34,805 bases of DNA from Dehalococcoidia bacterium (GCA_022451865.1 JAKUNM010000011.1:1-34805), one strand, 5' to 3'; positions 1 through 34,805 are shown, counted from the first letter of the stretch. Program-made: numbers and translations. The notes: generated by a model from the letters alone, not told the origin.

Positions 1-1298
1 TCACCATCTATTGCTGTTATGAATTCTTCAGCTGCGGGTCCAATACGTTGTGCTGCAACAGTCGAACCATCTGCCAACAAATCACCTATCCCTTGTTCAC
101 GCCTACCGATTTTGTGAAGTATATCTAAAACACTAGTAGCGTTTCCCCAAGTCAGTTCTATCCCATCAGTATCTTCTTTTGTAAGTAAGCCATTTTCATA
201 ACATTCTGTAGCAAAAGAGATGGTAGCTCCAGCAGAGATAGTGTCCAATCCATATTCATTACACCAATGATTGATGGCAATCATTGCATCAGTATTATTA
301 ACTCCGTTCATTACACCAAAAGCGCCTAAAGTTTCATACTCTGGTCTGTGTGTATGTTTAGGGAATGCAAATTCTCCACGATCGCTACCATCTACTGACT
401 CTGCACCACAAGCTACGGGGCAATGCCAACAGGCATATTTTTTCTCCATGCTTTCATTAAAATTTGGGCCGTTCATCCCTGACATATCCATTGTATCGAC
501 AAGGTTGATTATTCCAACGCCCCCCCAATTAAGTACAGGGGCGTCTCCATTGATTGCTGAATTGGCAGTTATTCCTGTGGTGCCAAAAGTTGTAAAAAAC
601 TCTTTTGATTTTTTATTGAACTCGCCAAGACTTTCTTTAACAGCAAGTATAACTTCTTTATTTTGTGCCATAATTTTTTGAGTAGGTTTCACTACAACAG
701 CCTTAAGTTTTTTTGAACCCATCACTGCGCCAACTCCAGATCGTGCAGCAAGCCTACCGCGCTCATTAGCTACTCCAGCCATAGTGCTAAGATTCTCACC
801 AGCAGGACCTATCAATGCGACACTAATTTTTTTTCCTAGTTCTTCCTTGAATTGGTCTTCAACTTCAATGGCTAGTCCACCCCAATAACTTGTTGCATCT
901 CGTAATTCAATAGTGTCATCATCAATATACAGATATACGGGATTTTCGGATTGACCACTAAAGAGAATTCCATCGTAACCTACGAATTTAAGCATGGGGC
1001 CAAAATCACCTCCACAATTGGCATCACCCCAACCACCATTTTTTGGAGATTTTGTGACAACTTGGAATCGTTGGCCAAATAAAGGTGTGCCAGTCATTAA
1101 GCCAGGAAAGAATCCGAGAATATTATCTGGACCAAGTGGATCTGCATCTGCAGGGATCCGCTCAAAAAGTAGACGTGCTCCAAGACCACTTCCCCCGAGT
1201 AGTTCTCTATAAGTATGTTCTTCTATTATTTCAGTTTCTATTTCCTTGGTTGTAAGATTTACATTGAGGATTCGACCATTGAACGCTATATTTTCCAT
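1..1298 (-). CDS. Aldehyde:ferredoxin oxidoreductase (AOR family), 3' end cut by the window
   Basis: Reverse-strand reading frame of 432 codons starting at ATG 1298 and running off the left edge without a stop. It begins MENIAFNGRILNVNLTTKEI, the typical AOR N-terminus, followed by GGSGLGARLLFERIP, the GxFPGLMTGTP region, and GVANERGRLAARSGVGAVMGSKKLKA, all strongly AOR-like. CWHCPVAC (around residue 290) supplies three Cys of the [4Fe-4S] site; the fourth lies in the missing C-terminal part. AOR enzymes are cytoplasmic tungsten/molybdenum bis-pyranopterin enzymes that oxidise aldehydes to acids with ferredoxin. A good ribosome site (AAAGGA) lies about 7 bases upstream. The gene is transcribed divergently from the CitE-like gene. 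moaA/moaC in this window could supply the cofactor (inference). Substrate and metal cannot be told from the sequence. Confidence 0.93.
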   Translation of the reverse strand, partial: MENIAFNGRILNVNLTTKEIETEIIEEHTYRELLGGSGLGARLLFERIPADADPLGPDNILGFFPGLMTGTPLFGQRFQVVTKSPKNGGWGDANCGGDFGPMLKFVGYDGILFSGQSENPVYLYIDDDTIELRDATSYWGGLAIEVEDQFKEELGKKISVALIGPAGENLSTMAGVANERGRLAARSGVGAVMGSKKLKAVVVKPTQKIMAQNKEVILAVKESLGEFNKKSKEFFTTFGTTGITANSAINGDAPVLNWGGVGIINLVDTMDMSGMNGPNFNESMEKKYACWHCPVACGAESVDGSDRGEFAFPKHTHRPEYETLGAFGVMNGVNNTDAMIAINHWCNEYGLDTISAGATISFATECYENGLLTKEDTDGIELTWGNATSVLDILHKIGRREQGIGDLLADGSTVAAQRIGPAAEEFITAIDG

Positions 1299-1343
1299 AA
1301 AAAATTCCTTTGAAATATTGTTTTCAAATACTAACATTTTCAG

Positions 1344-1353
1344 CACAATTGTG
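1344..1353. promoter_or_regulatory. 10-bp perfect palindrome in the AOR / CitE-like divergent region
   Basis: CACAATTGTG is a perfect palindrome. A TATAAT -10-like hexamer for the minus strand lies at 1363-1358, so the palindrome would cover or just follow the presumed AOR transcription start, a usual place for a repressor operator. No clear -35 accompanies that -10. The regulatory role is inference. Confidence 0.35.
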
Positions 1354-1381
1354 ATGGATTATAAAGCTTTTTTATAAATAT

Positions 1382-1408
1382 TTGTGATTTTTTAATTCAC
1401 GATATAAT
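1382..1408 (+). promoter_or_regulatory. Putative promoter of the CitE-like gene
   Basis: A perfect TATAAT lies at 1403-1408 with TTGTGA at 1382-1387. The spacer is 15 bases, shorter than the usual 17. A start of transcription near 1415 would leave a leader of under 20 bases that contains the AAGGTGG ribosome site (1415-1421) upstream of ATG 1432. Confidence 0.4.
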
Positions 1409-1431
1409 TTGTCCAAGGTGGTTAAAAATTT

Positions 1432-2136
1432 ATGTTTTCGATTCGTAGTGTTTTGTCAATTTCTGGTTCTAATGCTGAAAGTATTAATAAAGCGATTCAT
1501 TCTGATGCTGATGTAATATTGGTTGATTTGAATAATGATGTACTTGATGGCTATCTGAGTAATGATTTAAGTTCGGCTCTAAAATCTATCTTTGATTTAA
1601 ATCGACCTTTATTGTTAAGAATAAATGTTAATAATTTGACTTATTTAACTGATAGTTTTGCGAGTGTTTGTTTCGATTATTTTGTGGGGTTAGTTGTAGA
1701 AGGTATCGAAGTTCCTCAAGATGTTCGTGATATAGATGTTGCCTTGAGAAAATATGAAGGAACACTGAATTTACAGCCAGGAGTTATAATTTTATTCCCT
1801 GAGATTAGTTCAGTTGAAGGTCTAACCGCTATAGACAATATCTTGGATTCTGTTGATCGGATCGGAGCAATGTTTATCAATCGTAAGCAGATAGCATCTG
1901 ATTTTGGGCGTAAGCAAAATCTTTCAGTTCTGAACGAATATATTTTATCTCGTGCAGCAGTTGAGACTCGTGCTAAAAGAATTCCTTGGGTCTTGGCAGA
2001 ATATGATAAAAACATTCAATCGGAACTAATCTCAATTTCTTACAATGCAGATGCTTTGGGTGTAGTTGTAACTTCTGAAGCACAAGTACCAGGTATTAAC
2101 TCGCTTTTTACACCTAGTACTTCTGAAGTTGAGTAA
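1432..2136 (+). CDS. Degenerate HpcH/HpaI aldolase / citrate lyase beta (CitE)-like protein
   Basis: A 234-residue protein. The N-terminus RSVLSISGSNAESINKAI and VILVDLNNDV match the CitE-family opening (RSVLxVPGSN, ADAVILDLEDAV), RIN at 63-65 matches the conserved Arg strand, and INSLFTPSTSEV near the end matches the CitE C-terminus. The family cleaves C-C bonds in acyl-CoA or keto acids using Mg2+. Here the LPKVES segment reads VVEGIEVPQ, and the segment that normally reads FGxEDLAADLG reads INRKQIASDFG (149-159), so the Asp usually involved in metal binding is absent. It is shorter than typical CitE (about 270-300 residues). It is therefore likely an inactive or repurposed paralogue. SD AAGGTGG is 10 bases from the ATG. 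Family assignment is fairly sure; function unknown. Confidence 0.75.
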   Translation: MFSIRSVLSISGSNAESINKAIHSDADVILVDLNNDVLDGYLSNDLSSALKSIFDLNRPLLLRINVNNLTYLTDSFASVCFDYFVGLVVEGIEVPQDVRDIDVALRKYEGTLNLQPGVIILFPEISSVEGLTAIDNILDSVDRIGAMFINRKQIASDFGRKQNLSVLNEYILSRAAVETRAKRIPWVLAEYDKNIQSELISISYNADALGVVVTSEAQVPGINSLFTPSTSEVE

Positions 2137-2160
2137 GCAAAAAGATTGTAAATAAGTCTG

Positions 2161-2204
2161 AAAACTTGCAAAATCAGCAAGGTTCCATACTGCATGCAAG
2201 TTTT
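2161..2204. repeat. Inverted repeat upstream of purA (terminator- or leader-like)
   Basis: Perfect 10-bp arms, AAAACTTGCA at 2161-2170 and TGCAAGTTTT at 2195-2204, enclose 24 bases. The site lies between the CitE-like gene (stop 2136) and purA. The 3' arm ends in four T then AACTT, so it would be only a weak intrinsic terminator. A second small hairpin (TGCCT-GAAC-AGGCA) is at 2242-2255. The rest of 2137-2318 shows no recognisable riboswitch or tRNA. Confidence 0.45.
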
Positions 2205-2318
2205 AACTTAGGCGAGATAGCATTAAGAAGGGCTTATTGGTTGCCTGAACAGGCATGATCGGTATCGAAAAGAAAGAAAATGTAGTTTGTATTAGTCTAA
2301 TACATTTAAGGAATGAAT

Positions 2319-3638
2319 ATGCCAGCAGTAGTGATAATAGGTGGACAGTGGGGCGATGAAGGTAAGGGAAGAGTCGTTGATTTCCATGCACGTTATTGTT
2401 CTTTAATTGCTCGCTATTCTGCTGGCACAAATGCTGGCCATACAGTTATCAATGATCTAGGTAAGTTCGCTCTGCATCTTGTTCCAGCTGGGATATTTTA
2501 CGGCGATAAAACTTGTTTGATAGGTAATGGTGTTGTAATTGACCCCGAAAAACTCTTGAACGAAATTGCAATGTTAAGTGAGCGCGGTGTAGATACCTCG
2601 AACCTATTAATTAGCGATCGTGCTCATGTAATTATGCCATGGCATCAAGTTATAGATAGTGCTGATGAAGAATTAAGGGGTTCGCAGGCTATTGGAACTA
2701 CTGGTACAGGCACGGGTCCTGCATTCCATGACAAAGTTTCAAGGATTGGCATTAGAGTAGCGGATCTTATTAATAAAGATAAATTCCCGGAACGCCTTGA
2801 AGAAGTGCTTAACTATAAAAATAAAGTTATTGAGAAACTTTACGATCGTGAAAGCCTAGATTTTACATCTATCTTAAAACAATATTCTGACCTTGCTGAT
2901 AGGTTGAAGCCGTATGTAGCAGATACTACTTCTGTTGTTCAAGAATCTCATGAACGGGACGAAATGATTTTACTTGAGGGTGCACAGGGATCATTATTAG
3001 ATCTCGATTCAGGTACATATCCATACGTAACTTCTTCGGTTCCAGCTTCTGTTGCTGCAGGTGCTGCTATTGGTATTGGATTAGGTCCTACGGCGATAGA
3101 ACGTGTTGTTGGAGTTTACAAAGCGTATCAAACTCGAGTTGGTCATGGAGCTATGCCGACAGAATTATTTGATGAAAATGCTGAGAAATTACGTGAAGGT
3201 GGAGGTGGAGTGCCTGGAACGAGCGAATATGGTACTACAACTGGTCGTGCGCGGAGATGTGGTTGGTTTGATGGTGTGCTTGCTGGCTACACGTCAAGAT
3301 TAAATGGTGTTACATCTGTTGCATTAACTCGTTTGGATTCTTTAACTGGATTTTCTAGTGTAAAGATATGCGTCGCATATGAACTAAATGGTAAACGTGT
3401 TACTACTTTGCCTGCAGCGATAGACGCAGCATCAAATTTAATTCCTATTTATGAAGAAATGCCTGGTTGGTCGGAAGATGTTTCAGGTGTAAGAAATATA
3501 AATGATTTGCCAAAAGAGGCTCTACAGTATGTCCGACGAATAGAGCAATTGATTGGTGCGCCGATAGACATGATTTCTGTCGGACCAGAACGTGATCAAG
3601 CAATAGTTACTAGAGATATATTCGGTGGCAATCTTTAA
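2319..3638 (+). CDS. purA: Adenylosuccinate synthetase
   Basis: Joins IMP and aspartate using GTP to give adenylosuccinate, the first step from IMP to AMP, in the cytoplasm. The N-terminal GGQWGDEGKG phosphate loop, NAGHTV, the LEGAQGSLLDLDSGTYPYVTSS segment and TTTGRARRCGWFD are PurA signatures. Two in-frame ATGs exist (2313 and 2319); AAGGAA at 2308-2313 overlaps the first and sits at a sensible distance from the second, so I start at 2319 (439 residues), giving MPAVVIIGG. The segment GTTGTGTGPAFHDK has Thr where most family members have Arg (GTTGRGIGPA); DKVSR just after keeps its Arg. Probably transcribed on its own or with the membrane protein 17 bases downstream. Identification is certain. 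Confidence 0.97.
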   Translation: MPAVVIIGGQWGDEGKGRVVDFHARYCSLIARYSAGTNAGHTVINDLGKFALHLVPAGIFYGDKTCLIGNGVVIDPEKLLNEIAMLSERGVDTSNLLISDRAHVIMPWHQVIDSADEELRGSQAIGTTGTGTGPAFHDKVSRIGIRVADLINKDKFPERLEEVLNYKNKVIEKLYDRESLDFTSILKQYSDLADRLKPYVADTTSVVQESHERDEMILLEGAQGSLLDLDSGTYPYVTSSVPASVAAGAAIGIGLGPTAIERVVGVYKAYQTRVGHGAMPTELFDENAEKLREGGGGVPGTSEYGTTTGRARRCGWFDGVLAGYTSRLNGVTSVALTRLDSLTGFSSVKICVAYELNGKRVTTLPAAIDAASNLIPIYEEMPGWSEDVSGVRNINDLPKEALQYVRRIEQLIGAPIDMISVGPERDQAIVTRDIFGGNL

Positions 3639-3655
3639 ATAACTAGGAGACCTAA

Positions 3656-4168
3656 ATGGAAAATTTGGTGCTATTTTTGCATGTTGCGGCTGCAGCTATT
3701 TTTGTAGGACCTCAGCTAGTTTTATTTTTTGCAGTTATGCCAGCAACATGGTTGATCGATGATGAGCGATTGCGCCGTGACGTTACTCTAATAATTTCAA
3801 AACGTTTTGGGAAAATAGCTGCATTTGCCTTATTGATTTTGTTGATAACAGGGTTATACCAATTCTATTTTATAGTGCCTGATACAGTATCAAGTGATAT
3901 AGGAAATTATAATTTTGGTCGTATATTCATGTTGAAGATGACATTATTTGTAGTAGTTCTTGGGCTAGTACTTTTTCATATAATTTTAGGTAAAAAGATT
4001 GGTAAGTTAGTCGATGCCTTAGTTGAAGGTGAAGATAATAGTTTTGAATTGGCTGATGCAAGACGAAAATCTTTTATTTGGTCAGCAGTACTATTGTTCA
4101 TTTCTTTTTGTATTCTTGCACTTGGTGTTTTGTTAGGCAATCCTCAATTTTCATATGTTATAAGCTAA
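3656..4168 (+). CDS. Four-helix integral membrane protein (CopD/DUF2269-like)
   Basis: A 170-residue protein with four predicted membrane segments at about 5-29, 53-74, 90-111 and 139-161. The first helix starts LFLHVAAAAIFVGP, and its His in helix 1 followed by a Gly-Pro turn recalls small CopD- or DUF2269-type membrane proteins, some of which bind haem or metals. I cannot tell it from other four-helix families by eye. Short charged loops (IDDERLRRD near 34-42, DALVEGEDN near 120-128) separate the helices. TAGGAG lies 7-8 bases before the ATG. It follows purA by 17 bases and precedes the zinc-ribbon gene by about 25, so co-transcription is likely. Function unknown. Confidence 0.7.
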   Translation: MENLVLFLHVAAAAIFVGPQLVLFFAVMPATWLIDDERLRRDVTLIISKRFGKIAAFALLILLITGLYQFYFIVPDTVSSDIGNYNFGRIFMLKMTLFVVVLGLVLFHIILGKKIGKLVDALVEGEDNSFELADARRKSFIWSAVLLFISFCILALGVLLGNPQFSYVIS

Positions 4169-4193
4169 GTAAATTGTCGTGGAATATAGTTTT

Positions 4194-4763
4194 ATGGATA
4201 AAAAGCAGAATCAAATTTCCTTTCAAACAAATTCTGGTGAGAAAAAATATATACATAATTTCTCAATTGATGGATGTCCTTTATTTAGTGAAAGGCTCGA
4301 AGAACATTTGGTCGCTGTTAGCCGTGGCGAATCTCCCTCGACAGGTAGATTCTGTGGATTTTGTTTTACCCCCACTGGTCCCACAAGCGAGGTGTGTACG
4401 CATTGTCAGAATAATTTTAGATCGGAGAGAAAAACAGTAGAAGTTGTTCCATTAGTAATCACTGAGATTCTTAGAGAACAAAGGAAAATTGAAGCAAGGT
4501 TTGTAAATGGTTTTGCTTATTTGGGTGTATTACTTGCCGTTTTGGGCGGATTAGCTGTTGTATTAGGGATTCCTTATTTACGAGATCACTTGATACCTGC
4601 CACCATCGTATACGCACTAATTTTGCTAGTGGGTGTTAGGATTTTTGCAGGTGTTTTGGGTGGATATTTTGGTGATAACATAGGGTACAATCGTGCACGA
4701 AAAAAAACGGTTCATTCTTGGGAAGAACTTAAAACAACGATGAGAGAAAATTCACACAGGTAA
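4194..4763 (+). CDS. Zinc-ribbon protein with two membrane helices
   Basis: Unrecognised protein. The open frame begins with GTG at 4179, but the ATG at 4194 has GGAA at 4181-4184 with 9 bases of spacing, so I prefer 4194 (189 residues). CGFC and CTHC, about 14 residues apart, form a plausible four-Cys zinc ribbon in the N-terminal half. It is followed by a charged linker and two hydrophobic stretches (FAYLGVLLAVLGGLAVVLGI and IVYALILLVGVRIFAGVLGG) with a glycine-rich second helix. The C-terminus is basic (RARKK). The layout, soluble ribbon then a two-helix hairpin, suggests a membrane-anchored binding protein (inference). Its 3' end overlaps the convergent dapA by 12 bases. Confidence 0.7.
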   Translation: MDKKQNQISFQTNSGEKKYIHNFSIDGCPLFSERLEEHLVAVSRGESPSTGRFCGFCFTPTGPTSEVCTHCQNNFRSERKTVEVVPLVITEILREQRKIEARFVNGFAYLGVLLAVLGGLAVVLGIPYLRDHLIPATIVYALILLVGVRIFAGVLGGYFGDNIGYNRARKKTVHSWEELKTTMRENSHR

Positions 4764-5642
4764 ATCAATCTTTTGATTATTTAATTCGTTTTCAACGAGA
4801 AGGGCATTCTCGCTTGAAATTCGTATCAGTGGCATGCGAGTAGGCCCTATAGAAAAACCGACTCTCTCTAGTGCATATTTCAGAGGTGTGGGACTAGTTT
4901 CTGAAAAAAGAACATCACATAACGGCATAATTTTATCATTAATTTTTTCTGCTTCGTCTGTTGAACCAGTCAATTGTAAATCGATCATTTGACTAATTTG
5001 AGATCCGACTAAATGTGATGCTACTGAAACAATACCGACACCTCCAATTTGCATGATAGGTAGAGTGTCGGAATCATTCCCAGACCAGACATAAAAATTA
5101 TTGGGAGCTTGATCGATTATTGTTTTAATTTGATTTAGGTCACCACTTGCCTCTTTAATGCCAACAATATTGGGTATTTTTGCTAACTCTAATGTAGTTA
5201 TTGAATCCATATTAAGCGCAGTTCTTGAAGGAACGTTATATAAAAGACAAGGCAAAGATGTTGATTTTGCGATAGTGGTAAAATGCTCAATTAATCCTTG
5301 TTGTGTAGGCTTATTGTAAGCAGGTACGGTTAGTAATAAACCATCTAAACCTGCATTCTCTGCTTCTTGGCATAGTTTGATTGATTCTGCAGTATTGTTG
5401 TTGGTTGCACCGGCTATAACTGGTATTGATTTGCCGACGGCATTTTTTGTATTCTTCCAAATTGCAATTTGCTCAGCTGAGCTAAGAGTGGGGCTTTCTC
5501 CAGTTGTTCCTGTTGATACAATTGATTCTGTTCCGGACTGAACTAACTTCTGTGCTAATTTTTTTGTTATGTCAAAATCTATGTCACCATTAGGTTTCAT
5601 GGGTGTAGCCATTGCTGTTATTAAGCGTCCAAAATTATGCAT
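4752..5642 (-). CDS. dapA: 4-hydroxy-tetrahydrodipicolinate synthase
   Basis: Condenses pyruvate with aspartate semialdehyde, the first committed step of diaminopimelate/lysine synthesis. A 296-residue TIM barrel of normal length. Catalytic features are intact: GTTGES (Thr46/Thr47), YNVPSRT (Tyr135, Arg140) and GIKEASGD with the Schiff-base Lys163. The ATG at 5642 lies within the last codons of asd (8-base overlap, ATGCATAA), so the two are translationally coupled. Last gene of the dapB-asd-dapA run. An internal ATG at residue 11 (MATPMKP) is a possible shorter start but would remove the first strand. Confidence 0.97.
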   Translation of the reverse strand: MHNFGRLITAMATPMKPNGDIDFDITKKLAQKLVQSGTESIVSTGTTGESPTLSSAEQIAIWKNTKNAVGKSIPVIAGATNNNTAESIKLCQEAENAGLDGLLLTVPAYNKPTQQGLIEHFTTIAKSTSLPCLLYNVPSRTALNMDSITTLELAKIPNIVGIKEASGDLNQIKTIIDQAPNNFYVWSGNDSDTLPIMQIGGVGIVSVASHLVGSQISQMIDLQLTGSTDEAEKINDKIMPLCDVLFSETSPTPLKYALERVGFSIGPTRMPLIRISSENALLVENELNNQKIDLPV

Positions 5643-6660
5643 TGCTACCCCGTAACAAGTCGCGCGTCAGCAACTCTTCAGCAATCTGAAGAGCGTTGGT
5701 TGCCGCACCTTTACGAAGATTATCACTCACACACCAAAATACGATACCTCTATTATCCGCTACTGTTTCATCTCTGCGAAGCCTACCAATGTGTGTAAGA
5801 TCATTACCTTCGGCAGTTAAGGGTGTGGGGTATTCGTGTGGTGATTCACTTATAGAGATCCCCTCTTGTTTTGAAAGTGTAGAAAAAATTTCTTGAAGAT
5901 CGACGGAGTCCTGAAATTCGACATGTACAGTTTCTGCATGCCCTATCATTGTAGGCACACGAACACATGTTGCCGTGATTGGTAGATCTGGTAAGTGTAG
6001 AATTTTACGAGTTTCATTTCTCATTTTGAGTTCTTCTTTGGTGTAATTACCTTCATCAAATTCATCTACTTGAGGCAGTACATTCATTGCTATTTGTTGA
6101 GGATAAACGATTGGCTGAGGAATAATTTTCTCTTGCGTTAAAGCCTCAAGTTGACCTGTTAATTCCAACACAGCTGCAGTACCACTTCCTGTAACAGCTT
6201 GATAAGTCGAAGCGGTTACTTTGATGGGTTCTGATACAGATCGCATAGCGTGTAACGCTAGTGCGAGTGGAGTAGTTGTACAGTTCGGAATTGAAATTAT
6301 GCCTTCGTGCCAACTTAAGTCAGCCGCATTTACTTCTGGTATTACAAGGGGTACAGTCCTGTCCATGCGGAATGCAGAACCATCATCGATCATTACGGAT
6401 CCCATTTCCCTGATAAGAGGTCCCCATTCTTTTGAAGCTTCTGATGTTGCAGAGCAAAAAACAACATCTGAATCTGCAAGAGATGCCTTGCTTACCTCTT
6501 CAACGATAATATTTTTATTCTTAAATTTTAATGTTTTACCAGCAGATCTTGCAGTTGCAAGCAACTTTAGATCTCCTACAGGGAAGTTTCTTTCTTCTGC
6601 AACACGAAGAAAAACATCTCCTACTGCTCCAGTGGCTCCTATAATAGCTATATTTGGCAA
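5635..6660 (-). CDS. asd: Aspartate-semialdehyde dehydrogenase
   Basis: Reduces aspartyl phosphate to aspartate semialdehyde with NADPH and so supplies the DapA substrate. 341 residues. The nucleotide-binding GATGAVG is at residues 8-14, the catalytic Cys127 lies in SIPNCTTTPL, and the C-terminal half carries TCVRVPTMIGHAETVHVEF, the usual substrate-binding region. The start codon is TTG (6660) with GGGGA five bases upstream; no ATG gives a complete Rossmann strand. It lies 36 bases after dapB and overlaps dapA. No aspartate kinase is present in the window. Confidence 0.97.
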   Translation of the reverse strand: MPNIAIIGATGAVGDVFLRVAEERNFPVGDLKLLATARSAGKTLKFKNKNIIVEEVSKASLADSDVVFCSATSEASKEWGPLIREMGSVMIDDGSAFRMDRTVPLVIPEVNAADLSWHEGIISIPNCTTTPLALALHAMRSVSEPIKVTASTYQAVTGSGTAAVLELTGQLEALTQEKIIPQPIVYPQQIAMNVLPQVDEFDEGNYTKEELKMRNETRKILHLPDLPITATCVRVPTMIGHAETVHVEFQDSVDLQEIFSTLSKQEGISISESPHEYPTPLTAEGNDLTHIGRLRRDETVADNRGIVFWCVSDNLRKGAATNALQIAEELLTRDLLRGSNA

Positions 6661-6696
6661 GGTATTCCCCTTTTACTGGTCAATTAGAAACAATGC

Positions 6697-7473
6697 TTAT
6701 TTTAGTCCGAATAAAGAATCAAGACCATTAAAAAATACGTTATGTTTCATGACTTCTCGAACTGACATGATAACTCCAGGCATAAAGGAATCGAGGCCTG
6801 TTGAGTCATGCCGTAAACTAAAAGTTTGCCCCTCACTTCCAAAAATCACTTCTTGATGTGCAACTAGTCCAGGCAGTCTTATTGAATGGATCGATATACC
6901 ATTCAAAAGGCCCCCTCGAGTATTTTCTATATGAGTAATTTCGGGAGTATTGTTGATGAAATCACTGCCTCGGTAATCTCGCATTTTTTCAGCGGTGGTT
7001 AATGCCGTGCCACTAGGGGCATCTACTTTTTTATCATGATGCAATTCAATAATTTCTGCAGAATCGAAATATTTTGACGCTAATTGTGAAAAATACATAA
7101 GCATCACAGCTCCAATTGCAAAATTGGATGCAACGACGCCTCCTAGGTTTTTTTCCGACAATCCATTTTCAAGGTATCTAAGTGTTTTGGGTGTGATGCC
7201 ACTAGTGCCTATTACTGGACGTACATTATGATTTAGGACAGCGTCGACTAGTTTCGGCAACGCTTCAGTGTTTGTAAAGTCTACTACTACGTCTGGTTTA
7301 ACTAATTCAAAAAGCTGATCGGCGTCATTGTGTGAAGTTAATCCCTCGGGAATGTTAAAATTAATAGCTATTGGATCGAGTACACCAACTACTTCCATAT
7401 CATCAGCAGAAGCTATGGCACTATAAACGGTTGATCCCATTCTACCCGTTCCGCTAATTACGACACGTATCAT
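6697..7473 (-). CDS. dapB: 4-hydroxy-tetrahydrodipicolinate reductase
   Basis: Reduces the DapA product to tetrahydrodipicolinate with NAD(P)H. 258 residues. The N-terminal GTGRMGS (8-14) is the nucleotide-binding loop and ELHHDKKVDAPSGTA (143-157) is the DapB substrate signature with its His pair and Lys. GTSG near 89-92 and ASNFAIGAVM near 115-124 are also family-typical. A strong ribosome site, GGAGG, stands about six bases before ATG 7473. It is the first of three consecutive lysine-pathway genes (dapB, asd, dapA). Confidence 0.97.
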   Translation of the reverse strand: MIRVVISGTGRMGSTVYSAIASADDMEVVGVLDPIAINFNIPEGLTSHNDADQLFELVKPDVVVDFTNTEALPKLVDAVLNHNVRPVIGTSGITPKTLRYLENGLSEKNLGGVVASNFAIGAVMLMYFSQLASKYFDSAEIIELHHDKKVDAPSGTALTTAEKMRDYRGSDFINNTPEITHIENTRGGLLNGISIHSIRLPGLVAHQEVIFGSEGQTFSLRHDSTGLDSFMPGVIMSVREVMKHNVFFNGLDSLFGLK

Positions 7474-7508
7474 TTTTCCTCCAAACAGTAGGATAGTGGT
7501 AGTAATGA

Positions 7509-7814
7509 TTAATCATTTTCCTCATTTTCCTCATTTGAATCTTCAGCGAATACTCCGAATTCTTCTCCTTTCCAAACGGTGACTATAAAATCTTCTCTTT
7601 CAGGATCTGCGGACAATACTAATCGTTCATCGATCTCACCAATTAATTCTTCAATTGTATTATCATCCATTGAAGAATGTACGGATAACGTCGCGTGTGT
7701 TTTGCCTGAGGTAAAATGAATGTCTATTCGGCCTAACGAATACTCATTATTTTCTATTGTCCATTGTTCCGAATGAGAAGTGCGAGATTCACGTTCGAAG
7801 AAGTACTGACTCAT
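7509..7814 (-). CDS. Small acidic protein of unknown function
   Basis: A 101-residue protein I do not recognise. It looks like one small alpha/beta domain: YSLGRIDIHFTSGKTHATLSVH gives two strands, MDDNTIEELIGEIDERLV a helix, and EDFIVTVWKGEEFGVFAED a final strand pair. It ends in an acidic tail rich in Glu, Asn and Asp. There are no cysteines, signal peptide or membrane segment. AAGGAG lies seven bases before the ATG, so it is convincingly translated. It sits between proB (31 bases upstream) and dapB (35 bases downstream) in the same direction, so it probably belongs to that transcript. Confidence 0.75.
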   Translation of the reverse strand: MSQYFFERESRTSHSEQWTIENNEYSLGRIDIHFTSGKTHATLSVHSSMDDNTIEELIGEIDERLVLSADPEREDFIVTVWKGEEFGVFAEDSNEENEEND

Positions 7815-7845
7815 AGGAAACTCCTTAGTGATCAGGTAAAATCCA

Positions 7846-8979
7846 CTAAATTAAAATAAGATTATTACGATGAATAATTTCAATCGAATGAGCGTACCCT
7901 AATGTTTTTGAAATATCATCCGAATGCTTACCTGCTATTTTTTCAATTTCGTCCAAATCATAGTTTACGATACCTGTAGCAATGTGTGCGTTAGAATCTG
8001 AATAAATTTCTACGACTGATCCCCGTAAAAAATTTCCTTCAGCACTTAATACTCCAGCTGGTAGTAATGATGTACCAGAATGTTGGAGTGCTTTTACTGC
8101 ACCGTCATCTACAATTATACGACCTTGAACTTGTAGTCCCGACATAAGATAGCGTCTTTTACTCTCGGTTCGATCTCCTGTCGGTAAAAAAAGTGTCCCA
8201 ACATTTTTACGGTTAGAAGCATCTATAATTACAGAATCTTTATGTCCATGGGCGATGATGACATATGCACCATGCTGAGTTGCCAAGCGTGCAGCTATAA
8301 TTTTACTCGACATTCCGCCAGTACCTCTATCACTAGGTTTACCAGCCATTTTGATAATTGTATCGTCAATTTTTTCTACTGTTTCAATTAAGTATGCTGA
8401 ATTATTTGTGTGAGGGTTTTCTGAGAATAGTCCTTCAGTATCAGTTAGAATAAGTAAAAGATCTGCATCTACAAGATTTGCGACTTGTGCCGAAAGGTAG
8501 TCATTGTCTCCGATGGTTGACTGGTCAATTTCTTCGATAGAGACAACGTCATTTTCATTAATTATTGGCAATATTTTCAATGACAGCATCTGCGTAAGGG
8601 TGTTTCGTGCATTTAAGTATCCTGCACGATCGTTAAGATCATTTCGTGTGAGTAACGCTTGACCTGCGATGATAGAGTGTTTTTGGAATATTTCATCCCA
8701 ACTTCTCATCAGTTGTGCTTGTCCAACAGCGGCTAATACTTGTCGTGAATGGACATCTTTAGTTGTTAAATTTTCTGTTCGATGATTCGAATTAGCTTTG
8801 TGACGTCCAGCTGCAATTGCTCCTGATGTTATAAGAATGACCTCGATATCGTTCTGTATAAGAGTTGCGATTTGTGCCGCGAGAGAGCTCATAGTTTTTT
8901 GGTTTAATGAGTCAGTACCGTTCGTTAAAACGTTGGTTCCTATTTTTACTATAATTCGTTGTGATTCTTTAGTTTTCAT
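7846..8979 (-). CDS. proB: Glutamate 5-kinase with C-terminal PUA domain
   Basis: Phosphorylates glutamate in the first step of proline synthesis. The amino-acid kinase domain begins IVKIGTNVL and includes TSGAIAAGRH, INENDVVS, FGDND-like IGDNDYLSAQVA, and GTGGMSSKIIAA, all diagnostic. A PUA domain follows from about residue 275 (GRIIVDDGAVKALQHSGTSLLPAGV), as in long ProB proteins. The open frame can start at TTG 8994, but ATG 8979 gives MKTKESQRIIVKIG, the normal length before the first strand (377 residues), and is my choice; neither has a strong ribosome site. proA is not in the window. Confidence 0.95.
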   Translation of the reverse strand: MKTKESQRIIVKIGTNVLTNGTDSLNQKTMSSLAAQIATLIQNDIEVILITSGAIAAGRHKANSNHRTENLTTKDVHSRQVLAAVGQAQLMRSWDEIFQKHSIIAGQALLTRNDLNDRAGYLNARNTLTQMLSLKILPIINENDVVSIEEIDQSTIGDNDYLSAQVANLVDADLLLILTDTEGLFSENPHTNNSAYLIETVEKIDDTIIKMAGKPSDRGTGGMSSKIIAARLATQHGAYVIIAHGHKDSVIIDASNRKNVGTLFLPTGDRTESKRRYLMSGLQVQGRIIVDDGAVKALQHSGTSLLPAGVLSAEGNFLRGSVVEIYSDSNAHIATGIVNYDLDEIEKIAGKHSDDISKTLGYAHSIEIIHRNNLILI

Positions 8980-9147
8980 TTTTCGATCTAACAACCTAAT
9001 ATTAAGATACAGCAGAAGTACTCTGTTGATACAATTCTTTCCTTAGGATGACTAAATAATAGTACTCAGTCGAGGATAATTAAGTGAAAAATTATGTCTG
9101 ATTGAAGTATATATTTTAAGAAAAAGAAATTGTGAGGATTCCGTACT

Positions 9148-10134
9148 ATTTTTAAGATTAAATCTTTTGGTTTTATAGCTGTTGTTCTGGGTAGAGCAAT
9201 TAAAAATTATACCGAAGATCGCGGTACTCAAATGGCCGCATCTATATCTTATTATGCACTCTTTTCTTTAGTGCCGTTAATTGTTTTGGCGGTAGCTATT
9301 TTTGGAATTGTATTAAGAAATACAGTTTTGCAGGAAAAGCTGATAGCTGCCATTGTGGAAGCCCTTCCCCTTTCAGAAGGTGATGTTGCAGACGTAGTTA
9401 TTGGTGCTACATCGTTGTCACCACAATTAGCCATAATTTCACTTGTTGGAGTTATTTGGACCTCGGGAGCATTGGCAGGAGCACTCAGGCTGTCACTGAA
9501 TGTAGCTTTTGATACTGAAAGGAGGCATCCTGCATTAAGAGGAAAATTAGTTGATTATGCTTTGGTTCCCATTTTGGGGATTCCTGTAATGGGGAGTCTT
9601 ATACTTTCAGCATTTTGGCAGGTTCTTGAGCAAAGCATAGCAAGTTTCCCTTTTGCTGATGATTTAAATTGGATATGGTCTCTAACAACGATTTTGGTTT
9701 CCTTATTGCTTACTTTTATAACATTTAGTCTTTTTTATCGGTTTGCCCCTAATCGTAGGATTTATTTGAGGCATATTTGGCCCGCAGCATTGATAGCTGC
9801 AATTGCATTTGAAATTATGAAATATGCTTTTGGAGTGTATTTGAGTAATTTCGGTAATTATGATTTGGTTTATGGAGCTTTGGGTGGTGTAGTTGTTTTG
9901 TTGTATTGGGTATTTTTGAGTGCAAACATTTTTATTTTAGGAGCAGAAATAGCTAATCAAATACCACGAGTATTGCATGATCAACCTAGACGTGATCATA
10001 TCGTTACAACGGTGCAAGATAATACATCTCCATGGAGATTGACCAGGAATTTCTTGATAGGATTATTGTTAGATCCACGTGATATTCCAAGAAGGTCTAC
10101 TACTCCTTCGCAGAGAGAAAAACAGAATGATTAG
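9148..10134 (+). CDS. YihY/BrkB family (UPF0761) inner-membrane protein, apparent ATT start
   Basis: An integral membrane protein of the YihY/virulence factor BrkB family. MAASISYYALFSLVPLIVL, the Ala/Gly-rich segment at 9430-9490, FYRFAPNRR (mid-protein) and YGALGGVVVLLYWVFLSANIFILGAE (late) are family hallmarks; about six helices. The first ATG (9232) would cut off conserved N-terminal sequence: upstream codons read FGFIAVVLGRAIKNYTEDRG, which is typical of the family. The frame opens after a stop at 9133-9135 and contains no ATG, GTG or TTG before 9232. ATT at 9148 has GAGGA (9134-9138) nine bases upstream, so I start there (328 residues). The C-terminal 45 residues are basic and polar. 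Biological role of the family is not firmly known. Confidence 0.85.
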   Translation: MFKIKSFGFIAVVLGRAIKNYTEDRGTQMAASISYYALFSLVPLIVLAVAIFGIVLRNTVLQEKLIAAIVEALPLSEGDVADVVIGATSLSPQLAIISLVGVIWTSGALAGALRLSLNVAFDTERRHPALRGKLVDYALVPILGIPVMGSLILSAFWQVLEQSIASFPFADDLNWIWSLTTILVSLLLTFITFSLFYRFAPNRRIYLRHIWPAALIAAIAFEIMKYAFGVYLSNFGNYDLVYGALGGVVVLLYWVFLSANIFILGAEIANQIPRVLHDQPRRDHIVTTVQDNTSPWRLTRNFLIGLLLDPRDIPRRSTTPSQREKQND

Positions 10135-10159
10135 GGTATCCAGTACTTTTTCTAAGTGA

Positions 10160-13100
10160 TTACTGTGTTGAAGCCCTTAATGCGAAGGTGATTTCCATTT
10201 CTTCAATTGTGGTGTCAATTTGTGTAGAAGGTTCTAACGGTTCATTTGATTGGATAGATAGTGCTAAAGTTTCTGACGCTATATATTGTAGGTGTGTCTT
10301 AATAACCTCATCTAACTCAAGAGAATCTTCAGTAATGTTGTAAAAAATATCTACTCTGTCAGTTACATCTAAATTAGCCGTACGTCTTAAGTCTTGTAAT
10401 CGACGAACTATTTCACGGGAAAGTCCTTCAGAGCGTAATTCTGGTGTAATTGACGTATCTATCAGCGTTAAGTACCCACTGTCTTCAGCAGCAGCCCAGC
10501 CTTCGATAGGTTCAATATCGACAATTAGATCGCTACCACTTAATTCATACCCATTGAGTGTTACAGCTTCTCCTTTGCGAATGACATCAACAATTTCTAC
10601 AGGATTACTTAATGTGATCGCATCACTTATTTCTTTGATTCGCTTTCCAAATTTTGGCCCTAATACAGGTAAGTTTGGACGCACAGAATAAGATATTTTT
10701 TCAGAAATATTCGCTTTTACATCGACATCCTTTACATTAAGTTCTTCCGCAATTATGGGACTGAGTCTTTTTAAAGCATGTAATTCTTCTTCAGTTCGTG
10801 GAACTACTATTACTAATGCAAGAGGTTGGCGGACTCGAACATTTGCTTTTGAACGTGCAGCACGACCAAGCGAAACCATTCGTTGCACTATGTGCATTTC
10901 ACGATTAAGTAATGGATCTATATCTTCATTTTTTGATACAGGCCAATTAGAAAGGTGAACAGAATCTGGAGTATCTTTTGCATGTTTTGAAACTAAATTT
11001 TGGTAGATAGATTCCGAAATAAACGGAGTGAATGGTGCTAGTAGTTTAGCAACTGTTACTAAACATACATATAATGTTCGAAAAGCTGAACGGCTATCAG
11101 CGTCGTCTCCAGATCTCCAAAATCTTCTTCTACTTCTTCGTACATACCAATTGGACATTTCATTTACAAAGTTTTCTATTGGCCTTGCTGCCTCTGATAA
11201 TTCATAAGCATTTAAGGATTCTGTAACTTGTAAAACTGTATTTTGTAATTCTGATCGAATCCATAGATCTAGTTCGCTGAGGCCATCTTTATCAGATTGT
11301 TGCGCGGGATCAAAATCCGTGAGATTTGCGTAGGTTACAAAAAAGGAATAAGTATTCCAAAGCGTTGACAAAAAACGGCGTGCTGTCTCACCTACCAGAT
11401 CTTCTGAGAATCTTCGTTCATTTCCAGGTGGTGAGGCGGTATACATATACCAGCGAATAGCGTCTGCACCATGTTTATTAATTACATCCCATGGATTAAC
11501 TACATTTCCTTTGGATTTAGACATTTTTTGGCCATTGCCATCAAGAATGAGTCCTAAGCAAATCACATTTTTAAAAGATATATTTTCGTCGATTGAATTT
11601 GAATGATGTAACAAGGTTGCTAGTGCATGTAGCGTGTAAAACCATCCTCTCGTTTGGTCAACTGCCTCACATATAAAGTCTGCAGGGAAAGAATCAGAAA
11701 AAATATCATTATTTTCAAAGGGATAATGCCATTGCGCATAAGGCATAGCTCCTGAATCAAACCATGCATCTGCGACCTCAGGTGTTCTTGTCATCAATGT
11801 ATTGCAATTTGCACAAGGAATTTTTATCAGATCTATAAAAGGTCTATGTGGATCGAAGGTTTTGGTTTGTTTTTCTAGCTCATTAAGAGATTCAAGAGTC
11901 CCGGATTTTTTTAATTCTTCAAACGATCCTATGCAGTCAATATGTCCACATTTTTCACAAATCCAAATTGGCAAAGGGGTACCCCAATAACGTTCTCGTG
12001 AAATAGCCCAGTCAACATTGCCTTCAAGCCAACCTCCGAAACGCCCATTTTTTATATGTGAAGGGACCCAATTGATACGATCGTTGTTACTGATTAGTTC
12101 ATCTATGACTGTGGTCGTGCGAATGTACCAGGAAGGTTTTGCATAATATAGGATAGGTTGATCGCACCTCCAACAAAAAGGATAAGTATGTTTAATTTGT
12201 TGGGACTTAAACAATAATCCTCGACTTTTAAGATCACCGATGATATGTGTATCAGCTTCTTTTGCAAACATTCCATCGCCAGGACCTCCAATTAGAGTTC
12301 CATCTGATCGGACAGGTTGTAGGAACATTAGGCTCTCTTGTCGACCCATTGAGTAATCGACTTCACCAAATGCAGGTGCCATATGAATTATCCCAGTTCC
12401 TTCATCTATAGCGACTTCGTCAGAATTTATTATTCTTCTTGATGGAATAGGGTCATCTGGCTTAAGTAGTTGAGTACGGCCTTCTACAAAATGTAGAGGT
12501 TCAACCCAATTTATTACATCTGGGTAAAGTGCTTCATATTCTGAATTTAATAGCTCTTCGCCTTCAAATTCCGCTAATATTTTTGCTGAACTACCAATTA
12601 AGTTTTCTATTGTCGCTGACGCTAGAATTACACATTCTTTCGTTTTTTCGTTTTCAGTTTCAACTAGTGAATATTTTGACTGTCTTGATATAGCCAATGC
12701 GGTATTCCCAGATAATGTCCAAGGTGTCGTTGTCCAAGCCAAGAAAAAAATAGGCATGGAATTTTGAGAGATATATTTTTTAAAGCGACCCTTCGATTTT
12801 TCAGAAATTCTAAATTTTACTGTAACACCGGGATCAGGAGTCTCCTCTTTATATCCAAGAGCAACTTCATGACTAGATAAACTGGTGTCACATCGTGGAC
12901 AGTGAGGTGTTACGCGAAAGTCTTTAAAGACTAAATCGTTATCCCACAGATTTTTTATTATTGACCAAGCAGACTCAATATAATCATTTGAATAAGTTAC
13001 ATAAGCATTTTCCGTATCAATCCAGAATCCAATTCGATCAGTCATTTTTTCCCATTCGCTTACGTAGCGAAAAACAGATTCACGACATTGTGCATTAAAT

Positions 13101-13450
13101 TCTGCAACTCCAAATTCTTCGATTTCTCTTTTTGAGCTGAGTCCTAACTGGCGCTCTACTTCTAGTTCTACTGGTAGACCATGAGTGTCCCACCCTCCCT
13201 TGCGTGCTACTCGGTAACCTTGCATTGTTTTATAGCGAGGGATGACATCTTTAAATGCTCGAGATAAGACATGGTGTATACCTGGATTCCCATTAGCAGT
13301 AGGTGGTCCTTCGTAAAAGGAAAAAGTTTTGTCTAAAGATTTTTCATTAATGCTGCGTTGAAAAATTTCTTCCTTTTTCCATATTTCTAATATTTTCTCT
13401 TCTAATTCAGAGAAAGAAACACGTGAAGAAACAGATTCGAAATTATTCAT
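10160..13450 (-). CDS. ileS: Isoleucyl-tRNA synthetase, type 2 (GxHH signature)
   Basis: Charges tRNA-Ile. A 1,096-residue class I synthetase of the long, eukaryote-like IleRS2 type. The HIGH region reads GNPGIHH (GIHH at 57-60) rather than HIGH, and the second signature KMSKSKGNVVNPWD is intact. GGWDTHGLPVELEVERQLGL, the editing-domain WTTTPWTL and TPEVADAWFDSGAMPY are as expected. Four Cys pairs (CPRC, CWRC, CEKC with a nearby C, CANC) indicate zinc-binding modules. IleRS2 enzymes are known for low mupirocin sensitivity, and the GxHH variant for extreme resistance. It follows the zinc-ribbon gene by 13 bases, probably in a murJ-led transcript. Confidence 0.97.
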   Translation of the reverse strand: MNNFESVSSRVSFSELEEKILEIWKKEEIFQRSINEKSLDKTFSFYEGPPTANGNPGIHHVLSRAFKDVIPRYKTMQGYRVARKGGWDTHGLPVELEVERQLGLSSKREIEEFGVAEFNAQCRESVFRYVSEWEKMTDRIGFWIDTENAYVTYSNDYIESAWSIIKNLWDNDLVFKDFRVTPHCPRCDTSLSSHEVALGYKEETPDPGVTVKFRISEKSKGRFKKYISQNSMPIFFLAWTTTPWTLSGNTALAISRQSKYSLVETENEKTKECVILASATIENLIGSSAKILAEFEGEELLNSEYEALYPDVINWVEPLHFVEGRTQLLKPDDPIPSRRIINSDEVAIDEGTGIIHMAPAFGEVDYSMGRQESLMFLQPVRSDGTLIGGPGDGMFAKEADTHIIGDLKSRGLLFKSQQIKHTYPFCWRCDQPILYYAKPSWYIRTTTVIDELISNNDRINWVPSHIKNGRFGGWLEGNVDWAISRERYWGTPLPIWICEKCGHIDCIGSFEELKKSGTLESLNELEKQTKTFDPHRPFIDLIKIPCANCNTLMTRTPEVADAWFDSGAMPYAQWHYPFENNDIFSDSFPADFICEAVDQTRGWFYTLHALATLLHHSNSIDENISFKNVICLGLILDGNGQKMSKSKGNVVNPWDVINKHGADAIRWYMYTASPPGNERRFSEDLVGETARRFLSTLWNTYSFFVTYANLTDFDPAQQSDKDGLSELDLWIRSELQNTVLQVTESLNAYELSEAARPIENFVNEMSNWYVRRSRRRFWRSGDDADSRSAFRTLYVCLVTVAKLLAPFTPFISESIYQNLVSKHAKDTPDSVHLSNWPVSKNEDIDPLLNREMHIVQRMVSLGRAARSKANVRVRQPLALVIVVPRTEEELHALKRLSPIIAEELNVKDVDVKANISEKISYSVRPNLPVLGPKFGKRIKEISDAITLSNPVEIVDVIRKGEAVTLNGYELSGSDLIVDIEPIEGWAAAEDSGYLTLIDTSITPELRSEGLSREIVRRLQDLRRTANLDVTDRVDIFYNITEDSLELDEVIKTHLQYIASETLALSIQSNEPLEPSTQIDTTIEEMEITFALRASTQ

Positions 13451-13463
13451 ATCAACCGGGGTG

Positions 13464-13964
13464 TTACTCTTCGGATTCTTCGGAATTCTCTTGATTATCG
13501 AGAATGGCTATAGCTGAAGCAGCATCACTCTCTTCTTTTTCTTGAGGTGATAGTCCTTCAAGTTCAAATGAGCTAGCTGCTGAAGCTATTCTCGACGCTG
13601 AAGCTGCTGCTTCAGCAGCAGCTTGTGCCTCCTGTTTTTTCCGAAGAGATCCATAGCAATCAGAACAATAAACTGGTCTATCATCACGTGGCCTAAATGG
13701 AACTTCTGTTTGATTAGCACACTCAGCACATGTAGCCACGTGTAGCTGTCGAGGGGTACGACCTCCCCATGAGACATAAACTCCATAACTTGAGATAGTT
13801 TCACGTTCGTCTGGCCTTAATGCTTTGCGTTGTGCTCTGCATGATGGACATCGAACAGGATCATGTTCTAATCCTTTAGTTGAATAAAATTCTTGTTCAC
13901 CAGCAGTAAAGGTGAAAGTATTCTCACAATCACGGCAGGGTAGTTCGCGATCTTGAAATGCCAT
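13464..13964 (-). CDS. Zinc-ribbon protein (zf-trcl / CxxC type)
   Basis: A 166-residue protein with four CxxC pairs: C10/C13, C39/C42, C79/C82 and C100/C103. The first half (DRELPCRDCENTFTFTAGEQ, then FYSTKGLEHDPVRCPSCR) is the probable zinc-ribbon domain zf-trcl. The second half (VATCAECANQTEVPFRPR, then RPVYCSDCY) is the CxxC ribbon often seen with it in Chloroflexota. An Ala/Glu-rich, low-complexity acidic tail fills residues 110-166. Likely binds zinc and probably nucleic acid or protein; no specific function is known. The AGAGG ribosome site is about 7 bases from the ATG. Lies between murJ (117 bases away) and ileS. Confidence 0.85.
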   Translation of the reverse strand: MAFQDRELPCRDCENTFTFTAGEQEFYSTKGLEHDPVRCPSCRAQRKALRPDERETISSYGVYVSWGGRTPRQLHVATCAECANQTEVPFRPRDDRPVYCSDCYGSLRKKQEAQAAAEAAASASRIASAASSFELEGLSPQEKEESDAASAIAILDNQENSEESEE

Positions 13965-14081
13965 TTAGTGCCTCTGTATCATAGTCATTGGACTTTTATT
14001 GAATTCAATTATCGTCTTGATCTTTTTTGATATCAATCAGATTTCCCAAATGACAAGCTAGACTTAGTTTATATACATGTT

Positions 14082-15671
14082 TCATAATTTTGTCGAGGTC
14101 AATTTTTTTGTTTGAAACCATGGAATTGTGATTGTCAAAAAAACTAAAACTCCTATTAATCCGGTCAATAATACTACTAAGATACTCCCTATATCACTAT
14201 CTGTATTAATTCCGGAATGGTTTAAGAACTGTTGAACCAATAGCATAGCAAATGCAGCAAGTAATGTGGAAGCTATGAGTTTACTCATAAAATTTACAAA
14301 GTCTTTCTTAAGCAATCCCCCAATTTTCCTATTTAGTAAACACAACAAAATAATAAATTCAAAAATTACTGATATTGTTACAGCACTTGCAATACCTATT
14401 AATTCTAAAGGACTAATTAGAATGCTACATAAAATAATATTCAGCACCATAGCTAATACTGCCATTGTTACAGGAGTCCTTGTATTTTCCATTGCATAAA
14501 ATCCTCTACTTAAGACTTCTATTCCAGCATGTGCAAAAATTCCTATGCATAAGAATATAAGCGGCTGTGATACTAAATCTGTAGATTGTGCATTAAATGC
14601 ACCATGTTCGAAGAGTAATCTGATTATTGGTTTTGCAAGAATGGCTAAAGCAAATGAACTAGGAATAGCGATAAATAGTATTGCTCGTAAACTGTGCCAA
14701 ATAGTTTCTTGGAGTTGTGCATATTGTTTTGCTGCTGCCTGTTTTGCGAGTGTAGGGAAAACAGCAGTTGAGATGGACATGCCAGTTAGACCGATTGGGA
14801 ACATCATCATTAAGTATGCGTATGTTATTACGCTGATTGCTGTATCTGAAATCATTGAAGAAAAGAATATAAGGGCAACTAGATTAATTTGGGATGCACT
14901 TAGTCCTATTACGCGGGGTCCCATTAACTTTAGAACTTCTAAAACATTTTTAGATTTGATGTTGATTGAAGCTGTCCAATGCATCCCGGATCTATATATT
15001 GCTGGTATTTGTACAAATGCATGTCCTAGTGATCCGACTGCCACTCCCCACGCAGGTCCATAAAGTCCTAAGGGCTCTGATAAAAGTAGAATCCCGAGAA
15101 TGATTGAAAGATTGTATATCATTGGTGCAATTGCAGTTGCTAGAAATTTCTCTTTAGCTTGTAAAATGCCGCTCATCATTCCTGAAATGCCAAAAAATAT
15201 TGGTGAGATCATCATTAATCTCGTAAGGTTTATTGCTTTTTGTTGCATTTCATTTGTATTTCCAGTTGATTCACCAAGTCCTGGAGCTATTAGTGGAATC
15301 AATAGTGGAGCAAAGATGAATGCTATTGTTGCGAAAATAAAGGAGAGTAACGCGATTAGATTAAGCACTCTTGAAGCGAGTTGCCATGCATCTATTGATC
15401 CTGATTCTAAATGTACTCTACTAAATACAGGTATAAATGCAGCAGAAAGTGTTGCACCTGCAATCAGCTGGAAAACAAGATCGGGGATGCGAAAAGCTAC
15501 CCAGTAGGCAGCTAATTCAGGGTCTGTTCCAAAAGCTTCGGCTAGTGTAACTGATCGAAGTAATCCAAGAATGCGTGACCCAAGAAAACCCAATCCAACT
15601 ATTCCAGCGGCACCGAGAATGGTTGAATTTTTTTCTTTAATTATAGATGTAATTCTCTGAATAATTTGCAT
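14082..15671 (-). CDS. murJ: Lipid II flippase MurJ (MviN)
   Basis: Moves lipid II across the inner membrane for peptidoglycan synthesis. 529 residues with about 14 hydrophobic helices. GFLGSRILGLLRSVTLAEAFGTDPELAAYWVAFRIPDL is the conserved MurJ N-terminus, with the functionally important Arg residues in helix 1 and the following loop. PIFFGISGMMSGILQAKEKF, the FPIGLTGMSISTAVFPTLAK segment and LLFEHGAFNAQST are further MurJ hallmarks. Transcribed divergently from rpsT across about 115 bases in which I see no clear promoter. Its presence shows that the organism makes peptidoglycan, consistent with the DAP genes nearby. Confidence 0.96.
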   Translation of the reverse strand: MQIIQRITSIIKEKNSTILGAAGIVGLGFLGSRILGLLRSVTLAEAFGTDPELAAYWVAFRIPDLVFQLIAGATLSAAFIPVFSRVHLESGSIDAWQLASRVLNLIALLSFIFATIAFIFAPLLIPLIAPGLGESTGNTNEMQQKAINLTRLMMISPIFFGISGMMSGILQAKEKFLATAIAPMIYNLSIILGILLLSEPLGLYGPAWGVAVGSLGHAFVQIPAIYRSGMHWTASINIKSKNVLEVLKLMGPRVIGLSASQINLVALIFFSSMISDTAISVITYAYLMMMFPIGLTGMSISTAVFPTLAKQAAAKQYAQLQETIWHSLRAILFIAIPSSFALAILAKPIIRLLFEHGAFNAQSTDLVSQPLIFLCIGIFAHAGIEVLSRGFYAMENTRTPVTMAVLAMVLNIILCSILISPLELIGIASAVTISVIFEFIILLCLLNRKIGGLLKKDFVNFMSKLIASTLLAAFAMLLVQQFLNHSGINTDSDIGSILVVLLTGLIGVLVFLTITIPWFQTKKLTSTKL

Positions 15672-15785
15672 AAGCTCATCAAGCTTAACTCAGCAATGAA
15701 ATTTTGCGAAGTCTTACTGAAAGATAGACGCTTATACATCCAACCGCTAGGATATTAATCCACATATATTAAGTATGGAGAATTT

Positions 15786-16043
15786 ATGGCACATTCACTG
15801 TCTGCTCGAAAGCGAGTTCGACAAATTGTAAGAAAATCAGAAAGAAATCAGCCTTTTCGTCGGCGGGCAGCTAATGCTGTACGGGAAGCACGTCTAGCAA
15901 TAGAAGAAGGTTCTGATGATGCAGGCGAGATGGTACGTCAAGCACAAGTAGCACTTGATAGAGCTGCTAGACGTCGTATTATTCATCCTAATGCAGCCGC
16001 TCGCAGAAAGTCACGTCTTACAAAGCAGCTAAAATCAAATTAG
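15786..16043 (+). CDS. rpsT: Small ribosomal subunit protein bS20
   Basis: An 85-residue, strongly basic three-helix protein that binds 16S rRNA. MAHSLSARKRVRQIVRKSERN matches the S20 N-terminus, and the C-terminal segment HPNAAARRKSRLTKQL matches the invariant end of the family (KNxAARxKSRLxxxx). TATGGAG lies 5-6 bases before the ATG. First gene of the rightward run toward rodZ-like and rimO; divergent from murJ. Confidence 0.97.
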   Translation: MAHSLSARKRVRQIVRKSERNQPFRRRAANAVREARLAIEEGSDDAGEMVRQAQVALDRAARRRIIHPNAAARRKSRLTKQLKSN

Positions 16044-16111
16044 TCATATATCCTGTATTAATCGTTTGATGGATTTTACCTTTTTCAAGGTAAGCGTTTG
16101 CGTGGTAATTA

Positions 16112-16639
16112 ATGAGTCAAGAGCTTTTAAAATTTCCTGGTGATGAATCTATAGATAATAGTTCAATTTCTATTGGCCAATACCTCCAAGAAGCTCGGTC
16201 AGTAAGAAAACTATCTCTTGATGATGCAGCAGCTGTTACCCGAATAAGTAAACACTACCTGCAGGCTCTTGAAGATGAAAAATTTGATATTTTACCCGCT
16301 CCAGTTTATGCAAGAGGGTTTATGAGAAGTTACGCAAAGTTTTTGGGTCTTGATCCTGTTGCAGCTGTAATGGCAATGCCATCTGAAATGCCTCAACCTT
16401 CTGGACTGGAACCTTTAGCGGGATTACGTCAACAAGTAAAGGTTAGCAAGAATGACTTTAACTTACGTGTAGTTGCAATATTTCTTACTGTAGCTGTGGT
16501 AGCTATTTTATTATTATGGCTTGCACCGAAAATTGGATCTGGGACAGGTATTGATGATTTGGATGTGACACAAAAACTAGGCGTAGATATTGTGCGTAGT
16601 TATTTTTTTGAAGGTGGTATGAGTAACTTTAGTTTGTAA
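16112..16639 (+). CDS. RodZ-like helix-turn-helix protein with one membrane segment
   Basis: 175 residues. Residues about 20-85 form a HTH_25/Xre-type domain (IGQYLQEARSVRKLSLDDAA, ISKHYLQALEDEKFDILPAP, YARGFMRSYAKFLGLDP), the typical cytoplasmic domain of RodZ, which links MreB to cell-shape machinery. A membrane helix follows (VVAIFLTVAVVAILLLWLAP, about 120-140). Only some 35 residues remain after it, so the periplasmic beta domain of full-length RodZ is missing. The position directly before rimO is common for rodZ/ymfM genes. Whether it acts in cell shape is inference. Confidence 0.85.
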   Translation: MSQELLKFPGDESIDNSSISIGQYLQEARSVRKLSLDDAAAVTRISKHYLQALEDEKFDILPAPVYARGFMRSYAKFLGLDPVAAVMAMPSEMPQPSGLEPLAGLRQQVKVSKNDFNLRVVAIFLTVAVVAILLLWLAPKIGSGTGIDDLDVTQKLGVDIVRSYFFEGGMSNFSL

Positions 16640-16666
16640 TCTAATTACTATAATTGTCAGGTAGAA

Positions 16667-17962
16667 GTGAAATATTTTTTAACAACTTTGGGATGTGCGA
16701 AAAACACAGTCGATTCAATGAAAATTGAACAATCTCTGAGATCTGGAAGGCATTTGTCTACACATACGCCAGATGAAGCAGATATTTTGATTGTTAATAC
16801 ATGTGGCTTTATTGATGATGCAAAAGATGAATCAATCGAAGTAATAAGAGATTTAGATAGTCAGCGGAATACGAATCAAGCACTATATGTAGTTGGTTGT
16901 TTGACTGAGATCGCTGAAGAACAAGTTAAACAAGCTGTTCCAAATGTCGATCAAATCTTTGGTGCCGAGGCCTGGTCTGATATCGCAGCAAGTTTTGGAA
17001 GTGATGCTAGTAATTATGATATTCCTCAACCTTCGATAAGCAATATTGGTGGAATTAGTGCTTATCTAAAATTATCAGATGGGTGCGATCGGCCATGTAC
17101 TTTTTGTATTATTCCTACAATAAAAGGTAAAATGCATTCTACTTCAGATGACTTACTTATAGCAGAGGCGAAATTTCATGCTGCTATGGGTGTGAAAGAA
17201 CTAGTTTTAGTCGCACAAGATTCTACTGCATATGGCGAAGATACAAGTGTACGAGACGGTTTGGCTCAATTTTTAGAAAAATTATCTTTTGCAGTTCCTG
17301 AGATACCTTGGATACGTCTTATGTATGCTTATCCTGGAAGAGTTACGAGTAATCTCGCTCAAGTAATGAGTGATATGCCCAATATTCTGCCTTATGTGGA
17401 TATGCCACTTCAACACGGCTCTGATTCTGTATTAAGAAGAATGAAGCGACCTTCCTCCCGAAAAGCCCGTGAAAGTATCTCTTATATTCGTAATGCTATG
17501 AATGATGCTGTTATTCGGACTACTTTTATTGTTGGTTTCCCAGGAGAAACGGATCAGGAATTTGATGAATTATTAGAGTTTATTCGTGCAGAAAAATTTG
17601 AACATATTGGAGTATTTACGTATTCAGCACAATCTGGAACACCAGCGGCTTTAATGCAAGATCAAGTAAATGATGAGTTGAAAACTGAACGATACGCTCG
17701 CGTAATGGAGCTTGCACAAGAAATTTCTCTTTCTGCTAATCAGTCAGTAGTCGGTGAGACTGTAGATATTTTGATTGAATCGGAGGAGCCCACTAGATCG
17801 GTGGGTGGTGATTTAGTAGTAGTTGGCCGTACATATAGGGATGCACCTGAGGTCGATGGACTTGCTTTTGTTAAAGGTGAATTCCGAAAGGGTTCTATGA
17901 TAAGGGCTAATATTGATGGAGCTTTGCCGTATGATCTGCTGTGTACACCAGTCGATAATTAG
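16667..17962 (+). CDS. rimO: Ribosomal protein uS12 methylthiotransferase
   Basis: A radical-SAM methylthiotransferase that modifies the conserved Asp of ribosomal protein S12. 431 residues with GTG start (16667). The UPF0004 domain has Cys10 in LGCAKNTVDS, Cys46 and Cys78 for one [4Fe-4S] cluster; the radical-SAM motif CDRPCTFC (C140, C144, C147) binds the second; a C-terminal TRAM domain covers about 360-431. GCAKNTVDS and the YAYPGRVT, MPLQHGS segments fit RimO better than the tRNA enzyme MiaB (GCQMN). Follows the RodZ-like gene by 27 bases. Confidence 0.94.
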   Translation: MKYFLTTLGCAKNTVDSMKIEQSLRSGRHLSTHTPDEADILIVNTCGFIDDAKDESIEVIRDLDSQRNTNQALYVVGCLTEIAEEQVKQAVPNVDQIFGAEAWSDIAASFGSDASNYDIPQPSISNIGGISAYLKLSDGCDRPCTFCIIPTIKGKMHSTSDDLLIAEAKFHAAMGVKELVLVAQDSTAYGEDTSVRDGLAQFLEKLSFAVPEIPWIRLMYAYPGRVTSNLAQVMSDMPNILPYVDMPLQHGSDSVLRRMKRPSSRKARESISYIRNAMNDAVIRTTFIVGFPGETDQEFDELLEFIRAEKFEHIGVFTYSAQSGTPAALMQDQVNDELKTERYARVMELAQEISLSANQSVVGETVDILIESEEPTRSVGGDLVVVGRTYRDAPEVDGLAFVKGEFRKGSMIRANIDGALPYDLLCTPVDN

Positions 17963-17974
17963 AGTTCTCTAATT
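17957..17974. terminator. Inverted repeat between convergent rimO and scpB
   Basis: AATTAGAG and CTCTAATT are perfect 8-base arms around TT. The repeat includes the rimO stop codon and sits in the 31-base gap between the convergent rimO and scpB genes, where a terminator shared by both would be expected. There is no T-tract, so intrinsic termination would be weak. Confidence 0.35.
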
Positions 17975-17993
17975 GATGCGTTGATATTCATAT

Positions 17994-18716
17994 TTAATAA
18001 AATGTTGTCATATCTGTTTGATCTACATTTTTCTCAGATTGTGTTGTTACAAAATTTTCTACCACTTCACTTAAATCACTTATACTGCTGCTAATTTCTA
18101 TACTTTCTTTTTCACTATTCGCAGTTGTTTCTTCTTCATCAAATTCAAGTGTTCCTTGTGACTGAGTTTCCTTAAGTACATTTTCTACTGTTTGAGGTAA
18201 GGTTGGTAACTCATTGGGGTTTGTTAGACCGAAATGTTCTAAAAACCTTTGTGTTGTTACAAATAGGGCTGGTCTTCCAGGTCCAGGCGCACGCCCTTTA
18301 ATTTCGATAAGATTTCGATTCCGTAAAGTAGTTATTGATGCTCCACTGTCTACTCCTCTGATTGTGTCAATGATGTGACGTGTTACAGGTTGTCGATAAG
18401 CTATAATGGCTAATGTTTCTAGTGCTGCTGTAGAAAGACGACGATTTGCTTCTAATCCTAAAAAATACTCAATGATACTTGCTGTATTTGGTGAGGTGAC
18501 AAATTGGACTCCATCTGGCCCTATTTGCAGATTTATTCCTCTTTTTTCTGAGTTATAATCGTCGCTCATATTTTGGAGTACTTTATTGACTTGTGAAGTA
18601 TTTATTTCTAATACTTTTGCCAGATTTGAAATTGTTATGGGTTCTTCAGCTACAAATAGTACAGCTTCTATTAGTGCCGGGTAATAATTTTCTTCTTGTT
18701 TTTCAGTTGAAATCAT
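17994..18716 (-). CDS. scpB: Segregation and condensation protein B
   Basis: A kleisin-associated subunit of the SMC-ScpAB condensin complex that organises the chromosome. 240 residues. The N-terminal winged helix (ALIEAVLFVAEEPITISNLA) and the second one (LSTAALETLAIIAYRQPVTR, then GRAPGPGRPALFVTTQRFLEHFGL) are textbook ScpB. The last 60 residues are acidic, Ser/Thr-rich and probably disordered. Its ATG overlaps the fabF stop (ATGA), so it is translationally coupled to fabF, an unusual partner. scpA is not in the window. Confidence 0.95.
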   Translation of the reverse strand: MISTEKQEENYYPALIEAVLFVAEEPITISNLAKVLEINTSQVNKVLQNMSDDYNSEKRGINLQIGPDGVQFVTSPNTASIIEYFLGLEANRRLSTAALETLAIIAYRQPVTRHIIDTIRGVDSGASITTLRNRNLIEIKGRAPGPGRPALFVTTQRFLEHFGLTNPNELPTLPQTVENVLKETQSQGTLEFDEEETTANSEKESIEISSSISDLSEVVENFVTTQSEKNVDQTDMTTFY

Positions 18717-19972
18717 TTAGTTTCCTCATACTTTTGGATTATTAAAACTGCATTCTGACCGCCAAAGCCAAAAGAGTTCTTAAGAACAGTTTTGATATTA
18801 GCTGAACGTGAGATTAATGGGACATAGTCAAGATCGCACCTCGGGTCTGGAGTTTCAAGATTTAAAGTAGGTGCAATTTGATTTGTTAAGATAGTTTGAA
18901 TAGCTGCTACTGTTTCTGTTGCTCCTGACCCGCCTAACATATGGCCTGTTTGTGATTTAAGTGCACTAATTGGGATTTCTTTAGCTAAATCTTTAAAAAC
19001 AGTCTTAATCGCTTCAGTTTCTGCGATATCACCCGCATTAGTAGCTGTGGCGTGAGCAGATATGTAATCGATGTCATTAACTGTTTTATCCGCACTTAGA
19101 AGTGCTGATGACATTGCTCGTGCAGCACCTTCTCCACCGTCAGAAGGTGCTACTAAATAACTTGCATCAGCACTCACTCCATATCCTATAAGTTCAGCAA
19201 GCGGTTTAGCTCCTCTTGACAAAGCATGGTCAAGTGATTCGAGTACGAGCATTCCTGCACCTTCTGCAGGTACAAAACCATCTCGATTTTTGTCAAAAGG
19301 ACGTGATGCTGCAGTAGGGTTGTCGTTATAGGAGGTTGATAATGCTCGCATAGTTGCAAACCCAGCCAATCCTAGTTCGCATATGCCTGCTTCTGTGCCA
19401 CCTGCAATCATGACATCGGCTTTATTGTGTCTAATTATTTCAGCTGCATCACCTATAGCTTGTGTTCCTGAAGCACAAGCAGTAACTACGGTATTAGTAT
19501 ATCCGAGAATTCCAAGCTGAATGGATACATTTGCTGCAGCCATATTGGGTAGCCATTTTGCAACATATAAAGGATCTATACGCATGCCATTTTTCTCAAA
19601 AAGTGTTCGGTTTGCCTTTTCTACCAATGGGTAACCACCACCTCCATTACCACAAATTATACCAGTTCTAGTATTATCGATATCTTCTATATTTAAAGTT
19701 GCATTTTGAATGCTTTGTTGAGCTGCCGCGACAGCGAATTGTGAAAATCGAGCCATCCTTCGAGCAGATTTTTTATCCATATACATAGTGGGGTCAAAAT
19801 TTTTAACTTCACCAGCTACTTTACACGGGTAGTTTGTAGTATCTAAATCAGCAAAGTTTTTAATTCCAGAAATTCCATTGAGAGCTGAATGCCAGAACTC
19901 TTCTACTGTATTTCCAATTGGAGTTATAACGCCCATACCAGTAATTACGACTCGTTGATATTGGTTCTGCAT
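18713..19972 (-). CDS. fabF: 3-oxoacyl-[acyl-carrier-protein] synthase II
   Basis: Elongates acyl-ACP with malonyl-ACP in fatty-acid synthesis. 419 residues, thiolase fold. The nucleophile is Cys166 in TACASGTQAI; the two catalytic His are His307 (AHATAT, a variant of the commoner HGTST) and His344 in KSQTGHMLGGSGATE, with Lys339. VVITGMGVITPIGN is the usual N-terminal strand. AAGGAG lies upstream of the ATG with a long spacer. Lies 27 bases after folC and overlaps scpB by four bases. No acpP or other fab gene is adjacent. Confidence 0.96.
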   Translation of the reverse strand: MQNQYQRVVITGMGVITPIGNTVEEFWHSALNGISGIKNFADLDTTNYPCKVAGEVKNFDPTMYMDKKSARRMARFSQFAVAAAQQSIQNATLNIEDIDNTRTGIICGNGGGGYPLVEKANRTLFEKNGMRIDPLYVAKWLPNMAAANVSIQLGILGYTNTVVTACASGTQAIGDAAEIIRHNKADVMIAGGTEAGICELGLAGFATMRALSTSYNDNPTAASRPFDKNRDGFVPAEGAGMLVLESLDHALSRGAKPLAELIGYGVSADASYLVAPSDGGEGAARAMSSALLSADKTVNDIDYISAHATATNAGDIAETEAIKTVFKDLAKEIPISALKSQTGHMLGGSGATETVAAIQTILTNQIAPTLNLETPDPRCDLDYVPLISRSANIKTVLKNSFGFGGQNAVLIIQKYEETK

Positions 19973-19999
19973 AATTTTCAGAACTCCTTTTTATACATG

Positions 20000-21370
20000 C
20001 TACCTCAGACCTAGTTCATGATCGCCATCAATATCTAGGATTAATTCGCGTGCTTCAGCAATTGCATACATACTTCCTGTGATGATTATAGTTCCTGATG
20101 ATTTTGTGATCATATATGCGTAATCTATCGCAGATGCCATGTCATTAGTTGTTTTTACTCGGTGGCCCATTTTATCTAGCACATTAAATATTTCTATATT
20201 GTTTATAGATCGTTCTGTTCGTAAATTGGGCAGTATTACATTGCTATGCTTAGGTAATAGTCTTGATAGTATATCGAACCAATTTTTATCTTGGAGCATC
20301 GCTAAAATATATACGTGGGGTTGAAAGAAAATTTGCTCATCGATAGATTCTCTTAGTCTTTGTGCAGCAAGTTGTGTGTGGGCGCCATCCAGAATAATAG
20401 TAGGATTTACATTTATTATTTCACCTCGTCCAGGGAGTTTTATTTTTGCAAATGCCCTTAAAACTGTTGCCGCGTTTAGTTTTTTTTTATCTTTGATGAG
20501 AGCCAATTCTGATGCACGTATTGCAGTTATAGCGTTTTCAACTTGATGACGACCAAGAGTGGATAATGAAATATTTTTATAGATATTATCTGGAGTCTGC
20601 ACATCAAATTGGATTGACGTTTTATTTAGATCGCTAATTATATAATCACATTCTTTAGTTGTTTCATGAACTATTGCATTTACTTTTTTTGATGCTGAAT
20701 AAATTTGTTTTAATGCTTGGTCAGACTGAGGTGATGTAATTACTTCACAATCAGAAGTAATTATGCCAGATTTTTCTTTAGCAATTTCTGATATTGTTTT
20801 TCCCAAGATTGCCGTATGTTCTAGATCTATTGGTGTGATTACGGCAACTGCTTTATGAAGAATCGCATTCGTTGGGTCAAGTCTTCCTCCTAAACCTACC
20901 TCCAATATTTGCCAGGTACTTTTTTCTTGTGAAGCTGCAATCCAAGCCATAATCGTAATTAATTCAAAGTAAGATGCTGTAGATGCAATTTCTGAAGCTA
21001 ATACGATTTGTGCTATATCAACAAATTTTTTTTCTGATAATGGGATTCCATCAATTTGAATTCTCTCTCTTGTTGAGTGAAGATCTGGTGACGTTGTAAG
21101 CATAGTTTTAGCATTTGGCTCATCAATGATTACTGATTCTCTAATTAAGGCCTCCACCATTATGGCCGTGGATCCTTTACCTTTTGATCCTGCAATATGA
21201 ATAGTGTTTCGCTCTTGTGGATTGTCTATATTTGTTAGATATTGACGGATAATATTGAGCCTGTTGGATTTAATGGAATTGATCTGCGATCGATTTTTTT
21301 CATTCTGAAGTAAGGCTAGTATTGATGAAACATATAGGTCACTGTCGTTGCGTTCTTGTTGATGTTTCAT
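20000..21370 (-). CDS. folC: Bifunctional folylpolyglutamate / dihydrofolate synthase
   Basis: Adds glutamate to folates (and usually to dihydropteroate) in the cytoplasm. A 456-residue Mur-ligase-like enzyme. The ATP loop GSKGKGST is at 61-68; LEVGLGGRLDPTNAI, TPIDLEHTAILGKTISEIAKEKSGII and LPGRGEI, ILDGAHT are all FolC hallmarks. First gene of the leftward folC-fabF-scpB run and divergent from the unknown gene at 21428, with about 57 bases between the two start codons, so their promoters must overlap. Confidence 0.95.
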   Translation of the reverse strand: MKHQQERNDSDLYVSSILALLQNEKNRSQINSIKSNRLNIIRQYLTNIDNPQERNTIHIAGSKGKGSTAIMVEALIRESVIIDEPNAKTMLTTSPDLHSTRERIQIDGIPLSEKKFVDIAQIVLASEIASTASYFELITIMAWIAASQEKSTWQILEVGLGGRLDPTNAILHKAVAVITPIDLEHTAILGKTISEIAKEKSGIITSDCEVITSPQSDQALKQIYSASKKVNAIVHETTKECDYIISDLNKTSIQFDVQTPDNIYKNISLSTLGRHQVENAITAIRASELALIKDKKKLNAATVLRAFAKIKLPGRGEIINVNPTIILDGAHTQLAAQRLRESIDEQIFFQPHVYILAMLQDKNWFDILSRLLPKHSNVILPNLRTERSINNIEIFNVLDKMGHRVKTTNDMASAIDYAYMITKSSGTIIITGSMYAIAEARELILDIDGDHELGLR

Positions 21371-21427
21371 TCGATGTTTTCACCGTTAATAAAGACTTAG
21401 TATACGTGGGTCTGGTAAGTTTTGCTT

Positions 21428-22138
21428 ATGATTAGAACTTATCGTACATCTACTGGAAGTATCTCACAAAGCACAATTGATTTTCTTAGTGAACAATTGG
21501 ATCAAAAGTCTATTGGTGAAGATGTAAGACTTAGCATCGCATTTGGGTCTATGAATCGCGGTGGTTCTTCTCTCTTTTTTCTATTTTTAGATACCAATGA
21601 ATTTGGATTAGCTGATACTCCTGTAATTACCGCTACATATGGTCCCAAAGTTTCTCTCGAGAGTAATTGGGTAGAAGTATTAAATTACAATAGGAGAATT
21701 GTATTTCCTTTGGAGCGTATTGTTGAAATTCCAGAAGTCATTGAAATTGAAATTTTTCGTAGAGTTGCTTCACTAGTCCCTCAAGGTGGAAAACTGATAG
21801 TTGAATATGATTCACTCGATCACCGATTAACTGCAGAAGCATTAAGTTTAGGTGTTCCTCCAGCGGCAACTCCTTTAGGTGGAATAATGATAGCAACTGG
21901 CTGTGGGGTACAGTTTATTAATCATGATCTTTCTAGTGGTGGGCGCTCAGGTCGGAGAAAACTAATTGGATTACGTGGAAAGAATGATGAAAATGATCGG
22001 AGATTGTCACTTGCTATGATTGATGAATTAGAAAATTTCTTAACTTGGTCAAAGGAATTAGATTGGCTCATTCAATCCAAAACCCGACCTATTGCAATAG
22101 CAACCATTACTATGCTTAAAGAAAAATTCAATTTATAA
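21428..22138 (+). CDS. Conserved-looking protein of unknown function at the head of the gluconeogenic cluster
   Basis: I do not recognise this protein. The frame opens with TTG 21422, but ATG 21428 is the likelier start (236 residues, MIRTYRTSTGSISQ). It looks soluble and alpha/beta: IGEDVRLSIAFGSMNRGGSS, a central strand-turn-strand part (RIVFPLERIVEIPEVIEIEIF), VPQGGKLIVEYDSLDHRLTA and LGGIMIATGCGVQFINH. VPQGGKLIVEYD followed by a Gly-rich strand recalls a nucleotide- or cofactor-binding fold, possibly a DUF1122-like protein, but this is a guess. It ends with a helical region (LSLAMIDELENFLTWSKELD). It lies 45 bases before fbp and reads the same way, so it probably shares that transcript. 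Confidence 0.6.
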   Translation: MIRTYRTSTGSISQSTIDFLSEQLDQKSIGEDVRLSIAFGSMNRGGSSLFFLFLDTNEFGLADTPVITATYGPKVSLESNWVEVLNYNRRIVFPLERIVEIPEVIEIEIFRRVASLVPQGGKLIVEYDSLDHRLTAEALSLGVPPAATPLGGIMIATGCGVQFINHDLSSGGRSGRRKLIGLRGKNDENDRRLSLAMIDELENFLTWSKELDWLIQSKTRPIAIATITMLKEKFNL

Positions 22139-22183
22139 GTACATTTTTTATAATATGGATCTAAAAAACAGGAAAAGAATACG

Positions 22184-23149
22184 ATGTCGCTAACAATCAA
22201 GGGAATAAATTCACCAGTACAAGGAGTTGATGACTCTTCTTTAGGAGCAGTTCTAGAAGCAATAGTTAGTGCTGCTAAATTGATTTCGGGCAATGTCCAA
22301 AGTGGCATGCTTATTGAACGTCCAGATCCAGATGGTGTAAGAAATATTCATGGTGAATTAGTGCATACATTGGATACTTTAGGGACAAATACTTTCGTTA
22401 ATGTATTTAAGGATAGTCAAGTTGTAGCAGGTTTAGTATGTGAGGAATTAGATGTGGAAACATTTTTTGATGTGAAAGATATTTCGGAATCTTATTTTTG
22501 TGTTCTAGATCCTATAGATGGAACATCAAATGCAGATATTGCAATAACTATTGGCTCAATTTTTGGTATTTTTAAAGGGACTAATGGTAATAGTGTACTT
22601 GATGCCAGACAATTCTTACGTCCAGCAAAAGATTTTGTTGCTGCTGGATATGTTTTATACGGCTCAAGCACTTTGTTAATATTAGCAACGCCGCTTCGAG
22701 TGCAAGAATTTACACTTGATACCGATAAGATGGAATTTGTCTGTACACGTAGCGATATTAGTATCCCTGCAGAATGTCCTTATTATAGTGTGAATCAAGG
22801 ATATGACGATTTATGGGATGACAAGATAAAAACTGTAGTTAACTCAATCAAGAGAGGGCGTTCATTGCGATATGTTGGATCATTAGTTTCAGATTTTCAC
22901 CGTGATCTTATCAGGGGTGGTGTTTATTTATATCCGGGTGATACCAATAACCCTGAAGGTAAAATTCGCTTACTTTATGAGGCTGCTGTAATGAGTTATA
23001 TCGCCCATTATGCAGGTGGCGAAGCAACTAATGGGTATACATCTATATTTAATTTGCAACCAAAATCAATCCATCAACGAACACCAATTTTTATAGGTAA
23101 TTCGAACGTAATTGAACAAATTGAGTCAATATTAAGAGATACTACTTAA
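22184..23149 (+). CDS. fbp: Fructose-1,6-bisphosphatase, class I
   Basis: Hydrolyses fructose-1,6-bisphosphate to fructose-6-phosphate, the gluconeogenic step. 321 residues. Metal ligands are in place: CEELD (Glu87/Glu88) and DPIDGTSN (109-116), followed by IGSIFGIFKG. The substrate site is seen in SLRYVGSLVSDFHRDLIRGG, YPGD, GKIRLLYEAAVMSYIAHYAGG and the C-terminal QPKSIHQRTPIFIG, which match class I enzymes closely. AGGA lies about 10 bases before ATG. Directly followed (20 bases) by the class I aldolase gene, so the two consecutive gluconeogenic steps are encoded side by side. Confidence 0.95.
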   Translation: MSLTIKGINSPVQGVDDSSLGAVLEAIVSAAKLISGNVQSGMLIERPDPDGVRNIHGELVHTLDTLGTNTFVNVFKDSQVVAGLVCEELDVETFFDVKDISESYFCVLDPIDGTSNADIAITIGSIFGIFKGTNGNSVLDARQFLRPAKDFVAAGYVLYGSSTLLILATPLRVQEFTLDTDKMEFVCTRSDISIPAECPYYSVNQGYDDLWDDKIKTVVNSIKRGRSLRYVGSLVSDFHRDLIRGGVYLYPGDTNNPEGKIRLLYEAAVMSYIAHYAGGEATNGYTSIFNLQPKSIHQRTPIFIGNSNVIEQIESILRDTT

Positions 23150-23169
23150 ATTAAGAAGAGGAGATTTCG

Positions 23170-24084
23170 ATGGGAGAAGCAAATCAACTAAGAGAACCAT
23201 GTGTACTTGATAGGATGCACCTCGCATCAGGACAATATTCAAGATTACATAGAATGATGTATGAATATGGGACAGCGAATGGTACCTTGTTGCTTCTTCC
23301 CTATGATCACGGTATTGAGCATGGTCCTATAGATTTTTTGGATTACCTCCAAGGTGCTGATCCTGAATATCTTTTCCGCCTTGCAGTTCAAGGTAAGTTC
23401 TCTGGGATTGCAACGCATTTAGGTTTAGCAAGAAGATATTTTTCTGAAGTAGCAGGACAAGTTCCACTTGTTGTGAAATTGAATGGTAAAACAAATATTC
23501 CTCCTGACGATCACGCTATTTCCACGATGTCTGGTGATGTTGAATCTGCTGTTCGTTTGGGTGCTGATGCGGTTGGATACACCTTGTATGTTGGTTCTCC
23601 AGAGCAACATCAAGACTTCGAACAATTGCGTGAAGTCAGACGTGAATCCGAATTATTAGGGATTCCCTTAATTGTTTGGGCTTATCCTAGAGGTAAATAT
23701 ATAGAATCTAAAGGTGGTAGAGATGGTTTATATGCAGTCGATTATGCTGCGAGACTGGCTCTGGAATTAGGAGCTGATGTAATTAAGTTGAACATACCTA
23801 AAAATCATAATCTAGATACTGATGCTCCTGCGCAGTATAAAGAATTAGAAGGTGAACGGTTTGAGATGACCAAACGTGTAATTGTTTCTGCGCAAAGGGC
23901 TTTGGTAGTTTTTACTGGAGGGAGTTTCCATTCAGATGAAGATTTTCTTGCTGACTTGGATATGGTAATGCGTGCAGGAGCTTCAGGTATAATCGCTGGG
24001 CGTAATATGTTTCAGCGTACGGAAGAAAATGCGATAGCAATTACCAAACGTGTGCATGAGCTTTTAGGAGAATATTCGCAATGA
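23170..24084 (+). CDS. Class I fructose-bisphosphate aldolase, archaeal/DhnA type
   Basis: Forms or cleaves fructose-1,6-bisphosphate. 304 residues, TIM barrel. LLPYDHGIEHGP (around 43-53) and VVKLNGKTN (101-109), GADAVGYTLYVGS (131-143), IVWAYPRGKY (168-177) and GADVIKLNIPKN (201-212) are DhnA-family strands; Lys206 is the likely Schiff-base lysine. FTGGSFHSDEDFL and GASGIIAGRNMFQR form the C-terminal phosphate-binding loops. GAGGAG lies 7-8 bases before the ATG. The C-terminal coding sequence carries an AGGAG that would serve an ATG overlapping its stop codon (24081), but that ATG opens only a 17-codon frame. Other DhnA relatives make other products; the neighbouring FBPase supports the FBP aldolase role. 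Confidence 0.92.
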   Translation: MGEANQLREPCVLDRMHLASGQYSRLHRMMYEYGTANGTLLLLPYDHGIEHGPIDFLDYLQGADPEYLFRLAVQGKFSGIATHLGLARRYFSEVAGQVPLVVKLNGKTNIPPDDHAISTMSGDVESAVRLGADAVGYTLYVGSPEQHQDFEQLREVRRESELLGIPLIVWAYPRGKYIESKGGRDGLYAVDYAARLALELGADVIKLNIPKNHNLDTDAPAQYKELEGERFEMTKRVIVSAQRALVVFTGGSFHSDEDFLADLDMVMRAGASGIIAGRNMFQRTEENAIAITKRVHELLGEYSQ

Positions 24085-24124
24085 TTGTTAGTTATTTTGT
24101 AATCTTTTTCTTTGGTCTAGTCCA

Positions 24125-25225
24125 ATCCGATTAACTTTAACTTCTATCGCATCCCCTGTTGGTGGGCTTGTAAGTCCTGGAGTATCACACTCTGAGATTG
24201 CTAATGTTGCTGAATCGACAGGAGCTAGAGTTCTTCGCGATAGTCCAGTCATTGATCTCAAAACTTATCTTGTGGGTGGCTCCATCTATATCCTTATTAC
24301 CCATACAGCAGGCGAAAAAAATAATCAGATATTTTCAATTGCTAGAGACATTATTAAAGATTGTCAAAATGTTGCAAAGAAATTGAAACTGTATATTTAT
24401 CATGAAAATGCGGAGATCAATTTGTCAGAGGATGATTGGAATGGTTTTGGATCTTCTATAGCGGAAATAACTTTTGAAGAACGTATAAAAGAGTCAGTGA
24501 TTTGTTTCATTGGCTCTGGCATGGGTCTAGGTGGATTTAATCTTCCATTATTTAAGACTTTTGCTGATCCATTTAATACTTCAGGCTTGATTTTTTCCGA
24601 TATGTTGCATGAAGGAACTGCATTTGAGGTGCAGGATACAATTGAACATCGTAAGGCTGTTTTTTCCAATCCTAATGAATCGTATGACTTGCTTGCTTAC
24701 ATTGGTATGACAGATAGATTTGTCGTGCATCGTGTAATTACTCGTGTAGATGGTAAAATTGTTGCAGTAGCTTCGACAGATCGGTTGAGTGATGTCAGTG
24801 GATTAAATTCGGGGAATGATACCCCAGTAGCAGTTGTTCGTTGTGAAGGTTCATTACCCACAATCGGCGAAGTTACTGAACCATATTCGGTACCTGCTTT
24901 GGTTGTAGGTTCAAATCGTGGGTCACATTTAGGGCCATGGATGCCCGTTAGTGTTACTGATTTATCGATTGGTAGATTCGATGGTCCGCCTAAAATTGCT
25001 GCTCTTGGCTTTAATCTTGCCGATGGTTATCTGGGTTTGGAAAAGGATGTTTTTGCTGATAACTCATTTAATCGTGCTAGGGAGCAAGCAAACTTGCTGA
25101 CAGATATTTTGCGTAAGCAAGGTCCATTTGAACCTTACAAAGTAGGTCTTGATTCCTCTGAAATTCAACAATTGCCTGGTTTTGTATCTCAATCAGAATC
25201 TCGTTGGGTTCCGATCGGAGAATAA
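24125..25225 (+). CDS. Degenerate FBP aldolase/phosphatase (FBPA/P, FBPase class V)-like protein
   Basis: Homologous over its length to the bifunctional FBP aldolase/phosphatase of archaea and deep bacteria: IAEITFEER, NLPLFKTFADPFNT, YDLLAYIGMTDRFVVHRV, VASTDRL, DTPVAVVRCEG, GSHLGPWMPVS, RFDGPPKIAALGF and KQGPFEPYKVG. The active site looks lost. Family KADIGS reads ASPVGG, the metal-binding GDD reads VGG, ADKTEPGA reads GSGMGLGG, and the Lys before RFDGPP is gone (family residues recalled from memory). No ATG, GTG or TTG precedes GTG 24272 in this frame, although homology starts near 24125. Only an ATC stands there, without a ribosome site. It may be a pseudoenzyme with a non-standard start, a 5' frameshift, or an early pseudogene; the intact downstream frame argues against simple decay. 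One base before rdgB. Confidence 0.72.
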   Translation: MRLTLTSIASPVGGLVSPGVSHSEIANVAESTGARVLRDSPVIDLKTYLVGGSIYILITHTAGEKNNQIFSIARDIIKDCQNVAKKLKLYIYHENAEINLSEDDWNGFGSSIAEITFEERIKESVICFIGSGMGLGGFNLPLFKTFADPFNTSGLIFSDMLHEGTAFEVQDTIEHRKAVFSNPNESYDLLAYIGMTDRFVVHRVITRVDGKIVAVASTDRLSDVSGLNSGNDTPVAVVRCEGSLPTIGEVTEPYSVPALVVGSNRGSHLGPWMPVSVTDLSIGRFDGPPKIAALGFNLADGYLGLEKDVFADNSFNRAREQANLLTDILRKQGPFEPYKVGLDSSEIQQLPGFVSQSESRWVPIGE

Positions 25226-25828
25226 ATGGTTCAATCTAAAATAGTAGTTGCTACATCGAATCAAGGAAAGCTGAATGAAATCCGTGCTCTACTTACTGAT
25301 ACTAATTGGTTGATATTGGGATTGTCTGATTTTAATTTACAAGATACTACTATAATTGAGACTGGTACTTCATATTTAGAGAATGCTCTGGCTAAAGCTA
25401 CCAATATTGCCAAATTGACAGGAATTCTGACATTAGCTGATGATTCTGGATTGGAGGTAAATGCCTTAGGAGGAAGACCTGGAGTTGTTACTGCAAGATT
25501 TGGTGGACCTCTTTTAAGTGACAATCAAAGATGTCATCATTTGTTAAAATTGTTGGTAGATGTTCCTAAAGAAAAGCGGCAGGCGTGTTTTCGTGCTGTT
25601 CTTGCAATCAGTGTTCCCGGGGGGCTAAATTTTGCTCGTGAAGGTATACTGAATGGATATGTTGCACAAGATCTTCGTGGAGAGAATGGGTTTGGTTATG
25701 ATCCTATCTTTGAGCTTCAAGATGGAAGAACGTTAGCAGAATTAGGATCTGAGAAGCAGCAGATTAGTCATCGTTTTCAAGCTATGAAAGCGATAAAAAA
25801 AGTGTTAAGGGAATTGGATCATGACTAG
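25226..25828 (+). CDS. rdgB: XTP/dITP diphosphatase (RdgB/HAM1)
   Basis: Removes non-canonical purine nucleotides (ITP, dITP, XTP) by hydrolysis to the monophosphate. 200 residues of the usual length. SNQGKLNEIR (11-20) is the substrate-binding loop, LADDSGLEV (70-78) has the catalytic acidic residues, GRPGVVTARFGG and GFGYDPIF are the other signatures, and SHRFQAMK is the conserved C-terminus. The ATG follows the stop of the upstream FBPA/P-like gene at once, and the 3' end overlaps moaA by eight bases, so it is embedded in the same transcript. Confidence 0.96.
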   Translation: MVQSKIVVATSNQGKLNEIRALLTDTNWLILGLSDFNLQDTTIIETGTSYLENALAKATNIAKLTGILTLADDSGLEVNALGGRPGVVTARFGGPLLSDNQRCHHLLKLLVDVPKEKRQACFRAVLAISVPGGLNFAREGILNGYVAQDLRGENGFGYDPIFELQDGRTLAELGSEKQQISHRFQAMKAIKKVLRELDHD

Positions 25829-26864
25829 TCCTCACGATCACGATTATGATGATAACTTTGTTGATTCCTTAGGTCGGTCCTTAAGAGATTTAAGAATTTC
25901 TGTTACGGATCGATGTAATTTTCGATGTCAGTACTGTATGCCTAAAGAAATTTTTGGGCCCAAATTTGAATTTTTACGTCGTGAAGAAATCATGAGTTTT
26001 GAAGAGATTACTCGAATAGCAAAATTGTCAGCTAATTTAGGTGTTACAAAATTTAGACTTACAGGTGGAGAACCGTTATTGCGTGCAGATATACATAAAC
26101 TTGTAGGCAAGCTCCATACGATTCCTGATGTTGAAATTGCTCTGACCACGAATGGTACTCTGCTAAAAAATTATGCCCAACTATTGGCTGAATCTGGCTT
26201 AAATAGAGTAACAGTCAGTCTTGATTCATTGGATGATCAAACGTTTCGTCAAATGAATGATGTTGATTTTCCTGTTGAAACTGTTTTAGAAGGAATTGAA
26301 GCAGCTGATCACTTTGGTTTGGGCCCTATTAAGATTAATGCGGTTGTACGTGATGGTGTTAATGATCATACTCTTCTAGATTTAGCTGAATATTTTCGTG
26401 GAACTTCTCATATTGTTAGATTCATCGAATATATGGATGTTGGTAATTCTAATGGATGGATTCTGGATGAAGTACTACCTTCGAGTCACGTGCTTTCTCG
26501 AATAGGAAAGGTTTTCCCACTAGAGAAACTTCCTTCTAATTACAGTGGTGAAGTAGCGAGTAGATATCGTTATAAAGATGGTGCTGGTGAGATAGGATTA
26601 ATTAGCTCTATTACTGCTCCCTTTTGTGGAAGTTGTACACGTGCACGCCTATCAGCGGATGGTAAGTTTTTTACTTGTCTTTTTGCCAGTAACGGTACAG
26701 ATATTCTAAAGGAAATTCGTTCTGGTGTTACCGACAGATATCTGATTGAAATGTTGAAATCTATTTGGGTGCGTAGAGATGATCAATACTCAGAACTTAG
26801 GACTAAACATACGCAATTACCCCCTGAAGAGAAAAAAATAGAGATGTCTTATATCGGTGGATAG
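25821..26864 (+). CDS. moaA: GTP 3',8-cyclase (molybdopterin synthesis)
   Basis: A radical-SAM enzyme that converts GTP to 3',8-cyclo-GTP, the first step of molybdenum/tungsten cofactor synthesis. 347 residues. The radical-SAM cluster is CNFRCQYC (C32, C36, C39); FRLTGGEPLLR follows; the second, C-terminal [4Fe-4S] cluster uses C269, C272 and C286 (FCGSC, then FTC); and the protein ends with the Gly-Gly pair essential in MoaA. The first 20 residues are His/Asp-rich and not conserved. Overlaps rdgB by eight bases and is followed by moaC after 20 bases. Confidence 0.97.
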   Translation: MTSPHDHDYDDNFVDSLGRSLRDLRISVTDRCNFRCQYCMPKEIFGPKFEFLRREEIMSFEEITRIAKLSANLGVTKFRLTGGEPLLRADIHKLVGKLHTIPDVEIALTTNGTLLKNYAQLLAESGLNRVTVSLDSLDDQTFRQMNDVDFPVETVLEGIEAADHFGLGPIKINAVVRDGVNDHTLLDLAEYFRGTSHIVRFIEYMDVGNSNGWILDEVLPSSHVLSRIGKVFPLEKLPSNYSGEVASRYRYKDGAGEIGLISSITAPFCGSCTRARLSADGKFFTCLFASNGTDILKEIRSGVTDRYLIEMLKSIWVRRDDQYSELRTKHTQLPPEEKKIEMSYIGG

Positions 26865-26884
26865 TAAACCAAGGAACAGACCAA

Positions 26885-27358
26885 ATGTTTTCACATATTG
26901 ATGATCAAGGTAATGCTCAAATGGTTGATATTTCTGATAAAGATCTCACGGTACGTGTAGCAGCTGCTGAAGCAAAAATAGAAATGGCTGGTACAACTTT
27001 AGAAGAGATTATTGGTGGTGCTATTCCTAAGGGGAATGTTCTTAATACTGCTAAAATTGCTGGAATCATGTCAGCAAAAAAAACGCATGAACTGATTCCG
27101 TTATGCCATCAAATATTACTTTCCGGGATTGATATCGACTTTTATCCAGATCAAAAAAATGCTGTTCTGGTAATTAATTCAACAGTTAAGACAATTTACT
27201 CTACTGGCGTTGAGATGGAAGCATTAACAGCAGTAAGTATTGCTGCTTTAACGATTTATGACATGTGTAAGGCGGTAGATAAAAACATGCGAATTACAGA
27301 CATTCATCTGATTTCTAAAACTGGCGGACGATCAAGTAATATGAGAGAGAATGTATGA
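26885..27358 (+). CDS. moaC: Cyclic pyranopterin monophosphate synthase
   Basis: Converts the MoaA product to cyclic pyranopterin monophosphate. 157 residues, normal for MoaC. MVDISDKDLTVRVAAAEAKI, KGNVLNTAKIAGIMSAKKTHELIPLCH and GVEMEALTAVSIAALTIYDMCKAVDK contain the conserved catalytic Lys and His residues. AAGGA lies about 10 bases before the ATG. Last gene of the rightward run that starts at 21428; it ends four bases before the stop of the convergent unknown gene. No moaD, moaE or moeA is in the window. Confidence 0.97.
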   Translation: MFSHIDDQGNAQMVDISDKDLTVRVAAAEAKIEMAGTTLEEIIGGAIPKGNVLNTAKIAGIMSAKKTHELIPLCHQILLSGIDIDFYPDQKNAVLVINSTVKTIYSTGVEMEALTAVSIAALTIYDMCKAVDKNMRITDIHLISKTGGRSSNMRENV

Positions 27359-27362
27359 ATTT

Positions 27363-27746
27363 TCACTTAATATTAGCATTGTCTAGGTAGTTGATGACCG
27401 CTTCAATACCTGCATGTGCATAAGGTATAAGTTCTATCGCATCAAGTTCAAGTATTCTTAATTCTTCATTACGAGTCTCAGTAGGTGAACCATCTCTAGC
27501 GAGAGCATCATTATCAAAATTTAAAATCAGTTCGTAGAGATTCCCTTTTTCTCCTACAAGTACGCAACCTAGATTACTACCTTTAGGAGGTTCTATCTCT
27601 ATACCATATGTAAACATTGTTCCAGGGAATGGAGGTAGTTGATCTATTTCAGAAGCTAATTTACTTAGAAGTTCCTTTAATTCACTTGCAGTTTTGTCGA
27701 TAAGGGCATTCGCGTAAGACAGTTGCTTGAAATGAGAGTTAAACAT
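27363..27746 (-). CDS. Small soluble protein of unknown function
   Basis: A 127-residue protein that I do not recognise. The N-terminal part is helical (ANALIDKTASELKELLSKLA). Then comes a mostly strand region (MFTYGIEIEPPKGSNLGCVL, GEKGNLYELILNFD), ending in an amphipathic helix (AHAGIEAVINYLDN). No membrane segment, signal peptide or Cys cluster. AAGGAG stands six bases before the ATG, which supports real translation. Divergent from the pseudo-phosphatase gene (124 bases between starts) and convergent with moaC. Confidence 0.7.
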   Translation of the reverse strand: MFNSHFKQLSYANALIDKTASELKELLSKLASEIDQLPPFPGTMFTYGIEIEPPKGSNLGCVLVGEKGNLYELILNFDNDALARDGSPTETRNEELRILELDAIELIPYAHAGIEAVINYLDNANIK

Positions 27747-27869
27747 TAGCGCTCCTTGTGCAGTAATATAGATATGAAAGTAGTACGAACATAGATCATG
27801 CTGATTGTAATCTTATAATTCTAAATAAGCAGACTTACAGGTAAATTATTTCTATATTTACGAGGTTTT

Positions 27870-29798
27870 ATGACCATTTGGATAAACCATTATTCTGTTG
27901 TTGATTCGCAGGCTGTAGAAAATGGCCCTTGGATAATCGATCAAAAAAATCAACGTAATGGTATAGAAGAACGATTATTAATTTTGGTCGAGCCGGTATC
28001 AGATGATTCTACCAGCGTTTGTAATGAAATTGCACAAGCTGTTGCGACACTATTTTTTCGCGAAAAACTTTCAGTTACAGGTGCTCTATTACGCTCACTT
28101 AGGCAAGCAGACCATAACCTTAAGGAATGGAATAAAAGGTCATTAAGAGAACATCATGTTTCTGTAGGTTTAACTTGTATCGTTATTACTGATCAAGAAG
28201 TAGTTATTGCTCAAGTAGGCCCTAGTCTCGGTTACATAATTTCAGATGAACAAGCAAATCCGTTACGTACAAAAAATTATCCTGCAGTAATTCCACTGGG
28301 TGGAGAGGGGATAATTCAACCTTTATTTTCGAAGCTATCTTTGGATGAGGAATATATTCTATTTTTTAGTTCATTTTTAGAAAATGAACTAAGTGAAGAA
28401 GAATTGGCATTTTGTTTAAATTCAAGTCCATCACAATGCCTTGGAGAGTTGTATTCACGGACTCGTGATGTGAAAGATATGGCTGCTATCGTTCTAGCTA
28501 TGGCCCTAGAAGAGAATAGGGTCCAATCTTTAATTCACGATAATATTCCTTTAGATAGCGGTTCAGAAAAAATTGTTGCTATAGGTACAGAACAAAAAAA
28601 TAACTCTTTGATATCTCGAAATCCTAAAGATTACTTAAAAACACATCAACCTCGAAGTTTTAGAGGGATCTTTAGTTTGCGTAGAATATTGATGGCAATC
28701 GCAGTAACTTTTTCATTGATTTTGGTATCAATTGGGTGGACTTTTTTTTCGGGGCTATTAGAAGAAGATATTGCTGCAAAATTTAATGAATCAATTAGTA
28801 GTGCTAGAGAGAATGTAGAAGTTTTTAATGACAGTAATTCGATAGAAATTCGTAGATCAGCATTAAACAATGCACTTACAGAACTTGAACATGCTCGCGC
28901 TTTATCACCAGAAAATGATGCTGCAAAGTTATTGCAAGGGCAAATATTAGATTTGCTTCGAACCTTGGATGCTGTAATTGAGATAAAGGATTTTGACGCA
29001 ACTATTCGGTTAATGGGTCTAATTACTACCCCTTTTCAACCTGTTGATATCATCGCTGGAAAATCTTCGCTATGGTTACATGATTCTGCACAAGGTCGTA
29101 TTTTTGTGATCAGTCAAGATCTAGTTCCCGAATTTATAGAAGTTTATCGTGCTGGTGAGATATATGATTCTGTCTCAGCCGGTTATCCACTTGTTTTGAC
29201 TTTTGACTCAACTAATGAGCGTTTTTTATTGATAGATCAATATAGACAGCTTTGGAGTATAAATAGCAATGGTATTGTTAGCTCGTTAACGCTAAGAGGT
29301 ATTAATGAAATTCAAGATATTACCTCAATAGACACATTCCAAGGCAACCTTTATCTTTTAGATGCTTTTTCTAATGAAGTATGGCGATATGTACCAGTAG
29401 GCAAGAATTTCGATTCTGAAAGATCTAGTGTTTTAGGTTCTGTTAGACTTCGTGATCCACTAGAGCTATTTGTTGATAGTTCTTCGGTATACGTTTTGGA
29501 CGATGTGACAGTTCGTCGTTTTGCTCAAGGTGTTGAAACTAATAATCTTTTCGAAGGAATCGATAATATTCCCTCTGCAGTGGACGCTATGGTTGGGGCA
29601 AGTAATCAGGAATTAATTTTTTTAATTGATAGAGGGAATGGGCGAATTATAGTTAGCGAGCAAGATGGTGCATTTGTAAAGCAATATCGAAATCCTAACT
29701 TTTCTGACTTAAGGTCAATTGCTATTTCCGATGATGAGGGCATATTATTTGTATTGACCGGTACAGAATTGCATTTATTCAGGTTATCTAATAACTAG
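27870..29798 (+). CDS. PP2C-like pseudo-phosphatase with membrane helix and C-terminal beta-propeller
   Basis: 642 residues in three parts. Residues 1-215 have the PP2C (PPM) fold pattern, including VVIAQVGPSLGYI (111-123), EYILFFSSFL (161-170) and VKDMAAIVLAM (201-211). Every metal-site motif is altered: the ADG motif reads VEP (40-42), GDSR reads GPSL (117-120), SDGL reads SSFL (167-170) and DN reads DM. One membrane helix (about 273-295) follows Arg-Arg, which predicts a cytoplasmic N-terminus. A helical spacer (about 296-365) precedes about 270 residues of repeating short strands (SSLWLHDSAQGRIFVI, NLYLLDAFSNEVWRY, SVYVLDDVTVRRF, LIFLIDRGNGRIIV), read as a propeller outside the cell. CGAGG precedes ATG. 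17 bases before tsaD. A sensor or scaffold role is inference. Confidence 0.72.
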   Translation: MTIWINHYSVVDSQAVENGPWIIDQKNQRNGIEERLLILVEPVSDDSTSVCNEIAQAVATLFFREKLSVTGALLRSLRQADHNLKEWNKRSLREHHVSVGLTCIVITDQEVVIAQVGPSLGYIISDEQANPLRTKNYPAVIPLGGEGIIQPLFSKLSLDEEYILFFSSFLENELSEEELAFCLNSSPSQCLGELYSRTRDVKDMAAIVLAMALEENRVQSLIHDNIPLDSGSEKIVAIGTEQKNNSLISRNPKDYLKTHQPRSFRGIFSLRRILMAIAVTFSLILVSIGWTFFSGLLEEDIAAKFNESISSARENVEVFNDSNSIEIRRSALNNALTELEHARALSPENDAAKLLQGQILDLLRTLDAVIEIKDFDATIRLMGLITTPFQPVDIIAGKSSLWLHDSAQGRIFVISQDLVPEFIEVYRAGEIYDSVSAGYPLVLTFDSTNERFLLIDQYRQLWSINSNGIVSSLTLRGINEIQDITSIDTFQGNLYLLDAFSNEVWRYVPVGKNFDSERSSVLGSVRLRDPLELFVDSSSVYVLDDVTVRRFAQGVETNNLFEGIDNIPSAVDAMVGASNQELIFLIDRGNGRIIVSEQDGAFVKQYRNPNFSDLRSIAISDDEGILFVLTGTELHLFRLSNN

Positions 29799-29815
29799 TT
29801 GATTATGGAAATTTT

Positions 29816-30820
29816 ATGCGTGTTTTGGCTATTGAAAGCTCATGTGATGAAACAGCAGCAGCGGTTGTTACCGATGGGCAAATCATAGAATCAAATATAG
29901 TTGCTTCACAGTCAGAGCTACATGCGAAGTATGGTGGAATTGTTCCTGAGGTAGCAGCGCGGGCACATTTGCAATCTATAATTCCTGTGGTTCGACAAGC
30001 CCTAGTGGATGCTCATGTTGGATGGGAAGATCTGGATGCAATTTCTGCTACTAGAGGTCCTGGTTTGCCGAGTGCTTTAGTTGTTGGGTTTGGCGCGGCT
30101 CGTGGTTTGGCGTTTGGATTAGGACTTCCTTTTGTTCCAGTGGATCATATCGAAGGTCATGTGATGGCCAATTGGCTAATTCAAAAGCAGACATTAGATT
30201 TACCAAATTTACCTGCAGTGGCATTAGTGGTATCTGGTGGCCATACAGAATTGTTACTAGTTGAAGAGGGCCCTGTATTTAAGCGCTTAGGTGGGACACG
30301 TGATGATGCTGCCGGAGAAGCATTTGATAAAGTAGCTCGCCTATTAGGGCTTAGTTATCCTGGAGGCCCTGAAGTAAGTAAGGCAGCTTCTAATGCAGTG
30401 GTGAAGAAGATGCATTTTCCTCGTGCATGGCTTCGTGGTACGGATGATTTTTCTTTTTCTGGATTGAAAACTGCCGTATACCGATCCGTTGAAGAATTAC
30501 AAAACTCCGATATCAATGAAATTGCATGGGCATTTCAAGAATCCGTTGTTGATGTCTTAAGTAAAAAGGCTGTTTATGCAGCAGAACGAGAAGGCGCGCA
30601 ATCTTTATTACTTGCAGGAGGAGTTGCTGCGAATAGTCGTCTTCGTGAAATCGTTCAAGATCGTTCTACTATTCCTGTACATATCCCTCCACCTTCTTTA
30701 TGCACTGACAATGCTGCGATGATTGCTGCCGCAACTCGTATCGAAATGGCAATTAGTTCCGATAGTTTGATTGATATCGATCCTACGCCATATAGATCTC
30801 GAGTCCAAAGAATTGGATAA
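29816..30820 (+). CDS. tsaD: tRNA N6-adenosine threonylcarbamoyltransferase
   Basis: The Kae1/Qri7 family enzyme that transfers threonylcarbamoyl to A37 of ANN-decoding tRNAs. 334 residues. MRVLAIESSCDETAAAVV is the family N-terminus; the metal-binding His111 and His115 lie in DHIEGHVMAN; SGGHTELLLV, GEAFDKVARLLGL, PGGPEVSKAA, FSFSGLKTAV and GGVAANSRLRE are all present, as is DNAAMIA near the end. Follows the pseudo-phosphatase gene by 17 bases; the CIRCE element and groES come next, but under their own control. tsaB, tsaC and tsaE are not in the window. Confidence 0.97.
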   Translation: MRVLAIESSCDETAAAVVTDGQIIESNIVASQSELHAKYGGIVPEVAARAHLQSIIPVVRQALVDAHVGWEDLDAISATRGPGLPSALVVGFGAARGLAFGLGLPFVPVDHIEGHVMANWLIQKQTLDLPNLPAVALVVSGGHTELLLVEEGPVFKRLGGTRDDAAGEAFDKVARLLGLSYPGGPEVSKAASNAVVKKMHFPRAWLRGTDDFSFSGLKTAVYRSVEELQNSDINEIAWAFQESVVDVLSKKAVYAAEREGAQSLLLAGGVAANSRLREIVQDRSTIPVHIPPPSLCTDNAAMIAAATRIEMAISSDSLIDIDPTPYRSRVQRIG

Positions 30821-30839
30821 TTTTTCATTATTCTTTGAT

Positions 30840-30849
30840 CTAGTACTAG
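30840..30849. repeat. 10-bp palindrome overlapping the CIRCE left arm
   Basis: CTAGTACTAG is a perfect palindrome that overlaps the first four bases of the CIRCE element. It could be a second protein-binding site at the groES promoter, or chance in AT-rich DNA. Confidence 0.3.
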
Positions 30850-30872
30850 CACTCACCATAGCAGAGTGCTAA
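30846..30872 (+). promoter_or_regulatory. CIRCE operator (HrcA site) of groES-groL
   Basis: CTAGCACTC, nine spacer bases, then GAGTGCTAA. The consensus is TTAGCACTC-N9-GAGTGCTAA, so only the first base differs. It lies about 90 bases before the groES start. HrcA binds CIRCE and represses chaperonin genes until heat shock. hrcA itself is not in the window. Confidence 0.95.
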
Positions 30873-30958
30873 TATCTTTGTCGGCTCTTAATTGGGTCGG
30901 TAAAATTAGGTTTTATGAGATATTTCAATTCACATATATCTCGAGGAGGCATGTGATT

Positions 30959-32967
<2,009 letters not shown>

Positions 32968-32979
32968 TCTATTAAATAA

Positions 32980-33025
32980 GACAATAAAAAAGAGGGCGTA
33001 TAATACGCCCTCTTTTTTTATTGTC
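32980..33025. terminator. Bidirectional rho-independent terminator between groL and the M16 peptidase gene
   Basis: The left arm at 32980-33000 (starting GACAAT, an A6 run, GAGGGCGTA) pairs with 33004-33025 (TACGCCCTC, a T7 run, ATTGTC) around a three-base loop TAA; the single mismatch is one extra T. The GC core AGAGGGCGTA is flanked by A and T tracts, so each strand gives a GC stem followed by a U tract. It ends just beside the M16 gene stop (33027), serving both convergent genes. Confidence 0.93.
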
Positions 33026-33026
33026 T

Positions 33027-34310
33027 TTAATTGAATAATATTTCCTCGAAAGGTTTAATTGTTTGGAAAGGGCCTACAATTGCAAGAAATGTTTTACTAG
33101 GTGAGTAGATTTCTTGGAATAGATTTTGAATATCTTTGGGTACAACTTTTTCATAATTCTCAAGAGCTTTTTCTGGCGGTACAAGTTGCTGTTCCAGTAT
33201 AGCCGATGATCCATACCACGCAGAAACTGCACGAGTATTTTCCATACTTAGTTCAATTCTTGAACGCATTATAGATTTAGCTCTTTCAAGTTCAAAATTT
33301 TCTATAGGGTCTGATAAGTTTTCTAACTCACTACGTATATTAGCTAAAGTTTTTTCTACATTAGATGGATCAACTCCTGCATATATTCCGAACATCCCTG
33401 TATCCAATAATTGTGATGAATAACTATGAATATCATAACAAAGACCAAGTTCTTCTCTTAACCGGAGAAATAATCGTGAAGACATTCCTTCACCTAAACA
33501 AATTGAGAGTAAGTCTAATGCATATCTTTGCTCGTTAACGGAGCTGATGCTGTCCATCCCCACGATGACATGAGTTTGACCTGTGTCTTTTGATATTAAT
33601 CCACCTCTCTTATTGTTTGATGGATAGTTTGGCAACCATCGGTTAGGTTGACCAGATTTCCAATCATTAATTTTCTCATTGATTAGTGCAATAGATTCAT
33701 CAGGATCTATTGCACCTGCAATAGAAATAATTGCGTTGTTTGCAACATATTGTTCTTGGTAGGCGCTGATTATTTTTGACTGCGATATATTACTTACAGA
33801 TTCAATGTCACCGGCAATATCTCTACCATGTGGTTGGTTTGGCCATATTAATGAGTCTACCAAAAGTGAGGCTAATTCTGATGGTGTGTCCTGAACAGCT
33901 GCTAATTCTTCCAAAATAACACCACGTTCCTTTTCTATTTCTTCGCTAAGGCACAGAGAGTTTTGTACCATATCGAGCAATAAATCAAGAGACTGATTGG
34001 TAAATTCACTAGCAACTTTTGCATAGTAGCAAGTCATTTCTTTATAGGTAGCAGCATTGATTGTTCCACCAAGAGAGTCTATCGCGAATGAAATGTCACG
34101 TGGGGTAGGTCTTTCGATAGTTCCTTTAAAGCAAATATGCTCTAAGAAATGAGAAATTCCTGCTATTTCAGGATATTCTTCATAACGTGAGCCGGACTTT
34201 AAGTAGATAGATATTCCCACTGATCTCGCTGATGGCATGGGTGTAAATATTATTTGTGTTCCATTACTCGAAGTGTGCTCTAGTGGTTGATAGAAATCGC
34301 TGCTAGTCAA
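33027..34310 (-). CDS. M16 family zinc peptidase (processing-peptidase-like)
   Basis: A 427-residue single-unit M16B protease, similar to bacterial PqqL/YmxG-type and mitochondrial processing peptidase beta. The inverted zinc motif HFLEH is at residues 54-58; the third ligand is Glu134 or Glu135 in ERGVILEEL. GGTINAATYKEMTCYYAKV is the following conserved region, and GEGMSSRLFLRLREELGLCYDIHSY, typical of the second domain, lies in the C-terminal half. The first codon is TTG (34310), with a poor ribosome site, four bases after the stop of the upstream hydrolase gene. No signal peptide, so probably cytoplasmic; substrate unknown. Confidence 0.93.
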   Translation of the reverse strand: MTSSDFYQPLEHTSSNGTQIIFTPMPSARSVGISIYLKSGSRYEEYPEIAGISHFLEHICFKGTIERPTPRDISFAIDSLGGTINAATYKEMTCYYAKVASEFTNQSLDLLLDMVQNSLCLSEEIEKERGVILEELAAVQDTPSELASLLVDSLIWPNQPHGRDIAGDIESVSNISQSKIISAYQEQYVANNAIISIAGAIDPDESIALINEKINDWKSGQPNRWLPNYPSNNKRGGLISKDTGQTHVIVGMDSISSVNEQRYALDLLSICLGEGMSSRLFLRLREELGLCYDIHSYSSQLLDTGMFGIYAGVDPSNVEKTLANIRSELENLSDPIENFELERAKSIMRSRIELSMENTRAVSAWYGSSAILEQQLVPPEKALENYEKVVPKDIQNLFQEIYSPSKTFLAIVGPFQTIKPFEEILFN

Positions 34311-34314
34311 AGAC

Positions 34315-34805
34315 TTAACTCTCTAACCACGCTACATCACCATGAAGATCGGGATCATGCTTTGCTGCGGCAAAAACAGCATATTCTTCCTTCGATACAG
34401 CTATTGTTGTGTCATTCCCATGCCCCGGAAGGACTAAAGTATGATTTGGTAATATATAAAGTTTACTCGTAATTGAATTGATCTCTTCATTGAGTAAATC
34501 TGCCGAACGAGTTCTTCCAGGACCTCCTGGAAATAGAGTATCTCCTGTCAAGAGTGCGTCACCAATATGTATACAGATTGATCCAGGAGTATGGCCAGGG
34601 GTATGGATTTTTTTTGCAGTAGCGTTATTGATGTTAAAAGTTTCATTATCATGAAGTTTTTGGATGTTGTACTGTTCATTTAAATTTGTTTCTTTTTCTG
34701 ATGAAAAAACAGGTGCGTTGGTATATTTTCGAAGTATGTCGAATCCATTCCAATGATCGGCATGCGAATGTGTTATGACTATGCGTTCCACAGCCCGACC
34801 TTCAA
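34315..34805 (-). CDS. Metallo-beta-lactamase-fold hydrolase, N-terminus cut by the window
   Basis: The frame continues to the right edge (upstream codons read EGRAVERIV), so the true start is outside. THSHADHW is the HxHxDH zinc motif, HTPGHTPGSICIHIG has the next His ligand, LLTGDTLFPGGPGR has the bridging Asp, and VLPGHG the last His: a complete dinuclear site of the glyoxalase II-like branch of the fold. About 163 residues are visible; the first beta strands are missing. Short spacing (four bases) to the M16 peptidase gene implies co-transcription. Glyoxalase II, persulfide dioxygenase and related hydrolases cannot be told apart here. Confidence 0.9.
   Translation of the reverse strand, partial: EGRAVERIVITHSHADHWNGFDILRKYTNAPVFSSEKETNLNEQYNIQKLHDNETFNINNATAKKIHTPGHTPGSICIHIGDALLTGDTLFPGGPGRTRSADLLNEEINSITSKLYILPNHTLVLPGHGNDTTIAVSKEEYAVFAAAKHDPDLHGDVAWLES

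Follow-up and report, generated by a model that had tools for sequence, protein, structure and literature searches.

Loss of catalytic residues under purifying selection in an FBPA/P-family gene adjoining class I fructose-1,6-bisphosphatase and DhnA-type aldolase genes in Dehalococcoidia

According to a published proposal, the bifunctional FBPA/P was the original enzyme of gluconeogenesis (PMC3267732 and references therein). The family (PF01950, NCBIfam NF041126) is represented by ST0318, by the Tneu protein and by the PDB entries 1umg, 3r1m and 3t2b, and a literature search found no FBPA/P pseudoenzyme. Here, we analysed a stretch of 34,805 nucleotides (the window), a 34.8-kb contig from a small, AT-rich Dehalococcoidia (Chloroflexota) genome, which encodes a full-length homologue of these proteins. 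The window gene shares its Ham1 and MoaA neighbourhood with the intact FBPA/P genes of the class, and its product keeps the fold-determining residues. It differs from FBPA/P in lacking nearly all core catalytic residues, in scoring under the NCBIfam equivalog cut-off and in co-existing with a separate fructose-1,6-bisphosphatase (FBPase) and aldolase. As in pseudoenzymes in general, selective catalytic loss is combined with purifying selection; in contrast to them, the loss recurs here across lineages of one family, after the arrival of the replacing enzymes.

The FBPase, aldolase and FBPA/P-family genes form a tandem array on the + strand, as an earlier note on this DNA had described, and each of them has a Pfam match. 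The first gene (22184..23149, +) encodes an apparently active class I FBPase with both the N- and the C-domain of the class (PF00316/PF18913, FBPase and FBPase_C, E 5e-37 and 7e-38) and its metal-binding DPIDGTSN motif; matches to FBPases in the PDB reach E 9e-61 and a ...LLYE... stretch is also present. The second gene (23170..24084, +) encodes a seemingly active DhnA-type class I FBP aldolase (PF01791, DeoC/DhnA, E 4e-39). Its top PDB match is the T. tenax FBP aldolase 1ojx, and the Lys of ADVIKLNIP aligns with Schiff-base Lys177 of that enzyme, which places it in the DhnA type; the YDHGIEHGP motif is retained as well. The third gene (24125..25225, +; 366 codons from the conserved frame start) encodes the eroded FBPA/P-family protein, and a DUF1122 gene (21422..22138, +; PF06557), recognised also by synteny, precedes the trio. 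The trio is common to all three species of the genus that were compared. Named relatives of the FBPA/P-like gene come from marine metagenome-assembled genomes (Chloroflexi SAT228 and SP4356, Dehalococcoidia SI072_bin195 and UBA6627), and all genomes in the comparison are metagenome-assembled.

The FBPA/P-like protein matches PF01950 (FBPase_3) over residues 2-361 of 366 and profile positions 1-360 of 361, with 318 bits and E 9e-95; the curated cut-off is passed, and no other gene in the window's own genome matches this profile. With the equivalog NF041126 it reaches 312.5 bits against a cut-off of 520, and the third gene is thus a strongly diverged full-length member, without an internal stop. 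Homology alone would mis-annotate such eroded genes as functional FBPA/P. We mapped the residues by alignment with ST0318 (3r1m), Tneu FBPA/P (3t2b) and about 40 homologues of the class. Asp12, His19, Asp53, Asp54, Gln95/Asp96, Asp132, Asp233 and Asp234 are what we take to be the Mg2+ ligands of FBPA/P, while Tyr229 and Lys232 presumably form its aldolase machinery, the Asp, His and Gln residues being the metal sites. These roles agree with the data, as the alignments show Y229F in the PDB variant chain 3t2g relative to 3t2b. The 13 metal, Schiff-base and acid-base positions of this core are invariant in 41 intact sequences, and 12 of them are replaced in the window protein (D12P, H19P, D53G, D54S, Q95E, D96N, D132S, K133G, Y229N, K232N, D234T and Y348I). 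Asp233 is the only Mg2+ ligand kept, both Schiff-base Lys232 and acid-base Tyr229 have become Asn, and R266, D287 and RFDGPP are retained.

The former Lys232 codon lies at 24815..24817 (+), where GKDDP has turned into GNDTP in all three genus members. The earlier note was right that the Schiff-base Lys is changed, but it had placed this residue next to RFDGPP. Its view that a conserved core had suffered motif-specific loss is borne out by the contrast between the 12 of 13 core positions and the 21 of 84 other family-invariant positions that are altered (Fisher p = 5e-6). A structure model (AlphaFold, five sequences; mean pLDDT 45) was too poor to use. With the Mg2+ ligands, Lys232 and Tyr229 gone, neither canonical reaction should be possible by the known mechanism, so the protein has presumably lost both activities; the persistence of D233, R266 and D287 makes some ligand chemistry possible.

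The gene is nevertheless under strong purifying selection. In a codon model with three species of the genus, omega was 0.053 over the 366 codons (2dlnL 483 versus omega = 1), with a minimum of 0.029 in residues 201-366; the neighbouring genes gave 0.058 (FBPase), 0.025 (aldolase), 0.070 (Ham1), 0.076 (MoaA), 0.108 (FolC) and 0.110 (DUF1122). Since pairwise dS within the genus is 0.9-1.9, ample time for decay had been available; stops and frameshifts are absent from the eroded genes of the three genus members, of the two sister genera and of genus g15. The g15 pair, which eroded separately (G016 and G030, 95% identical), has an omega of 0.045, against 0.03-0.04 for intact FBPA/P pairs in genus g8, and within-genus identity is 82-89% for the eroded protein versus 86-90% for the intact one in g8. 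Thus, the dead protein is conserved almost as the living enzyme is. A plain pseudogene, which should show stops, frameshifts and a dN/dS near 1, is ruled out by the dN/dS, whereas catalytic residues lost from a protein retained by selection are what defines a pseudoenzyme. The suggestion that a pseudoenzyme with retained function stands beside both replacing enzymes is therefore supported, and we regard it as highly probable that the gene encodes an FBPA/P with altered catalysis that selection maintains.

Within the window's family, erosion of FBPA/P goes along with the acquisition of a class I FBPase. The family sample comprised 44 genomes including the window's genus (genomes carry G numbers and genera g numbers). 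In the 13 with a class I FBPase, FBPA/P is eroded in nine (G000, G001, G002, G017, G025, G016, G030, G026 and G061), undetected in two (G032 and G067) and intact in two (G014 and G062). In the other 31 it is intact in 28, undetected in two and eroded in one, G034, where a further FBPA/P copy, 505 aa long, has its catalytic residues in place. The comparison of eroded and intact copies by FBPase presence gives Fisher p = 1.9e-6, although the genomes are not independent and the number of events therefore matters more than this value. On the neighbouring-gene tree (all trees were made with FastTree) the eroded genomes fall in {g1, g16, g17}, g15, G026, G061 and G034, a spread which implies that at least four separate erosion events coincide with the class I FBPase. 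The FBPA/P tree groups g15 with g16, g17 and g1, probably by long-branch attraction, because the neighbouring-gene tree places it with g8 and g12 at a support of 1.0. The AT-rich g5, with intact FBPA/P, lies inside {g1, g16, g17} on the neighbouring-gene tree and with g7 on the FBPA/P tree, and this conflict probably reflects long branches too. The stem branch is strongly accelerated.

The extent of core loss forms a graded series, from the intact enzyme together with the pair in G014 and G062 through 4 of 13 residues lost in G061, 5 in G026, 9 in G016 and 12 in the window's genus to all 13 in G017, and the gene is undetected in the two genomes named above. Lys232 is lost in every eroded copy of this sample. 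The family thus preserves a displacement series in which the order of dismantling of a bifunctional enzyme becomes directly testable. Its FBPases are of two types, only about 30% alike, which indicates separate acquisitions. Type one lies directly upstream of FBPA/P in g1, g16 and g17; type two, which has a different DhnA aldolase as its partner, lies next to FBPA/P on the downstream side in G014 and G061 and on a separate contig in the other genomes. For g15 and G026, the contig of the eroded gene does not carry the replacing FBPase and aldolase, so that partnership with precisely these proteins is not a general feature. Genera g16 and g17 are without DhnA and class II aldolases; the class I aldolase that they encode has about 297 aa (G017/G025). 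An acquired aldolase as the trigger of erosion was rejected, as most intact genomes have a class II aldolase and g14 combines DhnA with intact FBPA/P. Every eroded copy that was found shares its genome with a substitute phosphatase or with a paralogue that looks intact, including an independent erosion outside the family (L084 in G162, from another family of the class; D132N, K232L and D233N), where the genome encodes GlpX.

We also surveyed an even sample of the class (294 genomes, 268 of them outside the family; counted by hand from two lists). Outside the family FBPA/P was found in 154 of the 268 genomes, and in none of the 28 that have a class I FBPase, at the cut-off used; these 28 are clumped in about seven families. 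Keeping a dead FBPA/P thus seems peculiar to the window's family, whereas elsewhere the displaced gene vanishes. In a synteny scan, DUF1122 lay upstream of FBPA/P on the same strand throughout the family, with the exception of genus g9, and it precedes every eroded copy there; in other families it was absent upstream of FBPA/P, except in G284. DUF1122 is thus a candidate partner of FBPA/P, a linkage that shared synteny alone could explain.

On these grounds we propose that the third gene is the ancestral FBPA/P of its Dehalococcoidia lineage, displaced in situ. As the first step, a class I FBPase would have been acquired directly upstream of FBPA/P, an arrangement that persists in the sister genera g16 and g17, whose class I aldolase is a different one; the window's genus now has a DhnA aldolase between FBPase and FBPA/P. 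Once the newcomers had taken over the aldolase and phosphatase work, FBPA/P would have lost its Mg2+ ligands, Lys232 and Tyr229 while selection kept the protein, most likely in a non-catalytic role at the fructose-bisphosphate node, where it would be a partner of a structural or regulatory kind. Such a partner could be a subunit that binds sugar phosphates or is oligomeric, expressed together with FBPase and aldolase. A partner or sensor at this node, or one acting with DUF1122, fits best because the residues that took over the active-site positions vary from one eroded genus to another, whereas g1, g16 and g17 all retain R266 and RFDGPP, and a loss that evolved several times makes a second job for the protein probable. 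Displacement in situ, with retention as a pseudoenzyme for such a partner role, is on balance the reading that we favour. For the non-catalytic role taken by itself the case appears evenly poised, and our confidence in any particular named partner is low. The question of a second FBPA/P function that survives the loss of catalysis can now be tested directly.

The main rival holds that the emptied site was refashioned to serve a different reaction or substrate, so that selection maintains a new enzyme on the old fold. The former active-site positions are indeed fixed in the genus (P12, P19, G53, S54, S132, N229 and N232), omega is very low, most of all in residues 201-366, and R266, D233 and RFDGPP remain. 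However, K232 is replaced by N, H, R or S and D12 by P, A, I or G in different eroded genera, many ligands have become Gly, Pro or Ala, and with only about ten scattered substitutions common to g1, g16 and g17 no common new active site is visible. We therefore judge a new activity unlikely, though worth serious consideration.

To a similar, rather small degree we credit an ancestral non-catalytic moonlighting role tied to the family's DUF1122 neighbourhood and independent of the FBPase/aldolase pair, by which the protein would be indispensable wherever its catalysis is redundant. In its favour, several lineages, all of this family, have retained the protein in parallel, the family-specific DUF1122 gene lies upstream of each eroded copy there, and the replacing pair is located elsewhere in g15 and G026. 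Yet common ancestry may be all that the shared synteny reflects, no function is known for DUF1122, and the 1.5 kb upstream of the eroded G162 gene contain no DUF1122.

That the gene is a functionless relic, a pseudogene in progress left unbroken by a recent displacement, is very improbable. The weak, odd start (described below), the accelerated stem branch, the undetected FBPA/P of G032 and G067 and its absence from the 28 FBPase-bearing genomes outside the family are in its favour, but for the window's genus it is refuted by the dN/dS at the divergence given above, and the reading frames are unbroken in the window's genus, the two sister genera and g15. The earlier idea of a relic caught during displacement thus survives as an account of origin, as intermediates exist, and fails in this genus as one of plain decay; decay may still apply to G061 and G026, single cases with less erosion that have no close eroded relative. 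A still-active FBPA/P with its metal and Lys residues at shifted positions is just as improbable, since, despite the retained D233, R266 and D287 and an Asp or Glu near some lost positions (E95), the alignment with ST0318 and Tneu is nearly gap-free, a Lys is absent around 232 (GLNSGNDTPV), as is an Asp pair around 53-54, and a single core residue of 13 is left.

The start of the FBPA/P-like gene is unusual. Between the upstream stop and the conserved N-terminus its frame contains no ATG, GTG, TTG or CTG in any of the three species, and translation probably begins at AUU/AUC, namely at an ATC (24125..24127, +; ATT in both relatives, in the regions L032 6113-6159 and L033 6367-6413) homologous to Met1 of intact FBPA/P. 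This position holds GTG and TTG in the sister genera and ATG in most intact copies. Codons 1-25 are constrained (omega 0.027, 2dlnL 32) and the preceding 11 codons are not. PMC5472188 describes a non-canonical, IF3-repressed GTC start of Streptomyces sigR; the gene studied here would likewise start outside ATG/GTG/TTG in a bacterium, with the difference that its start is ATC/ATT and that the organism is uncultured. A Shine-Dalgarno-like AGGAG in the aldolase 3' end (24066..24070, +), conserved in the three species, lies 10 nt before the ATG at 24081, although it may merely reflect aldolase codons. This ATG opens a 17-codon frame (24081..24134, +), open in all three species, which overlaps the aldolase stop (ATGA) and ends with TAA just inside the FBPA/P-like frame. 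The frame is without codon-position bias (11/16/12) and so is probably not a conserved peptide; it is a possible reinitiation leader, by which the AUU/AUC start is perhaps coupled. The internal GTG at 24272, called as an ORF start, was rejected as the sole start, as codons 1-25 are constrained and the relatives do not share this GTG; a -1 frameshift out of the leader is not favoured (no codon bias, no shared slippery heptamer and no supported RNA fold, at a consensus of -1.2 kcal/mol), and fusion with the aldolase is excluded by the frames and the intervening stops. Only tentatively do we suggest that in this marine Chloroflexota family the ancestral bifunctional enzyme may repeatedly have become a pseudoenzyme after its replacements arrived, often beside it, through a hitherto unsuspected second, non-catalytic function, with the AUU/AUC start as a built-in expression brake in the window's genus.

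Several other FBPA/P loci were noted. A tandem second paralogue of 505-515 aa occurs at L037 3314-4858 (G012) and at L038 (G034, minus strand); its metal ligands and Lys232 are intact, its RFDGPP is changed, and it shares about 32% identity with the first copy and is conserved across both species (omega 0.04). At L072/L109 (G027:C23:31951-34006) an intact FBPA/P gene adjoins those of a GlpX-type FBPase and a class I (PF00274) aldolase, apparently another in-situ acquisition, before erosion. At L046 (G052:C16:48083-49121) FBPA/P is split over two frames with its residues otherwise intact, through a frameshift or an assembly error. Finally, a divergent FBPA/P subgroup (L040-L042 and L086-L098, about 400-470 bits) is present in several families, and it keeps all metal and Schiff-base residues while carrying T134C and a changed RFDGPP motif.
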